Origin: Halochromatium roseum
GTDB taxonomy: Bacteria; Pseudomonadota; Gammaproteobacteria; Chromatiales; Chromatiaceae
Direction: 5' to 3'
Assembly: GCF_016653315.1 (NCBI RefSeq)
Contig: NZ_NHSH01000065.1
Location: 124,001-188,000 of the forward strand
DNA: 64,000 bases
Positions within the stretch are counted from its first letter, which is position 1; every line of letters begins with the position of its first letter. The notes under the pieces are model-generated. The model ran no database searches and had not been told where the DNA came from. It saw only the letters and a list, made by a program, of their open reading frames with translations. The translations under genes and the position numbers were made by a program. Below, piece by piece: positions 1-64,000 of this stretch.

Positions 1-690
1 CCCATGCAGACCGAGATCGCCCAGTATCACTGCGAGTTAGCCGACGAATGCCTACGACATGCCCGCCGCGACGAAGCGCGCGCCCATTTGCTCGACGCGC
101 AAGCCGTGGACCCCAATTGCATCCGCGCGACCATGATCCAGGCGCAAATGGAGATGGATGGCGGCGATCCGGACTCCGCGTTGATGCTGTATCGACATCT
201 CGCGCGGCGCGGCCCCGATTACCTGCCGGCCATGCTGCCAGCGCTGCTGCACTGCTGCGAGCGACTCAACCGCCAAGGCATCGCCAACGAACTCGGCGAT
301 CTGTTCGCGGCCCATCCGTCGCCACCGTTGATGCTCGAGCTCTCGCGCGCAATCGAGCGCGAACAGGGCCCACAGGCCGCGCTCGAGTTCCTCAGCGACT
401 ACCTCGGCGCACATGCCGACCTGGTCGGCACCGAGCGGCTGCTCGAGCTGCGGCTGTCTCGGTTTCCGGAGCAAGCGGCGGAAGGCGACGCGCAACTGCT
501 CGAGGTGATCAGGCACCTGGTCGCCGCACGCCCAAGCTATCGCTGTGACCAATGCGGATTTGAGGCCCGCGCCCTGCACTGGCAGTGCCCGAGCTGTAAA
601 CATTGGGGCAGCATCAAGGCCGTCGCCGCCCAGCCGCTCAGGTCACCTAGCGGCCTGGCGCCAGGCCTAACCGCCAGCGTCAGCGGTTAA
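1..690 (+). CDS. lapB: LapB (YciM) C-terminal part, cut by window edge
   Basis: This is the C-terminal part of the lipopolysaccharide assembly protein LapB, an inner-membrane-anchored tetratricopeptide protein that promotes FtsH-dependent turnover of LpxC. The visible part has helical TPR-like repeats followed by a C-terminal rubredoxin-like zinc module with two knuckles, CDQC and CPSC, about 15 residues apart, which is the family hallmark. The reading frame is open at base 1, so the methionine at base 4 is probably internal and the true start lies outside the window. pyrF follows on the same strand after about 100 bp, an order common in gammaproteobacteria. The family is clear; the full length is unknown. 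Confidence 0.88.
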
Positions 691-787
691 CCTTGGCCGT
701 CAGCCGCGACAGACACCGAACAGACTCCGAAACAGACAGCGATCACGATCACGATCACGCCAACGCACGCGACCCAACGGATCACCG

Positions 788-1510
788 ATGCCAGCCCTTG
801 CAGACACCCGCATCATCGTCGCCCTCGACTACGCCTCCGCCGACGCGGCCATTGCGCTCGCCGACCAACTCGACCCGCAACACTGCCGGGTCAAGGTCGG
901 CAAGGAGCTGTTCACCAGCGCCGGCCCGGCCGTGGTCGAACAGCTGGTCGGGCGCGGCTTCGATGTCTTCCTCGACCTCAAATTCCACGACATCCCGAAC
1001 ACCGTCGCTGCCGCTTGCGCCGCCGCCTCCGCACTCGGGATCTGGATGCTCAACGTCCACGCCTCCGGCGGGCTCGCCATGATGCAAGCCGCGCGTGAGC
1101 GTCTCGAGCGCGCGCAGAAGCCCCCCTTACTCATCGCCGTCACCCTGCTGACCAGCCTCGATGACAACGATCTGGCCGATATCGGCTGCCCCGGCAGCAC
1201 TCTCGAGCGGGTCGAACGCCTCGCTGCACTCAGCGCCCAGGCGGGCCTCGATGGCGTCGTCTGCTCGCCACTCGAAGCCGCGGCACTGCGCCAGAGGCTT
1301 GGTCCGCAGTGTCTGCTCGTCACACCCGGCGTGCGTCCGGCCCAGGCTGTCAGCGGCGACCAGAAGCGCATCATGAGCCCCAGTCAGGCCATCGCTGCCG
1401 GCGCTGATCATCTGGTCATCGGTCGCCCCATCACCGCCGCGGATGATCCCATGGCCGCGCTGCTCGCGATACAAGACGAGCTTGCGGCCACCCCTTCCGC
1501 CCCAGGCTGA
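788..1510 (+). CDS. pyrF: Orotidine 5'-phosphate decarboxylase
   Basis: Converts orotidine monophosphate to UMP, the last step of de novo pyrimidine synthesis, in the cytoplasm. The 240-residue protein has the usual family length. It shows the signature [11 protein letters not shown], containing the catalytic Lys-Asp pair, an ALDYAS N-terminal strand with the first substrate aspartate, and a C-terminal VIGRPIT phosphate-binding loop. The start is the ATG at 788; no strong ribosome site is visible. It lies between lapB and galU on the same strand. Confidence 0.95.
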
Positions 1511-1616
1511 CATCTGCGCAGGGGCTGTGATGGCACGCTATGGCACGCAGCGTCCCCGCCACCTCGAAGGATGCAGCGCTTGTTTCACAGTCACCAACAC
1601 TACGACAGGAGCCCTC

Positions 1617-2489
1617 ATGGCCAAGATCAATAAAGCTGTCTTCCCCGTCGCCGGCCTCGGTACGCGCTTTCTCCCGGTGACCAAGGCCAGCCCGAAAGAG
1701 ATGCTGCCCATCGTCGACAAACCACTCATTCAGTACGCCGCCGAAGAGGCCGAACAGGCCGGAGCGACGCAGCTGGTATTTGTCACCGGCCGTCACAAAC
1801 GCTCGATCGAGGATCATTTCGACAAGTCACCCGAGCTCGAGTCCGAGCTCGAATCGGCCGGCAAGGACAAGCTACTCACTATCGTGCGTACCATCCTGCC
1901 CGAGCACGTCAGCTGCATCTATCTGCGTCAGGCCGAAGCCCTCGGGCTCGGACACGCGGTGCTCTGCGCCAAGCCAGTAGTCGGCAATGAGCCGTTCGCG
2001 ATCCTCCTCGCCGACGACCTGATCGACAATGCCGCTAAGGGCGTTTGCGAACAGATGGCCGAGTTGCACGAGCGCACTGGCGCCAGCATCCTCAGTGTCG
2101 AAGAGGTACCGCCGAACGAGACCCACAAGTACGGCATCGTCGAAACCGAGGCGCAGCCCGATGGCAGCCTACGGGTGACCTCGATCGTCGAGAAGCCGAA
2201 GCCAGAAGAGGCCCCGTCTAACCTCGCCGTCGTCGGCCGCTATCTCCTCACGCCAGCGATCTTCGACAAGCTCGAACAGACCCAGGCCGGCGCCGGTGGG
2301 GAGATCCAGCTGACCGATGCGATTGCGGCATTGCTTAAAGAAGAGACCGTGATTGCCCACCCGTTTGAAGGCAAACGTTACGACTGCGGCAGCAAAGAGG
2401 GCTACCTCGAGGCGACCGTCGAACTCGCGCTCAAACATCCAGAGCTTGGCGAATCGTTCCGTGATTACCTGAAATCGCTGGCGTTATGA
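1617..2489 (+). CDS. galU: UTP-glucose-1-phosphate uridylyltransferase
   Basis: Makes UDP-glucose from UTP and glucose-1-phosphate, feeding cell envelope polysaccharide synthesis. The protein begins with the nucleotidyltransferase signature [19 protein letters not shown] (GXGTRXLPxTK) and contains the VDKPLIQYA segment and the later VEKP motif, all typical of bacterial GalU. I chose the ATG at 1617 because AGGAG at 1607-1611 is well spaced before it and because family members begin with [13 protein letters not shown]; the frame stays open upstream to 1443, overlapping the pyrF end, but that part has no family similarity. The 290-residue length is normal. Confidence 0.95.
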
Positions 2490-2507
2490 GGGCTGCTTAG
2501 CCAGCCA

Positions 2508-2540
2508 GAGGACGCCAAGCCAAGGGGCTGCGGCGTCCTC
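2508..2540 (+). terminator. Possible hairpin after galU
   Basis: A perfect 9-bp inverted repeat (GAGGACGCC at 2508-2516, GGCGTCCTC at 2532-2540) lies 20 bp after the galU stop. No T-run follows, so it is at best a weak or Rho-assisted transcript end. Confidence 0.35.
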
Positions 2541-2603
2541 GCGCCCAAGGCATCAATCGCCAGCAGCAAAAGTAAAATTTTGTCGACGATAAAATTTTTT
2601 TGA

Positions 2604-2634
2604 TTGCCAATACCTAGGCAATTAGTAGGATACT
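2604..2634 (+). promoter_or_regulatory. Candidate promoter with overlapping imperfect palindrome
   Basis: TTGCCA (2604-2609) and TAGGAT (2626-2631) are 16 bp apart and could be -35 and -10 elements for the small gene at 2701. The segment between them, ATACCTAGGC-AATT-AGTAGGATAC, is an imperfect inverted repeat that loosely resembles IscR/Rrf2-type operators, though its spacing is one base short of the usual 25-bp form. The region just upstream (2570-2600) is unusually A+T rich for this genome. This is inference from pattern only. Confidence 0.3.
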
Positions 2635-2700
2635 CGGCTGGGTCTAGTCGACCGGTACCCGTACGGCAATCGCCAGCGATGACGAGGAGATGATGTACCA

Positions 2701-2841
2701 GTGAAAAACTGCAAGCTTTGCCGATTAAGCCGCCACTGCAACGACCTTCCCGGCGTCTGTATCCTGATGCCTTACTTTGCCGTCGTTGTGCTCACGGTCT
2801 CCATCGGCTATCTGTTCGTGACCCAAGAGGTCCTGGCCTAA
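2701..2841 (+). CDS. 46-residue cysteine-rich single-pass membrane protein
   Basis: A short reading frame with a GTG start at 2701, preceded by GAGGAGA (2684-2690) at a good distance. The product starts MKNCKLCRLSRHCNDLPGVC, giving four cysteines spaced C-x2-C-x5-C-x6-C, and then has one hydrophobic segment of about 20 residues (PYFAVVVLTVSIGYLFV) and a short polar tail. The arrangement suggests a cytoplasmic metal- or iron-sulfur-binding knuckle anchored in the inner membrane, but that is inference; I do not recognise the family. ATG codons at 2690 and 2693 are not in this frame. It has its own AT-rich upstream region with a candidate promoter, and faces the convergent DUF599 gene 20 bp downstream. 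Confidence 0.6.
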   Translation: MKNCKLCRLSRHCNDLPGVCILMPYFAVVVLTVSIGYLFVTQEVLA

Positions 2842-2861
2842 GGCTCCGGCTCCGGCTCCGA

Positions 2862-3536
2862 TCAGCCGAGTCCATGATCGAGCCGGTAGATCAGCATCGT
2901 CATCACGAGCGCTCCGGCCAAGAACCAGATCGGCCCGAGTAGCCATAGCGCTAGCGGGATCGCGACGTAGTAGCAACGCATCCCAAGGTTGTAGGCGCTC
3001 GCCCCGCGACTGAGCGCACGAATCGCGGCATCAGCGTCGAGTACCAATGTTTGGTCATCGCTTTGGTCATCGCGTGGCAGGTTGAGCAAGAAAGCGGCGT
3101 GATTATAGAAGCGCACGCAAAGCGAGAAGCTGACGAAGGCGATCAGAAACACGAGCACAATCAGCAAGGCCTTGATCACTGCCAGCTTATGGCTGCGAAT
3201 ACCGGCAAGATGGAAGATATTATTGAGCTGATCGAGACCTTCGTAGGTCAGGGCAAAACTGAGAATCCCGAGCCCGATCACAATCGCAGTCGAGGCCAGG
3301 AAGGTGGCCGCCATGGTCCAGTTGCGCAGTGTCTGCACCGCGAGGATATCAGCCCCCCGCGCCATGACATGCGAGGCCCATCGGGCCCGAGCGCGATTAT
3401 TCCGACCGAGCGACGTCCTTGCTGGCCAATAGCGAACCTCCAGCAAGTGGATCAAGTGATAGCCAATCAGCAAGCCCCCCGCTGAGCCCGACAAGGCCAG
3501 TTCGAGGGTCAAGTCCGAGTCTGCGATCAGCATCAA
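2862..3536 (-). CDS. DUF599 family membrane protein
   Basis: A 224-residue multi-pass inner-membrane protein of the DUF599 family, function unknown. Hydrophobic segments lie near residues 10-30, 72-97, 118-140 and 185-215. The C-terminal stretch RGASAYNLGMRCYYVAIPL followed by WLLGP is the characteristic part of the family. Its start codon overlaps the stop of the upstream exported protein (ATGA, 3533-3536), so the two are probably translationally coupled. Confidence 0.8.
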   Translation of the reverse strand: MMLIADSDLTLELALSGSAGGLLIGYHLIHLLEVRYWPARTSLGRNNRARARWASHVMARGADILAVQTLRNWTMAATFLASTAIVIGLGILSFALTYEGLDQLNNIFHLAGIRSHKLAVIKALLIVLVFLIAFVSFSLCVRFYNHAAFLLNLPRDDQSDDQTLVLDADAAIRALSRGASAYNLGMRCYYVAIPLALWLLGPIWFLAGALVMTMLIYRLDHGLG

Positions 3537-4366
3537 TGCCCGCCGGTCGATGAAGGGTCGACCTGCGTGATACAGGCCGGAGCCATGCCACCGCAGCTGT
3601 CGTCGTCACGCTCGCAGAAATCGAAACAGGTGATAAGCCGCCCCTCAAAGGTCGCATCCACCTGGAGACTGTTGGGGGTTCGGTCAACACTGAAACCCGC
3701 CTGAGGCTCCGGACTCTGCCCGACGAGGCGCAGACGCTGGCCGGGATAGTCGATACTCAGGGCGACGCGCATTGGATAATAACCATCCAAGAACCGGCGC
3801 ATGTACGGGCCATTTCGGAGTCTGAACAGTCCATCCCCGAGCGATTGCAGGGCGCGACTCTGGGCCCGGATACACAGCTCCGCGTCGGCGCCAACATCCT
3901 CGAGCTGAACGCTATAGCCTTCGACCCAAGCGCGGCCGATATTGCGACTGCGCTCGATGGCAAGATCGCGAATGCCGTCGACCTTAAACAGGATCTGCGC
4001 AGCATGCACTGGGTCGATGTTCTCGTGGCATTGGATCAGCTCGACCCAACCGAGATCGAGGCTGGCCTCGGTGATCGCAATCCGGTTGCGATGATAGTGG
4101 GCGCCATCAGCCGCTGCCGACGAGATGAACTCCAGCTCGCCCTCGTTGACCAACTCGACTCGCGAGGAAAGATCGAACTCGTCGGACCAGTCCTCCGGCC
4201 AATCATCGGTCGCCTCAGCTGTTGCCGCTGCGACTGGCACTGCCATGAAGACCAGGGCGAGCAAGACCCACAAGAGGTAACTGAGCTTACCCCCCTTGTT
4301 GGGACAATTCTTGCAGCGCTTACCCTCTTTATACTTCTTGCAGCACTTACCGTTTTTCTTGGGCAT
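3533..4366 (-). CDS. DUF4390-like position, unrecognised exported protein with Lys/Cys-rich N-terminus
   Basis: I do not recognise a family for this 277-residue protein with confidence. The first 25 residues are a highly basic, cysteine-rich patch (MPKKNGKCCKKYKEGKRCKN, then CPNKGGK) directly before a hydrophobic segment at about residues 27-48 ending in VAAATAEA, which could be a signal peptide or membrane anchor. The rest looks soluble and extracytoplasmic, with four more cysteines clustered near the C-terminus (CFDFCERDDDSC and a later ACI). It is coupled to DUF599 by an ATGA overlap and sits 24 bp downstream of ferritin on the same strand. Placement of a metal-binding-looking N-terminus next to ferritin is suggestive only. 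Confidence 0.65.
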   Translation of the reverse strand: MPKKNGKCCKKYKEGKRCKNCPNKGGKLSYLLWVLLALVFMAVPVAAATAEATDDWPEDWSDEFDLSSRVELVNEGELEFISSAAADGAHYHRNRIAITEASLDLGWVELIQCHENIDPVHAAQILFKVDGIRDLAIERSRNIGRAWVEGYSVQLEDVGADAELCIRAQSRALQSLGDGLFRLRNGPYMRRFLDGYYPMRVALSIDYPGQRLRLVGQSPEPQAGFSVDRTPNSLQVDATFEGRLITCFDFCERDDDSCGGMAPACITQVDPSSTGGH

Positions 4367-4390
4367 GATCGGCGCCTGCGTGTTGAGCGA

Positions 4391-4912
4391 TCAGGCCGCC
4401 GAAGGCGCAGCGGCACTAATCTTCTTCGCCGCGGCTGCAAGCTCATTGTCGATCATCAGCAAACCCTGTCCCTGGTCGCCAAACAATCGCAGACGGCCCA
4501 AGATGTCGTTAACGGTCGCCTCCTCTTCGATCTGCTCGGTCACGAACCATTGCAGGAAGATATGCGTCGCATGATCCTTCTCGTGCGCGGCATGGTCGAC
4601 AAGGTCGTTAATAGCGCCAGTGACACTGCGCTCATGGCTCAGCGTGCGCTCGAACATGTCCATGATCCCGGCGGTCTGTGCCGGCGGCGCTGATACCGCC
4701 TCGAGTTCTACGGTGGCATCTTGATCGAGCAGGTAGCGGTACATCTTCAACGCATGGGTCATCTCCTCGCCATGCTTCGCCATGAACCAGGCTGCCGTAC
4801 CGTTCAGATTATTACTTTCGGCCTGTGCAGACAGGCCGAGATAGAAATAGGCTGAGAACAGCTCTCGGTTGATCTGCGCGTTGATGCGCGAGGCCATTTC
4901 GTTAGAAATCAT
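4391..4912 (-). CDS. ftnA: Bacterial non-haem ferritin
   Basis: A 173-residue four-helix-bundle ferritin that oxidises and stores iron in the cytoplasm. The ferroxidase ligands expected of FtnA are present: Glu17 (NRELFSAYFY), Glu50 and His53 (HGEEMTH), Glu94 (HERSVTG), Gln127 and Glu130 (TEQIEEE). The C-terminus carries a short Ala/Ser-rich tail. It starts with the ATG at 4912 and is followed on the same strand by the exported Lys/Cys-rich protein and DUF599. Confidence 0.93.
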   Translation of the reverse strand: MISNEMASRINAQINRELFSAYFYLGLSAQAESNNLNGTAAWFMAKHGEEMTHALKMYRYLLDQDATVELEAVSAPPAQTAGIMDMFERTLSHERSVTGAINDLVDHAAHEKDHATHIFLQWFVTEQIEEEATVNDILGRLRLFGDQGQGLLMIDNELAAAAKKISAAAPSAA

Positions 4913-5243
4913 CGACGGGTCTCCGTTGCTAGCTGCCTAGGTTCTTGCAGATGCGAGTCATCCGAGCGCGGCGCATGTCTCATTCAGCCACGTCCAGCAA
5001 CGTTGCTGGTCGACGCGCATCGAACGCACACTGTTATCAGCCCATGAGTTTGCGAGTCGAACGCCGTTTTCAAGCTCCCCTCGGACCCTGAGCCGACAGA
5101 CGGGGTTCTGATCGAACGCGACGCCGCCGCTGTCGCCGAGCCAATGCCCGTGTCGCCGGGCCGATGCTCGGCTTGATCGCGCTAAAATGGCACCCATCCG
5201 CGCGCACCTGAGCGCAAACGTCGCTAATGTCCCTGCCTCCTTC
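4913..5243. other. Divergent intergenic region, ferritin / YbjT-like gene
   Basis: No gene is apparent in these 331 bases, which should hold the divergent promoters. The only structure I see is a 20-bp tandem pair (5131-5150 and 5151-5170), identical at 17 positions, beginning TGTCGCCG. No clear Fur box was found by eye. Confidence 0.5.
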
Positions 5244-6665
5244 ATGACCGATCACCACGCGCGACCCCGCATCGCCATCGCCGGCGCCAGCGGCTTTATC
5301 GGCACCGCCCTCTGCCCGCTGCTCGCCGAGCGTTTCGAGGTCATCGCCCTGACGCGCTCGCCGGCACGCGCGCAAACGCCTGATCCAACAGGGCGCATCC
5401 AGTGGCGGCAGTGCGACCTGTTCTGCTCCAGCGCACTGGTCGACGGGCTTGCCGACATCGACTATGCGGTCTATCTGGTGCACTCCCTCGCTCCCTCCTC
5501 TCGCCTGACTCAGGCGAGCCCGCGAGACATGGATCTGGTTCTGGCCGACAACTTCGCCCACGCGGCCGCCGCCAACGGCGTCAAGCAGATCGTCTTCGTC
5601 AGCGGCGTGATGCCGGAGAGCTTCCGCTTCTCGCCGCTGCTTTGGAGTCGGCGCGAGGTCGAGATGGTGCTGGGCTCCAGGGGCACGCCGGTCACGGCAC
5701 TTCGCGCCAGTCTGGTGATGGGTCCCGGCGGTACCGGCCCCCGGCTACTGCTCGACCTGGTGCGGCGCTTGCCCCTGTTGCTGTTGCCACCTGCGGCAGG
5801 CTCCGTGACCCGCCCGATCGCGCTCTCCGACCTGCTGCGAGCCATCCTCCACTGCCTCGGGCAGCCCGAGCGATTCCGTGGCGCCTACGACATCGGCGGC
5901 GCGGAGTCGCTCAGTTACGAGGCCATGCTGCGCGAGACCGCCGCTGCACTCGGCCTGCGACGGCGCTTCGTCAAGGTACCGGTGCTGCCGGTCGGGCTCG
6001 CGTCGCTGACAGCACGCGCGATCAGCGGCGCACCGGCGGCCATGGTCGGCGCCATCGTCGAGAGTTTGCCGCAGGATACGCGGATGCGCGACAACCCGGT
6101 GCAACAGGCCATCGAGCCGCATGCATTGGGCTTTCGCGCCGCCCTCGAGGCCAGCATTGACCCAGCCACCAGGCGCCTGTTGCCGAGCCCATGGCAACGC
6201 CTCAAGGAGCAGGATCGCGAGGTCATGCGCGAGCAATCCCTGGTGCGCTCGATCCAGCGCGCCATCCTGCCTCCGGGGCAGGACGCGGCTTGGCTCGCCG
6301 GCAACTATTTTCGCTGGCTCGGCGACTGCTGCTGGCCATTGGTGCGAAGCCAGGTCGACGACGACGGCCATGTCGAGGTCTGGTCGCGGCTGCCGCGCCT
6401 GCGGATGCTCCGGCTGCGGCACATGGCCAGTGAGAGCACGCCAGAGCGCCAGATCTACGAGATCGCCGGCGGCCTGCTGGCCCGCCCCGGCGAAGGCCGC
6501 GCCCGGTTCGAGTTCCAGACCCTGCTCGATGGGCGCTACACCATGACCGCGATCCATGACTACGCCCCGGCCATCCCCTGGTATCTCTACATACTCACCC
6601 AGGCTGTCGCCCATCGGCTGGTGATGCGGCGCTACCAGTCGCGCTTGGCGCGCCTAGCGCGTTAG
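5244..6665 (+). CDS. NAD(P)-binding YbjT-like protein with DUF2867-type C-terminus
   Basis: A two-part protein. Residues about 5-230 form an extended short-chain dehydrogenase/NmrA-type Rossmann fold: the dinucleotide motif is GASGFIG, and an ALTRSPAR segment follows the second strand. The remaining part up to residue 473 (SPWQRLKEQDREVMREQSLV onwards, ending VAHRLVMRRYQSRLARL) resembles the DUF2867-like domain of E. coli YbjT-type proteins. The substrate is unknown. The frame is open from an ATG at 5187; I prefer 5244 because the fold starts immediately after it, but neither has a convincing ribosome site. It stands alone, ahead of the hsd locus. Confidence 0.75.
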   Translation: MTDHHARPRIAIAGASGFIGTALCPLLAERFEVIALTRSPARAQTPDPTGRIQWRQCDLFCSSALVDGLADIDYAVYLVHSLAPSSRLTQASPRDMDLVLADNFAHAAAANGVKQIVFVSGVMPESFRFSPLLWSRREVEMVLGSRGTPVTALRASLVMGPGGTGPRLLLDLVRRLPLLLLPPAAGSVTRPIALSDLLRAILHCLGQPERFRGAYDIGGAESLSYEAMLRETAAALGLRRRFVKVPVLPVGLASLTARAISGAPAAMVGAIVESLPQDTRMRDNPVQQAIEPHALGFRAALEASIDPATRRLLPSPWQRLKEQDREVMREQSLVRSIQRAILPPGQDAAWLAGNYFRWLGDCCWPLVRSQVDDDGHVEVWSRLPRLRMLRLRHMASESTPERQIYEIAGGLLARPGEGRARFEFQTLLDGRYTMTAIHDYAPAIPWYLYILTQAVAHRLVMRRYQSRLARLAR

Positions 6666-6858
6666 CCGCGGCGAGTTCGGGTCAGGCGCAGCGTCCGAGC
6701 TTATGAAAGCACCCGACAGCCGTCTCGAACAGCGCCGGCTTGCACTGTGATGGTCAGGCATCGAGAATCGGGCAGTCAGAGGACAGTGACGACGCTGTCC
6801 ATCACACTGAAGGATGACCGCAGCGCGCGGTGACGACACCCCATGACAGGAGAAATGC

Positions 6859-8394
6859 GTGATCACAGGAGAGCTCAAATCAAGGATCGACCGCATCTGG
6901 GACAGCATGTGGTCCGGCGGCATCTCCAACCCGCTCACCGTCATCGAGCAACTCACCTACCTGCTGTTCATCAAACGCCTCGATGAGCTGCACAGCCTGC
7001 GCGAGCGCAAGGCCGCGCGCACCGGCCAGCCGATCGAAGCGCCCATCTTTCAGGACTACCAGTCGAAGCTGCGCTGGTCGCGCTTCAAGGAGACTGCGCC
7101 CGAGCAGATGTTCGCCACCGTCAAGGACGAGGTCTTCCCCTTCATCAAGACCCTTGGCAGCCGGAACGGACCTGGCGGCGGCACCGACGCGGAAGGCGAC
7201 TCCACCTACTCGCACCACATGCGCGACGCCATCTTCATGATGCCCACCCCGCGCGTACTCGCCAACGTGGTCGATCAGCTCGACGCCATCGACATGGCCG
7301 ACGCTGACACCAAGGGTGATCTCTACGAGTACATGCTTGGCAAGATCGCCAGTGCCGGGCAGAACGGACAGTTCCGCACCCCGCGCCACATCATCAAGCT
7401 GATGGTCGAGATGACCGCGCCGACGCCCAACGATAGGATCTGCGACCCGGCCTGCGGCACCGCCGGCTTCCTGATCGCCGCCTCCGAGCACCTGCGCAGA
7501 CAGCATGCCGAGGCCATCTACAAGAGCGAGACCTCACGCCGGCGCTTCAACGAGGGCACCTTCCACGGCTTCGACTTCGACAGCACCATGCTCCGCATCG
7601 GCAGCATGAACATGCTGCTGCACGGGGTCGAGAACCCAGACATCCGCTACAAGGACTCGCTCGCGCAGTCGGTCACCGATGATGGCAACGACGCCGAGCG
7701 CTACTCGCTGATCCTCGCCAATCCGCCCTTCGCCGGTAGCCTGGATTATGAATCCACCGCCAAGGACCTGCAGCAGATCGTCAAGACCAAGAAGACCGAG
7801 CTGCTGTTCTTGGCGCTGTTCCTGCGCCTGCTGCAGATCGGTGGACGTGCCGCGATCATCGTGCCGGATGGCGTGCTGTTCGGCTCCAGCAAGGCGCACA
7901 AGACGCTGCGCCAGATCCTGGTCGAGGACCAGAAGCTCGACGCCGTCATCTCGATGCCCTCGGGCGTGTTCAAGCCCTATGCCGGGGTCTCCACCGCCAT
8001 CCTGCTGTTCACCAAGACCGGCCCTGTGGGGCAATCGAGGGGCGGCACCGACCAGGTCTGGTTCTACGACATGCGCGCCGACGGCTACTCGCTCGACGAC
8101 AAGCGCAGCCCGCAGCCGGACAAGAGCGACCTTCCAGACATCCTCACCCGCTGGCAAGCCTTGCGTGCACAAGGGCAGGACGCCGAGGCCGAGCGCAAAC
8201 GCACCGAGCAGAGCTTCCTGGTGCCCAAGGCCGAGATCGCTGGTAACGACTACGACCTCTCGATCAACCGCTACAAGGAGGTCGAGTACGAGGCCGTCGA
8301 GTACGACCCGCCGCAGGTGATTCTGGAGCGGTTGGCGAAGCTCGACGCAGAGATCGCCGAAGGGCGGGAGGCGTTGGAGGCGCTGCTGCAATGA
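6859..8394 (+). CDS. hsdM: Type I restriction-modification methyltransferase subunit HsdM
   Basis: The modification subunit of a type I restriction system, which methylates adenine in the site chosen by HsdS. The 511-residue protein has the HsdM N-terminal helical domain, the S-adenosylmethionine motif DPACGTAGFL near residue 196 and the catalytic NPPF near residue 288 of the N6-adenine methylase family. The start is GTG at 6859, preceded by AGGAG at 6848-6852. Its last 33 codons (8296-8394) have a diverged second copy at 9629-9727, directly before hsdS. The stop overlaps the start of the YhcG-like gene by ATGA. Confidence 0.95.
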   Translation: MITGELKSRIDRIWDSMWSGGISNPLTVIEQLTYLLFIKRLDELHSLRERKAARTGQPIEAPIFQDYQSKLRWSRFKETAPEQMFATVKDEVFPFIKTLGSRNGPGGGTDAEGDSTYSHHMRDAIFMMPTPRVLANVVDQLDAIDMADADTKGDLYEYMLGKIASAGQNGQFRTPRHIIKLMVEMTAPTPNDRICDPACGTAGFLIAASEHLRRQHAEAIYKSETSRRRFNEGTFHGFDFDSTMLRIGSMNMLLHGVENPDIRYKDSLAQSVTDDGNDAERYSLILANPPFAGSLDYESTAKDLQQIVKTKKTELLFLALFLRLLQIGGRAAIIVPDGVLFGSSKAHKTLRQILVEDQKLDAVISMPSGVFKPYAGVSTAILLFTKTGPVGQSRGGTDQVWFYDMRADGYSLDDKRSPQPDKSDLPDILTRWQALRAQGQDAEAERKRTEQSFLVPKAEIAGNDYDLSINRYKEVEYEAVEYDPPQVILERLAKLDAEIAEGREALEALLQ

Positions 8395-9061
8395 GCCGTG
8401 ATCTCGCCGGAGCGCCCGACGCCTTCTTCGAGCGCATCCGCGCCATGCTCGCCGAGGCGCGCGGCCGGACTTACGCCAGCGTCAACGCCATCATGGTCGA
8501 GGCGTACTGGAAGATCGGTCAGCGCATCGTCAAGGAAGAGCAAGGCGGTCGGGCCAATGCCGCCTATGGCAGCCAACTCATGCCCGAGCTGTCCCGGCGC
8601 TTGGGCGATGAGTTCGGCAAGGGCTTCTCCGTCGCCAATCTGAAGAACGCCCGCCAGTTCTACCTTCGATTTCCGGACCAGGAAAAACGCTACACACTGC
8701 GTAGCGAATTGAGCTGGAGCCACTACCGGCTGATCATGCGCGTCGAAGACGCCAAGGCCCGCGCCTACTACATCCGCAAGGCCGCCGACCAAGGCTGGAG
8801 CAGCCGCCAGCTCGAGCGCAACATCCGCAGTGGCTGGCATCGGCGCCTGCTGTCAAGCGCGGCGCCGATGACAACCCGACACTCGGTATCATCCTCTGTG
8901 CCGACAAGGACGAGACCGTCGTGCGCTACTCGGTGCTGAACGAAAACGCGCAGCTCTTCGCCGCCAAGTATCTGCGCGTGCTGCCTAGCGAAGAAGAGCT
9001 CGCGCGCGAGATCGAGGCGCGCCATGTCCTCGAACTGCCCGGAGCGAAGGATGACGCATGA
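8391..9061 (+). pseudogene. YhcG/DUF1016 family nuclease, core deleted and frameshifted
   Basis: The first roughly 155 residues match the DUF1016 N-terminal domain of YhcG-type proteins (VNAIMVEAYWKIGQRIVKEE, then SWSHYRLIMRVEDAKAR and SSRQLERNIRSG). After about base 8860 the frame is lost. In the second frame from 8867 the text resumes with DDNPTLGIILCADKDETVVR and ends LPSEEELAREIEARH, which is the extreme C-terminus of the same family. The central PD-(D/E)XK nuclease core is therefore missing, by a deletion that also changed frame. It starts in an ATGA overlap with hsdM. Confidence 0.82.
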
Positions 9062-9104
9062 CCAGCCCCGAGTCCGTCCACCGCGAGCATCGCCAGAGGC
9101 GTCC

Positions 9105-9329
9105 ATGATGACACTTGAGATCAAAGCGATCGGCGATTCGGTCGGAGTCATCCTACCGCCGGAAGTGCTGACCCTGCTGCGCGCGAAAGAGGGTGACAGG
9201 CTGCACCTGACAGAAATGCCCGAGGGGATTCTGCTCAGCACTCAACGCCCCGAGTCGACAAGGCAAATGCAGGTCGCTGAACAGATCATGGATGAGGACT
9301 GTGAGGTTTTGCGTGAACTGGCCAGGTGA
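9105..9329 (+). CDS. AbrB/SpoVT-type antitoxin
   Basis: A 74-residue SpoVT/AbrB swapped-hairpin protein: the N-terminus TLEIKAIGDSVGVILPPEVL followed by LRAKEGDRLHL is the DNA-binding fold found in MazE-like and Doc-paired antitoxins. The C-terminal half would bind the toxin. No Doc, Fic or MazF partner lies downstream, so it is an orphan antitoxin here. The frame is open from 9024, but the family begins at the tandem ATG at 9105/9108, with AGAGGC just upstream. Confidence 0.75.
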   Translation: MMTLEIKAIGDSVGVILPPEVLTLLRAKEGDRLHLTEMPEGILLSTQRPESTRQMQVAEQIMDEDCEVLRELAR

Positions 9330-9356
9330 CCAGGACCGCGTCTCAGTGCATCAAAA

Positions 9357-9578
9357 ATGTTAGTGATCAGCCTTTCACAAGAATCCGAAGCCCATTTGGA
9401 ACAGATCGCCATGCGTGCCGGGCTGACGCCTGATGAACTGGCGCGACGTGCCATTCTCGACTTTCTTGAGGAGCAACAGGACGCTGAAACCGCCTTAGAG
9501 CGGCTCAACCATCCAGCCTGCCGCTGGAGCCAAACCGATTTGGAGCAAGGGGTTGATTTGGAGGATCGAATAGAATGA
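9357..9578 (+). CDS. RelB/CopG-like antitoxin, partner missing
   Basis: A 73-residue protein with a ribbon-helix-helix-like N-terminus (MLVISLSQESEAHLEQIAMR, then GLTPDELARRAILDFLEE), resembling RelB/ParD-type antitoxins. The stop overlaps the start of the hsdM-tail remnant (ATGA), exactly where a RelE/ParE-type toxin would normally begin, but no toxin is present. It lies 27 bp after the AbrB-type gene on the same strand. Confidence 0.65.
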   Translation: MLVISLSQESEAHLEQIAMRAGLTPDELARRAILDFLEEQQDAETALERLNHPACRWSQTDLEQGVDLEDRIE

Positions 9579-9727
9579 ACGCAGCTGTTGCCAGCTACAA
9601 TGCCTTGATTCAGCCATGCTGCGATACGGTCAAATATGATCCGCCCGCAGTGATCTTGGAGCGGTTGGCGCGGCTGGAGGATGATATTGCCGAGGGTCGG
9701 AGGGAACAGGAGTCGATGCTGCGATGA
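9575..9727 (+). pseudogene. Displaced copy of the hsdM 3' end
   Basis: A 50-codon frame from an ATG at 9575. Its last 33 codons (9629-9727) match the last 33 codons of hsdM (8296-8394) over their full length including the stop, with 20 of 32 residues identical: KYDPPAVILERLARL here against EYDPPQVILERLAKL there. The first 18 residues have no match I recognise. The stop overlaps the hsdS start as ATGA, just as a functional hsdM-hsdS pair would. This is best read as the tail of another hsdM that arrived with this hsdS. Confidence 0.8.
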
Positions 9728-10887
9728 CTCTCAAGCAGGCACCGATTGGGGACTTGGTTGCCAAATGCAGTACATGGAACCCGATACGCGACGGTAGCGG
9801 CGAGTTTGACTACATCGACCTAAGCTCCGTTGACAAAGACGAGAAACGGGTCGTCACCGTTGAGCGGTATCCGTGCGCCGAAGCACCTACCCGAGCTAGA
9901 CAACTGGTCAAAGCTGGCGATGTTCTTGTTGCCACGGTGCGACCGAACCTAAACGGCGTCGCGCTCGTTGAGGAGTCTCACGACGGCATGACAGCATCGA
10001 CTGGCTATTCCGTCTTGCGCCCGCTAGCGGACAAGCTCGACTCGGGTTTCCTTTTCCACTGGGTGAAGACGAACGCGTTCGTTCAGCGGATGATCGATGT
10101 TGCCACCGGGGCAAACTACCCAGCCGTATCCGACGCCAAGGTACGCGCTTCTACAATCCCCCTTCCCCCCCTCGCCGAGCAGAAGCGGATTGCGGCGATT
10201 CTGGATGCGGCGGACGCCTTGCGGGCCAAGCGCCGCGAGTCCCTCGCCGAACTCGACAGGCTCCTTCAGTCCACCTTTCTTGATCTGTTTGGTGATCCGG
10301 TTACCAATCCGATGGGGTGGGAAGTCAAACCACTAGGCGAGTTGGGCACGCTTGATCGCGGGGTATCTAAACACCGCCCTCGGAACGAACCTTCGCTTCT
10401 TGGTGGTGCACACCCGCTGATACAGACGGGCGAAGTTGCAAACTCGGAGGGCTACATTCGCTCCTACACGTCAACCTATTCCGATCTCGGGTTGAAGCAA
10501 AGCAAGATATGGTCAGCCGGAACACTCTGCATCACGATCGCAGCCAACATCGCCAGCACGGGGATTCTGACTTTCGACGCATGTTTTCCTGACAGTGTTG
10601 TCGGCTTTAAGTCAGACAAAGGTGGACGGGTTGAATACGTGCAAGGGCTATTTTGGTTCTTCAAGGAGATTCTGGATCAGAGAGCGCCGCAGGTTGCTCA
10701 AAAGAACATCAATTTGAAGATTCTTCGCGCTCTTCCGGTCCCGCTCCCCCCCGCTGATCTCCAACAACGCTTCGCCACCATCGTCGAGTCCATCGAACGC
10801 CAAAAGACCCGCCTCCGCGCCCACCTCTCCGAACTCGACACCCTTTTCGCCTCGCTCCAGTCTCGCGCCTTCAACGGTCAACTCTGA
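9724..10887 (+). CDS. hsdS: Type I restriction-modification specificity subunit HsdS
   Basis: Chooses the DNA target for the HsdM/HsdR complex. The 387-residue protein has two target recognition domains (about 1-145 and 200-340), each followed by a conserved helical spacer: LPPLAEQKRIAAILDAADAL near 147 and LPPADLQQRFATIVESIERQ near 342. The second spacer ends SLQSRAFNGQL, the usual C-terminus. It is full length and in frame. Its start overlaps the hsdM-tail remnant rather than the full hsdM, which ends 1.3 kb upstream. Confidence 0.95.
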   Translation: MTLKQAPIGDLVAKCSTWNPIRDGSGEFDYIDLSSVDKDEKRVVTVERYPCAEAPTRARQLVKAGDVLVATVRPNLNGVALVEESHDGMTASTGYSVLRPLADKLDSGFLFHWVKTNAFVQRMIDVATGANYPAVSDAKVRASTIPLPPLAEQKRIAAILDAADALRAKRRESLAELDRLLQSTFLDLFGDPVTNPMGWEVKPLGELGTLDRGVSKHRPRNEPSLLGGAHPLIQTGEVANSEGYIRSYTSTYSDLGLKQSKIWSAGTLCITIAANIASTGILTFDACFPDSVVGFKSDKGGRVEYVQGLFWFFKEILDQRAPQVAQKNINLKILRALPVPLPPADLQQRFATIVESIERQKTRLRAHLSELDTLFASLQSRAFNGQL

Positions 10888-10899
10888 GAGATTGCCGCC

Positions 10900-11139
10900 A
10901 TGACGCTCGCCGAAACCATCTACCAGAAAAGCCTGTCACTGCCGCCGGAGAAGGCGCGCGAGGTGCTCGACTTCATCGACTTCATCAAGGACCGCCCAGG
11001 CGTTACCGAGGCTGTTAGCGACAGAGGCGCCGCCAAGCGAAGGTCACTACTCGAAGTCTTCGAGGAAGCGGGCCTGATCGGCTGCCAGGAGACGGACAAG
11101 CAGTTATCAACAACCTACAAGGCGCAGCTTGACTTCTAA
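10900..11139 (+). CDS. DUF2281-type antitoxin
   Basis: A 79-residue protein starting MTLAETIYQKSLSLPPEKAR and continuing EVLDFIDFIKDR, the pattern of DUF2281/VapB-like antitoxins usually paired with a PIN-domain toxin. The C-terminal half is polar, as expected for a toxin-binding tail. It starts 12 bp after hsdS and is followed by a truncated PIN gene. The gene itself looks intact. Confidence 0.72.
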   Translation: MTLAETIYQKSLSLPPEKAREVLDFIDFIKDRPGVTEAVSDRGAAKRRSLLEVFEEAGLIGCQETDKQLSTTYKAQLDF

Positions 11140-11159
11140 CAGAAGCACGTTGGATCAAT

Positions 11160-11348
11160 GTGATCATCGTCGACACCGTTTTCTGGTTCGGCCTGATGGA
11201 CCGCCGCGATCAATACCACAAACCCTGCCATCGATTTCTCGCCAACTGCCAAGAACCGTTGATCACCACTTTTCCGGTGCTCACCAAGGCGCTGCACCTG
11301 CTGATGAGTCGGGGCCGTGCATCACAGGGCTTGACCGCCAAGGGTTAA
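11160..11348 (+). pseudogene. VapC-like PIN toxin, truncated to its N-terminus
   Basis: A 62-residue frame from GTG at 11160. MIIVDTVFWFGLMDRRDQYH is the start of a PIN-domain ribonuclease with its first acidic residue (Asp5), and LITTFPVLTKALHLL carries the next helix. Normal family members run about 130-140 residues, and the C-terminal acidic residues of the active site are absent. It follows the DUF2281 antitoxin, so this is the remains of its toxin. Confidence 0.75.
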
Positions 11349-11385
11349 CGCGAGCTTGCATACAGAGTCATTTTAGGAGCGGGAT

Positions 11386-11631
11386 GTGAGCACACAGAAT
11401 ATCAGTCGCGAACAGGTAAAGGCAGAGATCGATCAACTCGATAGCGAGTATTTGGGACTCGCCTATCGGGTAATTCGCCAATTTCCTCATCGAGCGGAAC
11501 AGCGACAGCGCCCCGGCAAGCCAACTTTTTCGCGACGTTGGCTAGGCAAGCTTCAAAAGCCATCCCTCAGTGGCCAAGCGCTGCAGGAAGATCCCAAGTT
11601 GGCCTATCTGGCAAAGCGGTATGGGCTATGA
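11386..11631 (+). CDS. Small protein, possibly an antitoxin
   Basis: An 81-residue protein from GTG at 11386, with AGGAGC about 6 bp before it. The N-terminal half (SREQVKAEIDQLDSEYLGLAYRVIRQF) has the helical pattern of small antitoxins that precede PIN or RelE toxins; the C-terminal half is basic and ends LAYLAKRYGL. I do not recognise the family, and no partner toxin follows. The call rests mainly on position among other toxin-antitoxin remnants. Confidence 0.5.
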   Translation: MSTQNISREQVKAEIDQLDSEYLGLAYRVIRQFPHRAEQRQRPGKPTFSRRWLGKLQKPSLSGQALQEDPKLAYLAKRYGL

Positions 11632-11669
11632 GGGGTCGGACTTATGAATCTACCCTTGGAGACACCGTC

Positions 11670-11894
11670 ATGACCGACTTAGCACGCATCACTGTTGATC
11701 CCGAGGTCTGCGGAGGTCGACCATGCATTCGAGGCCTGCGGGTGCGCGTCAAGGATATTTTGGACATGCTTGCAGCGGGTGCCTCACGCGACGAGGTCTT
11801 GGCGGATTATGCGTACTTGGAAGACGCTGACATCACCGCCGCACTCAACTACGCAGCGGCCCAGTCCGACCACCTGATCTTGCGAGTCGCCTGA
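11670..11894 (+). CDS. DUF433 family antitoxin
   Basis: A 74-residue DUF433 protein, recognised by ITVDPEVCGGRPCIRGLRVR and VKDILDMLAAGASRDEVLAD, ending in the usual YAAAQSDHL segment. DUF433 proteins are helix-turn-helix antitoxins normally paired with a DUF5615 PIN-like toxin, whose remains follow immediately. The frame is open from 11538, overlapping the previous gene in another frame; the family starts at the ATG at 11670. Looks intact. Confidence 0.85.
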   Translation: MTDLARITVDPEVCGGRPCIRGLRVRVKDILDMLAAGASRDEVLADYAYLEDADITAALNYAAAQSDHLILRVA

Positions 11895-12022
11895 TCCTGC
11901 GCTTTCTGGTGGATGCTCAATTGCCCCCGGCGTTAGCGCGCTGGTTGGAATGGTTCGAGACGCTCCTGCCCAAGATCGAGTCGGCGTCGCGCTTGGGAGC
12001 GTCATTCGTCGAGGTCGTCTGA
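11891..12022 (+). pseudogene. DUF5615 PIN-like toxin with internal in-frame deletion
   Basis: Directly overlapping the DUF433 stop, the frame reads LRFLVDAQLPPALARWLE, the diagnostic N-terminus of DUF5615 toxins, then jumps to WFETLLPKIESASRLGASFV and ends VEVV, which looks like the family C-terminus. Around 43 codons remain of a usual 110-120, so the middle is lost but the frame is kept. No good start codon is visible, consistent with decay. Confidence 0.75.
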
Positions 12023-12031
12023 GGGCTGATC

Positions 12032-12187
12032 ATGAGCAACTTCGCCTTCCTGCCAACCGAATTCCGCGCCATCCAGGAGTTCGCCACCAACGAAGAAAGC
12101 CACAAGCGGGACTGCTTGCGCGTGGCATGCTTCAAGTTCGCCGCTCTTGTACAAGCGTGTTACGAGAAATCTGAGGTGCACCGTTAA
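12032..12187 (+). pseudogene. Displaced copy of the hsdR 5' end
   Basis: A 51-codon frame starting MSNFAFLPTEFRAIQEFATN. The real hsdR downstream starts MTNFAFLPPEFRDIQDAATK, so the first 20 or so residues are nearly identical; similarity then fades (VACFKFAALVQACYEKSE against AACFHARFTLEAIVHWLY) and the frame stops at 12185-12187. It has no helicase or nuclease parts. It is a leftover of a second hsdR, lying 290 bp before the intact one. Confidence 0.78.
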
Positions 12188-12477
12188 TGGACAACATCTT
12201 CACTCTTGTCCAAGATGGGCATGGCCGGGGAGCCACCTATTGCACCAAGGGTTCAGATACGGTGGACATGGCAGGCGCGGATGAACTCGCTGCTTCAGAT
12301 GCTAGCTCCGAACAGAGTAAGCGAAGGTCCGAGCATATCTCACCGACCTCCGAACATTTGTCGCTTAGCTCCGAACATTTGGAAGAGAGCCCCGGAGCGC
12401 CTCCATCAGCGTTGGAACGCCGTTTCCCAAAGCAACCAAACCACGAAGCTCAGGCCTATCGGACGAGAGGGACATGA
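12187..12477 (+). pseudogene. C-terminal fragment of an AlbA_2/RecG-like ATP-binding protein
   Basis: A 96-residue frame that overlaps the preceding stop (TAATG) and ends in an ATGA overlap with hsdR. It holds GRGATYC, as in the winged-helix end of AlbA_2-domain ATP-binding proteins, and then a run of SSEQ/RSEH/TSEHL/SSEHL repeats (residues about 40-66) common in the C-termini of those proteins. The N-terminal AlbA_2 and ATPase parts are missing. Such genes are frequent passengers in type I restriction operons. It could be expressed as a small protein; I read it as a fragment. Confidence 0.55.
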
Positions 12478-15400
12478 CCAACTTCGCCTTCCTACCCCCG
12501 GAGTTCCGCGACATCCAAGATGCCGCAACCAAGGCAGAAGGTCACATCTGGAGCGATCCCCGCGCCGCCTGCTTCCATGCCCGCTTCACGCTCGAGGCCA
12601 TCGTCCACTGGCTCTACCGGCACGACCGCGACCTGCAGCCTCCCTATGACAACGGCCTCGGCGCACTGCTACACGCCACCAGCTTCCAGAACCTGGTCCC
12701 GCAGGCGGTCTACCTGAAGGCCCGGCTGATCCAGCAGCAAGGCAACGAGGCCGTCCACAATCCACGCCCGGTGCGCGAGCAGGATGCGCTGCAGGTGGTT
12801 AGAGAGCTACATCATCTCTGCTATTGGCTGGTCCGCACCTATTCACCAGGGGCTTCCCGCAACGGTGCGGCCTGGAAGGACGCGCGCGTCCCGCCCGCCC
12901 TCAGCAGCCACGCGGTCGTCCCGCGCCAGGAGCTGGAAGCCCTGGAGGCCAAGCTCGCAGAGCAGACCGCCGAGGCGCTAAAACGCCAACAACAACGCGA
13001 TGCGCTGGACACCGAGATCCAGGCCCTGCGCGCCCAGCTCGCCGAGGTCCGCGCCGCCACCGAGCAGGTGCCCGACGATCACGACTACTCCGAGGTCGAG
13101 ACCCGCTCGCACCTGATCGACATCGAGCTAAAGCGCGCCGGCTGGGCGCTCGATCCGGCCCCCGGCAGCCACAAGGTTCGCGAGGTCGAGGTCACCGGCA
13201 TGCCCATCGGTATAGACTCTGGCACGGGCATCGGCTACGCCGACTATGTGCTCTGGGGCGATGACGGCCAACCGCTCGCAGTGATCGAGGCGAAGAAGAC
13301 CAGCGTCGACCCGCACGCCGGCCAGCAGCAGGCCAAGCTCTATGCCGATTGCCTGGAGCAGATGCACGGCCAGCGCCCGCTGATCGTCAGCACCAACGGC
13401 TACAGCATCTGGCTCTGGGACGACCAAGCCTATCCACCACGCCAGATCGCCGGTTTCTACAGCAAGGACGCCCTGAGCCGACTCATCATCCGCCGCAGCC
13501 AACGCCAGGCGCTGGACGTGGCGCAGGTGAAGGATGCGATCGCCGGGCGCTACTACCAGAAGCGCGCCATCGGCAGTCTCTGTGCGCTGTTCACCGCCGC
13601 GCGGCGCAAGGCGCTCCTGGTGATGGCCACCGGCACCGGCAAGACCCGCACCGCCATTGCCCTGGTCGATCTGCTGCAGCGCGCCAACTGGGCCAAGCGC
13701 GTGCTGTTCCTGGCCGATCGCGTCTCCCTGGTCAAGCAGGCCTGCAACGCCTTCAAGGTGCACCTGCCCGAGTCCAGCCCGGTCAATCTGGTCACCGAGA
13801 AGGACACCGAGGGCCGGGTCTACGTCTGCACCTATCCGACCATGATGGGGCTGATCAACGAGACCGCCGGCCACCAGGCCCGCTTCGGCGTCGGCTACTT
13901 CGACCTGATCATCATCGACGAGGCGCATCGCTCGGTCTATCAGAAGTACGGCGCGATCTTCCGCTACTTCGACGCCCTGCTGGTCGGGCTCACTGCGACC
14001 CCGCGGGATGAGGTCGACAAGAACACCTATGCCCTGTTCGATCTGGAGCCAGGGGTACCGACCGACGCCTATGAGCTGGAACAGGCGGTCAACGACGGCT
14101 TCCTGGTGCCGCCCAAGGTCCAGCAGGTCGATCTGCGCTTCCCGCGCGAGGGCATCGACTATGACAGCCTGAGCGATGAGGAAAAGGCGCAGTGGGAGGC
14201 GCTGGATTGGGGCGATGACGCCGAGGACGCGACCTTGCCCGAGCGGGTCAATGCCGCCGCCATCAACAACTGGCTGTTCAACAAGGACACGGTCGACAAG
14301 GTGCTGCAGCACCTGATGGAGCACGGCCACCGCGTCGACGGCGGCGATCGGCTCGCCAAGACGGTGATCTTCGCCCGCAACCACGACCATGCCGTCTTCA
14401 TCGAGCAGCGCTTCAACCAGCACTACCCGCACCTCAAGGGTCAGTTCGCGCGTGTCATCGACAACTACGCCAAGTACGCCCAGAGCCTGATCGACGACTT
14501 CGCCCAAGCGGAGAAGCTGCCGCAGATCGCGATCTCGGTCGACATGCTCGACACCGGCATCGACGTCCCCGAGATCGCCAACCTAGTCTTCTTCAAGCCG
14601 GTCTACTCCAAGATCAAGTTCTGGCAGATGATCGGCCGCGGCACCCGGCTCTGCCCGGACCTGTTCGGCCCTGGCGAGGACAAGCAGGACTTTCGCGTCT
14701 TCGACTTCTGCTTCAACTTCGATTTCTTCAACGAGCATCCGGAGGGCATCAACGCCCGCGACAGCGCGCCGCTGGGCACCCGCTTGTTCCGCGCCAGAGT
14801 CGCGCTGCTCGGACACCTGCAGACCACCCCCGAGCTGGACCCGGATGCCGATCTACAGATCGCGCTGAGCGATAACCTGCATGCCGAGGTGTCGGCGATG
14901 AACCGCGAGAACTTCATCGTGCGGATGCACCTGGAGCCGGTTGAGCGCTTCCAGGAGCGCGCTGTCTGGGACGATCTCACCGAGCAGGACCGCGACATCC
15001 TGCAGCGCGAGCTTGCCGGCCTGCCGTCCGAGATCGAGACCGATGATCTGGAGTCGCGACAGTTCGACCTGACGGCGCTGCGCATGCAGTTGGCCTTGGC
15101 CGAGACGGACAGCGCAACCTTCGAGCGCCAACGCCAACGCGTGGTCGAGATGGCGATGCTGCTGGAGGAGAAGCAGGCGATCCCTGCCGTTCAGCAACAA
15201 CTCGCCTATCTCGCGCGCCTGCAGGAGACCGACTTCTGGGAAGGCATCGGTCTCCCGCAGCTCGAGGAAATCCGCCTGCGGCTGCGAGGCCTGGTGCCGC
15301 TGCTCGACAAGAAAGCGCGCAAGGTCGTCTACACCGACTTCAAAGACGAGGTCCTCGGCATACGCGAGGAAGCGGCGGTGGCGGTGCCGCGCATGACCGG

Positions 15401-15917
15401 CCTGCAGTACGAGAAGAAGGTCAAGGCGTACCTGAGCAGCCACCTGGACAACATCGTCATCCACCGCCTGCGCACCAACCAACCACTGACCCCGACCGAC
15501 CTGGAGCACCTGGAAGCAACGCTGGTCAAGATCGGCGAGGATGAGGGCAAGACCCTGCTCTCCGGGCTCTTGGAGCGTAACAGCGCGCCTTCCCTGGTGC
15601 ATTTTGTTCGCAGCCTGGTCGGCATGGATCGCCAAGCGGCTCAGGCGGCCTTCTCGCAGTTCCTCAACGACCGCAGCCTCACCCCACCGCAGATGCGCTT
15701 CATCGAGTTGATCATCGACCAACTGACCGCGCGCGGGCTCATGGACGCCGCCGCGCTCTACGAACCGCCGTTTAGTCACCTGCATGCCGGTGGACCGGAT
15801 GCGTTGTTCGCGGGACGAGATAATGTGATCGATGGGGTGTTTGCGGCGTTGAAGGGGTTGGAGCCTGAGCGGCTGGCCGCTCCAACCCCTCTTCCGCGAG
15901 TGAGTCGCAGCCGATAG
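12474..15917 (+). CDS. hsdR: Type I restriction endonuclease subunit HsdR
   Basis: The motor and nuclease subunit that translocates DNA and cuts it when sites are unmodified. The 1147-residue protein has an N-terminal DUF4145-like region (about 20-120), a coiled coil (about 145-190), an HSDR_N nuclease domain with YADYVLWGDDGQPLAVIEAK (the D...ExK motif) near residue 270, Walker A ATGTGKT near 384, DEAH near 480 with GLTATP shortly after, and a helicase C domain with MIGRGTRLCPD near 720. It is full length. It lies 1.6 kb from hsdS because of intervening remnants, and its start overlaps the AlbA_2-like fragment. Confidence 0.95.
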   Translation: MTNFAFLPPEFRDIQDAATKAEGHIWSDPRAACFHARFTLEAIVHWLYRHDRDLQPPYDNGLGALLHATSFQNLVPQAVYLKARLIQQQGNEAVHNPRPVREQDALQVVRELHHLCYWLVRTYSPGASRNGAAWKDARVPPALSSHAVVPRQELEALEAKLAEQTAEALKRQQQRDALDTEIQALRAQLAEVRAATEQVPDDHDYSEVETRSHLIDIELKRAGWALDPAPGSHKVREVEVTGMPIGIDSGTGIGYADYVLWGDDGQPLAVIEAKKTSVDPHAGQQQAKLYADCLEQMHGQRPLIVSTNGYSIWLWDDQAYPPRQIAGFYSKDALSRLIIRRSQRQALDVAQVKDAIAGRYYQKRAIGSLCALFTAARRKALLVMATGTGKTRTAIALVDLLQRANWAKRVLFLADRVSLVKQACNAFKVHLPESSPVNLVTEKDTEGRVYVCTYPTMMGLINETAGHQARFGVGYFDLIIIDEAHRSVYQKYGAIFRYFDALLVGLTATPRDEVDKNTYALFDLEPGVPTDAYELEQAVNDGFLVPPKVQQVDLRFPREGIDYDSLSDEEKAQWEALDWGDDAEDATLPERVNAAAINNWLFNKDTVDKVLQHLMEHGHRVDGGDRLAKTVIFARNHDHAVFIEQRFNQHYPHLKGQFARVIDNYAKYAQSLIDDFAQAEKLPQIAISVDMLDTGIDVPEIANLVFFKPVYSKIKFWQMIGRGTRLCPDLFGPGEDKQDFRVFDFCFNFDFFNEHPEGINARDSAPLGTRLFRARVALLGHLQTTPELDPDADLQIALSDNLHAEVSAMNRENFIVRMHLEPVERFQERAVWDDLTEQDRDILQRELAGLPSEIETDDLESRQFDLTALRMQLALAETDSATFERQRQRVVEMAMLLEEKQAIPAVQQQLAYLARLQETDFWEGIGLPQLEEIRLRLRGLVPLLDKKARKVVYTDFKDEVLGIREEAAVAVPRMTGLQYEKKVKAYLSSHLDNIVIHRLRTNQPLTPTDLEHLEATLVKIGEDEGKTLLSGLLERNSAPSLVHFVRSLVGMDRQAAQAAFSQFLNDRSLTPPQMRFIELIIDQLTARGLMDAAALYEPPFSHLHAGGPDALFAGRDNVIDGVFAALKGLEPERLAAPTPLPRVSRSR

Positions 15918-15973
15918 ATGCGCCAACCGTGGCTGCATGCAGGTGGCCTGCTGAGCGTGCGGAAACACCGCGT

Positions 15974-16132
15974 TTCGCGGCAGACTTGGAGGACAGTTAC
16001 CTCAGTGCCCGCTTGCTGGCCGCCGGCGAAACCGGTCTGCCTGAAACTCCGTTCCCACCGACTTGTCCGTTTTCGGCCGAGCAGTTGTTGGATCAAGACT
16101 ATTGGCCGGAAGCCCAAGATCAAGCGCATTGA
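15974..16132 (+). pseudogene. DUF29 protein, C-terminal fragment
   Basis: The frame ending at 16132 reads LARLLAAGETGLPETPFPPT-like text (AGETGLPETPFPPTCPF, then SAEQLLDQDYWPE), which is the conserved C-terminus of DUF29 proteins, small proteins abundant in cyanobacteria and Chromatiales. Nothing upstream resembles the rest of the family, so only the 3' end survives between hsdR and the GNAT remnant. Confidence 0.7.
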
Positions 16133-16437
16133 TCCCGTTTTTCCTGGGTGGCCAATACTGGCAAGGGCTCGAACCCAAAGTGCCGATAGAAGGCCACGGC
16201 CAGGATCTGGCTGGCCTGCACGACTTTACGGCAGGCATCGGAGCGCAAGATCGACGGCCAAGCGTCCGAGTAACGTAACCGGTTCTGGAGAGTGGACAGC
16301 TTGCGGACCATCTCGGGCGGCAACCTGTCAGCGCGAACGCTTGCTGCGCTGAGTGCGAAAAAGCCAGCGGGTCGTTGCGCCTGCACGAATCGATCCACCC
16401 CGGAGAAAGCGGCATAATGGCGGCAGCTTAGCCCCAA
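16120..16437 (-). pseudogene. GNAT acetyltransferase, frameshifted and internally deleted
   Basis: The main minus-strand frame has FFALSAASVRADRLPPEMVR and, later, VVQASQILAVAFYRHFGFEP, two blocks typical of GNAT toxins of the TacT type. The block expected between them, VTLLGRLAVDL, is present but in another frame (around 16255-16285), and the acetyl-CoA loop after it is gone. So the gene carries at least two frame changes plus deletions. It converges on the DUF29 fragment. Confidence 0.72.
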
Positions 16438-16496
16438 ACCTCAGATCCCAAACCGACAAGATCGTGCCAACCGCAGAGTGCGACGCATCCGGGAGA

Positions 16497-17369
16497 ATGT
16501 TCAACGTGCCCGAATCATCTCAATCGATCTGGAAACCGCTGTTTTGGCTCGTGCTCGCCTCGTTGATCGCGGTCTATCTGCTCTGCAGCTACCACAACAG
16601 CCAACGACGAGAGACGATTGGCGATGAGCATCAGTCGCTGCGCGCACTCGACCAGCCCCTGACATCCAGCCTTAAATCCAGCCCTAAAACCACTCAGCAC
16701 GAGCTGGCCAGCGCTACACAGGCGCGGATCGAACAGTTACAGACCGCGCTCAAGGCCGTCACGGCCGAGCGCGACCAGCTTGCCGCGGCGCGCAACGGTG
16801 ACCAGCAAGCGCAAGCCGCTGATTATGAGGCACGCATCGCCGACGCCGAGGCGGCCCTCGAGGCGATGCGTCGCGAGCTGCAAGCGCAAGAGCAGGCGCT
16901 GCAACGTGCTCGCGAGCAGAGCGCGCGTTTGCGACAGGAAGCGGTTGAGCAGACCTCCGACCAGATCCATGACTTCTACGCGCAATTCGCTCCACTCGGG
17001 GCACAATTGACCGATCGTGGTCTGCTGGTCAACCTGAGTGGTGACACCATTCGCTTTCCCAGCGGCAGTGCCCAGCTGCCCGAGGACGCCGAGCCGACCC
17101 TGACCCGGATTGCCGACATCCTGGCTGAGCATCCAACGCTGATCGTGCAGATCGAAGGTCACACCGACAGCTCCGGCAACGCCACCATCAACCTGCAACT
17201 CTCAGAGCAACGCGCAGCCGCGGTTCGCGATGCACTGACCGAGCGGGGGATTCAGTCGGCACGACTCAGCATCAAGGGCCTGGGCTCGACCACCCCAATC
17301 GCATCCAATGCGACCGCCACGGGGCGGCAGCGCAACCGCCGGGTCGAACTCTATGTGGTGCGAGAGTAG
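16497..17369 (+). CDS. Membrane-anchored OmpA-family protein with coiled coil
   Basis: A peptidoglycan-binding envelope protein. A short cytoplasmic N-terminus is followed by one membrane segment (PLFWLVLASLIAVYLLC, about residues 14-31), an alanine/glutamine-rich coiled coil (about 65-155) and a C-terminal OmpA domain (about 185-290) with the diaminopimelate-binding signature GHTDSSGN and the NRRVELYVV end. The frame is open from 16353; I place the start at the ATG at 16497, but GTG at 16506 has better spacing to GGGAG (16491-16495) and may be the real one. It is the first intact gene after the hsd region. Confidence 0.82.
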   Translation: MFNVPESSQSIWKPLFWLVLASLIAVYLLCSYHNSQRRETIGDEHQSLRALDQPLTSSLKSSPKTTQHELASATQARIEQLQTALKAVTAERDQLAAARNGDQQAQAADYEARIADAEAALEAMRRELQAQEQALQRAREQSARLRQEAVEQTSDQIHDFYAQFAPLGAQLTDRGLLVNLSGDTIRFPSGSAQLPEDAEPTLTRIADILAEHPTLIVQIEGHTDSSGNATINLQLSEQRAAAVRDALTERGIQSARLSIKGLGSTTPIASNATATGRQRNRRVELYVVRE

Positions 17370-17475
17370 ATCTGTCTACTAGGTCACCCAGTAGGCCCCG
17401 CCAAATCGATCCGCCGATTCGGTTCCCAAGCAGGCACGCGAACTCGTCCTCGAAGGCCATCGCTAACCAGGGAAT

Positions 17476-18585
17476 TCAGTGGCGCCAAAGCGACTCGTCG
17501 ATCAGATCCTTGAGTCGCTGCTGCGATACCGTATCCGCCGAGCTGAACTCAAGGCTCGTGCGGAAGCGGTCTGCCCAAGGCACCGTCTGCACGACCTTCG
17601 CGTAGAGGTCGCCAACATCAGGCAATCCCTGATGCGATGCCAGACTGATCACCACGTCTGATGCATCAGGGAGCCCCAGTGGTAGATCAGCCCGCAAACC
17701 AAAATAACCGATATCGTTAATCAGACCCGGAATCGGCATCGGCCGAATGCCCTGCGCATCGACTTGGCGGAAGGTCGCTTCCAGACTAACCCCGATACGC
17801 GGCGAACGGCGTACCTCGATCGGCGGCACGACCAGTCGACACTGCGGGGCATGCACACTCAGCAGTTCGTAGAGCTGCACCGGATGTCGAATGCCTTTGA
17901 AGCGCACCACGTTGACCGCACCGACCTCGATCAGATCTGCAGCAGCGGCGCGGGTGGACTCGCTGATCAGCACCTGCCCGCGGAGCGCAAAGGACTCCAT
18001 GCGTGACGCCAGATTCACCACGTCGCCGATCACGGTATATTCGCTATGCGCCGTTGCGCCGAAGCTGCCAGCAACCAGACTGCCGGTATTCAACGCAATG
18101 CCGGCGAAAAGCTCAGGCAGACCGCGCTCCCGAGCGTCCTGGTTGAGCGCCAGCATGGCCCGCTGCATCTCCGCCGCACAGGCCAATGCCCGTACCGCAT
18201 CATCACCGCGCGCATCCGGCAGCCCGAACAGCGCCATCACAGCATCGCCGACGAACTTATCCACCACGCCACCAAAGCGATCGATGATCGCCGTCATCGC
18301 GGCAAACCAACGATTCAGAAGCTCGATCATGGTCGCCATCGGCAGTGACGACATCAGCGCGGTAAAGCCTCGAATATCGGCAATCAACACCGTCGCATAG
18401 GCCTCAACCTGGGGCTGCGACTCGAGTAGAAAGGTATCGAGCAGCGGGTTAAGACGTCCTTCGAGCGCGCGCCGTATCGCCTCTGGCTGCCCAGGCTGCG
18501 CCAGGCGCAGTAAGCCCTCGGCCTCGAGCTCTGCAACCACCTGCTCGATGCCGGAAAATAGCTCTGCTCGATTACGATGTTGCAT
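17476..18585 (-). CDS. Class III adenylate/guanylate cyclase with C-terminal PilZ domain
   Basis: A 369-residue signalling protein without membrane segments. The class III cyclase domain (about 60-245) has the first metal aspartate in ADIRGFTALMSSLP, the second in FGGVVDKFVGDAVMALFG, and YTVIGDVVNLASRME. The C-terminal part (about 255-350) starts with RRSPRIGVSLEATF and continues INDIGYFGLRADLPL, matching PilZ domains that bind cyclic di-GMP. The combination suggests cyclic nucleotide synthesis tuned by cyclic di-GMP; that is inference. It overlaps the preceding kinase/ATPase gene by 14 bp and so is likely cotranscribed with it. Confidence 0.82.
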   Translation of the reverse strand: MQHRNRAELFSGIEQVVAELEAEGLLRLAQPGQPEAIRRALEGRLNPLLDTFLLESQPQVEAYATVLIADIRGFTALMSSLPMATMIELLNRWFAAMTAIIDRFGGVVDKFVGDAVMALFGLPDARGDDAVRALACAAEMQRAMLALNQDARERGLPELFAGIALNTGSLVAGSFGATAHSEYTVIGDVVNLASRMESFALRGQVLISESTRAAAADLIEVGAVNVVRFKGIRHPVQLYELLSVHAPQCRLVVPPIEVRRSPRIGVSLEATFRQVDAQGIRPMPIPGLINDIGYFGLRADLPLGLPDASDVVISLASHQGLPDVGDLYAKVVQTVPWADRFRTSLEFSSADTVSQQRLKDLIDESLWRH

Positions 18586-20308
18586 GAGAGGCAGTGCTTA
18601 AGGACGAAAGTTCCGAGGCCCCGCGACCCTGATCGCCGGCAACATGCGCGAGTACGGCCTCGATCTGCATCGGCGCCTCACTATTGAGGAAGACCGCCGT
18701 TGGGTGCTCGGCATCGGTCAACGGCTCACGGTTGGCAATTTGCAAGCTCAAGACATCGATATCAGCATCTGAGGCGTCACCGCCCACAAGACTGCGCGCA
18801 CTGATGCGCTCGCGCAAGAGGTGCATCGGCGCCTGCATCACCAGGATGCGGTGGGGACAGTTCAAGGTCTGCGCGAGTGCCCGGAAACGGGCTCGCTGCC
18901 GGCGTTGCAAGAAGGTCGCATCAACCAACACACTGAACCCGGCCTCGATCAGCTCACGTGCGAGGGCGAGGAGGCGCGCATAGGTCCGCTCGCTGGCATC
19001 AGCGCTGTAGAGCTGAGCAATCTGCTGAGCAATCTGCTGAGCAGCCTGCTGAGGAACTTGCTGTGCCGAAGGATGGCCCTGTGGCGCAATTCCGCACAGA
19101 CGTTTGCGCTCGATATCGGAGCGGATCTGAATGATCGGCAGATGCTCGCGCAAGAGATTCCCGATCCAGGTCTTGCCGCTACCGGAGAGGCCATGGGTGA
19201 TAAAGAGCTTGGGCCGATGGCGACCGGTACAGGTTTGGGCAAGCGCCAGATAGTGAAGCAGCGCCGCGCGCGCGCTGAGCCCGGACGACCCACCAGGCAC
19301 AGGACTCGGGGCGCCCGCGTCTAACGTTGGCGAAGCGGAGGGCGGAGAAGGTCGCTCGGTCTCGATGGCCTGTGCCGGATCAGCTTGCATCAACTGGATT
19401 GCGCAGACCTTGGCCCGCACCAGTGCACGATAGACCTGATAAAAGCGCAGCAAACGCAGCCCAGCATAATCACCGGTGACCTCGAGGTAACGGTTGAGGA
19501 AGCGTCTGGCGTAACTGCTCGCGCCACTCTCGGCCAGGTCCATGGTGAGAAAAGCAACCTCACTCATGGTATCGATCCAACGCAGGCTCGAATTGAACTC
19601 GAGACAATCGAAGATCAACGGCTGCTCGTCGAGCACCACGATGTTACCGCGGTGCATATCGCCATGACACTCGCGGATGAAGCCATCGCGACGTCGCTGC
19701 TCGATGACCGGCCGCAAACAGGCGAAACGTTTGCGCGTCCAGCGCTCCAGGCGCTGAAGGCGACGCCGGATATCAGCGTCCCCAGACACCGCGAGCGCGG
19801 CTTGCAGAGGCGGAAAATTGTCTAACATCGGCGCCAATACAGCGCTCGGATCACCATAGGGCGTATCCGGCGGCGCCGGCGATAGACTGGCATGGAAGCG
19901 CGCTACGCGCTCGGCCAAGCGGTCGATCAGCACGCCATTCAGCGGCTGCTGCGAGAGCAACAACCGTTGCTCAAAACGGCGCATCCGCACCGCATAGTCG
20001 ATGACCTCACCCTCAGCATTCATGCGTACCTGATTGCGAACGCGAACGACAGGAACCACATCCAGATACAGTTGCGGTGCTAGGCGGCGATTGAGCCGTA
20101 GCTCCTCCTCGCAGTAGAAGCGTCGGCGGCCTAGGGTCGAGAAGTCGACAAACCCAAGTGACACCGGCCGCTTCAGCTTGTAGGCATAGTCGCCCGCCAA
20201 GAAGATTTGGGAGATATGCGTGATCAGACCTTCGACCTGATCAACCGGATGCGGATAGGCTCCGGGGTCGAGGAGATCCGCGAGTGGCGCTAACTCGTTG
20301 GCCAGCAT
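18572..20308 (-). CDS. Aminoglycoside phosphotransferase-like/AAA kinase fusion protein
   Basis: A 578-residue two-domain protein. Residues about 1-330 resemble the APH/choline-kinase fold, with catalytic text ECHGDMHRGNIVVL and FDCLEF. Residues about 375-550 form a P-loop kinase with GLSGSGKT. This fused family is widespread and its substrate is unknown; despite the name it is not evidence of drug resistance. Between the domains is a Gln/Ala repeat (QQAAQQIAQQIAQ) encoded by 12-bp tandem units around 19012-19062. It precedes and overlaps the cyclase-PilZ gene. Confidence 0.8.
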   Translation of the reverse strand: MLANELAPLADLLDPGAYPHPVDQVEGLITHISQIFLAGDYAYKLKRPVSLGFVDFSTLGRRRFYCEEELRLNRRLAPQLYLDVVPVVRVRNQVRMNAEGEVIDYAVRMRRFEQRLLLSQQPLNGVLIDRLAERVARFHASLSPAPPDTPYGDPSAVLAPMLDNFPPLQAALAVSGDADIRRRLQRLERWTRKRFACLRPVIEQRRRDGFIRECHGDMHRGNIVVLDEQPLIFDCLEFNSSLRWIDTMSEVAFLTMDLAESGASSYARRFLNRYLEVTGDYAGLRLLRFYQVYRALVRAKVCAIQLMQADPAQAIETERPSPPSASPTLDAGAPSPVPGGSSGLSARAALLHYLALAQTCTGRHRPKLFITHGLSGSGKTWIGNLLREHLPIIQIRSDIERKRLCGIAPQGHPSAQQVPQQAAQQIAQQIAQLYSADASERTYARLLALARELIEAGFSVLVDATFLQRRQRARFRALAQTLNCPHRILVMQAPMHLLRERISARSLVGGDASDADIDVLSLQIANREPLTDAEHPTAVFLNSEAPMQIEAVLAHVAGDQGRGASELSSLSTASHATS

Positions 20309-20462
20309 TAGGGAAGCCAGGCCCTAGACCCGCAACAGTGGCAACAGCAACGCACAGGGCATAAGTAGCGGCCAGGACGCCAGCAAGCTTGCGAAGACGA
20401 AGGCCGGTTCACTAGACTATTCTCCAGTGCGTCAATCACGCTATCTCTCTGAGGTTCATTTG

Positions 20463-20663
20463 ATGAGTATCGAACGTATCGTCTTCGCGGTCGCCGGCGC
20501 CTTTGTGCTGATCTCCGCTATCCTGGCTGCGACTGTCAGCCCGCTTTGGCTCTGGTTCACCGGCTTCGTCGGGCTCAACCTGCTGCAGTCGGCCTTTACC
20601 GGCTTCTGCCCGCTCGCCGTCATCCTGAAAAAGCTCGGCAAAGAGCCTGGCACCGCGTTCTGA
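20463..20663 (+). CDS. DUF2892 (YgaP-like) membrane protein
   Basis: A 66-residue inner-membrane protein with two hydrophobic segments ([18 protein letters not shown] and [18 protein letters not shown]) followed by [14 protein letters not shown], the conserved end of DUF2892 proteins, which also occur fused to rhodanese domains in YgaP. It may help move sulfur species or cyanide-related anions, but here it stands alone. The start ATG at 20463 is preferred over 20427 because the family begins with MSIERIV. Confidence 0.82.
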
Positions 20664-20664
20664 A

Positions 20665-20703
20665 GGCGAGCTTGGTAGGCGAGCTTGGTAGGCGAGTTTG
20701 GTG
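20665..20703. repeat. 13-bp tandem repeat, three copies
   Basis: Three consecutive copies of GGCGAGCTTGGTA (the last with two changes) directly after the DUF2892 stop. Confidence 0.85.
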
Positions 20704-20747
20704 GGCGTCCTAGCCAGGGCGCCCAACCTCTTGCCGCACCCTGCCGA

Positions 20748-21455
20748 TCAGATCAGCCCGGCTGCAGCCGCGCGATCAACCAACACTCGACTCTGGGCGG
20801 CTGTCGCAACCTGCGCAACCGGCAAGGGCTCCCCCGCCGACCAGCCCCGAATGGCATCCGCCTTACCGCTCCCGGTCACCAGGATCAGCAACTGTTCACT
20901 CTGCGATAATGCGCGAGTGGTCAGCGAAACACGATCTGGTGGCGGTTTCGGCGCCTCATGCACCGGCATCGCAAGCCGGTCGGCAGGCACCTTGCGACCC
21001 GGGAATAGGCTTGCTGTATGGCCATCTTCCCCCATCCCCAAAAGCACCAAATCGAACGGAAGCGCCGCCGCGACGAGCGGCTCATAGGCATCGGCGGCAG
21101 CCTCAGCGCCGAGTTCGGCCGGAATGGCGAACACCTGGCCAGGCAGCACGGGCACGCGGTTCAGCCAGACCTGATCGGCCGCAAGGCTATTGCGCTCCGG
21201 GTCGGTAATCGGCAGGCAGCGCTCATCGCCGTGATAGATCCACCAGCGCGACCAATCCGCATCCGCATCCGCCAACAACGCATAGGCTGCGGTCGGGGTC
21301 GTTCCGCCAGCCAAGCACAGCCGGAAGCGGCCATGACGCGCGATGGCCGCATCTGCAGCCGCCAGAATGGTATCAGCGGCAGCTTGAGCCACCGCAGCCT
21401 TGTCGTCGAAGAGCACCACCTCGGTACCCGGTAAGACAACGTCATCAGAAGCCAT
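20748..21455 (-). CDS. pgl: 6-phosphogluconolactonase
   Basis: Hydrolyses 6-phosphogluconolactone in the oxidative pentose phosphate pathway. The 235-residue protein shows the family motifs CLAGGTTP near residue 47, YHGDERCLP near 74 and LLGMGEDGHTASLFPG near 140, in the right order and spacing. It is alone on the minus strand, without zwf or edd next to it. Confidence 0.93.
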   Translation of the reverse strand: MASDDVVLPGTEVVLFDDKAAVAQAAADTILAAADAAIARHGRFRLCLAGGTTPTAAYALLADADADWSRWWIYHGDERCLPITDPERNSLAADQVWLNRVPVLPGQVFAIPAELGAEAAADAYEPLVAAALPFDLVLLGMGEDGHTASLFPGRKVPADRLAMPVHEAPKPPPDRVSLTTRALSQSEQLLILVTGSGKADAIRGWSAGEPLPVAQVATAAQSRVLVDRAAAAGLI

Positions 21456-21771
21456 GCTGCTCTCCGTCGAAGATCGTTTTCACTAGTGCTCTACTAGTGC
21501 TCTACTAGGCCAGCACGCCACCTCCAGTGGGCTCCACCATCACGCAGGCAGGTCGCGGTGGTGACGATGGTAAGCCGAGATTCGCCAGTGGCACTAGCCC
21601 CGAACCGGACGGGCAGTTAAAGTGAGGGCAAGTCGGACATACGGCTAGGGAAAACGCTTACCTTCGAACAAGCGCTTCGTCGTCCGGAGTGGCGACTCGA
21701 CTTGACCTGTGCCGAGGCATCGCGTAAATCTCCAAAAACAACGATCTCAGCAATAACGAGGAGCACCACCG
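21456..21771. other. Intergenic region, pgl / DsrC-like gene
   Basis: No gene is seen in this 316-bp gap. It contains an 11-bp tandem repeat (unit CTAGTGCTCTA, 21483-21508) and a 33-bp element (21667-21699) that recurs upstream of the rhodanese gene. Confidence 0.5.
21667..21699 (+). promoter_or_regulatory. Element shared with the rhodanese upstream region
   Basis: The segment AACAAGCGCTT-cg-TCGTCCG followed by two bases and GTGGCGAC lies 73 bp before the DsrC-like start. A version identical at about 27 of 33 positions is at 43303-43335 before the SoxL-like rhodanese gene, same strand and similar distance. A regulatory role is inference. Confidence 0.35.
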
Positions 21772-22131
21772 ATGGCAGAGACTATGCGCGACATCATGAA
21801 CCCGGGCGCAACAAACCATGACCCGCGTTTCCCACAAGCGCCAGCGGACTGGAGTCCAGCAGATGCCGAACAGCAAGCCAGCAGCGAAGGTCTGACCCTG
21901 AGTGACGACATCTGGGAGGTTGTCCGGGCACTGCAGACCTTTTTCGCCAAAGACGAGCAGCCCAACACGCGAGCGCTTCACGACGCCCTCGACGAACACT
22001 TCCACGATCGTGGCGGCCTCAAACACTTGTATGAACTCCTGCCTGGCGGTCCAGTGGCACAAGGCTGCCGCCTAGCCGGCCTGAAACCCCCAGCGGGTGC
22101 CGTCGATACCTCATTCGGCAGCGTCAAATAG
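21772..22131 (+). CDS. DsrC/TusE-family protein lacking the penultimate cysteine
   Basis: A 119-residue member of the DsrC/TusE/RspA family, which carry or regulate sulfur in dissimilatory sulfur metabolism and tRNA thiolation. The core fits: LSDDIWEVVRALQTFFAKDE, then YELLPGGPVAQGCRLAGLKP. Cys99 matches the upstream DsrC cysteine (CysB). The position of the essential penultimate cysteine (CysA) is Ala110, and the protein has an extra tail VDTSFGSVK. It therefore should not work like canonical DsrC or TusE. The start ATG at 21772 follows GAGGAGCACC. It is monocistronic. Confidence 0.8.
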   Translation: MAETMRDIMNPGATNHDPRFPQAPADWSPADAEQQASSEGLTLSDDIWEVVRALQTFFAKDEQPNTRALHDALDEHFHDRGGLKHLYELLPGGPVAQGCRLAGLKPPAGAVDTSFGSVK

Positions 22132-22333
22132 CTGTTGGCATCGCCGTCGTACTACAAAACCCGGGGTAAGCACTGATAGCTAAGGCCAGATTGGCGCGGG
22201 AGTCCGCGCCTGGTCCGCATGTGACTCAGCGCAGTGCACGGCGGACGCAACGATCAGATTCCGTCGGGCCGCACTGGTATTGGACTGAAAGAACGCGACT
22301 CAGGCGATTTCTATCAAAGCCGCTGAACTCAGT

Positions 22334-22567
22334 TTAGCCGCGTTCAGCCTCGCTCCCGCTCGAAGGCTTGCGCGACGCATGCCGGTCGGCCTCTGCATCC
22401 GGGAAGCGGCGCCCATCTTCAGCATCGGCATCCTCATCCATCAAGATGCGCTGGCCGTCGCCTTCCAGGTCATCGAACTGACCACTGCGTGCAGCCCAGA
22501 AGAGCACCACAACGGCCACCAAGCCGAGCAACAGCATGCCGGGAATCAGGCCATAGATCACTTCCAT
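22334..22567 (-). CDS. ccoS: cbb3 oxidase maturation protein CcoS
   Basis: A 77-residue protein with one membrane segment (YGLIPGMLLLGLVAVVVLFW) followed by AARSGQFDDLEGDGQRIL, the conserved CcoS sequence; the acidic C-terminal tail is longer than in many homologues. CcoS is needed to insert cofactors into cbb3 oxidase. It overlaps ccoI by 10 bp and is the last gene of the ccoGHIS group. Confidence 0.9.
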   Translation of the reverse strand: MEVIYGLIPGMLLLGLVAVVVLFWAARSGQFDDLEGDGQRILMDEDADAEDGRRFPDAEADRHASRKPSSGSEAERG

Positions 22568-25389
22568 TCGCTCACCTCGTGGGGCTTGCCCCGAGCGGTT
22601 GACGACCGCGAGCCTTGCTTGAACAGCCGGCGCAGCCGTGCCGAGTTACCAATCACCGCCAGCGAGCTCAACGGCATCGAGATCGCGGCGACTAACGGCG
22701 TGATCAACGCGGCCATCGCCAGCGGCACCATAATCAGATTGTAGGTAATCGAGAGGCCGATGTTTTGGCGGATGGTGCGCAGCGTGCGCCGCGACAGGGC
22801 TGCCGCATCGCGGACCCGCATCAGCTCGGCGCTCATCAACACGATGTCGGCACTGGCGATCGACACATCGGTGCCGCTGCCCACCGCAATGCCGACATCA
22901 GCACGCACTAAAGCCGGCGCATCGTTGATGCCATCGCCGACCATCGCCACCCGCTCGCCACGCCGTTGCAGATCGGCGATCACCCGGTCCTTATCCTCGG
23001 GACGAACATCGGCGATCACGTCAACCGTCCCCAGCTGCGCGGCGATGCGGCGCGCGACGGCCTCGCGATCGCCGGTCAGCAGCGTGACGCGAATCCCATC
23101 GGCTTGCAACCGTTGCACGACCTCGGCGGCATCCGCGCGCAAGCGATCGGCCGCGAGCAGCCGCAGGCGCTCGCCCCCGTCGATGGCGCAGTGCAAGGTT
23201 GTGCCGTGAGGGCTGTCGGGCTCGTCGATTTCACCGTGAAACACGCCCGTCATCGTCCGAGACGGTGATGCGCTCTGGAGGTTGCGCGAATGCTCCGGCA
23301 CGGCAGCCGGATTCGCGTTTTCCGCTGCCGGATTCTCGCCGACCGGATGCGGCTTCTCGGGTAATGCCGACGGATTCTCGGCGCCTGCAGACGGCTGGCA
23401 CTCAATGCCGTTCTCGCGCAGCCACTCGCGTGTCCCGATCACCAGCCGATGCCCATCAACGCGACCACTGATCCCGGCGCCAGGCTCAATGTGCACGTCC
23501 CGCACCTCAGCCGAGCCCAGCCCGATCCCAGCGCCTTTCGCCAAGCGCACCACTGCACGTGCCAACGGATGCTCGGAGACCCGCTCTAGCGCCGCCACCA
23601 GCCGCAAGACCTCAGGTTGCGCGTTAGCGAATGGCGCCTCTGCATCTGCAGCTGCCGGCTGGCGCTGCCAGACCGTCTCCAGTTCAGCGGACTTTCCAAG
23701 CTCATCCCGTCCGGCTGGCCCAGGGTCCGCCCCGCGTTCACTCGGCTTGGCCAATGCCGCAGGAACGCCCGAGTCCGATGACCGGGCTTGCATACGCAGC
23801 CCGGCTGGCCCAGCCGCCAAGGTCTGAACCTGAATGACTTCCGGGCGCCCCTCGGTCAGGGTTCCAGTCTTATCGAACACGAAATGGTCGATATCCGAGA
23901 GTGTCTCCAGCACCGCACCCTGTTTGATCAGGATGCCGTATCGCGCGCCGAGCCCAGAGGCGACCGCGATCGCCATCGGCGTCGCCAGTCCGAAGGCGCA
24001 GGGGCAGGTGATGATCAGCACCGAGGTCGCCGCCATCAGCGCCGTCTCCAGATCGCGCCCGCTCCAAAGCCCAAAGGTGATCAGCGCCAGGCCGATGGTG
24101 AGAGCGACGAACCAGGGCACGATCCGATCGGCCAGGGACTGGATCGGCGCCTTGCTCGACTGCGCGTCCTCGACCAACCGGATGATGCGCCCGAGCGCGG
24201 TATCGCGCAGCAGGCCGGTGACCCGCACCTCGAGCACGCCGGCACCATTCAGGGTGCCTGCGGCAACGCTGTCGCCGATGGCGCGTTTGACCGGCTCGGA
24301 CTCGCCGGTCAGCATGGCCTCATCGACCTCGCTGCGCCCCTCGCTGATGATCCCGTCAGCAGGAATCGTCTCGCCGGGGCGCACCAACAGCAGCTCCCCC
24401 ATCGCTACCGCGCGGATCGGCACCACCACCTCCTCGCCGTCACGTAGAACGGTGGCCATCTTCGGCTGCAGATCCAACAGGCGCTGCGTCGAGGCCATTG
24501 CTTGGCGCTTGGACATCGCCTCGAGGAAGCGCCCGACCAAGATCACGAAGAGAAAATTCACCACCGTATCCCAGTACACATGGCCCTGGCCATCGACCGT
24601 GACGTAGAGCGAGTATAGGTAAGTGATCGAGGCGCCGATCGCGATCGGCAGATCCATGGTCAGTGCGCCCTGCCGCAGCCCCAGCCAGGCGCCGCGATAG
24701 AAGGGCCAGCCGGAGTAGATCAGCGTCGGCGTGGCGATGGCGAAGCCGATCCAGTGGAAGAGTCCGCGGAACTCACCCTCGTCGGCCCCCGCATAGAGCG
24801 CGATCGAAACCCACATCAGGTTCATCGCCGCGAAGGCGGCAAACGCCATGCGGAAGAGGAGCGCGCGGTTGCCCCGCTTTAGCGCGCCTTCGGCGGTCTC
24901 GGGGTCGAAGGGCACCGCGGCGTAGCCAATCTCGCCTAGCCGCCCGAGCAGGCTCGACAGACGCTGGCGCGAGTTATCCCATTTCAGACGCAGCCGGCGA
25001 CCGGTGAGATTGACCCGCGCTTCCTCGACGCCGGGCATCTTACTGAGCCCGGTCTCGATCAGCCAGACACAGGCCGCGCAGTGGATGCCTTCGACGTGCA
25101 GATTGATCTCGCGCAGGTCGGCCGTGGTATCGAGATAAGCGGCCTGGACCTCGTCTAGGTCATAGAGCGCGAGCTGTTTCGGTGGCTCAGGCGGTGGCCC
25201 GAGCACCTCGCCTTCAGGCGTGCGCCGATAGAAGCCGTCGAGTCCAGCGGCGAAAATGGCCTCACAGACCGATTTGCAGCCGGTACAGCAGAAGTGACGC
25301 TCGCCGCCGGCAACGCTCGCGGTGACCGTCTCCGTGCGATCGAGCGGCAGACCACAGTGGAAACAGCGGTCATTGTGCCGGCACTTCAT
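22558..25389 (-). CDS. ccoI: Copper-translocating P-type ATPase CcoI
   Basis: Exports copper for assembly of the cbb3 oxidase binuclear centre. In order: N-terminal cysteine-rich region (CFHCGLPL, CCTGCKSVC), a heavy-metal domain with GIHCAACVW near residue 100, the actuator TGES motif, the membrane CPC motif (ITCPCAFGLATP), the phosphorylation site DKTGT near 504 and GDGINDAP. At 943 residues it is over 100 longer than usual. The excess is two low-complexity inserts in the nucleotide-binding domain, at about 521-588 and 660-728; the second repeats Pro/Glu/Asn/Ala-rich units. Confidence 0.93.
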   Translation of the reverse strand: MKCRHNDRCFHCGLPLDRTETVTASVAGGERHFCCTGCKSVCEAIFAAGLDGFYRRTPEGEVLGPPPEPPKQLALYDLDEVQAAYLDTTADLREINLHVEGIHCAACVWLIETGLSKMPGVEEARVNLTGRRLRLKWDNSRQRLSSLLGRLGEIGYAAVPFDPETAEGALKRGNRALLFRMAFAAFAAMNLMWVSIALYAGADEGEFRGLFHWIGFAIATPTLIYSGWPFYRGAWLGLRQGALTMDLPIAIGASITYLYSLYVTVDGQGHVYWDTVVNFLFVILVGRFLEAMSKRQAMASTQRLLDLQPKMATVLRDGEEVVVPIRAVAMGELLLVRPGETIPADGIISEGRSEVDEAMLTGESEPVKRAIGDSVAAGTLNGAGVLEVRVTGLLRDTALGRIIRLVEDAQSSKAPIQSLADRIVPWFVALTIGLALITFGLWSGRDLETALMAATSVLIITCPCAFGLATPMAIAVASGLGARYGILIKQGAVLETLSDIDHFVFDKTGTLTEGRPEVIQVQTLAAGPAGLRMQARSSDSGVPAALAKPSERGADPGPAGRDELGKSAELETVWQRQPAAADAEAPFANAQPEVLRLVAALERVSEHPLARAVVRLAKGAGIGLGSAEVRDVHIEPGAGISGRVDGHRLVIGTREWLRENGIECQPSAGAENPSALPEKPHPVGENPAAENANPAAVPEHSRNLQSASPSRTMTGVFHGEIDEPDSPHGTTLHCAIDGGERLRLLAADRLRADAAEVVQRLQADGIRVTLLTGDREAVARRIAAQLGTVDVIADVRPEDKDRVIADLQRRGERVAMVGDGINDAPALVRADVGIAVGSGTDVSIASADIVLMSAELMRVRDAAALSRRTLRTIRQNIGLSITYNLIMVPLAMAALITPLVAAISMPLSSLAVIGNSARLRRLFKQGSRSSTARGKPHEVSEWK

Positions 25390-25441
25390 CGTCCGGATTG
25401 GCGAAGCGCCACAACCTTAACCTGAATCACGCGCGAATCGT

Positions 25442-26005
25442 CTAATGATCAGCGACCCCAATGCGCTGGTCGAAGGCCACCTCTTGGCCTCCGGTCTGCG
25501 CCGCGACCAGGGTGTCCCAGAGACCTGAAAGCGCAAAGGTAACCTCAGCGGCATAGCGCCCCGGGGCCTCCTCAACCATCGGCAACGCGAAGTCAGCGGA
25601 TGGGTCCGAGGGGCGATAGGCATAGTAGGTCACTTGGTCTGGGCGCACCGGCTGCCCGGCCGAGTCGACCACATAGAAACGCACCATTGTTGGCGTTTCT
25701 GCCGCAACATCAGCCGGTGTATCCAGGCTCATGGTCCAACCCGGCGCTTCCGCGCGCCTTGTCGTCAGACTGCGCTCGACATTGCGCCCGCGCTCATAGT
25801 AGTCATCGACCACAAGGCCAGGATTGGTCACAAACGCCAGCGTAATCATGGTCGCGTTGACCACCAGCACGACCACAACGAGGCCGATCCATGCAAGAAA
25901 CCAGGGGCTGCGCCAGGCTGAGTCCAGCCCGCCGCCCTGGCGGCCGGCAGAGGCCGATGCAGGCCCCCGATCAGCGCTGACCGGCACCGTAGATAGATCA
26001 CTCAT
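25442..26005 (-). CDS. ccoH: cbb3 oxidase assembly protein CcoH (FixH)
   Basis: A 187-residue FixH-family protein with one membrane segment (FLAWIGLVVVVLVVNATMIT) followed by the conserved NPGLVVDDYYERG, and a periplasmic beta domain. It works with CcoI and CcoS in oxidase assembly. The frame is open up to 26131, but I use the ATG at 26005 because the upstream extension lies partly within the ccoG coding end and is not family-like. Gene order ccoG-ccoH-ccoI-ccoS is standard. Confidence 0.88.
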   Translation of the reverse strand: MSDLSTVPVSADRGPASASAGRQGGGLDSAWRSPWFLAWIGLVVVVLVVNATMITLAFVTNPGLVVDDYYERGRNVERSLTTRRAEAPGWTMSLDTPADVAAETPTMVRFYVVDSAGQPVRPDQVTYYAYRPSDPSADFALPMVEEAPGRYAAEVTFALSGLWDTLVAAQTGGQEVAFDQRIGVADH

Positions 26006-26054
26006 GGTTTCGTTCACAGTTGCGTATATCAGAAAATCGCCGCGAGGCACGGCC

Positions 26055-27488
26055 TCAGCGAGACGGCCCAAAGAACGCGCTCTCGCGCTCCGCGGCAATC
26101 TCGGTGTTATCGCTGAGCGTTGTTGTAGCATGGAACGTCACCGGGAGTGTCTCTCCGGGCAAGTCAGAGCGCTTGATCTTAACGAAGACGATCATCGGCG
26201 TAACCTCACCAGAGCGTGCGAACAAAGGCTCCTCGGCCCCGAGTAAGGTCATCGGCGCCGAACTCTCCGCGCTGACCCGCACCGTCAGATCTTGCCCGCT
26301 CTTATTCAGCACCTTTAACGTGTATTTGTTTTGCACTGAACCGTCCGATAACTGGACGAAGAGCGGCGCCCGCTCATGCAGCACCTTGACCTCAATCGCC
26401 TCAAGACTGGAGAGACCATACATGATCCCCACCAGCGCGAGTGCCAAGATGCCTGTATACACCCATACCCGCGCGCGCATCAGCATTGGCTTGACCGGCT
26501 TACCCTCAACCTCATCCAGTGAGGCATAGCGGATCAGCCCACGCGGCTTTCCAACCTTGTCCATGACTGCATCACAGGCATCAATACAGAGCCCACAGGT
26601 GATACAGCCTTCTTGCTGCCCATTACGGATGTCAACACCGGTCGGACAGACGGCAACACACTGATTGCAGTCAACACAATCGCCGACCGTTCGCTCCGCG
26701 CTGCTCTGGCCTTTCTGCAACCGTCCGCGCGGTTCACCGCGCGCCTCGTCATAGGTGGGCACAACTGTGGTCTTGTCGAGCATCACGCCTTGGATGCGCG
26801 CGTAGGGACAGAGCCAGAAGCAGACCTGCTCTCGGAGCCAGCCCGCAAGCAAGTAAGTGCCCAGTGTAAATAAAGCCACGGATGCATAGACGGCGACATT
26901 GGCGTCGCCAACAAAGAAATCACGCCATAGAGGACCAGCACCATAGAACCAGGCGACAAAGCTGAAGCCAGTGAAAAAACCGATTAGGAGCCAGATCGCA
27001 TGTTTGAGAACCTTAATGCGCACCTTGCTGGCATCCAGCGGCGCTTTATCGAGCTTGCGCCGCTGCGGGGGGCTACCCTCGAGCTTTTCTTCAATCCAAG
27101 TGAAGACATCAGTCCATACCGTCTGAAAACAGAAGTAGCCGCAATAGGCGCGACCCACGAGCGCAGTGACCACGGCCAATAGGATGGCGAAGAAGAGCAG
27201 CAGCAGCGAGAGCATCCAAAAGTCTTGCGGCAAGACGGTCACCCCGAACAGGTGATACTTCCGGTTCGGTATATCGAACAGCACCGCCTGACTGCCATTC
27301 CAACGCAGGTAGGGGCCAAGGAAGAAGATCAGCCAGACTGAAGAGGCAAGCCATTTGATGCGGCGCCACTTGCCCGGCATGCGCTTGGCGTGGATGGTCT
27401 CTCCGCCAGTATTGACCTCCCAGTGATGGGCTTCGGCGTAGAGTTCGTCCATTGCGGCGCCAGAGCCGCGCGAGGGAGTCTCGTTCAT
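26055..27488 (-). CDS. ccoG: cbb3 oxidase accessory protein CcoG, ferredoxin-like
   Basis: A membrane-bound iron-sulfur protein that reduces copper for cbb3 maturation. It has five or so membrane segments, CGYFCFQTVW in the N-terminal half, and two 4Fe-4S motifs: CVDCNQCVAVCPTGVDIRNG and CITCGLCIDACDAVM. A C-terminal Ig-like FixG domain follows (about 370-470). The frame is open to a GTG at 27503, but the ATG at 27488 gives the usual N-terminus MNETPSRG. A terminator separates it from the ccoNOQP genes upstream. Confidence 0.92.
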   Translation of the reverse strand: MNETPSRGSGAAMDELYAEAHHWEVNTGGETIHAKRMPGKWRRIKWLASSVWLIFFLGPYLRWNGSQAVLFDIPNRKYHLFGVTVLPQDFWMLSLLLLFFAILLAVVTALVGRAYCGYFCFQTVWTDVFTWIEEKLEGSPPQRRKLDKAPLDASKVRIKVLKHAIWLLIGFFTGFSFVAWFYGAGPLWRDFFVGDANVAVYASVALFTLGTYLLAGWLREQVCFWLCPYARIQGVMLDKTTVVPTYDEARGEPRGRLQKGQSSAERTVGDCVDCNQCVAVCPTGVDIRNGQQEGCITCGLCIDACDAVMDKVGKPRGLIRYASLDEVEGKPVKPMLMRARVWVYTGILALALVGIMYGLSSLEAIEVKVLHERAPLFVQLSDGSVQNKYTLKVLNKSGQDLTVRVSAESSAPMTLLGAEEPLFARSGEVTPMIVFVKIKRSDLPGETLPVTFHATTTLSDNTEIAAERESAFFGPSR

Positions 27489-27588
27489 AAGTACAACAAC
27501 CAAGTACGCACGCGCTCGAAAGCGGCATTACCCCCGCCAACTGTATAGACAGCGAGGTAGGCGCCACGCCAAGCTCAATATGACAAGA

Positions 27589-27618
27589 GAAAAAAAGGGG
27601 GATTCACATCCCCCTTTT
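27589..27618 (-). terminator. Rho-independent terminator between ccoP block and ccoG
   Basis: A perfect 11-bp stem (AAAAGGGGGAT at 27593-27603, ATCCCCCTTTT at 27608-27618) with a 4-base loop, followed on the minus strand by a run of Ts. It ends the ccoNOQP transcript. Confidence 0.85.
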
Positions 27619-27663
27619 CCGGTCCCTTACCCTCCTCGACACTTCTCAGGGCACGACGCAACG

Positions 27664-27798
27664 CTACTGTTGTTCGCTCTTGTGTCGTTCGGCATCCTCA
27701 TTCATCAGTCTGATCACCTTGAAGACCAAATAGCTGATGATGATGACGGCGAGTAGCACGCTGAAGATCGAACCCCAAAACACCGCATCTAGGTGCAT
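27664..27798 (-). CDS. 44-residue single-pass membrane protein after ccoP
   Basis: A small protein MHLDAVFWGSIFSVLLAVII followed by ISYLVFKVIRLMNEDAERH, with one membrane segment and a charged C-terminal tail. AGGAGG lies 6 bp before the ATG at 27798, so translation is well supported; the longer frame up to 27924 has no such support. It resembles DUF3149-type proteins found near cbb3 oxidase genes, possibly a small oxidase-associated subunit. That link is inference from position and shape. Confidence 0.65.
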   Translation of the reverse strand: MHLDAVFWGSIFSVLLAVIIISYLVFKVIRLMNEDAERHKSEQQ

Positions 27799-27955
27799 GT
27801 CATCCTCCTCACTTTCTGATTCTAGTCGGTTCCCGAGATAACCGCCGCAACAACCATCTTCTCGCACATCTCGCGCCTTGATCCCTATGGCACTGAACCC
27901 ACTGCGCAGAGCCAACCATGGCACAGCGGGTCAAGATGTTAAGCGACCGGATGCG

Positions 27956-28882
27956 CTATTGACCGCCACCCAGGCTGTGCACGTAGACCGCCAGTTTCTT
28001 GATCTGATCGGACTCGAGCTTACCTTCAAGACCACCAGCCGAACCACCAAACGCAGGCATCACCGCGTCGCGGGTTTGCTCAACGCCAGGCTGGTTCACA
28101 CCATAGAGAATCGTGTGCTTAGCGCTCTCATAGCCGCCAGGCTCAAAGCGCCAGATACTATCGGTCAGATTAGCGGCACCCACGGTAACGATGCTCCCAT
28201 CTGGCAGCTCGGCAAGGATACCGTTTGCCTGTTGCCCGTGGCAGGCGGTACAACCTTTATCATTGAACAGCTTCCATCCGGCCTCACTGCCCTCCCCGCC
28301 ATCGGCGAGGCTGACAGTGAACTGCGATAATTGATCGACCTCGGCCTCGCTGAGGATATCTTTATGGGCTGTCATGGCACCTTTGCGGCCGTTGGTAATC
28401 GACTCCACGATCTTTGCCATCGAGCCGCCATAAAGCCAGTCATCATCGGCCAACACCGGATAACCCGGGTTGCCCTGACCGCCGCTACCATGGCATGCCG
28501 CACAATAATCGCCAAACAACACCTTTGCTGAGGCGAGCGTGTACTGCGTCAAACCAGGATCATCGAGAATCTGCTCCGGCGTCATCGCGGCGATTTGAGT
28601 CTCGTACTGGGCACGGACCTCGGCGACCTGCTCCATGCCCTGCTCAAATTCCTTAATTGAGGTCCAGCCAAGCACACCCTTGGTAAAGCCGCCACCCTCT
28701 TGGGACTGCCAAGGCAGTACCGGATACATGGGGTAGAGGATGCCGTAAAGAACAAACCAAGCAATCGAGACCCAGAGCGCGATCATCCACCACTTGGGTG
28801 GTGGATTATTCAGCTCACGGATGTTGTCGTCCCAAAAATGCCCGGTGTTATTTTCGCCTGGAAACGGATTATGGTCGGCCAT
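27956..28882 (-). CDS. ccoP: cbb3 oxidase dihaem cytochrome c subunit CcoP
   Basis: The electron-input subunit of cbb3 oxidase. It begins [20 protein letters not shown] with the NNPPPKWW motif, has one or two N-terminal membrane segments (about 40-65), and carries two haem c sites, CAACH near residue 130 and CTACH near 210. The start ATG at 28882 overlaps the end of ccoQ by 14 bp. It ends with the usual LAVYVHSLGGGQ. Confidence 0.94.
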   Translation of the reverse strand: MADHNPFPGENNTGHFWDDNIRELNNPPPKWWMIALWVSIAWFVLYGILYPMYPVLPWQSQEGGGFTKGVLGWTSIKEFEQGMEQVAEVRAQYETQIAAMTPEQILDDPGLTQYTLASAKVLFGDYCAACHGSGGQGNPGYPVLADDDWLYGGSMAKIVESITNGRKGAMTAHKDILSEAEVDQLSQFTVSLADGGEGSEAGWKLFNDKGCTACHGQQANGILAELPDGSIVTVGAANLTDSIWRFEPGGYESAKHTILYGVNQPGVEQTRDAVMPAFGGSAGGLEGKLESDQIKKLAVYVHSLGGGQ

Positions 28883-29084
28883 CGTTATCTCCGAGGTCCT
28901 CGTGATCATCTTCAAACGGGATGTGCTTCTTGGCTTCGAGCTCGTCCCGATTCTTCGGCCGAAAGACCTGAAAATAGGCCACGACCATGAGCACGAAGAT
29001 GGCGACCGTCAGAATGGTTCCGACCCAGTCGGAGGCCGTCATCGCTGCCCAATCGGTCTCGAAGTAGTCCGCGAGGCTACTCAC
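28869..29084 (-). CDS. ccoQ: cbb3 oxidase small subunit CcoQ
   Basis: A 71-residue single-pass protein: [20 protein letters not shown] followed by [20 protein letters not shown] and an acidic end, typical of CcoQ. I chose the GTG at 29084 because AGGAG lies 9 bp before it and it overlaps the ccoO stop by 8 bp; the ATG at 29042 is an alternative giving the shorter classic form. Confidence 0.82.
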
Positions 29085-29934
29085 GATAGACCACTCCTGG
29101 ATCGAGCCTTGCCATGGTGCCGAGCACTTGCAGATAGGCCACCATCGCGTCCATCCCCGTCTTGCCCTGCACAAGCCCGACCGCCGCGTCGATGTCGGCA
29201 TCGCTGTAGGGGACACCAATCGCACGCAATCCCTTCATATGCCGCTGGATCTTCTCCGGATTCAGGAGTTGCTCATCAAGCCAAGGATAGCCAGGCATGA
29301 CAGATTCCGGCACCACCGAGCGCGGGGCGCGTAAGTGCTGGCGATGCCACTCATCAGAGTACTTACCGCCCAGCCGCGCCATGTCAGGGCCAGTGCGCTT
29401 CGATCCCCATTGGAACGGATGGTCGAACATCGACTCCGAGGCGAGCGAGTAGTGACCATAGCGTTCACGCTCGTCGCGGAATGGGCGAACCTGTTGTGAA
29501 TGGCACAGATAACAGCCCTCGCGCTGGTAGATATCGCGGCCAGCGAGTTCCAGCGCCGTATACGGACGAATACCGTCACCGGGTTTCCAATTCCAGGTCG
29601 TCTCAATCGCCCGTAACTGCCCGCGGTTTGGGTCCTGAACGAATTCGCCGTTATCTTTTCTCAGGTAGGCGCCCTGATCATCGGTCTTGAAACGAAGCAG
29701 ATTGCCAGCCTCGTCGGTCTCGTAGGCCACTGAAACGATCGGGGTCGTGCCGGCTTCTTGCCAGACGATTTCAGGAAACCGATTCGCTTCCTCGGTGCTC
29801 TTCAAATAGAAGAGCGGGACGATCTCAACGATACCGCCAACCGAGAGCACAAGCGCGGTGACGATCAACAGCCCCCAGATATTGCGCTCTAAGCGCTCCT
29901 GGATTCCCTTCGGTGGTGTGTTCTTATCAGCCAT
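29077..29934 (-). CDS. ccoO: cbb3 oxidase monohaem cytochrome c subunit CcoO
   Basis: The monohaem subunit that relays electrons to CcoN. A membrane segment ([20 protein letters not shown]) precedes the soluble domain; the haem site is [16 protein letters not shown], followed by [20 protein letters not shown], both diagnostic. At 285 residues it is about 65 longer than usual, owing to an insert at about 51-118 between the membrane anchor and the conserved [16 protein letters not shown]. Confidence 0.94.
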
Positions 29935-29974
29935 TTCAGGTTTACTCCTCGGGATTCTAGCGATGACGTTAGGC

Positions 29975-31426
29975 TTAAGCGGCAGCGATGGCTGGCGTGC
30001 CTCGCGCCTCGCGAAGACTCCCTGCGGTGACTGATTTGCGCACCGTCATCAGTACGTTGAACAACATGACGATGGCGCCTAGCAAGAAGATGCCGCCACC
30101 GACCGCACGCATCGCGTAATACGGATGCATGGCCGCTACCGATTCGACGAAGGTGTAAGCGAGGGTGCCGTACTCGTCATAAGCACGCCACATCAAGCCC
30201 TGCATGATGCCGGACACCCACATCGCGACCACATAGATCACGGTACCGATAGTCGCCGTCCAGAAGTGCACATTGACGAGTTTCTCGGACCACATCTCGG
30301 TGTGCCACAAGCGCGTCATCAGGTGGTAGATGGCGCCGATCGAGATACCCGCGACCCAGCCGAGCGCACCAGAGTGAACATGACCGATGGTCCAGTCGGT
30401 GTAGTGCGAGAGGGCGTTGACGGTCTTCAGTGACATCACCGGCCCTTCAAAGGTCGACATTGCGTAGAAGGCCAAGGCGATAATCAGGAAGCGCATGACG
30501 TAGTCAGTGCGCAATTTGTCCCAAGCGCCCGAGAGGGTCATCATGCCGTTCACCGCCCCACCCCAAGACGGGATGATCATCGCCAACGAGACGGCGGCAC
30601 CGAGCGAGCCGGTCCAGTCTGGTAAGGCGGTGTACTGCAGGTGATGCGCGCCCAGCCACACATAACCAAACATCAGCGCCCAGAAATGGATGACGGACAG
30701 CCGGTAAGAGTAGATCGGCCGGTTAGCCTGTTTCGGCACGAAGTAATACATGATGCCGAGGAAGCCCGCGGTGAGGTAGAAGCCGACCGCGTTATGGCCC
30801 CACCACCACTGGATCATCGCGTCCTGCACGCCCGAGAATAGGCTATAGGACTTCATCAGCCCGACTGGGATCGATAGGCTGTTGACCACGTGCAGATAGA
30901 CAATCATCACCATCATGCCGAGGAAGAACCAGTTCGACACATAGATGTGCGATGACTTCCGGTTGGCGATGGTCATGATGAAGTTGAAGGTGAATGCTAG
31001 CCAAACTACAGCAATCAGAATGTCGATCGGCCATTCCAGCTCGGCATACTCTTTCGACTGGGTAAAGCCCAGTGGCAGCGTGATCACCGCCAAGACGATG
31101 ATGGCGTTCCAACCCCAGAAGGTGAACCAGGCCAGCTTGTTGCTCCAGAGGCTGACGCCGCAGGTGCGCTGTACCGTATAAAATGCAGTGCCCATGAGGG
31201 TACAGCCACCGAATGCGAAGATCACCGCATTGGTGTGCAGAGGCCGCAGGCGACCGAACGAGATGTAGGGATTGTCGAAATTGAGAAACGGCCAAGCGAG
31301 CTCGGACGCGATATAGACCCCAACGCCCGCACCTACCACCAGGTAGACGACGGCCATGATCGTAAACCAGCGGACGACGTCAAAGTCGTACTTTCGTTCC
31401 GCCGTAAAGTCGGCTGTAGCTTCCAT
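29975..31426 (-). CDS. ccoN: cbb3 cytochrome c oxidase catalytic subunit CcoN
   Basis: The haem-copper oxygen-reducing subunit, with 12 or so membrane segments over 483 residues. Visible ligand regions are [15 protein letters not shown] (low-spin haem histidine), [13 protein letters not shown] (copper histidine and cross-linking region) and [13 protein letters not shown]. The frame is open to 31510, but family members begin near the ATG at 31426. It is the first gene of ccoNOQP, preceded by an FNR box. Confidence 0.95.
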
Positions 31427-31611
31427 AAACCCCCCCAAACAGGCTGGGAAAAACAGAGGTGACTGGGCACTGCAGGCCCGATGTTTTGGTGGTGCGCCGC
31501 GCCTCGGCACGTGACCGCGCCATGAGACTGGATCGATTGCGAAAAGTCAAGACAAGTGCGCTACAGGAAACGCTCCAGTGAGGCATTTCACACAGTGCCA
31601 ATTGATCTCGA

Positions 31612-31625
31612 TCAACTTGCCCAAG
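31612..31625 (-). promoter_or_regulatory. FNR/ANR box upstream of ccoN
   Basis: TTGATctcgATCAA is a perfect FNR-type anaerobox (TTGAT-N4-ATCAA), about 190 bp upstream of the ccoN start. It fits the known activation of cbb3 oxidase genes by FNR-family regulators at low oxygen. Confidence 0.85.
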
Positions 31626-31761
31626 CGATAACCCTCATCAGATAAGACTTTATTTTTGTAGGTTTTTTAGAAAAAAGCAGGAGCACTGCCAGGGCGAAAC
31701 GCACTCGCGAGAACGTTGCACGACCGACCAAGTATAAAGGTGGGGTTTTCCAGCCGGCATG

Positions 31762-31820
31762 TGCCGCCTAGGTGCCGCCTAAATGCCGCCTAGGTGCTAC
31801 CTAAATGTCGCTGGTGCCGC
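31762..31820. repeat. 11-bp tandem repeat downstream of rpoS
   Basis: Four to five copies of an 11-base unit alternating TGCCGCCTAGG and TGCCGCCTAAA, becoming degenerate at the rpoS-proximal end. Confidence 0.85.
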
Positions 31821-31843
31821 TCAGGGTTCGCGCAGGGTGGCCC

Positions 31844-32896
<1,053 letters not shown>

Positions 32897-32924
32897 GAAT
32901 CCCCCTTGGGTGCGATCGCTAAGC

Positions 32925-33692
32925 TTATCGTGACGCTGGCAAGAACAGCAGCGGATCAACGGTTGCGCCGTCGCGACGGATCTCGAAGTGCAACATCGGC
33001 TGCCCATCTGCCGCCTGGCCAACCTCGGCGAGCTGTTGCCCGCGCTTAACCGAGGCCCCTTCGCTTGCAAGCACACGGCGGTTGAAGCCGTAAGCGCTCA
33101 GATACCTTGGACTGTGCTTGACGATAATAAGATTGCCGTAACCGGCGAGTCCACTGCTACCGCTGTAGACCACCTCACCATCAGCCGCAGCGGCAACCGG
33201 CGTGCCAACCGCCGCAGCGATGCGAATCCCCTGCCGGGTGCGATCGCTCGATCGATATCCCTGCACCACCCGACCCGACACTGGCCAGGCCCAAGCCAGC
33301 CCTGATGCACGCGCCGAACTCCCAGGCTTCGCCGACGCGCTGACCGGGGCACTGGTCTTCGCGCGAACCTGGGTCCCCGTCTTCGTGCTCGCCCTAGGAC
33401 TGCTGCGTGCGACGACCGTCCGCTTGCTCCCGCTTTTGCTGCCACCCCGTGGGGGCTCGATCCGGAGCAGTTGCCCGGCATAGAGCGGATAAGGCGGACC
33501 GAGGTCGTTCCAGGCCGCAAGCTTGCGCATGCTGATGCGGCGTCGCTCCGCGATCTCACTCAGGGTATCGCCGGAACGAATGCGATAGAACCCAGCCGGC
33601 GCCGGCCCGTAGCCGCGATCATCGACTGGCGCCAGCCCGCCACCCGCGCAACCGCCCAGCACCAACGCAACCAGCAAGGCGGCCAAGCGCAT
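32925..33692 (-). CDS. nlpD: NlpD-type lipoprotein, LysM plus degenerate M23 domain
   Basis: An envelope lipoprotein that activates amidases at the septum. It has a signal peptide with lipobox LVLGGC (Cys at about residue 16), a LysM domain ([20 protein letters not shown]), a basic low-complexity linker and a C-terminal LytM/M23 domain. The zinc ligands of active M23 enzymes are not intact ([13 protein letters not shown] where HxxxD is expected; LHFEIR without the first His), as in NlpD/EnvC activators. The start is the ATG at 33692, just before the signal peptide; 33728 is an upstream alternative. Confidence 0.9.
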
Positions 33693-33752
33693 CCGCGTCG
33701 GAGGTGGGTCTCGCAACAGAAAACACATCCTAGCGACCAGAACGCACGCCAG

Positions 33753-33893
33753 TCAGCGCAACAATGGAATCAGACTAATCAGCGCCACCAGCAACCAACC
33801 GATAATCTCAAATCCCGAGAGATGCCGATGGTAAACAGCAGCATGAAAATGCTGTGACCAACCGCGGCCGTTCGTAGCCGAGAACAATCGCAT
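33753..33893 (-). CDS. Putative 46-residue membrane protein coupled to pcm
   Basis: The ATG at 33893 overlaps the pcm stop (TGATG), giving [20 protein letters not shown] and then HLSGFEIIGWLLVALISLIP. The C-terminal third is one hydrophobic segment. I do not recognise it. Support comes from the tight stop-start overlap and from filling the pcm-nlpD gap; no independent ribosome site is needed if coupled. Confidence 0.42.
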   Translation of the reverse strand: MRLFSATNGRGWSQHFHAAVYHRHLSGFEIIGWLLVALISLIPLLR

Positions 33894-34582
33894 CAGGCAA
33901 CCCCCCCGAGTAAAGGCACAAAGGTAACAGGCTCTAGCACCTCGTGTTGGTACCCCGAACGCTGACCACCACGCTTCTTGACCAGACGCACGAGCAACTG
34001 TTCATGACCGCAGTCGATTGGCAACAGCATGCGCCCGCCGGGAGCCAACTGCTCCGCTAGCCGACGCGGGATACCGCTCCCCGCCGCAGTCACCAAAATG
34101 CCGTCGAATGGGGCATACTCCGACCATCCCGCGCTACCATCGCCGTGGCGCAGGCGAACATTACGCAGCTTGAGCGCACGCAAGCGCTGCTCAGCACGCG
34201 CCTGCAGCGAGCTGATCCGCTCGATGCTATACACCCGCCGCACCAGCGATGCGAGCACCGCGGTCTGATAGCCGGAGCCGGTGCCCACCTCCAACACGGT
34301 CTGCACCGGACCCGCCTCAAGCAAGGCCTGAGTCATACGCGCGACCATGTAGGGCTGCGAGATCGTCTGACCCCAACCGATTGGCAGCGAGGAGTCCTCA
34401 TAGGCGCGGCTCGCCAACGCCTCCTCGACAAACAGGTGCCGCGGCACTTGGCGCAGCACCTCGATGACCGCATCGTCGCGCAGGCCAATGGCCAGCAGGC
34501 GCTGCACTAATCGCTCGCGGGTGCGCAGCGAGGTCATGCCGCTACCCGCAACCGGATCGCGCACCTGCGCCAAGCCGCTCAT
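33893..34582 (-). CDS. pcm: Protein-L-isoaspartate O-methyltransferase
   Basis: Repairs isoaspartyl residues in damaged proteins using S-adenosylmethionine. Family text is present: [19 protein letters not shown] near residue 70, the cofactor loop [15 protein letters not shown] near 100, and the C-terminal LVRLVKKRG. The ATG at 34582 overlaps the surE stop as ATGA and is preferred over 34597. Part of surE-pcm-nlpD-rpoS. Confidence 0.93.
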
Positions 34583-35331
34583 AGGGATTCCAACCATCGC
34601 CCCAGCGGCGCAACTGCCTCATGGCGGGTCAGGTCGACCTTCAGCGGCGTCACCGAAACATAGCCCTGGCGTAGCGCGTGGAAGTCCGTGCCCTCCCCTG
34701 CATCCTGCTCGGGTCCGGCTGGACCGACCCAGAACATCGGCCGCCCGCGCGGATCAAGGATGCGCTCGATCGGCTCGGCCTTGTGGCGATGCCCGAGCCG
34801 CGTCGCACGCATGCCGCGCAGCGAAGAGAGTGGCAGGTCGGGAACATTGACATTGAGGATGGTACTGGGCGGCATCTCCATGTCGTTGTCGCGCAGCCCG
34901 GCGATCAACTGTGCCGCAACAGCAGCAGCCGTGCCAAGATGCCGCGGCTCATGCGTGTCGATGGAGATGGCCAATGCCGGCAACCCAAGAAAGCGTCCTT
35001 CAGTTGCGGCCGCAACCGTGCCCGAATAGATCACGTCGTCACCGAGATTGGGGCCGTGATTGATGCCGGCGACGACCAGGTCAGGCTCCTCCTCGAGCAG
35101 CCCGGTGATCGCCAGATGCACGCAGTCGGTCGGCGTCCCGTTAACGCGGATGAACCCGTTCTCGAGCTGCTCGGCGCGAATCGGCACGTCAAGTGTCAGC
35201 GAGTTGCTTGCGCCACTGCGATCACGATCCGGCGCCACCACCGTCAGCTCGCCGAAGCGCACAAGCTCATCGGCAAGGGCTTGGAGGCCGGGTGAGCGGT
35301 AGCCATCATCATTACTAAGAAGGATCTTCAT
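34579..35331 (-). CDS. surE: 5'/3'-nucleotidase SurE
   Basis: A metal-dependent nucleoside monophosphatase of the stationary-phase survival group. The N-terminus [19 protein letters not shown] has the metal-binding Asp8-Asp9, SGASNSLTL has the next ligand serine, and [20 protein letters not shown] has the conserved asparagine. The ATG at 35331 matches the family start; the frame extends to 35373 without similarity. 250 residues, normal length. Confidence 0.95.
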
Positions 35332-35463
35332 GGGGCATCGGGGCAAACAACCGGCCTGCTCTGGTCCTGACATGGGTACAGGAGTTTACCCTTAGCGGCG
35401 AAACACAGACCCGGCAAGTTTGCTACATTCTCGGCTCGACGCCGCGAAAACGCGAGAAGAAAT

Positions 35464-36009
35464 GTGAACAACCGTCTTCAGGATGCTGATTATGCGTTAT
35501 TTCGCGCCGAAGTCGAAGACGCGATTCCGCTCGACAACGAGATCGCTGAGCCATTTCGTGAGCGACCGAAGCCAATTCCGCGCCCACGCGTTGAAGAAGC
35601 GCCGGTCGAAGATCCACAGCTCCTGTCTGAGTCTGAAGTCGAGACCCACGACTACCTGGTCTTCATGCGGCCTGGTCTGCAGAAGCGGGTCTTGCTCTCG
35701 CTCCAGCGCGGCCAGATCGAGCCGAGCCTCGAGCTCGACCTGCATGGGCTGACGGTGAGCCATGCCGGCCCACTGCTGCAGGCCTTCCTCGCCGATTGCG
35801 CCGCTCGGCGGATACGCTGTGCAAAGATCATTCACGGTAAGGGTCGCGGCTCGGCACAACGCCAGCCGGTGCTGAAGTGCAAGGTGAACTACTGGCTGCG
35901 ATTGCGCCCCGATGTGCTCGCCTTTTGCTCGGCGCCACGGTTTGATGGCGGCACCGGCGCCGTCTATCTGTTGCTGCGCAACCCGGAGAAGACGAAGCGG
36001 CGGCGCTAG
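35464..36009 (+). CDS. Smr-domain protein (SmrA/B-like endonuclease)
   Basis: A 181-residue protein with an N-terminal linker region and a C-terminal Smr domain. The domain shows LDLHGLTVSHAGPLLQAFL (the conserved LDLHG) and CAKIIHGKGRG (the IHGKG motif), as in SmrA/SmrB, which cleave mRNA at collided ribosomes or act as nickases. The start is GTG at 35464; the ATG two bases earlier runs into a stop. It is divergent from surE. Confidence 0.85.
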   Translation: MNNRLQDADYALFRAEVEDAIPLDNEIAEPFRERPKPIPRPRVEEAPVEDPQLLSESEVETHDYLVFMRPGLQKRVLLSLQRGQIEPSLELDLHGLTVSHAGPLLQAFLADCAARRIRCAKIIHGKGRGSAQRQPVLKCKVNYWLRLRPDVLAFCSAPRFDGGTGAVYLLLRNPEKTKRRR

Positions 36010-36092
36010 TGGACACTCGCGACACTCGCGCTAGTGGACGCTAGCGCTAGGCCCCAGACCAGTGGCCGGGGCCAACGTCTACCTCAGATCTT

Positions 36093-37880
36093 CTAGCTCA
36101 GGATCTGGCCATCGTAGTCAGCGATGCCCGGGTTGCCCTTGACGTTCTTCAGCTTCGGCGTGTTGAGCTTATCGATCTTGACCGTCTTCACATCGCGCAG
36201 ATAGGTCGCGACCGTCTCCCAGATCGGCTCACCCGGCGACTGACTACCAACCGTCGCCCAACCGGCGACGACATAGGTCTTGTCGGCCTCGATCTTGGTG
36301 CCGTCATCAAGCTGCATCTCAGAGACACGCTTGCCCATCCCGGCCGCCGGATCGCAGACATAATCGAGCCCACCGACACGCACCATATCCCCGCCCTGCT
36401 GCACATACGGATCAGCATTGAACAGGTTGTCGCAGACATCCTCGAGGATCACCTTGATGTCGGCCCCGCTCATCTCGCGCCGATAGGTCTCCGGATAAGT
36501 GATGCAGGTCTGATCCATAACGTTGTCCATGGTGATCTTCTGCCCCGGCAGCACCGTGGTACCCCAACGGAAGCCGGGTGAGAGACTGATCTGGGCGTCG
36601 TTGACCTTGCGCAGCGCATCACAGATCACCTGATCGAAGGTGCCGTTGAAGTTACCGCGACGGTAGAGCACCTCTTCGGCCGTTGCCAGCTCCTCGGTCA
36701 GCTTGTCCAGGTAAGGCGCGCGCTGCTCCTCGATGTACTTGGTCATCTCCGCGTTCGGCTTGAGCAGGTTCGAGAACACGGGCAACAACCGATAACGATA
36801 GTCGCGCAGCTTACCGTCCTTGATGTCGAGGTCCATCACACCGAGGAACTTGCCGTTCGAACCAGCATTGGTGACCAGGGTCTTGCCGCTGGCGTTCTCG
36901 ACGATGCTCGGGGCTGGCATGCCGTCGTGAGTATGGCCGCCGAAGATGACATCGATGCCGGTGACCCGCGAGGCCATCTTCAGGTCGACGTCCATGCCGT
37001 TGTGTGAGAGCACCACGACCAGATCCGGCGATTCCTCGTCGCGCACCTTGTCGACGAACTCCTGCATGCGCTGATCCTGGATACCGAAGGTCCAGTCGGG
37101 GATGAAGCGCTGCGGATTGGCAATCGGCGTGTAGGGGAAGGCCTGACCGATCACTGCCACCCGTGAGCCACCGACCTCTTTGATGGTATACGGATTGAAG
37201 GCGAGGCCATCGTCTTCCTGGAAGCCGCCGAAGTCCTCGAACTGGTAGTCGAACAGCGCCTCTTCACGCACCTTGACGTTCTGCGCCACGAAGTCGCCAT
37301 TGAACGCCTCGATGTTCTTGATGACCTCGGTGTCCAGGTAGGTGAACTCCCAGTGGCCGGTCATCACGTCGACGCCGAGCCGGTTAGTCGCGCCGACCAT
37401 ATCCATGCCGCGCGTCCAGTAGGCGGTGCCCGAGCCCTGCCAGGTATCGCCACCATCCATCAGCAAGGTGTTGCCATCACCACGCTCGGCGCGGATACGA
37501 TCGACCAGGGTCTTCAGGTGCGCAAAGCCGCCGACGGTGCCGAATTTCTCAGCCGCCTCGGCGAAATCGAGATAGCTGAAGGCGTGTGCTTCGATGCTGC
37601 CTGGCGCGATGCCGAAATGCTTCAGCAGTGCCTCGCCCACGATGTGCGGCGCCTTGCCAAACGCTGGCCCGATGCCGAGGTTGACATTCGGCTCGCGGAA
37701 ATAGACCGGATTCAGCTGCGCATGGCAATCGGTCATGTGCAGCAGCGTCAGATTGCCGAACTTGGGCACCTCATAGAGGTCGCTCGGCTGCTTGGCCTCG
37801 GCGAACACCGAACGCGGCAGCATGCCGGCGGCACCGGCCAGACTCAACAGACGGACGAATTCACGGCGAGAAATAGTCAT
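36093..37880 (-). CDS. soxB: Thiosulfohydrolase SoxB
   Basis: A periplasmic dimanganese enzyme that hydrolyses sulfate from SoxYZ-bound thiosulfonate during thiosulfate oxidation. The N-terminus SRREFVRLLSLAGAAGMLPR has a Tat-like twin arginine and hydrophobic core. Metallophosphatase motifs follow: HMTDCHAQ, LLMDGGDTWQGS, GHWEF, LSHNGMDVD and FGGHTHDGM. The SoxB-specific MVRVGGLDYVC is near residue 500. At 595 residues the length is normal. It is divergent from the TtrS-like kinase gene. Confidence 0.96.
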   Translation of the reverse strand: MTISRREFVRLLSLAGAAGMLPRSVFAEAKQPSDLYEVPKFGNLTLLHMTDCHAQLNPVYFREPNVNLGIGPAFGKAPHIVGEALLKHFGIAPGSIEAHAFSYLDFAEAAEKFGTVGGFAHLKTLVDRIRAERGDGNTLLMDGGDTWQGSGTAYWTRGMDMVGATNRLGVDVMTGHWEFTYLDTEVIKNIEAFNGDFVAQNVKVREEALFDYQFEDFGGFQEDDGLAFNPYTIKEVGGSRVAVIGQAFPYTPIANPQRFIPDWTFGIQDQRMQEFVDKVRDEESPDLVVVLSHNGMDVDLKMASRVTGIDVIFGGHTHDGMPAPSIVENASGKTLVTNAGSNGKFLGVMDLDIKDGKLRDYRYRLLPVFSNLLKPNAEMTKYIEEQRAPYLDKLTEELATAEEVLYRRGNFNGTFDQVICDALRKVNDAQISLSPGFRWGTTVLPGQKITMDNVMDQTCITYPETYRREMSGADIKVILEDVCDNLFNADPYVQQGGDMVRVGGLDYVCDPAAGMGKRVSEMQLDDGTKIEADKTYVVAGWATVGSQSPGEPIWETVATYLRDVKTVKIDKLNTPKLKNVKGNPGIADYDGQILS

Positions 37881-37975
37881 TGGGGTATCATCTCCTCCTA
37901 AACATTCTGCTTATCGACTCGCCGCGATCCGCACAGGCTGGCTGCCTGCTCGGCGCGGCTAAAAGCGGTCATAGT

Positions 37976-40378
37976 ATGCACGCGGGCCACCTCGGATTGC
38001 CATTCACCGAAGCCTTGCCTCGATTAGGGACTTTCTGCCTTGATGGGCTCAGGGGCCTTGGCTCGATCGTACAGAGGGGGGCGCAGCAGCGCCGGTCGCA
38101 GCAGCGCCGAGCCCAACTCGACTCGATACTTTTTCTCATCGTCGGGCTGGTCGCCTTACCGATTGCAGCGGGCAACCGCGCCCTCGCCGACACAGCCGGG
38201 CTCGATGACCCCGGCCTACCGCGGCCGATCGAGATTGGCGTGCTCAGCCATCGCGGCGATCGCGTCACCCAGCAGCAATGGGGTCCTACCGCTGACTATC
38301 TGACCCGAGCGCTCCCGCACCACCGCTTCCGGATCTTACCGCTCGCATTCAAGGAGGTCGAAGCTGCGCTGGCCAACGGTCGCATCCAGTTCTTACTGGT
38401 CAACCCAGGCATGTACGTCGACCTGGAGGTGCGCTATCGCATCTCGCGCATTGCGACCCTGCGCAACGGCACCGGCAATCAGGCACGCAACCGCTTTGGG
38501 GGCGTGATCTTCACCCGCGCCGAGCGCGACGATATCACTCAATTATCCGACCTGCGCGGCAAACGTCTGCTTGCAGTGGACCCGAATTCATTCGGTGGCT
38601 TCCTGATGCAGCTCGATGTCTTGCGTCAGCAAGGCATCGCGGCGCCCCGGGCGCTGGCTGCACTCGAGTTCGCGGGCATCCACGATGCCGTGGTGCTTGG
38701 GGTGCGCGATGGCCAGGCAGACGCCGGCATGGTCCGCACCGACATCCTCGAGCGCATGGCGACTCAAGGCCGCATCAATCTCTCGGATTTTCGCGTGCTC
38801 GCATCGCCCGCCGCGCCTGACTTCAGGCTGCGGCTCAGCACCCCACTCTACCCCGAATGGCCCTTCAGCACCCTGCAACACACCCCAAACGCATTGGCCC
38901 AGCAGGTTGCCGTGGCGCTGATGCAGATGCCACAGGACGACCCGGCTGCGTTGGCCGGCGGCTATGCCGGCTGGACCGTGCCACTCGACTATCAGCCGGT
39001 GCATCAACTCCTGCAGGCACTGGGGCGGCCACCCTACGATCAGCCGACCGCTTTCACCCTGAACGATGCCTTGCGGCGCTACTGGCCTGCTGTGCTGCTC
39101 AGCCTCCTGGCGCTCGGGCTCTTGGCTGCCCTCAGCGGCCGATTGAAGACCCTCAATGCGCGCCTCAATCGCGCCAAGTCGCGCCTCGAGCAGCGCCAAG
39201 AACTGATCCTCAACTCGGTCGCCGAAGGCATCTACGGCGTCGATCTCTGCGGCAGAACCACCTTCGTCAACAAGGCCGTTGAGCGCCTGACCGGCTGGGA
39301 TGGGCATCAGCTCATCGGCTGCAACCAGCACCAGGTGCTTCATCATGCGCATCGCCATGAGCATCATCGGCTAGCGCACCAGCATGCGCATCGGCACAGC
39401 ACCCTGACCGCAGAGGAAGACTGCCCGGTCTACGCCACCTTCCGCGACCAGCGCCCACGCTTCGTTGAGGACGATCTGTTCCGGCGCCGAGACGGCTCCT
39501 GCTTCCCGGTCGAGTACAGCACCACCCCCATCCGCGACGAGCGCGGCAAAACCGTCGGCAGCGTGGTCGTCTTTCGCGACATCACTGAGCGACGCGAGGC
39601 CGCCGAGCGCATCCGTGGTCTGCAGCGCGAGCAAGCCCGAGCGGCGCGCCTCAGCACGCTCGGCGAGATGGCCTCGGGCATGGCCCATGAGCTCAATCAA
39701 CCGCTCACCGCAATCAGCACCAATGCTCGCGCCTGCGTGCGGTTGGTCGAGAACGGACGCGGCAACCTCGAGCGCTGCACGGAGGTCATGACCAAGATTG
39801 CCGACCAAGCCGAACGCGCGGGCGAGATCATCCGCCATATCCGACGTTTCGTGCGCAAAGAGCCCCTCGAGACAGCCTCAGTTGCCGTTGCCGACCTGTT
39901 CGAGACAGTCCTCGTGCTACTGCACCAGGACGCCGGTCAGCATGCGGTCGAGATCCAGGTCAACATCGATGCGAACGTCGGCGCAGTCAGGGTTCAGCGC
40001 ATCGAGATCGAGCAGGTCATCCTCAATTTAGCCCGTAATGCGGTCGAAGCCATGGCCGAGATCGACGGCCCCCATCGACTCTGGCTCGAGGCCAGCCGAG
40101 CCGAGCACCCCGCGAGCATCCAGATCCGCGTCAAGGATACCGGGCCAGGCATCCCGGAGCAGATCCGCGAACGCCTGTTCGAGCCCTTCGTGACGACCAA
40201 GCGCAAAGGCTTGGGGCTTGGGCTGTCGATCAGTGCCGGCATCGTCGAGAACCATGGCGGCCGACTCAGCCTCTGCCAGCAGCCGTCCGGCGGGGCCTGC
40301 TTCGCATTCAATCTTCCGCTCGCACCTGAGGTGCCGCGGCCGCCTATCCTGGAGTCCAGCCATGACCACCGATCCTAA
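37976..40378 (+). CDS. TtrS-like sensor histidine kinase with PhnD-type periplasmic domain
   Basis: A membrane sensor built like the tetrathionate sensor TtrS. After a hydrophobic segment (SILFLIVGLVALPIAAG) comes a phosphonate-binding-protein-like periplasmic domain (IEIGVLSHRGDRVTQQQWGP, then FLLVNPGMYVDLE), a membrane segment (PAVLLSLLALGLLAAL), a PAS domain (LNSVAEGIYGVDLCGRTTFV) and a kinase core with His in MASGMAHELNQPLTAI (near 567) and DTGPGIPEQ. The PAS carries an unusual His-rich stretch (HHAHRHEHHRLAHQHAHRHS, near 455-475). The start is uncertain: the frame opens at 37880, and I use the ATG at 37976. It sits between soxB and soxX. Confidence 0.85.
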   Translation: MHAGHLGLPFTEALPRLGTFCLDGLRGLGSIVQRGAQQRRSQQRRAQLDSILFLIVGLVALPIAAGNRALADTAGLDDPGLPRPIEIGVLSHRGDRVTQQQWGPTADYLTRALPHHRFRILPLAFKEVEAALANGRIQFLLVNPGMYVDLEVRYRISRIATLRNGTGNQARNRFGGVIFTRAERDDITQLSDLRGKRLLAVDPNSFGGFLMQLDVLRQQGIAAPRALAALEFAGIHDAVVLGVRDGQADAGMVRTDILERMATQGRINLSDFRVLASPAAPDFRLRLSTPLYPEWPFSTLQHTPNALAQQVAVALMQMPQDDPAALAGGYAGWTVPLDYQPVHQLLQALGRPPYDQPTAFTLNDALRRYWPAVLLSLLALGLLAALSGRLKTLNARLNRAKSRLEQRQELILNSVAEGIYGVDLCGRTTFVNKAVERLTGWDGHQLIGCNQHQVLHHAHRHEHHRLAHQHAHRHSTLTAEEDCPVYATFRDQRPRFVEDDLFRRRDGSCFPVEYSTTPIRDERGKTVGSVVVFRDITERREAAERIRGLQREQARAARLSTLGEMASGMAHELNQPLTAISTNARACVRLVENGRGNLERCTEVMTKIADQAERAGEIIRHIRRFVRKEPLETASVAVADLFETVLVLLHQDAGQHAVEIQVNIDANVGAVRVQRIEIEQVILNLARNAVEAMAEIDGPHRLWLEASRAEHPASIQIRVKDTGPGIPEQIRERLFEPFVTTKRKGLGLGLSISAGIVENHGGRLSLCQQPSGGACFAFNLPLAPEVPRPPILESSHDHRS

Positions 40379-40988
40379 CGTCTTTATCGTTGACGATGAC
40401 GATGAAGTGCGCGCCGCCATCGCACTCCTGATGGAGTCTGTCGGCCTCGATGTGCGCAGCTATGACTCAGCCCAGGCCTTTCTCGAGGACTTCGATCCAC
40501 AACGCCCAGGCTGCCTGGTGCTCGATGTGCGCATGCGCGGCATGAGCGGGCTTGAGCTGCAGAGCCACCTCGCTCAGCAGCCGCTTTACCCACCCATCGT
40601 CATCATCACCGGCCATGGCGATGTGCCGATGGCGGTGCGCGCGGTGCAGGCCGGCGCGATCGATTTTCTCGAGAAACCGTTCAACGATCAGGCCCTGCTT
40701 GACGCCGTCCACCAGGCGTTGAGCGTTGATGAGCATCGCCGTGGCCATGCGCTGCAACGCGCCGAGATCAATCGACGGCTGGACCGCCTGACCCCGCGCG
40801 AGCGCGAGATCCTCGATCAAATCATTGCCGGTAAGCGCAACAAGGTGATCGCCTACGATCTCGGCATCAGTCAATCGACGGTCGAAGCGCACCGGGCCAA
40901 GGTCATGGACAAACTCGGTGCAAGCTCGCTCTCCGAGCTGATGCGACTGATGTTCAAGCACACGAAGAGCGACCAGGAAAATGTATGA
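40362..40988 (+). CDS. FixJ/TtrR-type response regulator
   Basis: A 208-residue regulator: receiver domain with VFIVDDDDEVRAAI, phosphorylation site VLDVRMRGMSGLEL and FLEKPFNDQALLDAV, then a LuxR-type helix-turn-helix with LTPREREILDQIIAGKRNKV and STVEAHRAKVMDKL. It overlaps the kinase gene by 17 bp and is its evident partner. The ATG at 40362 is the family-consistent start. It converges on soxX. Confidence 0.9.
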   Translation: MTTDPNVFIVDDDDEVRAAIALLMESVGLDVRSYDSAQAFLEDFDPQRPGCLVLDVRMRGMSGLELQSHLAQQPLYPPIVIITGHGDVPMAVRAVQAGAIDFLEKPFNDQALLDAVHQALSVDEHRRGHALQRAEINRRLDRLTPREREILDQIIAGKRNKVIAYDLGISQSTVEAHRAKVMDKLGASSLSELMRLMFKHTKSDQENV

Positions 40989-41115
40989 GTCGTTGCATCA
41001 GGACTCGCGCAGTCAGTTGCAAGCCCGGCCTGAAGGGAATCAGGCAAAAACGAGAGGGATTGATTGAAAAGGGGCACCGAGAAAAATGCGATGCCTTAAG
41101 AAAGAAAAGACGCCA

Positions 41116-41147
41116 GCCGTGATCCCCCGATCACGGAGGATCACGGC
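41116..41147 (-). terminator. Hairpin between soxX and the response regulator
   Basis: GCCGTGATC (41116-41124) pairs perfectly with GATCACGGC (41139-41147); an alternative inner stem uses GATCACGG at 41129-41136. On the minus strand a T-rich tract follows after about six bases, so it may end the soxAX transcript. Confidence 0.45.
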
Positions 41148-41155
41148 GATCGACG

Positions 41156-41833
41156 TTATTGGTTGACCGGAGAATCCGGATCGAGCAGATAGGCCATGAT
41201 GTCGGCGATCGACTGTTGGTCTAGGTAATTCGTGACGCCGAAACGGGGCATATTGGTGCAGGGGAAGGCGGCATGCGAGTTATAGATGACGTCGTAGGTG
41301 TACTTGACGATCGCATCGCTGGTGCCGCGAATCCGACCAAACCCGACGAGGCTTGGACCAATGGTCCCACCGGTGCGGTCGGTTCCGATCTGATGGCAGT
41401 TGTAGCAATTGCCACCGACATCATTGTTCTCATGATCATCCATGCGATGTCCGACCCGGAAGCCGTAGCCGGACCAGGCGAGATCACGGCCCCGCTTCCA
41501 ATCACCTAGCTTGATACCGTCTTCTGGGTAGGTGATGGTCTCGCGTGCCTGCTGACTGACCTTAAGCAAGGTCTCCATGTCCGGCCGGGTTCCATCGATG
41601 CTTGAGCAGGTCTTCTGCAGTTCATCTTGCACCATGCGTTGACGCGCTGTACCGCCTTCCTGGACCTCTTGATCGAGCTTGAAACCGCCGGCCTCGAAAA
41701 TCAGGTATTCGGCGAGTTCCTCGGGCGTCATCTTGGTGTAATCAACCTCCTCAGCGACGACCGCAGCGAAGGGCATGGAGAGCGCGACAAGGCCGACGAC
41801 CATGCGCCCTGAAATCATCTTTTTAGACATCAT
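41156..41833 (-). CDS. soxX: Sulfur-oxidation cytochrome c subunit SoxX
   Basis: The monohaem subunit of SoxAX, which forms the bond between thiosulfate and SoxY. A signal peptide (MVVGLVALSMPFAAVVAEE) precedes the mature protein. The haem site is GGNCYNCHQIGTDRTGG near residue 144, with GTIGPSLVGFGRIRG after it and a candidate Met ligand in CTNMPRFG near 195. SoxX here is on the long side (225 residues). It lies 25 bp downstream of soxA in the same operon; a tandem start (ATGATG) is present. Confidence 0.93.
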   Translation of the reverse strand: MMSKKMISGRMVVGLVALSMPFAAVVAEEVDYTKMTPEELAEYLIFEAGGFKLDQEVQEGGTARQRMVQDELQKTCSSIDGTRPDMETLLKVSQQARETITYPEDGIKLGDWKRGRDLAWSGYGFRVGHRMDDHENNDVGGNCYNCHQIGTDRTGGTIGPSLVGFGRIRGTSDAIVKYTYDVIYNSHAAFPCTNMPRFGVTNYLDQQSIADIMAYLLDPDSPVNQ

Positions 41834-41858
41834 TAGAATCTCCTCTTGGCGTCGATGA

Positions 41859-43058
41859 TCAACGCTTCATATCTGACAGGATCGCTGGCTGACCGCGGGC
41901 GGCGTCGGTCCAGTAGCTCAGCATGGCGATGCTCGCGTCAGAGCCGGCAACCGGGCTCGCTTGACGCATCTGCCAGTAGCAACCGCGTAGGCGATGTTGG
42001 CTGCTGCGAACATGGTCGTGCCCCACGCGGAACGCCGGCCAAGAGATCGCCTTGGTCCACTCCTCGGGAATGTTCTTATTCGGTAACACGGATGCGCGAA
42101 TGCGCTTGCCGGACTCGGCATGGCAGGTGCTGCAGGCAAAGTCAGCCTTGCCGGCACGGCGGTAGAACATGACCTCGCCCGCATCGCGCAGGGCCTTCTC
42201 TAGCGGATGATCCATCGGTGGATTCCAGGCAAAGCCGCTCGACAAGCTGGCGATATAGGTCTGCAGCTTCATGTGATCGGTATTACTGCCATGACGCTTT
42301 GTTATCGCCGGATCATCCGGAGCAAAGCCTTGCAGCGTGATCATGCAATGCACCAAGCGCGTCTCGAGATCCATCACCTTGCCGGTGTCTTCAAAATAAC
42401 GCGGCAACTCGACATAGGCCCCTTCCAGCACTCCCGGACCCTTGCCGAAATCGCATTCTTCAAGCGAGACATTGTTCGGTCCACGAGGCTCTTTGAACAG
42501 ATCCTCGCCATCCGCCGCTGTCCACAGCGCGGGGCTGTCAGGCATCATCATCAGGTTCTGGTCGCTCTGCGACAGATATTCCGACTGGGTCCGAGCGATC
42601 AGTCCCTCAAGCACGTCTAGCGGCTCTTGGTAGTTGCCCACCGCAGCCTTCGCGGCATCTCCGACGGCTTTGCGCTCCTCTTGCTGGGCAAGCAACTCCA
42701 TCGCCATGGCATCCTGGCGTCGCGCCCATACCGCATACTGGAGTGCCCGGGTGTACTGCCGCGAGGGCAACACCGACTCGGCCTGCTCGATCATCTCATT
42801 GGTTGGACTGTCCGTGACGCCGGCGGCAATGGCTTCTTCACGCGTCTGCTTGGCCTCGGCGATCGCGGTTTCAGCCTCTTCACGTGTCGTCGCCCAGACC
42901 GTCAGTGGGATCAAAGCCACGAGCAGTAGGGCCAACGAAACCCGCCCGAGACGCCGTGCGCGCCCGCCCGGCAGGCGCGGCTGTTGATGTTGATTCGCAG
43001 CGTGACCGGACACTTGATGGAGCGACCGGAGCGGTATTGGCAGTAACTTTCGTAACAT
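41859..43058 (-). CDS. soxA: SoxA cytochrome with N-terminal SoxK-like domain
   Basis: The SoxA part (about residues 165-399) shows NLMMMPDSPALW, one haem site ACSTCHAESGKRIRAS (near 308) and the cysteine ligand region RLRGCYWQMRQ (near 358); it is of the monohaem type. Unusually, the first part after the signal peptide (RVSLALLLVALIPLTVWA) is a helical region at about 58-125, AETAIAEAKQTREEAIAAG and YTRALQYAVWARRQDAMAME, that resembles the separate SoxAX-binding protein SoxK. At 399 residues it is over 100 longer than ordinary SoxA. No separate soxK is seen nearby. Confidence 0.88.
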   Translation of the reverse strand: MLRKLLPIPLRSLHQVSGHAANQHQQPRLPGGRARRLGRVSLALLLVALIPLTVWATTREEAETAIAEAKQTREEAIAAGVTDSPTNEMIEQAESVLPSRQYTRALQYAVWARRQDAMAMELLAQQEERKAVGDAAKAAVGNYQEPLDVLEGLIARTQSEYLSQSDQNLMMMPDSPALWTAADGEDLFKEPRGPNNVSLEECDFGKGPGVLEGAYVELPRYFEDTGKVMDLETRLVHCMITLQGFAPDDPAITKRHGSNTDHMKLQTYIASLSSGFAWNPPMDHPLEKALRDAGEVMFYRRAGKADFACSTCHAESGKRIRASVLPNKNIPEEWTKAISWPAFRVGHDHVRSSQHRLRGCYWQMRQASPVAGSDASIAMLSYWTDAARGQPAILSDMKR

Positions 43059-43167
43059 TGAAACCTCGTTTCCACTGAATGGTCTTGCTTGATCTTAGCT
43101 AGGGTAGCGCACCCTGAAAGCCGCGTTATCCTGCAAATACCCGAGTGCGAATGTCAAGAAACAACAG

Positions 43168-43181
43168 AACATTAGAATGTT
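43168..43181. promoter_or_regulatory. Palindromic operator candidate in the sox divergent region
   Basis: AACATT-AG-AATGTT is a perfect 14-bp inverted repeat directly beside TATAAAT (43180-43186). Its place between divergent sulfur-oxidation genes suggests a repressor site, for example of an ArsR-type sulfur sensor, but the protein is not known. Confidence 0.4.
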
Positions 43182-43302
43182 ATAAATCAATGATAAACTG
43201 CGGATTTCACCCCTCTAATCACCTATACTCCCTTGTTCTCTAGTGTCTTACCAAGTTCACACCGTTCCTACAGCAGACGGGCTCTAAACTGCTATACCGT
43301 GA

Positions 43303-43335
43303 AATAAGCGCTTGATCGTCCGACGTGGCGACGCG
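43303..43335 (+). promoter_or_regulatory. Second copy of the shared upstream element
   Basis: AATAAGCGCTT-ga-TCGTCCG followed by two bases and GTGGCGAC, matching 21667-21699 at about 27 of 33 positions and ending 36 bp before the rhodanese start. Confidence 0.35.
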
Positions 43336-43371
43336 CCATTAACGTCAGACTCAACTTAAGGAGCACGCGCC

Positions 43372-44037
43372 TTGATCATCCGTCCCACCTACGCCCTCGC
43401 CTCACTGCTGCTCATCGGCTCGGTCGCCCTGGCCGATGACAACAAGATCACGCCAACGCTCAAGAGCGTCGATGTCAGTCACCAGAGCACGACCCTGACG
43501 GTCACCCGCGGCGCGGATCGCCACGCCACCCTCCCGGAGATGTTCCAAAAGACTGAGCGTGGCTGTCCGCCCTTCTGTGTGCAGCCGATGCAAGCGCTCC
43601 CCGGCGTCGAGACCATCGGTGAACTTGAGGTCCTGGACTACCTAAGCCGGATACACCAGGGCGACGACTCGATTCTCGTCGTCGACTCGCGCACGCCAGA
43701 CTGGGTGATGCGCGGCACCATTCCAGGTGCGATCAATATCCCTTGGAACAGACTCAACACCGATCCGAGTGGTAGCCTGCAACAGGCCGGCGAGGCCGAG
43801 GACCTCGGGCAGATCCTGACCGAGCAATTCGGTGCCAGCCAAGACCCCAGCAGCGGCCAGTGGCGTTTCGACGATGCCAAGACCCTAGTCCTGTTCTGCA
43901 ACGGCATCTGGTGCGCGCAGTCGACAGCTAACCTCAAGACCTTGGCGGGACTCGGCTACCCGGTCGACAAGCTCAAATGGTACCGAGGCGGGATGCAGGA
44001 CTGGCTCAGTGTTGGGCTGACCGCCGTCAAGCCCTAG
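43372..44037 (+). CDS. Periplasmic rhodanese, SoxL-like
   Basis: A 221-residue exported rhodanese: signal peptide (ALASLLLIGSVALA), an N-terminal region with a cysteine pair (GCPPFCVQPM), then a single rhodanese domain with VVDSRTPDWVMRGTIPGAIN and the active-site loop LFCNGIWCAQS. Purple sulfur bacteria carry a rhodanese, SoxL, in the soxXAKL cluster, and this is the likely counterpart. The start is TTG at 43372, supported by AAGGAG 8 bp before it. It is divergent from soxA. Confidence 0.82.
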   Translation: MIIRPTYALASLLLIGSVALADDNKITPTLKSVDVSHQSTTLTVTRGADRHATLPEMFQKTERGCPPFCVQPMQALPGVETIGELEVLDYLSRIHQGDDSILVVDSRTPDWVMRGTIPGAINIPWNRLNTDPSGSLQQAGEAEDLGQILTEQFGASQDPSSGQWRFDDAKTLVLFCNGIWCAQSTANLKTLAGLGYPVDKLKWYRGGMQDWLSVGLTAVKP

Positions 44038-44050
44038 CACAGTCCTTCAA

Positions 44051-44084
44051 GGCTTGGCTTGGCTTGGCTTGGCTCGGCTCGGCT
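44051..44084. repeat. Pentanucleotide repeat GGCTT/GGCTC
   Basis: Four copies of GGCTT followed by two of GGCTC and a partial unit, just after the rhodanese gene. Confidence 0.85.
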
Positions 44085-44120
44085 GATGCTGAGTCCGCCA
44101 AGGGCCTAGCGTGACTCAAA

Positions 44121-44146
44121 GCGCTGACGTCCTCGTCAGCGCCTTT
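44121..44146 (+). terminator. Terminator after the rhodanese gene
   Basis: A perfect 9-bp stem GCGCTGACG/CGTCAGCGC with a TCCT loop, followed by CTTTC. The T-run is short, so termination strength is uncertain. Confidence 0.6.
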
Positions 44147-44328
44147 CATCCCCCAGCCCCCAAAGCGTTGCTAGGCAGGTCGCTAGGCAGCATGCACTCC
44201 GACCGCGGCTGGTGGTCGCGAGACAGAAACGCCTCGGGGCCAAAGTCGGCACATTGATGCACCGCACAAAACGCGCGTAACTGATCGTTTATAGTGTGTC
44301 GTTTTTCGATCCAGAGGCACCGAGAGCA

Positions 44329-46713
44329 ATGACCGATTATGTGCGTTGGCTGAGCGACTTAGGGATGGGGGACGTGGGCGTCGTCGGCGGCAAGAACGCC
44401 TCGCTTGGCGAGATGATCCAACATCTGACCCAGCTTGGGGTGCTGGTCCCCGGTGGCTTCGCGACCACCGCGCAGGCCTACCGCGACTTCTTGGCCGTTG
44501 ATGGCCTGGCCGAGCGCATCGCCGCTGAGCTGGACGCACTTGACGTCGATGACATCGCCGCGCTCAGCGCCGCCGGCCCGCGCATCCGCGGCTGGATCAT
44601 CGAGCAGCCGTTCCAGCCCGAACTGGAACAGGCCATCGAACAGGCCTACGCCGCCCTCGCCGAGAACATCGAGAACGCTGCCGATGCGACCTGGGCGGTG
44701 CGCTCCTCCGCCACCGCCGAGGATCTGCCCGATGCCTCGTTCGCCGGTCAACAAGAGACCTTCCTGAATATCCACGGCCTGGACAACGTCAAGCGCGCCA
44801 TCAAGGAGGTCTTCGCCTCGCTCTATAATGACCGCGCCATCTCCTATCGCGTGCACAAGGGCTTTACCCACGCCGATGTCGCGCTCTCCGCTGGCATCCA
44901 GCGCATGGTGCGCAGCGACCTCGCCGCCAGCGGTGTGATGTTCACCCTCGACACCGAATCCGGCTTCAACGATGCCGTCTTCATCACCGCCAGCGTCGGC
45001 CTCGGCGAGATGGTGGTCCAAGGCGCGGTCAACCCCGACGAATTCTACGTGCACAAGCCGACGCTCGCGGCCGGGCGCCCCGCCATCCTGCGTCGCACCC
45101 TTGGCGACAAGGCCATGCGCATGGTCTTTGCCGAACCCGGCAGCCGCGAGCCGGTGCGCACCGAACAAACACCGATGGCCGAGCGCCAGCAGTTCTCCAT
45201 CAGCGATGCCGAGATCGAGGCGCTGGCCAAGCAGGCGGTGCTGATCGAACAGCACTACCAGCGGCCGATGGATATCGAATGGGCCAAGGACGGACTCGAC
45301 GGCAAGCTCTACATCGTCCAGGCGCGCCCGGAGACGGTCCAGAGCCGCAGTGGTCAGGTGGTCGAGCGCTATCGCCTGAAAGAGACCGGCGGCGAGATCC
45401 TCGCCACCGGGCGCAGCATCGGCGGGCGCATCGGCGCCGGCAAGGCACGGGTGGTCGAGTCGATCCGCGACATGGAGCATGTCCAGGCCGGCGACGTGCT
45501 GGTCACCGACATGACCGACCCCGACTGGGAGCCGGTGATGAAACGTGCCGCGGCCATTGTCACCAACCGTGGTGGTAGGACATGTCACGCCGCTATTATT
45601 GCCCGTGAATTAGGCGTGCCAGCGGTGGTCGGCTGCAACGATGCGACCGATAAGATCGCCGATGGCCAAGCCGTCACGGTCTCTTGCGCCGAGGGCGATA
45701 CCGGTTACATCTATGACGGCGAGCTTGCCTTCGAGCACAAGGTCGTCGAGCTGGAGAAGATGCCCGAGGTGCCGGTCAAGGTCATGATGAACGTCGGCAA
45801 CCCGGAGCGCGCCTTCGGCTTCGCCTCGATCCCAAATGCCGGCGTGGGTCTCGCCAGGCTCGAGTTCATCATCAACAACAGCATCGGCATCCATCCCAAG
45901 GCGCTGCTGGAATTCGACCAGCTGCCCGATGACCTCAAGGCCGAGATCAGCCCGCGTATCGCCGCCTATCCGAGCCCGCGCGAATTCTTCGTCATGCGCC
46001 TAGCCGAAGGCATTGCCACGCTGGCGGCGACCTTTGCACCGAATCCGGTCATCATCCGGATGTCTGACTTCAAGTCGAATGAGTATGCGAACCTGATCGC
46101 CGGCCCGCGCTACGAGCCCGAGGAAGAAAACCCGATGATCGGCTTCCGCGGCGCCGGGCGTTATGTCTCCGACAGCTTCAAGGCCTGCTTCGAGATGGAA
46201 TGCGAGGCGTTGAAGTACGTCCGCAACGAGATGGGCCTGAGCAATCTACAGATCATGATCCCCTTCGTGCGCACGCTGAATCAGGCCAAGGCGGTCACCG
46301 AGGCGCTGGCTGAGCAGGGTCTCAAGCGCGGTGAGAATGGCCTCAAGCTGATCATGATGTGCGAGATCCCCTCCAACGCGGTGCTCGCCGAGCAGTTCCT
46401 CGAATACTTCGACGGCTTCTCGATCGGCTCCAACGACATGACCCAGCTCACCCTTGGCATCGACCGCGACTCAAGCCTGGTCGCCGCCGACTTCGACGAG
46501 CGCGATCCGGCGGTCAAGGCGATGCTCTCAATGGCCATTCAAGCCTGTCGCAAGCAGGGCAAGTACGTTGGCATCTGTGGTCAGGGGCCGTCCGACCATG
46601 CTGACTTTGCTGATTGGCTGGTCAAGGAAGGTATTGAGAGCGTGTCGCTGAACCCGGATACCGTGATCGACACCTGGCTGTATCTGGCTGAGCACATGGA
46701 GAAGGAAGGCTGA
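44329..46713 (+). CDS. ppsA: Phosphoenolpyruvate synthase
   Basis: Makes phosphoenolpyruvate from pyruvate and ATP for gluconeogenesis. The ATP-grasp N-domain begins [12 protein letters not shown] and includes [20 protein letters not shown]; the phosphohistidine domain has [21 protein letters not shown] with His near residue 420; the C-terminal domain ends with [15 protein letters not shown] and GICGQGPSD. The ATG at 44329 gives the usual start ([20 protein letters not shown]). A TATAGT hexamer near 44290 may be its -10 element. The stop lies in the first unit of a heptamer repeat. Confidence 0.95.
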
Positions 46714-46742
46714 AGGCTGAAGGCTGAAGGCTGAAGGCTGAA
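46708..46742. repeat. GGCTGAA heptamer, five copies
   Basis: Five perfect GGCTGAA units starting in the last two codons of ppsA and running past its stop (TGA is part of the first unit). Such units are prone to copy-number change. Confidence 0.92.
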
Positions 46743-46887
46743 GATTGTAGTCTGGTCTGAATGGTGGCAGGGATGCCATGGCCTTCAGCGAAAGAGAACC
46801 ATGAGGCCCGCCTCATACCGCACGCCTCACTACTCACCACTCACGCTCATGGCGCGCCCCCGGATCATGAATTGCCCGAGGTTCAGA

Positions 46888-47505
46888 TCAAAAATAGGGC
46901 GTCTCATAAAAGTCATCCGTCCCAAGCAGCGGAACGTATTTGGTGACGATACTTGCAAATTTATCGGGGCCAGCCAAATACATCCAATCATCGATGGAGC
47001 CGCGAAAACAGAAGCGCTCCGCATAAAAGGTTCTTGTTAGCTTATCCTGCAAGGAAAACCTGAGGACCGCGGAATAATTCTTGTCGACAACATTGACAGC
47101 GGCAGCAATCGCATTATCTGTTTTTTGACCGGAAAAATGAGGCAATTGGCTTAACAGCCCAGCGAATGAGTCTTTGAAATAGTCAGGATCAATATTGGAT
47201 TCGTAGATAGTGATTTTTTCGTCCTTACAGTCGACCAGATAGCGCCTGCTTCTCTGCAAAGATGCGACCTGTTTTTTGACGAATTGCTCCTCAATATCCG
47301 TGATCAGACGAGGACGCTTCTTTCTAAGAAAGACTTGAGCGTTTTCTGGATGCTCATAGACCTCATAGCCTTCCGGCATCTTTTCGACCCTGACACCTTT
47401 CCCGTTTTCTCGCGATGAGAAAAAATACCGAGGCTTGCCAGTCGGCGTTTTGCCCTCAAATAGATGGTAGATCTGCCCAGCCCGATTCGTATAGTCTACT
47501 GCCAT
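46888..47505 (-). CDS. Hypothetical protein, lower GC than neighbours
   Basis: A 205-residue soluble protein I cannot assign. It starts VDYTNRAGQIYHLFEGKTPT and includes RPRLITDIEEQFVKKQVASL and SIDDWMYLAGPDKFASIV. Base composition is clearly more A+T rich than the surrounding genes, which with the decayed neighbours points to horizontal acquisition. No membrane segment or signal is seen. The ATG at 47505 is the only sensible start. Confidence 0.65.
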   Translation of the reverse strand: MAVDYTNRAGQIYHLFEGKTPTGKPRYFFSSRENGKGVRVEKMPEGYEVYEHPENAQVFLRKKRPRLITDIEEQFVKKQVASLQRSRRYLVDCKDEKITIYESNIDPDYFKDSFAGLLSQLPHFSGQKTDNAIAAAVNVVDKNYSAVLRFSLQDKLTRTFYAERFCFRGSIDDWMYLAGPDKFASIVTKYVPLLGTDDFYETPYF

Positions 47506-47590
47506 ATCAAGCCCTCTTTCATTATCAATTGCAGGCGCGATTCAAGGACCGATGAATCGCCCCTTCTTTCCAGCAGGATCGCGTTTTCCA

Positions 47591-48115
47591 TCAGGATCGC
47601 GCCCCAGGTTCAACGATCATTCCATGGCTCAGCCCGGAATAACCAGTTGGGAACAACGCCGCATGCCAGCCGAGCAGCCGCTCTCGCGTCACCGGGGCTT
47701 GCGCATTCGCGGTCGCGTCGAGCACCATCTCGACGAGCCCCTCGACATGGCGGTCCACGGGCGCCAGCGCGCCGATGTCCACGCCCAAGCGGCGCGCGAC
47801 CGACGAGCGCACCGAGGCGGCATCAAGCAGCTCACCCTCGATCGCACTGGTCTTGACGATGTCATTGGTCAGGGCTTCCAACTGCGCCTGATCGCGCAAG
47901 GTCAGACCGACATCGGCCAGGCGCCCTAGCAACAGCCCCTGAGCGCGGCTGACCCGCGCCAGAGGCTCGGCCAGCTCGGCGAGGTCATGGCGCCAGTTCG
48001 GCCAATCCTTGTGCTGCCAAATGTCGATTTTTTCACCGCGGATCTTGCGGCGATTGTGGAGCTGATTCGCCGCAAGGTCTAGAGCCGGCTCTTCAACCTG
48101 GAGGGGAACAGCCAC
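47591..48115 (-). pseudogene. Fic family protein truncated before the catalytic motif
   Basis: From about residue 30 the frame matches the N-terminal part of Fic/DUF4172 proteins: IWQHKDWPNWRHDLAELAEP, then the inhibitory-helix motif IVKTSAIEGE (T/SxxxE), and TRERLLGWHAALFPTG. It stops after GLSHGMIVEPGARS; the HPFxDGNGR AMP-transfer site that should follow is missing. The first 30 residues look like unrelated joined sequence. So the regulatory half remains and the enzyme half is lost. Confidence 0.78.
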
Positions 48116-48211
48116 GCGCTTGCGGCAACGCCCTGGTCAGTCTATCGACGGATGAACGCGTGTCAGTTCCTGCACAATCACAACCAGTCGCACAAGCGCT
48201 GGAGGCCATCG

Positions 48212-48502
48212 ATGAAGGCGATCATTAGCACTGAATCCTGGGAGAGCCTGCAATCGCAGGCCTTGGCCATTGCTCAGCAGGTCGATGCCGGCGAGGGCGA
48301 GTCGCTCCCCGAGGCCGACTATCATCTGAGCTTCGCGGATTCGGCACAGCTGTTCTCTGAGCTCACACCGGCGCGCCTGGCACTGCTCGAGCAGCTCAAG
48401 AGGCTGGGTACAGCCTCAATCCAAACGCTGGCCGAGCTGGGACTGCGCCTGAGCCTATGTGCTCTGCTCGGTGGCCAATATCCGCTCAGCCAAGGATATT
48501 GA
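48212..48502 (+). pseudogene. HVO_A0114-type HTH regulator, C-terminal part lost
   Basis: From the ATG at 48212, preceded by GGAGG, the protein begins MKAIISTESWESLQSQALAI and has FSELTPARLALLEQLKRLGT then SIQTLAEL, the start of a MarR-like winged helix seen in antitoxin-type regulators. The expected recognition helix is replaced by unrelated sequence (RLSLCALLGGQYPLSQGY), where it meets the helicase fragment. Confidence 0.55.
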
Positions 48503-48640
48503 GCAGCTACTCGGGCGCGTGCTGCGCATGCCCAATGCCCGCGCCAGCCATGTCGAACCGCTGAACCGCGCCTATGCCCATGTGACCGATAATCTGCGCG
48601 AGCAGCGGCGCACGCTGCTCGGTGATCGCCGGGCCAAAGC
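48462..48640 (+). pseudogene. Type III restriction/DEAD helicase fragment
   Basis: The frame from about 48462 reads CSVANIRSAKDIEQLLGRVL then RMPNARASHVEPLNRAYAHV, which matches motif VI (QxxGRxxR-like, here QLLGRVLRMP) and the following region of type III restriction helicases. Nothing else of that 900-residue protein is present. Confidence 0.6.
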
Positions 48641-48681
48641 GGCAATAGACCGGCCCTTCGGCATTGCAATCTGGCACATGC

Positions 48682-49560
48682 TCAGTTGGACACCTCCTCA
48701 GGCTCGCCATAGGTTTCGATGCCCAAGCGCCGGGCGACATCTTGGGCGCGGCTGTCAATCATCGGCGAGATAACGATCAGACGATCGGCCTGGCGATCAT
48801 GCCGCCGCTCGTAGAATCGGGCCTTGCGCTCGAAGATATACATCCCCGCCTTATCGATGGAGGATTTCAGCTCACACAGGATCAGTAGCCCATTCTTGAT
48901 GAGGACATCAAGTTCAATCTGATCTGGACGGCCGAAGACCGCACCCTCGTCATCGTATTCGCAAACGTTTAGCACCTCGACACCAAAGGTCTTTTCCAGG
49001 ATGCCAGCCAGCGCATCACGAAAGGCCTTCTCCGACCGCAGTCCCCAACGCGCCCCCAAGGCACCGATGCTGCGATCGATGCGCTTGCCCAGCGCAAGAA
49101 TTTCCTCATGCAAACTTTTGAGCTCTGCTTGGTTCGAGTCCCATTTGCGGTTTTGCTCGTCCCATTTGCGGTTTTGCTCGTCCTGCAATGCTTTCAGCGC
49201 TACCTGGTTCGCTTCCCATTTGTAGTTTTGCTCGTCCCATTTGCACTTCTGTTCCTCCTGCAACGCTTTCAGCGCTACCTGGTTCGCTTCCCATTTGCGG
49301 TTTTGCTCTTCCCATTTGCGTTCGGATTCCTGGCGCTCGCGTTCGAGGCGTTCATCGTTCTTGCGCCAGCGTGCATCCTGACGTTCCCGCTCTCGGCGCA
49401 TTTCATCCAAGGTTTGGTGGAACCAATCGTTGGTCTCATCGCGTCGGCTATAGAGGCTGGCGGTCAGATCGAGAATAGCCTGGCGAAAGGCAGGGTCGGA
49501 TTCAAGCCAAGCGGGCAACTCGCGCTTGACGGTCTCCTTGATGGATTCAAGCGTGCTCAT
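48682..49560 (-). CDS. DUF3782 protein: coiled coil plus PD-(D/E)XK-like domain
   Basis: A 292-residue protein. The N-terminal region (about 1-55) is followed by a long coiled coil (about 55-165) built of near-identical 25-residue units such as DEQNRKWDEQNRKWDSNQ and KWEANQVALKALQ. The C-terminal domain has GARWGLRSEKAFRDALAGIL, then FGRPDQIELDVLIKNG and LLILCELKSS, giving D...ExK of the PD-(D/E)XK fold. DUF3782 proteins are common in mobile and defence-rich regions, but activity is unproven. The gene looks intact. Confidence 0.8.
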   Translation of the reverse strand: MSTLESIKETVKRELPAWLESDPAFRQAILDLTASLYSRRDETNDWFHQTLDEMRRERERQDARWRKNDERLERERQESERKWEEQNRKWEANQVALKALQEEQKCKWDEQNYKWEANQVALKALQDEQNRKWDEQNRKWDSNQAELKSLHEEILALGKRIDRSIGALGARWGLRSEKAFRDALAGILEKTFGVEVLNVCEYDDEGAVFGRPDQIELDVLIKNGLLILCELKSSIDKAGMYIFERKARFYERRHDRQADRLIVISPMIDSRAQDVARRLGIETYGEPEEVSN

Positions 49561-49706
49561 CGGTCACTCCAGGTTGTTCTAATGCCAATCGAATCGATCT
49601 CCAGTGCTTCCTGTTGCGGTCCATCGTCATGCCTGGCCAGGTGCGATTTAGCGGGTGCGGCATGCCGATCATAGTCAGCTGCGCTGACGCGCCCCATTCG
49701 CCATGA

Positions 49707-50639
49707 TCAGCCATCCGCGGTAATCCGCGCGATCAGCTCCTCGCGCACCCGCGCAGCCTGGTCATTATCGACTTGGCAGGTACCGGCAGCATTGTGACCA
49801 CCGCCACCGTATTCCAGCATCAGGCTGCCGACGTTGGTCTTTGAGCTGCGATCAAGGATCGACTTGCCGACCGCGAACACCGTGTTCTGCTGCTGTCGTC
49901 CCCACATCACATGCATGGAGATGTTGGCCTGCGGATAGAGCGCATAGATGACGAAGCGGTTGGTGGCCCAGATCGGATCTTGGTCGCGCAGATCGACCTC
50001 GATCAGGTTGCCGTGCAGAGTGGAGACGCGCTCGAGCTGCGCGCGCGCCTTGTCCTGGTGCTCGAAGTAGAGCTCGCAGCGCTCCATCACATGCGGCAGC
50101 TTGAGGATCTGATCGATCTCATGGTCACGGCAGTAGTCGATCAGTTCCATCATCAGCTGATAGTTGGAGATGGTGAACTCGCGGAACCGGCCCAATCCTG
50201 TGCGCGCGTCCATCAGGAAGTTCATCAGCACCCAGCCCTGAGGATCGAGGATCTCCTCGCGGCTGAAGTCGGCGGAATCGCCCTTGTCCACCGCCGCCAT
50301 CATCGCGTCACTGATCCGCGGAAAACGCGCCTTGCCGCCGTAGTAGTCGTAGACAACGCGCGCCGCCGAGGGCGCCTTGGGATCGATGATGTGGTTCTCC
50401 CGACGCTGACCACCGGCGCGCTCGATCTCGCTGGCATGGTGGTCAAAAGCCAGGTGAACGCCCTCGACATAGGGCAGGTTGGTGGTGATGTCGCGGTCGG
50501 TGATCGCGATCACGCCATCCTGCATGTCCTTGGGGTGGACGAAACTGATCTCGTCGACCAGATCGAGTTCCTTGAGCAAGACGGCGCAGACCAGTCCGTC
50601 GAAATCACTACGCGTCACAAGGCGGAAATTGTCGGCCAT
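49707..50639 (-). CDS. DHH-family phosphoesterase
   Basis: A 310-residue cytoplasmic DHH/DHHA1 protein. Motifs: RLVTRSDFDGLVCA, ITDRDITTNLP, FDHHASE (the DHH signature, near 82) and LEYGGGGHNAAGTCQ near the C-terminus. The family includes nanoRNases, cyclic-dinucleotide phosphodiesterases and exopolyphosphatases; the substrate is not decided by sequence. The ATG at 50639 is preferred over 50690. Confidence 0.82.
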   Translation of the reverse strand: MADNFRLVTRSDFDGLVCAVLLKELDLVDEISFVHPKDMQDGVIAITDRDITTNLPYVEGVHLAFDHHASEIERAGGQRRENHIIDPKAPSAARVVYDYYGGKARFPRISDAMMAAVDKGDSADFSREEILDPQGWVLMNFLMDARTGLGRFREFTISNYQLMMELIDYCRDHEIDQILKLPHVMERCELYFEHQDKARAQLERVSTLHGNLIEVDLRDQDPIWATNRFVIYALYPQANISMHVMWGRQQQNTVFAVGKSILDRSSKTNVGSLMLEYGGGGHNAAGTCQVDNDQAARVREELIARITADG

Positions 50640-50985
50640 GGAGGTCTCCAGATGGGCGGTCACTCGGCGTATCAACGGGCTGAGTGGCAAAAAGGTGAAG
50701 TGTAACCCGGAATCCGTCTAACTCCTGCCTGTCCGCAGCGGCCTCAGGCTCATGGCGCCGCGTCACCCCGGCAGATGAAGCGCACGAGAATCAGGTTAAC
50801 GGACATAGAAACTGTCCATCAACTTCTTACCGATTTGAGGGTCATGGTTGGGCGATTATCGGGAACAAGCGCTTGCTTCACAGCAATAATCCAACGGCCC
50901 AAGAGTCCAAGCGTTTCGTCTAGCGAACGCTCACCTGAGCCCGCATCTCTAGTTCATTATTATTTCATTATCATCAGGAGCCTGC
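50640..50985. other. Divergent intergenic region before the quinone reductase gene
   Basis: No gene in 346 bp. It holds AACAAGCGCTT at 50864-50874 and an A+T-rich run (AGTTCATTATTATTTCATTA, about 50950) ending with AGGAG before the ATG at 50986. Confidence 0.5.
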
Positions 50986-51960
50986 ATGCACCATTCAGAC
51001 AACGGCGAATTCATCCGCTGGGAGTCCGGCTTTCGCAACTGGGTGACGCCAGATGGCAGCCCCGGCCTCTCCGGCGAGGGCGGCTTCCCTGCTGAGCCTG
51101 GTCGTTATCACCTCTATGTCTCCTACGCCTGTCCCTGGGCGCATCGCACCCTGATCGTCCGCGCACTCAAAGGGCTTGAGGAGCTGATCAGCGTCTCGGT
51201 GGTGCATCCGCTGATGCCGCCTGAGAGCTGGGTCTTTGGCGAGTACCCCGGAGCCACGCCGGATCATCTGCACGGCTTCGACAAGCTACAGCAGCTCTAC
51301 CAGCACAGCGCGCCCGACTTCGATGGCGTGGTGACGGTGCCGGTGCTCTACGACAAGCAGCGCCAGACCATCGTCAACAATGAGTCCTCCGAGATCATCC
51401 GCATGCTCAACAGCGCCTTTGACGCCTGGGGCAACGCCGAGCTTGATCTCTATCCTGTCGAGCTGCGCGCCGAGATCGACGCGATCAATGCGCTGGTCTA
51501 TGACAATATCAACAATGGCGTCTACCGGGCCGGCTTCGCGACCACCCAAGCCGCTTATGAAGACGCCTTCGACAAGCTCTTTGCGGCCCTCGACCAGTTA
51601 GAGGCAAGGCTGGCGACGCAGCGCTATCTGGTCGGCGATCGCATCACCGAGGCCGATTGGCGCCTGTTCACCACCCTGGTGCGCTTCGACCCGGTCTACC
51701 ATGGCCACTTCAAGTGCAACCGCCAACGCCTTATCGACTATCCGAATCTCTGGGCCTACACCCGCGAGCTCTACCAGGTCCCCGGCATTGCCGAGACCCT
51801 CAACATGGACCACATCAAGCGGCACTACTACGGCAGCCACAAACAGCTCAATCCGACTGGCATCGTGCCAAAAGGCCCCGAACTAGACCTTCAGATGTCC
51901 TCGCGGCGCCACGATCTTGCAGCTGATCACGCTCCGCAGAACGTTACAAAGAGATCCTGA
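50986..51960 (+). CDS. yqjG: Glutathionyl-hydroquinone reductase
   Basis: Reduces glutathionyl-hydroquinones with glutathione; a Xi-class glutathione transferase in the cytoplasm. The 324-residue protein has the catalytic YVSYACPWAHRTLIVRALKG (Cys near residue 49), VPVLYDKQRQTIVNNESSEI (glutathione-binding Glu-Ser) and YLVGDRITEADWRLFTTLVR, followed by NLWAYTRELYQVPGIA. Start ATG 50986 with AGGAG just upstream. The YgiW-like gene follows by 2 bp. Confidence 0.93.
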   Translation: MHHSDNGEFIRWESGFRNWVTPDGSPGLSGEGGFPAEPGRYHLYVSYACPWAHRTLIVRALKGLEELISVSVVHPLMPPESWVFGEYPGATPDHLHGFDKLQQLYQHSAPDFDGVVTVPVLYDKQRQTIVNNESSEIIRMLNSAFDAWGNAELDLYPVELRAEIDAINALVYDNINNGVYRAGFATTQAAYEDAFDKLFAALDQLEARLATQRYLVGDRITEADWRLFTTLVRFDPVYHGHFKCNRQRLIDYPNLWAYTRELYQVPGIAETLNMDHIKRHYYGSHKQLNPTGIVPKGPELDLQMSSRRHDLAADHAPQNVTKRS

Positions 51961-51961
51961 A

Positions 51962-52309
51962 ATGAAGCACCCTCTATTCTTGGCACTCTGTCTCCTCTTT
52001 CTATCTTCGACATCCCTGGCCCAGTTCACTGGACCTTCCGCGTCAGGTCAGGCAAGCACGGTCGAGCAGGCGAGACAGGCTCGCATCGGCACTTACGTGA
52101 CCCTGACCGGCAACATCGTTGCCCGGCAACGCGAGGACTACTACCGCTTCCGAGATCAAACAGGCGAGATCCGAGTCGAGATCGAAAGCCCGGTCTGGCA
52201 AAACCGCAAGATCGGACCCGAGACCAAGGTGCGGCTGGTTGCCGAGGTCGATCGAAACGCGGCAGGCACCCGCTATCTCTGGGTGGAATCACTCGAGCTT
52301 GCCGAGTGA
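51962..52309 (+). CDS. YgiW/YdeI-family periplasmic OB-fold protein
   Basis: A 115-residue exported protein with signal peptide (LFLALCLLFLSSTSLAQ) and a small OB fold, TVEQARQARIGTYVTLTGNI and DYYRFRDQTGEIRVEIE, typical of the BOF (YgiW/YdeI) family involved in stress tolerance. The ATG at 51962 starts right before the signal peptide; it lies 1 bp after the yqjG stop, so the two are cotranscribed. Confidence 0.87.
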   Translation: MKHPLFLALCLLFLSSTSLAQFTGPSASGQASTVEQARQARIGTYVTLTGNIVARQREDYYRFRDQTGEIRVEIESPVWQNRKIGPETKVRLVAEVDRNAAGTRYLWVESLELAE

Positions 52310-52401
52310 CTGCAGACGGATAGACGTCAGCTGATCAGCCCTGAGACGCTTGTTGCCAAAGCCTAGATCGGCAAGCCAAACGTTCGGCGAAACCCGCCCG
52401 C

Positions 52402-53604
52402 TCATCCTGGCCAATGATCGGTCGCGATGGACTCGCCCAGATCGGCCTCGATCAGCCGCGCACGCACCGCCAGCAGATGCTCAAGCAGGCGCGGCTCGAA
52501 TCGCGCGTAGGCCTCGGCATCGGGCTCGCGCTTGACAACGACGCCGAGCAGCTCGGTGATGGCGTTGCCGATCGAGTTCTGGCTAATGGTCACCAGCAAG
52601 CGACCCTCGTCGTTGCGATAGATGATCTGCTTGAAGGCCGGCTGCCAGCGGATGGCGTTGGCGTACTGGGCATCGCGGATACACTGGTCACGCACGCGCT
52701 TGGCGGTGGCCAGAAAGGCATTGTCGAACAGCAACACGCTGTCGACCGCGTCCGGGAAATAGACGCCTTCGGGCATCGGTGCATTGCGGGTCGAGACCTG
52801 CGAGAAGAAGGTCCGATAGAAGTCGAGGAAGCCCATCAGGATCAGGTCGTATTCGCGCCAGAAGCGGATATCCGCAAGCGCCTCAACCCCACCCTGAATC
52901 TCCCAGCAGGGGAGTCCCTGCGGATAGCCGGTCAGGGAGAGCTGCGAGCTGCTGAGGCTTGCGGCTTGCAGGATCTCGAGATCGAGGGCGCGCTCGAAGA
53001 AGGCACGATAGACCTCCTTCATGTGCGCCTGGAACAGGCAATGCTGCCCGCCATCGGTAAGATTCGGGTTATCCGGGTCGGCAAGCTTGGCCTGACGCAG
53101 CTGCTCCATCGGGAAGACGATGAAATGGTTGTGCAGCATGCGAATGCTCGGCACCCCGGGCGCGGTGAGCGACCAGGTCGCGTCCAGACTTGCCTCCCCC
53201 GCCAAGATCAAGGCCTGCTCTGGGTCTGGATAGTGCTCGATCATGTACTGGATCAGGATCTGGTTCATCCGGTTCCAGACCCGCTTGACCTGATCCGGCA
53301 CCTGGGTGCGGCGCACCGGCCGACCCAGCGGGTCGAGGATCACCCGTGAGGTGTCGTAGATGATCGAGGCGTCGAACGCGTTGCTGTGACCCAGGGCCTT
53401 GCGGTAGAGCAGCAGATTCTCGGGATTGCGCAGCAGCCCGTTGTTGTGGGCCAGGTCGTTGAGGTTCTCGGTGCTGTTGAAGAACTCGTTCGGCTTCATC
53501 CCCTCTGGCACCGAGAGCGGGATCGGCCGATAGGGGGTCAGGATCTGACGCGGACCGGTCGTCACTGTATGCCTCCTCAGGGTGTTGGGCTCAATGCTCG
53601 GCAA
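52402..53604 (-). CDS. Uncharacterised 400-residue protein
   Basis: I do not recognise this protein. It has no signal or membrane segment. Notable text: FNSTENLNDLAHNNGLLRNP, IIYDTSRVILDPLGRPVRRT, and PSIRMLHNHFIVFPMEQLRQ, which looks faintly like a HIT-type histidine site (HNH) but lacks the triad. The C-terminal part has ISQNSIGNAITELLGVVVKR. It is downstream of the diguanylate cyclase on the same strand, separated by its own start 14 bp before the cyclase stop; coupling is possible. The start at 53604 overlaps the cyclase end by 14 bp. Confidence 0.65.
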   Translation of the reverse strand: MPSIEPNTLRRHTVTTGPRQILTPYRPIPLSVPEGMKPNEFFNSTENLNDLAHNNGLLRNPENLLLYRKALGHSNAFDASIIYDTSRVILDPLGRPVRRTQVPDQVKRVWNRMNQILIQYMIEHYPDPEQALILAGEASLDATWSLTAPGVPSIRMLHNHFIVFPMEQLRQAKLADPDNPNLTDGGQHCLFQAHMKEVYRAFFERALDLEILQAASLSSSQLSLTGYPQGLPCWEIQGGVEALADIRFWREYDLILMGFLDFYRTFFSQVSTRNAPMPEGVYFPDAVDSVLLFDNAFLATAKRVRDQCIRDAQYANAIRWQPAFKQIIYRNDEGRLLVTISQNSIGNAITELLGVVVKREPDAEAYARFEPRLLEHLLAVRARLIEADLGESIATDHWPG

Positions 53605-55024
53605 GGATGCGGTCGCGGCCTGCGCGCTTGGCCTGGTAGAGCCGACGATCGGCCGTTTCGATCAACACATCGATGGTGGAGCCCGCGTACTCCGCGACAC
53701 CGCCACTGATGGTGACGCGAAGCTCGGGCTGAGACCAACGCTCAGCCCTGATCTTGGTGCCGAGACGCTCGGCAATACCCAGCGCGACCGCTGCTGGGGC
53801 CGACGGCAAGATGATTAGGAACTCCTCGCCGCCATAGCGCCCGCAGATATCTGATTCACGCACGCTTTGGCGCGTCAGCTCGGCAATACGCACCAACACC
53901 TCATCACCAACGGCATGGCCAAAGCTGTCATTGATCTGCTTGAAATGATCCAGATCGAATAGGATGACCGATAATCCCGAGCCCTTGCGATCAGCATGCT
54001 CAATCTCCCGGGCGAGCCGTGTGAACAGATAGCGACGGTTGTAGAGCTTGGTCAGCGCATCGGTATTGGCTGCTTGATGTAAACGCTGCTGCGTTGCCTT
54101 GAGATCAGAGACGTCAACCAGTGAGATCAAGCGATGAGGAATGCCGGAGAGAAAGACCTCTTTCACCGACACCATCGCCCAGCGCAGCTCCCCTTCCGCC
54201 GTGCTGATCTGCACCTCCTGCTGGGTATTGGCGGCCACAGGCAGGCCTGCCGCCCGCAGCGCCTGCCAGATCAGGCTATCGAACTGACCATCGCCATCCG
54301 GAATCAGCCCAAGATAGTCGGTTGCGGCCTGATTCGCACGTTGGATGCCCAAGCCATCGGGTTGCAATTGCAGGATCGGAAACGGAATCACCTCGAGCAG
54401 ATTGCCCAAATTGGTCTCGCTCTCGCGTAAACGATGGAGCAACCTGGCCACACCACCCCAAGCAACCCAGATAAAGACCAGCACGAGGCCGCCTGCGCCC
54501 AGGAGCTTGAAGCGAACATCGGCCAGCAGCCTTTCCAGCGAGCGGGTGTTGGCGTAGAAGGTCGCCACGCCGATGAGCACGTAGTCTTGCGGATGGTAGA
54601 GCGGCACCTCGGTGATGAAACAGCCTGAACAGTCGGCGCGGCCACGCGCCAAGGACATCGCCTCCAATGGCAGCGCGATCATGTCCGGGTCCAGGTCGAG
54701 CCGAATGCGATTGGTCAGCGGCTCTCCGCTCTCATCCTCCTTGAGCAAGAGGATGCTATCAAGCCGCGTCTCCAGTGCCTGTAAGAGCTGCTCCCCCTCT
54801 TGCTCAAGGACCAGGACCACCTCGATGCTCCGGGCCTCGGCCTGAGCCAGGGCGCGCGCTCGGCTCTCGGCGTCATCGCGCAGCGCCGGCTCCAGGATCA
54901 TCAACCAATAAGCGGCGATGAGCGCCTCTAGCAAGACCCCCAGCAGGGCGAAGATGAGTGCGAGATTGCGCTCGAAGCGCAACGAGCGGGTACCTCCCCC
55001 GTTAAACCTCGGATCAGTCGGCAT
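53591..55024 (-). CDS. Membrane-bound diguanylate cyclase (PAS-GGDEF)
   Basis: A 477-residue inner-membrane enzyme making cyclic di-GMP. An N-terminal membrane segment (NLALIFALLGVLLEALIAAY) and a second near 190-210 (LGAGGLVLVFIWVAWGGVA) flank a periplasmic sensor region that includes ADCSGCFITEVPLY. A PAS domain (about 225-310) precedes the GGDEF domain, whose active site is CGRYGGEEFLIIL. An upstream RxxD inhibitory site is not obvious. It overlaps the YfiR-like gene by 11 bp. Confidence 0.9.
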   Translation of the reverse strand: MPTDPRFNGGGTRSLRFERNLALIFALLGVLLEALIAAYWLMILEPALRDDAESRARALAQAEARSIEVVLVLEQEGEQLLQALETRLDSILLLKEDESGEPLTNRIRLDLDPDMIALPLEAMSLARGRADCSGCFITEVPLYHPQDYVLIGVATFYANTRSLERLLADVRFKLLGAGGLVLVFIWVAWGGVARLLHRLRESETNLGNLLEVIPFPILQLQPDGLGIQRANQAATDYLGLIPDGDGQFDSLIWQALRAAGLPVAANTQQEVQISTAEGELRWAMVSVKEVFLSGIPHRLISLVDVSDLKATQQRLHQAANTDALTKLYNRRYLFTRLAREIEHADRKGSGLSVILFDLDHFKQINDSFGHAVGDEVLVRIAELTRQSVRESDICGRYGGEEFLIILPSAPAAVALGIAERLGTKIRAERWSQPELRVTISGGVAEYAGSTIDVLIETADRRLYQAKRAGRDRILAEH

Positions 55025-55595
55025 GCTGCGCGATCCCCAGGAAGAACGGCTTGAAGCTTAAACCAGCCCGTCGCGCCTGCTCAAGGTTGATGGCCGGTAG
55101 GATGCGATCGGCGACATGGATACCCGCCACGGCACCGGCGGCGACATCGCCCTCGAAGGGTGAGAAGACCAGAACCTGATAGCGCTCCGAAAGCCGTCGC
55201 AGGAGGGCTGGCTCAAGCCCAGAATTGGCGATAAAGATCGCGGCCAACGACCGCTCTGGATTGGCCGCTAACCTCTCGACCGGAAGGATGGTCACCGCCA
55301 GTGCAATCTCCTGCACCTGGCCGAGCTGCTCCAAGGCACGCGCTGCTTGCTTCGCCGCCTGCTCCGAGGCCCGATAGGCCACGGCGATCTCAAGCACGCC
55401 ATCGGCATTGCGCTGGGCCGGCAACCCCTCCTGGGCACCCAGTATGGCCGGGAACAGGTTGAGCCCTACACGGAGTCGCTGTTGTTCTTCCTCCCATAAG
55501 GAGGCAGCCCATCCCGGAGACAGCCAAGTCAACAGCAGCAGGAGACAGCAGAATGCCCCAGACCGACCGCAGGAAAGCGCGCAGGGAACCGGCAT
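55014..55595 (-). CDS. YfiR-like (DUF4154) periplasmic protein
   Basis: A 193-residue exported protein with signal peptide (AFCCLLLLLTWLSPGWAAS). The mature part ends with HVADRILPAINLEQARRAGL and SFKPFFLGIAQ, the typical DUF4154/YfiR end (INLxxAxxAGL). YfiR represses the diguanylate cyclase YfiN from the periplasm, and here the next gene is a membrane diguanylate cyclase. The ATG at 55595 is chosen for the signal peptide. Confidence 0.72.
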   Translation of the reverse strand: MPVPCALSCGRSGAFCCLLLLLTWLSPGWAASLWEEEQQRLRVGLNLFPAILGAQEGLPAQRNADGVLEIAVAYRASEQAAKQAARALEQLGQVQEIALAVTILPVERLAANPERSLAAIFIANSGLEPALLRRLSERYQVLVFSPFEGDVAAGAVAGIHVADRILPAINLEQARRAGLSFKPFFLGIAQHAD

Positions 55596-55600
55596 CTTGC

Positions 55601-57682
55601 TCAGAAGGCGTAGCCGACCGACAGCCACCAGCGCCGACCTGGGCGCGGATAGTCATCCACGTAGGTCAGAGGCACACCCGCAAAGCTCGCAGACTGCTCC
55701 GGGTAGCGCACGTCGGCATCGGTGAGGTTCTTTACGCCCAGATGGGCATAGACGCCGGACCCCGAGGCACTGCCATAGCTCAGCGTCAGATCGGCTGTGG
55801 TATAAGCGCCTACGGGCGCGCGCTCATCACCAAGGCGACGCTCGCGCTCGCCGACATAGCTCAACTGCAGTGCAGCGGTCCAGGGCTCGAGCGGACGCCA
55901 GAGCAGCGCCAGGTTGCCGAGCAGGTCGGTGCCACCCGGCAAGGGGCGTCCGGTGCCAAAGTCGTGGCTGTCAACATAGGAGAGATTGGCATCGAGTCGG
56001 AAATGGGGGCCAAGACGCTGCTCATATTCGAGTTCGACACCCCGCAATCGGGCATCGGCGCTGTTGATGTAGCCGCTATCCCGATCACCGAAAATGATTT
56101 GATTGATCAAGTCGGACTGGAACAGGATCACCCGCCCCTTCCAATTCGGCTTGCGCAAGACATAGCCCAGCTCATAGGTCGCAATCTCTCCGGCCTCCAA
56201 CCCGCGCCCATCGGCCGGATACTCCAGCTCATAGAAGGTCGGCGGCCGAAACGCCTGGGCAAACTGCAGCTTGAGGATATGCTCGCTGTTGATGCGCCAG
56301 ACCGCGGCGAGTCTTGGACTGAGATAGGTGTCCGCATCGCTGTAGTCGTCGACACGCAAGGCGCCGGTCAGGGTGACGCGATCGCTGATGCGATACTCAT
56401 CCTGGGCGATCAGGCTCAACACACGCCGGTTGCGGCTGGTGTCGAGCCAGGGATAGTCGATGGCGAAGCTTGCTGGCCAATCCCAGGTCGCCGCGTCGAC
56501 CTCGACCTGGCTCGCCTCCAGCCCGAACAGGACCTGGTGGCGGTCGTTCGGCCGCCAGTGGATGTCCGCGGCTGCCAGGTAGCGGGTCTCTTGATAGTCC
56601 TGACTCATGATCACCGGGTCATCGATGAGATAACCCGCCGGAAACACGAAGAGGTCGTCACGGTCGCGTTGGTAGCGCAACGCCTCTAAGCGCAGCCGCG
56701 TGTTCAGTCGCTCGCCCAGCTGCAGGTTGGCGCCGAACTGAAGCGAATGATAGCCCTGACGCGAGGCCAGCTGATCCTCGTCAGGGGGCAAGAAATGATT
56801 GATGCCGAAGTAGTCGCCATAATCATCGTCCAGGACCTTGATCGCGGCGAAGACATCCCCCCAGTTGAGATTGGCGAATAGTGCCCGATAACGATGCGAC
56901 TCATTCGACGGGCCAGGCGCATGCGACAGCTCTGGTTGGCCGAGCGCATGCAGGGCGTCCCCGTCGACATCGACACCAGCATCAGCGTTCAGACCGAGGA
57001 CATTGAATGAGGCGCTGAGGTCACGCTCGGGGTCCTCCCAGTACCAGCTCCCGCCGCCGCCATGTTCGGCTCCATCCATCGCCTGTGCGCTGAGATTGCG
57101 TTGGCGCTTGCGGGTGATGACATCGATGACACCGGCAAAGGCGTATTCACCATGCACCGAGGCCCCAGGGCCGCGGATCACCTCGATGCGCTCGACCTGC
57201 TCGATCGGGATATTGAGCACCGGGTTGGCGGTGGCGTAGAGGGTCGAGTTCATCGACACACCATCGAGCAAGACCTTGAGATTGCCCGAGGCATAGCCGT
57301 ACCCGACACCACGGCTCAGGATCTGGCGCTCGCCGGTCATCTCCAGCCCCTGGCTGATCCCCGGCACCAGCGTGAGCGCCTCGCCGACATTGCGCACCCC
57401 GCGCGCCATCAGGTTCTCGCCGAGCAGGATGGTCGCCATGCCGGGCACGAAATCGGCATTCATGCCGCTGCGCGTCGCCAGCTCGGTCTCCTGCTCGAGC
57501 AAGGCCATCAGATCTTGCAGCTTGGCGTCATCGGCCGTCGTCTCGGTCTGCGCCGGTGCGCTGCTAACAGCCGCGCTCAGGAGCGCACCGAGGAGTCGAG
57601 TCGATGCCGCCCGAGGCCTCCACTGCCGAAGCCGAGATCTGGCCAATCGTCTTCGTCGCTGAGTAAACAAGGGCTCGCCCAT
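55601..57682 (-). CDS. TonB-dependent outer-membrane receptor
   Basis: A 693-residue receptor with a plug domain (NADFVPGMATILLGENLMAR, then NVGEALTLVPGISQ and IEVIRGPGASVHGEYAFAG) and a 22-strand barrel ending RRWWLSVGYAF, with terminal aromatic Phe. A charged N-terminus precedes the signal region (LLGALLSAAVSSAPAQ). The ligand is unknown. It is first of three genes with the YfiR-like protein (5 bp away) and the diguanylate cyclase. Confidence 0.9.
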   Translation of the reverse strand: MGEPLFTQRRRRLARSRLRQWRPRAASTRLLGALLSAAVSSAPAQTETTADDAKLQDLMALLEQETELATRSGMNADFVPGMATILLGENLMARGVRNVGEALTLVPGISQGLEMTGERQILSRGVGYGYASGNLKVLLDGVSMNSTLYATANPVLNIPIEQVERIEVIRGPGASVHGEYAFAGVIDVITRKRQRNLSAQAMDGAEHGGGGSWYWEDPERDLSASFNVLGLNADAGVDVDGDALHALGQPELSHAPGPSNESHRYRALFANLNWGDVFAAIKVLDDDYGDYFGINHFLPPDEDQLASRQGYHSLQFGANLQLGERLNTRLRLEALRYQRDRDDLFVFPAGYLIDDPVIMSQDYQETRYLAAADIHWRPNDRHQVLFGLEASQVEVDAATWDWPASFAIDYPWLDTSRNRRVLSLIAQDEYRISDRVTLTGALRVDDYSDADTYLSPRLAAVWRINSEHILKLQFAQAFRPPTFYELEYPADGRGLEAGEIATYELGYVLRKPNWKGRVILFQSDLINQIIFGDRDSGYINSADARLRGVELEYEQRLGPHFRLDANLSYVDSHDFGTGRPLPGGTDLLGNLALLWRPLEPWTAALQLSYVGERERRLGDERAPVGAYTTADLTLSYGSASGSGVYAHLGVKNLTDADVRYPEQSASFAGVPLTYVDDYPRPGRRWWLSVGYAF

Positions 57683-57788
57683 CGCTGCTGTTCGTCGTTC
57701 GCCATCGCCACCACTGTGCAGTCGATCACTGCACGACGCTTGATCATATCAGAGATGCTGCTTCAGACCTTTAGCGTTGGCCGCCGCT

Positions 57789-57820
57789 GTTTCAATCCAC
57801 GTCCGGCCAAGCCGGGCGAC
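57789..57820 (-). repeat. Solitary type I-C-like CRISPR repeat
   Basis: The 32 bases starting GTTTCAATCCACG and ending GCCGGGCGAC match the reverse form of type I-C repeats: 32 nt, end GTGGATTGAAAC, start GTCGC, and an internal stem GCCCGGC/GCCGGAC with one mismatch. Only one copy is present and no cas gene is in the window. Confidence 0.55.
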
Positions 57821-57823
57821 ACT

Positions 57824-57852
57824 GCACGCAAGAGGTTACGCCTCTCGCGTGC
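57824..57852. other. Strong hairpin next to the lone repeat
   Basis: GCACGCAAGAGG (57824-57835) pairs with CCTCTCGCGTGC (57841-57852) at 11 of 12 positions around TTACG. No T-run on either side. Confidence 0.6.
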
Positions 57853-58143
57853 GGCACGCTCCCTACCCGACTGCGGCAATGCCAGGTTGATCGCGGCCAG
57901 GTTGATCGAGCCGGATTAGGCCTCTGCCGCACGGCATTCTGCCCCTCAAGGGGTCGATGTCGACCGAGAGATGTCGATAAGAACCACTTCTTCAGGGTTC
58001 GACTAACCAGCACCGCGATCGGCACGGCCATGCTCAGCCCTCAACGCATCAATGACGTCCAACCGACTCGATGCCCACAACTTGCAACGGCCGCTGCTTT
58101 GGATACAGTGACAGGCCGATTCCTGCCGATTTGGGTGCTCGCC

Positions 58144-59088
58144 ATGCCTCCGACCTTCCTGCAACGACTTAGCTTGCCGCTCTTACTGCTGACCGGCCTG
58201 CGCATGCCGATGGCCATCGCCAGCTCATCCGGCCTGGCCCTGGATTCCGCGCAGCCGACCTCCGCCGAGAACCTCGACGGAGCGCATCAGGATCTCGCCT
58301 CGACGCTGCGCACCACGCCCCCGGAGCTGGCGCTCGCCCTCGTCTATGAGCCCGGTATTGATCTCGCCGGCTATCTGGTCAGCGAGAAGTTCGACGGCGT
58401 GCGGGCGCTCTGGGATGGACGTCGGCTGATCACCCGAGGAGGCCTGATCATCAACGCTCCGGCCGGGTTCACCGCCGGCTTTCCCGAGCATCCCTTAGAC
58501 GGCGAACTCTGGATGGGACGCGGCACCTTCGCTCGCCTCTCCGGCACCGTGCGCACCCTCGAGCCGGACATCGAGGCCTGGCAGCAGGTGCGCTATGTGG
58601 TCTTCGACCTACCCGCGCACCAAGGCCGCTTCGAGGATCGCTTCGCAACCCTCGAGCGCCTGCTCGAACAGTCACCCAACAGCAGGCTGCAACTCGCTCA
58701 TCAGCATCCGATCGCGGATCATGCGAGCCTGCAAGCGCGGCTCGACGAGATCGTTGCCGCCGGCGCTGAGGGACTGATGCTGCATCACCGCGATGCCCAG
58801 TATCAAGCCGGGCGCAACGCCGATCTGCTCAAGGTCAAACCCTATCTGGAAGGCGAAGCAATCGTGCTCGAGCACCTACCTGGCCAAGGCAAGTACACCG
58901 GAATGCTCGGCTCGATGCTGGTCGAAGAGCCCGACGGCACCCAATTCAAGCTCGGCAGCGGCTTCAGCGATGCCGAGCGCGCCAGCCCACCAGCGATCGG
59001 CAGCAGCGTCAGCTTCAAGTATCACGGCCGCACCAAGTACGGCCGCCCCCGCTTCGCCAGCTTTCTCCGCATCACCGACAAACTCTAA
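58144..59088 (+). CDS. Periplasmic ATP-dependent DNA ligase (LigE type)
   Basis: A 314-residue minimal ATP-dependent ligase with a signal peptide (LQRLSLPLLLLTGLRMPMAI). The adenylation lysine is in SEKFDGVRALWDG (KxDG, Lys82), followed by ELWMGRG, EGLMLHH and LLKVKPY of the nucleotidyltransferase domain, and an OB domain ending SFKYHGRTKYGRPRFASFLR. LigE enzymes seal nicks outside the cytoplasm, linked to DNA uptake. The ATG at 58144 is chosen for the signal peptide rather than 58030. Confidence 0.87.
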   Translation: MPPTFLQRLSLPLLLLTGLRMPMAIASSSGLALDSAQPTSAENLDGAHQDLASTLRTTPPELALALVYEPGIDLAGYLVSEKFDGVRALWDGRRLITRGGLIINAPAGFTAGFPEHPLDGELWMGRGTFARLSGTVRTLEPDIEAWQQVRYVVFDLPAHQGRFEDRFATLERLLEQSPNSRLQLAHQHPIADHASLQARLDEIVAAGAEGLMLHHRDAQYQAGRNADLLKVKPYLEGEAIVLEHLPGQGKYTGMLGSMLVEEPDGTQFKLGSGFSDAERASPPAIGSSVSFKYHGRTKYGRPRFASFLRITDKL

Positions 59089-59224
59089 CCGTTCTAAAGC
59101 TGTGCCACCTGATAGACCGACAAAACGCGTTAAAAAATACTCACCACTCATCCACACCCCAAACTCGAAACCCATCGCCGTTCTCTGCGACAATGTCGGC
59201 TGTCACAGTCAACATAGGAAGAGT

Positions 59225-60217
59225 ATGAGTACCTACGACGTCTACGCCCTCGGCAACGCACTGGTGGATATGGAGTACGAGATCAGCCCCAGCGATCTCC
59301 AACACCTGAATATCGATAAGGGCGTCATGACCCTGGTCGATGAGGCCCATCAGCTGCGCATCATGGACCACCTCCGCGAACATCACCATCAACGCGGCTC
59401 AGGCGGCTCGGCGGCGAACTCGGTGATCGCGCTCAGCCAGCTCGGTGGCCGTGGCTACTACGCCTGCAAGGTCGCTGACGACGATCTCGGCCACTTCTAC
59501 ATGAAAGACCTGCGCGAGGGCGGCGTCGACACCCTCGATGGCGGCTTTCTGGACAAGGGCGACACCGGTCGCTGTGTCGTCTTGGTCACGCCCGATTCGG
59601 ATCGGACCATGTGCACCTATCTGGGCATCAGCGGCAATCTCTCCGTGCATGAGGTCGAGGTGCGCTCCCTGCACGCCGCCAAATGGTTCTATACCGAAGG
59701 CTATCTGGTCACCTCCGACACCGCCCGAGTCGCGGCCATCGAGGCCCGCCGCGCGGCAGAGCATGGCGGCGTGCGCACCGCGCTCTCGCTCTCTGACCCG
59801 AACATGGTCAAGTTCTTCAAGGATGAGCTGAAGGAGATGATCGGCGACGGCGTCGACCTAATCTTTGCCAATGAAGAAGAGGCCATGGGCATGGCCGAGA
59901 CCACTGATCTCAACGAGGCGGTCGCGTATTTGAAGACGCTGAGCAAGGAATTCGCGATCACCCGCGGCCCCAAGGGCGCGCTGGTCTTCGATGGCCAGGA
60001 ACTGATCGACATCGATCCAGTGCCGGTCAAGCCAGTGGATACGGTCGGTGCGGGCGATATGTTTGCCGGTGCCTTCCTCTACGGATTGACCCAAGGTTGG
60101 AGCCACAAGCGCGCTGGCGACCTGGCCTCGGCGGCCTCGGCGAAACTGGTCACCAGTCTCGGACCGCGGCTGAGCAAGGAAGACACTCAAGCAATCCTCA
60201 AGTCCTTCGGCTCATAA
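59225..60217 (+). CDS. PfkB-family sugar/nucleoside kinase
   Basis: A 330-residue ribokinase-family enzyme. It begins TYDVYALGNALVDMEYEI, has GSGGSAANSVIALSQLGG near residue 58 and the catalytic/anion-hole motif DTVGAGDMFAGAFLYGLTQG near the C-terminus. It resembles adenosine-kinase-like members; the substrate cannot be decided. AGGAAG precedes the ATG at 59225. Convergent with nuoN. Confidence 0.88.
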   Translation: MSTYDVYALGNALVDMEYEISPSDLQHLNIDKGVMTLVDEAHQLRIMDHLREHHHQRGSGGSAANSVIALSQLGGRGYYACKVADDDLGHFYMKDLREGGVDTLDGGFLDKGDTGRCVVLVTPDSDRTMCTYLGISGNLSVHEVEVRSLHAAKWFYTEGYLVTSDTARVAAIEARRAAEHGGVRTALSLSDPNMVKFFKDELKEMIGDGVDLIFANEEEAMGMAETTDLNEAVAYLKTLSKEFAITRGPKGALVFDGQELIDIDPVPVKPVDTVGAGDMFAGAFLYGLTQGWSHKRAGDLASAASAKLVTSLGPRLSKEDTQAILKSFGS

Positions 60218-60270
60218 CCAGCCAATCACGAGGACTGACCAAGCGTTACGGCTGATCAGCACCACAGATC

Positions 60271-60319
60271 CACAGACCTTCACACCGATCCGGCCGCCAT
60301 CGATCGGTGTTGGTCTGTG
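60271..60319. terminator. Long hairpin between convergent PfkB kinase and nuoN
   Basis: CACAGACC and ACACCGATC (60271-60290) pair with GATCGGTGT and GGTCTGTG (60302-60319), with a small bulge. It lies between convergent genes and may end both transcripts. The wording resembles a degenerate ATCTGTG-rich palindromic repeat. Confidence 0.6.
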
Positions 60320-60360
60320 TCCATCTGTTCGTCAGCGCCTCGCCCAGAGGTCTGACAAGA

Positions 60361-61812
60361 TCAACCCGCAAAGGCCTGCTGGCACAGTGAGAACAGCGCA
60401 GCAGGATACATCCCAAGCAGCAGGATCGCGGCACCATTGAAGGTGATCGCGACCCGTGCACTGGCACTGGCGACCACTGGAACCTCGGTGATCGGCTTAT
60501 CGAAGTAGATCATCTTGACCACGCGCAGGTAATAGAAGGCGCCGATGATCGAGAAGATCACCGCTACGATCGCTAGCCAGACCATCCCTTGCGCGACGAT
60601 CGCCTCCAACACCAGCAGCTTGGCAACGAAGCCGACCATCGGCGGCACGCCGGCCATCGAGAACATGATCAGCGCCATCATCGCGGCCAACCAGGGGTCG
60701 CGATCCGACAGACCCTTGAGATCGTCCAACTCCTGTACATCGTGCCCCTTGCTGGAGATCAGCAGCAGCACGCCAAAGGCCCCCGCCGACATCAGCGCAT
60801 AGACCACCGAGTAGAACATCGCAGACGCATAGCCTTGCTCGCTGCCGGCAAGCAGGCCGAGGAAGATGAAGCCGACATGGGAGATGGTCGAATAGGCGAG
60901 CATGCGCTTGATGTTGGTCTGCGCGATGGCGACGACGTTGCCGAGCGCCAGCGAGAGCACCGAGAGGATCACCAGGATCTCACCCCAGTCGGTCTGCAGG
61001 CCGCCCATCGCCTCGATCAGGATGCGCGCCGCCATCGCAAAGGCAGCGATCTTCGGCGCACTGGAAAGGAACAGCACGATCGGGGTCGGCGCGCCCTGGT
61101 ACACGTCCGGCATCCACATGTGGAAAGGGACGGCACCAAACTTGAACGCGATGCCGATCAGGGCGAACACCAGCCCGAAGACCAGGATCTTGTCATTCAC
61201 GGTATCGCTGGCCACGGCTGCGGCGACATCGGCGAAGGCGAAACCGCCGGAGGCGCCATACAGCATCGAGATACCGTAGAGCAGCATGCCGGAGCCAAGC
61301 GCGCCCAGCACGAAGTATTTCATCGCCGCCTCGGCGCCGGCCTTGGAGTCGCGGTCGAAGGCGACCAGCGCATAGAGGCAGAGCGAGAGCAGTTCCAATC
61401 CGAGGTACAGCGTCAGGAAGCCGTTTGCCGAGACCATGATCAGCATGCCGAGCACCGCGAACAGCAGCAGCACATGGTATTCACCAACCCACATGTCACG
61501 GTCGCGCATGTAGTCCTTGGCATAGACGAAGGTCAGCAAGGACACGACCAAGATCGCGCCCTTGAGCAGATCGCTCATCGGATCACGGACAAAGCTCTCG
61601 CTAAAGGCGGCCGTCGGCACTGAGCCACCGACGAAGCCAACCGCGAGCAGCGCGCCCAGCAGCCCGATCAGCGTCAGGGTATGGTTGCTCTGCTTCTGAT
61701 CGGCGCGGGTGTAGAGATCGGCGATCAGCACCGTGCAGGCGGTGATCAAGATCACTAGCTCGGGCAGGATCGCCAGCAGCGAGGCGGAAATCGAGGGCGT
61801 GAGCGTCGTCAT
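60361..61812 (-). CDS. nuoN: NADH-quinone oxidoreductase subunit N
   Basis: An antiporter-like membrane subunit of respiratory complex I, 483 residues with about 14 membrane segments. Visible family text: VLGALGSGMLLYGISMLYG, FKFGAVPFHMWMPDVYQGAP and AYSTISHVGFIFLGLL with the key lysine preceding (IKRMLAYS). It lies 12 bp after nuoM and is the last nuo gene. Confidence 0.95.
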   Translation of the reverse strand: MTTLTPSISASLLAILPELVILITACTVLIADLYTRADQKQSNHTLTLIGLLGALLAVGFVGGSVPTAAFSESFVRDPMSDLLKGAILVVSLLTFVYAKDYMRDRDMWVGEYHVLLLFAVLGMLIMVSANGFLTLYLGLELLSLCLYALVAFDRDSKAGAEAAMKYFVLGALGSGMLLYGISMLYGASGGFAFADVAAAVASDTVNDKILVFGLVFALIGIAFKFGAVPFHMWMPDVYQGAPTPIVLFLSSAPKIAAFAMAARILIEAMGGLQTDWGEILVILSVLSLALGNVVAIAQTNIKRMLAYSTISHVGFIFLGLLAGSEQGYASAMFYSVVYALMSAGAFGVLLLISSKGHDVQELDDLKGLSDRDPWLAAMMALIMFSMAGVPPMVGFVAKLLVLEAIVAQGMVWLAIVAVIFSIIGAFYYLRVVKMIYFDKPITEVPVVASASARVAITFNGAAILLLGMYPAALFSLCQQAFAG

Positions 61813-61824
61813 GACAGGGGTCCG

Positions 61825-63384
61825 TTAGGGCTGGAGACGGGCGATCGGCGGGGTGACCAAGTCAGACCCCTCGGGCAACTTGCTGACCTGGATCTGCTGT
61901 ACCAGGTTCTCGATGGTCGGCTCCATCACGTCGATCAACGGCTTGGGCCAGATGCCGATCGCGAGCGTGGCGACGGCAAGCACACTCAGGTTCAAGGTCT
62001 CGCGCCGATTCAGATCCTTGAGCGCGGCGACATTGTCGTTCCCGATATCGCCAAAGATCACGCGCTTGACCAGCCAGAGGGTGAAGGCGGCAGCGAGCAC
62101 CAGCGTGGTCGCGGCGAGGAAGGCAAACCAGAAGTCGGCGCGGAAGGCGGCGAGGATGACCATAAACTCACCAACGAACCCAGAGGTCCCGGGCAGACCG
62201 GCGTTGGCCATGGCAAAGAACACCACGAAGGCACCGAACCAGGGCATCCGATTGATGACGCCACCATAGGCCGAGATCTCGCGGCTGTGCATGCGGTCAT
62301 AGAGCACGCCGACGCAGAGGAACAGCGCGCCCGAGATGAACCCATGCGAGATCATCTGCACCATTCCGCCTTCGATGCCCATCACGGCACCCGCTGTCTC
62401 GGCGCGTTGGAAGATCGCGAAGACGATGAAAAAGCCCAGGGTCACGAAGCCCATGTGTGCGATCGACGAATAGGCGATCAGCTTCTTCATGTCTTGCTGC
62501 ACCAGCGCCACCAGGCCGATGTAGATGACCGCGATCAGGGACATGGTGATGATCAGCCAATCTAGTGATGCGCTCGCATCGGGCGCGATCGGCAGGCTGA
62601 AGCGCAGGAAGCCATAGCCGCCGATCTTCAGCATAATCGCCGCCAGGATGACCGAGCCGCCAGTGGGAGCCTCGACGTGCGCATCCGGCAGCCAGGTATG
62701 CACCGGAAACATCGGCACCTTGACCGCAAAGGCGAGCAGGAAGGCGATGAAGATCAGGATCTGCGCGGTCAGCCCCAACGGCGCGGCATGGAAGCCGAGG
62801 ATGTCGAAGCTGCCGGTCTGGAAGTACAGATAGATCAGCGCGACCAGCATGAACACCGAGCCGAAGAAGGTGTACAAGAAGAATTTGATGGTCGCGTAGA
62901 CGCGGTTCGGCCCGCCCCAGACCCCGATGATGATGAACATCGGGATCAGCATCGCCTCCCAGAAGAAGTAGAACAGGATCGCGTCCAGGGCCGAGAAGAC
63001 CCCGACCATGATCCCTTCCATGATCAGGAAGGCCGCCATGTACTGCGACGGCTTATAGCTGATGACGTCCCAGCCGGCGATGATCACGAAGATGCTGATA
63101 AAGGTGGTCAGTAAGATCAGCGGCATCGAGATGCCATCGACGCCGAGATAATAGTCGACGCCTAGCGCCGGCAGCCAGGGCGAGCGCTCGACGAACTGCA
63201 TCGCCGCCGTCGAGGCATCGAATCCAAACCAGAGCGGCAGGCTCACGACAAAGGTCAGCAGCGCGACGCCCAGCGCGATCCGTTTGGTCAGCTCAGCGTT
63301 TTGCTCACCACTTGCAATGACCGCGATGCCACCGACGATCGGCAGCCAGATCACCAGCGAGAGCCAGGGGAATTCCAATAACAT
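61825..63384 (-). CDS. nuoM: NADH-quinone oxidoreductase subunit M
   Basis: An antiporter-like subunit of complex I, 519 residues. Family text: YYLGVDGISMPLILLTTFIS, FFWEAMLIPMFIIIGVWGG with the conserved Glu, FAVKVPMFPVHTWLPDAHVE with the conserved Lys, and QQDMKKLIAYSSIAHMGFV. Follows nuoL by 19 bp and precedes nuoN. Confidence 0.96.
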   Translation of the reverse strand: MLLEFPWLSLVIWLPIVGGIAVIASGEQNAELTKRIALGVALLTFVVSLPLWFGFDASTAAMQFVERSPWLPALGVDYYLGVDGISMPLILLTTFISIFVIIAGWDVISYKPSQYMAAFLIMEGIMVGVFSALDAILFYFFWEAMLIPMFIIIGVWGGPNRVYATIKFFLYTFFGSVFMLVALIYLYFQTGSFDILGFHAAPLGLTAQILIFIAFLLAFAVKVPMFPVHTWLPDAHVEAPTGGSVILAAIMLKIGGYGFLRFSLPIAPDASASLDWLIITMSLIAVIYIGLVALVQQDMKKLIAYSSIAHMGFVTLGFFIVFAIFQRAETAGAVMGIEGGMVQMISHGFISGALFLCVGVLYDRMHSREISAYGGVINRMPWFGAFVVFFAMANAGLPGTSGFVGEFMVILAAFRADFWFAFLAATTLVLAAAFTLWLVKRVIFGDIGNDNVAALKDLNRRETLNLSVLAVATLAIGIWPKPLIDVMEPTIENLVQQIQVSKLPEGSDLVTPPIARLQP

Positions 63385-63403
63385 CAGCTGCCTCTCCCGT
63401 GTC

Positions 63404-64000
63404 TTAGAAGGTCACGAACAGGGTCAATAGGACCACGAGCCCGAGGATCATGGCAAAGGCATAGTGGTAGAGCATGCCACTCTGAAGGTGGCGGACGCGC
63501 GCTGCAATCCAGCCCACGGCCTTTGCCGAGCCATTGACCAGCGCACCATCGATGAATCGCTGATCGCTGCTCTTCCAAAGAAAGCGCCCGATCAGCTGAC
63601 CACCCCCCGCGAACACGCGCTGATTGAAGTCGTCAAAGCCATACTTGTCTTCCAGCAGGCGCGTGAAGCGACCGCCTTTCTGTTGCAACTCCAGGTCAAT
63701 ACCAGGATTACGCTGGTGCAGGTACAGCCAGTAATAGGCGGCCATGCCCAGCCCTCCCATGGAGAGCCAGAACGGCAGCGTCTGCATGCCATGACGAATG
63801 AATTCGCGCTGCCCATGCCAGTGCGCGGCGAGGTGATGCAGCGTGTCGTGCTCATGCAGAACCGTGACAGCATCGCCCAGCCAGTTCTCGACCAACAGCG
63901 GCTCGATCGCATACCAGCCGATGAAGACGGAGGGGATCGCCAGGGCAATCAATGGCCCCGTAACCACCCAAGGCGTCTCATGCAGATGCGAGCGGGTGTG
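63404..64000 (-). CDS. nuoL: NADH-quinone oxidoreductase subunit L, C-terminal part
   Basis: The C-terminal part of the complex I subunit NuoL; the frame is open at the window end, so the start lies beyond 64000. It includes HLHETPWVVTGPLIALAIPS, the lateral-helix region (KGGRFTRLLEDKYGFDDFNQ) and the last membrane segment (YAFAMILGLVVLLTLF). Order nuoL-nuoM-nuoN is standard. Confidence 0.93.
   Translation of the reverse strand, partial: HTRSHLHETPWVVTGPLIALAIPSVFIGWYAIEPLLVENWLGDAVTVLHEHDTLHHLAAHWHGQREFIRHGMQTLPFWLSMGGLGMAAYYWLYLHQRNPGIDLELQQKGGRFTRLLEDKYGFDDFNQRVFAGGGQLIGRFLWKSSDQRFIDGALVNGSAKAVGWIAARVRHLQSGMLYHYAFAMILGLVVLLTLFVTF

Follow-up and report, generated by a model that had tools for sequence, protein, structure and literature searches.

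Architecture of the soxKA gene

What has been joined to SoxA in the sox locus of Halochromatium roseum, where did the added part come from, and does the fusion preserve a native partnership? The window examined here, which is the whole 64,000-nucleotide stretch, derives from a genome (G000) of 5,173,123 bases in 88 contigs with a completeness of 100. Its sox locus contains an intact gene, here called soxKA, whose product combines a SoxA with a preceding segment related to SoxK, a little-known subunit of thiosulfate-oxidizing cytochromes (Table 1). The SoxA assignment is supported by the NCBIfam model TIGR04484, which matches residues 176–398 with 191 bits and passes its cut-off of 110, and by retention of both SoxA marks, the CxxCH haem site (C309–H313) and the active-site cysteine (C360). 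The best PDB match of SoxKA is 3oa8 (186.5 bits, from query residue 174 onward), which we take to be SoxA of Starkeya novella.

The N-terminal portion has a mosaic appearance. By eye, its MLRK-type start is like the leaders of some unfused type II SoxA proteins, and alignments relate residues 38–56 to the leader of two-domain SoxK. The approximately 37 residues preceding the hydrophobic leader core form an unusually long and poorly conserved stretch, with a mean identity of 0.54 over residues 1–37. Past the leader, AlphaFold2 modeled residues 57–116 of the fused protein with pLDDT values of 84–96 and the next ten residues at 76. The domain model consists of three helices (model residues 3–22, 30–39, and 46–83). 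Domain packing is not readable from the full-length model because its SoxA half is of low confidence (overall mean pLDDT, 51.8). The two-domain SoxK of a same-genus genome, G001, was predicted as two consecutive three-helix units (mean pLDDT, 84.6).

Table 1. Features of the soxKA locus (window coordinates) and of related SoxK loci (locus coordinates)
Feature	Position	Strand	Evidence or remark
soxB	36093..37880	-	TIGR04486, 882 bits
Sensor histidine kinase with PhnD-like binding domain	37880..40378	+	True start probably downstream of ORF start
LuxR-type response regulator	40218..40988	+	True start probably downstream of ORF start
soxX, type II	41156..41833	-	TIGR04485, 79.6 bits; directly downstream of soxKA, 25-nt gap
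soxKA fusion gene	41859..43058	-	399 aa, ATG start; intact ORF
Residues 1–37, MLRK-type start, then spacer of low conservation	42948..43058	-
Residues 38–56, hydrophobic leader ending ..VWA|TT	42891..42947	-	Alignments; cleavage site by eye
Residues 57–124, SAXB/SoxK K1-type domain, predicted helical	42687..42890	-	Profiles, tree, model
Residues 125–142, linker	42633..42686	-
Residues 143–399, mature type II SoxA	41862..42632	-
Residues 309–313, sole haem-binding CSTCH	42120..42134	-
Cys360	41979..41981	-	Aligned with 3oa8 cysteine; Met in 3ocd (titled C236M mutant)
soxL-type rhodanese	43372..44037	+	PF00581; divergent from soxKA; name from position and homology
ppsA	44296..46713	+	Syntenic flank common to type III locus of sister genomes
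SoxK–SoxL fusion	L010:832-1812	-
SoxK–SoxL fusion	L127:1707-2660	+
SoxK–SoxL fusion	L128:143-1174	-
SoxK–SoxL fusion	L129:1324-2499	+
SoxK–SoxL fusion	L130:1030-2064	-
Tandem SoxK	L071:4835-5392		Besides L072 and L074, 16 further distinct loci
Tandem SoxK	L072:9346-9903
Tandem SoxK	L074:9981-10538

Homology of the N-terminal extension

The NCBIfam model for the SoxAX-binding protein family (SAXB, NF052674) matched residues 57–128 at profile positions 33–104 of 111, with 22.4 bits (E = 1.2e-4) against a curated cut-off of 95 bits. Among 194 genomes of the family, the cut-off is passed in 6, and matches at E ≤ 1e-8 occur in 140. Given that the score falls below the cut-off and that the model is unspecific, scoring a LysM lipoprotein (L026) at 106 bits, an NF052674 match taken by itself is suggestive. 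We therefore dropped it as proof of SoxK homology and used our own profiles, shuffles, and a domain tree. SAXB-like domains were seen in two LysM lipoproteins, L026:1006-1839(-) and L029:1465-2229(+); since the former exceeds the cut-off, NF052674 possibly misnames such proteins.

Several soxK genes of the same genus (in G001, G002, G005, and G007) encode proteins of ~185 aa composed of two SAXB domains, K1 and K2, and lie between type III soxA and soxL; these genes are written soxKK below. Profiles of K1 domains, of K2 and single-domain SoxK, and of all SoxK were built without any fused sequence. The extension scored 93.8 bits against the K1 profile (shuffle maximum 12.3; 5000 shuffles), 28.7 bits against the K2/single-domain profile (13.4; 4999 shuffles), and 72.3 bits against the all-SoxK profile (15.7; 4999–5000 shuffles). 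From residue 6 or 17 to residues 126–136, SoxKA is 53–54% identical (95–107 bits) to the first half of the ~185-aa products; in three of the four genomes, the alignment continues upstream of the soxK start, across one or two stop codons. At the DNA level, a 202-nt stretch that starts in the leader cleavage region and runs into the end of K1 is 74–75% identical to soxKK of G001 and G005.

A tree of 65 domains over ~75 columns, from which 3 of 68 distant rows had been removed beforehand, placed the five fused domains found in this study in one clade (support 100) nested in the K1 group of the genus (99). K1 and fused domains were split from K2 and single domains with a support of 100 in the Newick file; midpoint re-rooting shifts the labels, such that the drawn value for this split reads 50. 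The GEWRDT (WRDT) motif follows the same division, being found in K2 and most single-domain SoxK proteins and absent from tandem K1 and all five fused domains. Taken together, these relationships indicate that the fused domain stems from K1 of a two-domain SoxK of the same genus. Because K1 and the fused domains lack GEWRDT, the part of SoxK that binds SoxAX may lie outside K1. Tandem SoxK proteins combining a divergent K1 without WRDT and a canonical K2 occur in many Chromatiaceae-type genomes.

Structural comparison was less informative. The nearest solved fold to the fused domain is chain C of the DUF4398 protein 4fm3 (TM 0.70 on the target, rmsd 1.7 Å), at a nonsignificant E of 1.8. A Foldseek search with the model of two-domain SoxK returned nothing at E ≤ 0.001, and the SoxK sequence profile found no solved structure below E 0.1. 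This fold resemblance and the weak SAXB score are what one might expect if the extension were a DUF4398-like helical domain of a generic kind and had no relation to SoxK, a reading rendered highly improbable by the identity to proteins of soxXA–soxK–soxL clusters and refuted by nesting in the K1 branch.

These results bear out the initial annotation of the gene as a natural SoxK–SoxA fusion, with the SoxK-like stretch accurately delimited at residues 58–125 (here 57–124). It had also seen no separate soxK nearby; across the 5.17-Mb genome, the only SAXB match is the fused domain, at E ≤ 10 as at E ≤ 1. The extension is thus homologous to SoxK in a genome without a separate soxK, and two other genomes with the fusion (G002 and G209) retain a separate soxK, to which the extension is homologous. 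The profile comparison it had proposed gave a clear match with our K1 profile but a sub-cut-off score with NF052674.

Type of the fused SoxA

The SoxA core bears the marks of a type II enzyme, namely, a single CxxCH, S. novella SoxA as its closest match, and an adjacent SoxX with a long N-terminus, which is a mark of type II SoxAX. Assignment to type III failed on two counts: a type III SoxA query scored 27 bits versus 536 for the protein's own core, and no separate SAXB accompanies it. The type labels follow PMC4003848, in which the SoxA of types 2 and 3 alike is monohaem and SoxK is required in type 3; for type II, no need for SoxK is described. Type III systems of T. cyclicum and T. crunogena have been reported without SoxK (PMC4891895).

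Unfused type II SoxA proteins of the family sample are 65–77% identical to SoxKA, and those included in the alignment retain an ordinary leader. The unfused proteins align only from residues 134–144 onward (a fragment in G145, from 103), placing the K1 block between leader and mature SoxA. Unfused type II genomes number 25 in the 194-genome family sample. SAXB matches at E ≤ 1e-8 were found in 12 of these and in none of the other 13. Because the fused domains themselves fall short of this threshold, a divergent K1-like domain is possible in all 13 save G004 and G027, which gave no SAXB match even at E ≤ 1. On these counts, the SAXB domain is dispensable to the type II class. The same-genus G004 also gave no SoxL match at E ≤ 1e-25.

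Judged from sequence, a type II enzyme therefore carries a domain whose source is an accessory protein of type III systems. This changes the meaning of the fusion. The initial annotation envisaged SoxK fixed in one-to-one contact with its own SoxA; because the SoxA is of type II and often occurs without SAXB, the fusion is not a native SoxK–SoxA pair locked together. Naming the added part SoxK was right as to homology but too broad, as it is K1 of a two-domain SoxK alone, without GEWRDT. As backing for a role of SoxK as a SoxAX partner, the fusion is suggestive.

Distribution and selection

Among 210 genomes of the order searched, five carry the fusion, four of this genus (G000, G002, G003, and G006) and G209. 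The four fusions beyond G000 have the same architecture, 78–89% identity, and no internal stops. An assembly or gene-calling artefact is practically negligible as an explanation, given that these further genomes, including Halochromatium salexigens DSM 4395 and Lamprobacter modestohalophilus DSM 25653, are alike. The fused SoxA cores form one group of five, split from the other 25 of 30 sequences with a support of 100 in the Newick file; after midpoint re-rooting, the label drawn for this clade reads 47. Their closest unfused type II SoxA differs by criterion: G052 by tree position and G118, G085, and G207 by identity. Across all loci in the set, the SAXB profile falls on a SoxA ORF in the five fused genomes only. 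In a sample of 398 genomes from across the phylum, 13 have a match to SAXB, counted irrespective of SoxA, and a plasmid search returned no match covering >80% of the query.

The fusion cassette of G209 (L131:4959-6158(-)) sits in another genus, in a genome that also has its own type III soxXA–soxKK–soxL. Within 11 kb around this hybrid, there was no match to soxB, soxL, or ppsA. The cassette was probably acquired by horizontal transfer.

Simple pairwise dN/dS values (10 pairs) were 0.055–0.332 for the SAXB part and 0.054–0.154 for the SoxA core, compared with 0.326–0.969 for residues 1–37. The SoxK-type leader gave 0.105–0.735, and two pairs were saturated for the short linker. Because low dN/dS looks like purifying selection, the fused SAXB domain is probably functional. 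This bears on the idea that the domain is a relic without a specific function, brought in as leader sequence by the splicing of soxA to the start of soxK. Loss of the canonical SoxK motif from the domain and the existence of type II SoxA without it fit a relic; its low dN/dS relative to the residue 1–37 spacer and its intact state in all five fused genomes make one distinctly unlikely.

Genomic context and origin of the fusion

The neighbors of soxKA place the fusion in a recognizable sox locus. In G000, the adjacent soxX is the only SoxX match at E ≤ 1e-5, and in relatives, homologues of the rhodanese immediately follow soxK. Between soxB and soxX, the histidine kinase and response regulator, both on the forward strand, represent a candidate sensor of sulfur compounds; the pair (37880-40988) is presumably TtrS/TetS-like. 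In the unfused G007, gene order is soxB, kinase and regulator, type III soxX and soxA, soxKK, soxL, and ppsA. In G000, G002, and G006, soxB, kinase and regulator are followed by type II soxX and soxKA on the opposite strand, then soxL and ppsA; G003 has this order without kinase and regulator. Given these shared flanks, the hybrid cassette stands, inverted, in the place of the type III genes. Because of this inversion relative to soxKK, a simple in-frame deletion does not account for the rearrangement. G000, G003, and G006 each have one SoxA over the family cut-off (in G000, a second match of 38 bits falls short of it) and one SoxX over the cut-off (G006 with a further 36-bit match), and G002 retains type III soxXA–soxKK–soxL elsewhere in its genome.

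The start of the gene offers a clue to the join. By eye, a GAGGTTTC-ATG start region is present in all five fused genes. It also occurs in three of the ten unfused type II soxA genes compared (G052, at an internal ATG, G001, and G005; absent in the other seven) and in none of three soxKK genes. The first codons of the G052 gene also look like the start of the fused gene. Because this region is common to fused and some unfused soxA genes and not to soxKK, the SoxK leader and K1 appear to have been inserted into a soxA leader. The name soxKAXB in PMC8269255 prompted consideration of a soxK–soxA–soxX order as the fusion source. The loci read do not bear this out, as their tandem soxK comes after the soxA of type III.

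A swap of a type II cassette with capture of K1, which now acts as a cis scaffold of SoxAX and/or positions its partners, is the account we lean toward, by a modest degree. A type II soxA–soxX cassette would have replaced the resident type III soxX–soxA–soxKK in the sox locus, in the course of which the resident SoxK leader and K1 would have come to lie within the incoming soxA leader. The product would be a single exported protein that comprises a cleaved signal, helical K1, and, after a short linker, a type II SoxA with one haem. The data show homology, K1 origin, SoxA type, locus position, the single fused clade, signs of purifying selection, and the kept haem and cysteine motifs, from which the sequence of events, export and processing, contact with SoxX, and any influence on activity are inferred. 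Counting against this account, G002 and G209 also have intact type III soxXA–soxKK. The case points to in-place exchange of one SoxAX type for another, in which a domain of an accessory protein was captured.

Candidate roles of the fused domain

SoxKA and the adjacent SoxX would load thiosulfate onto SoxYZ, with K1 in cis providing a built-in scaffold that stabilizes SoxAX and/or positions it relative to SoxYZ and SoxL. SoxX and SoxA are described as being held together by SoxK (PMC3368242), which acts in trans in type III systems; by analogy, K1 most likely serves as a scaffold in cis. Counting against this role are the absence of GEWRDT from K1, the occurrence of type II SoxA elsewhere without SAXB, and the type III systems reported without SoxK.

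The downstream pathway is relevant to the choice of partner. SoxY was found in all nine genomes checked and SoxC over its cut-off in none; G000 has one 200-bit SoxC match (cut-off, 420), and this profile also gives sub-cut-off matches in 6 of 14 controls. The SoxL of A. vinosum is presented in the same paper as a sulfur transferase probably replacing SoxCD (PMC3368242). The presence of SoxY with SoxC below cut-off is consistent with a pathway truncated as in A. vinosum.

As a tentative alternative to the scaffold of SoxAX, K1 might dock SoxL or SoxYZ, with the fusion keeping that docking and the covalent bond replacing the SoxAX-binding K2. In line with this, the half that was kept is K1 rather than K2, the half that resembles single-domain SoxK; SoxL adjoins the hybrid in each of the four fusion genomes of this genus; five other genomes (G018, G083, G092, G123, and G157) have SoxK itself joined to SoxL; and of 19 distinct tandem-soxK loci, 18 have SoxL immediately downstream, the 19th (L077) ending 94 bases past soxK. 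However, the SoxK–SoxL fusions bear a canonical WRDT-type domain instead of K1, and no SoxL was found in the 11 kb around the G209 hybrid. SoxL adjacency does not track K1, because SoxL also adjoins single-domain SoxK (e.g., in G010 and G022). On the same ground, co-occurrence does not support K1 as a SoxL-specific module. A broader scheme would treat SoxK as a two-part adaptor, with K1 serving SoxL or SoxYZ and K2 serving SoxAX; takeover by a foreign type II SoxAX would then have captured K1 and linked a SoxK-independent enzyme to the resident SoxL-dependent sulfur transfer. We regard this scheme as rather doubtful.

The natural fusion, its unfused relatives, and the SoxK–SoxL fusions provide a ready comparison in which the domain can be removed from one polypeptide and K1 set against K2 without reconstituting a trimer. 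In this small group of salt-loving purple sulfur bacteria, the fusion could thus help test SoxK function.

Relation to known Sox proteins and fusions

SoxK/SAXB of A. vinosum (Alvin_2170; PMC3368242 and PMC10892978) is likewise a helical homologue in the sox neighborhood, and C. tepidum SAXB is another SoxAX-binding protein of this kind. Unlike known SoxK, a separate small periplasmic protein, the fused domain is K1 alone, covalently attached to a 399-aa SoxA and lacking GEWRDT. The type II SoxAX of S. novella (3oa8) resembles the SoxKA core, including the active-site cysteine; residues 57–124 fall outside the PDB match.

Natural fusions of Sox proteins have precedent. In the Halorhodospiraceae SoxXA fusion (PMC8877833), also a natural fusion of Sox cytochrome subunits, SoxX occupies the SoxA N-terminus, where SoxKA has SoxK; a SoxYZ fusion is also known (PMC11237559). 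No SoxK–SoxA fusion appeared among the literature matches listed, and an earlier mention in Ogawa 2008 or Kappler and Maher 2013 is possible.

The SoxK–SoxL fusions, from the same family, again join SoxK covalently to another Sox protein; no description of them was met in the portions of the literature consulted. They differ from SoxKA in placing a canonical SoxK at the N-terminus of the rhodanese SoxL within type III clusters. Their ORFs span 317–391 aa, in the gene order soxX–soxA–[soxKL] in five genomes of the family, an arrangement consistent with SoxA, SoxK, and SoxL acting in contact.
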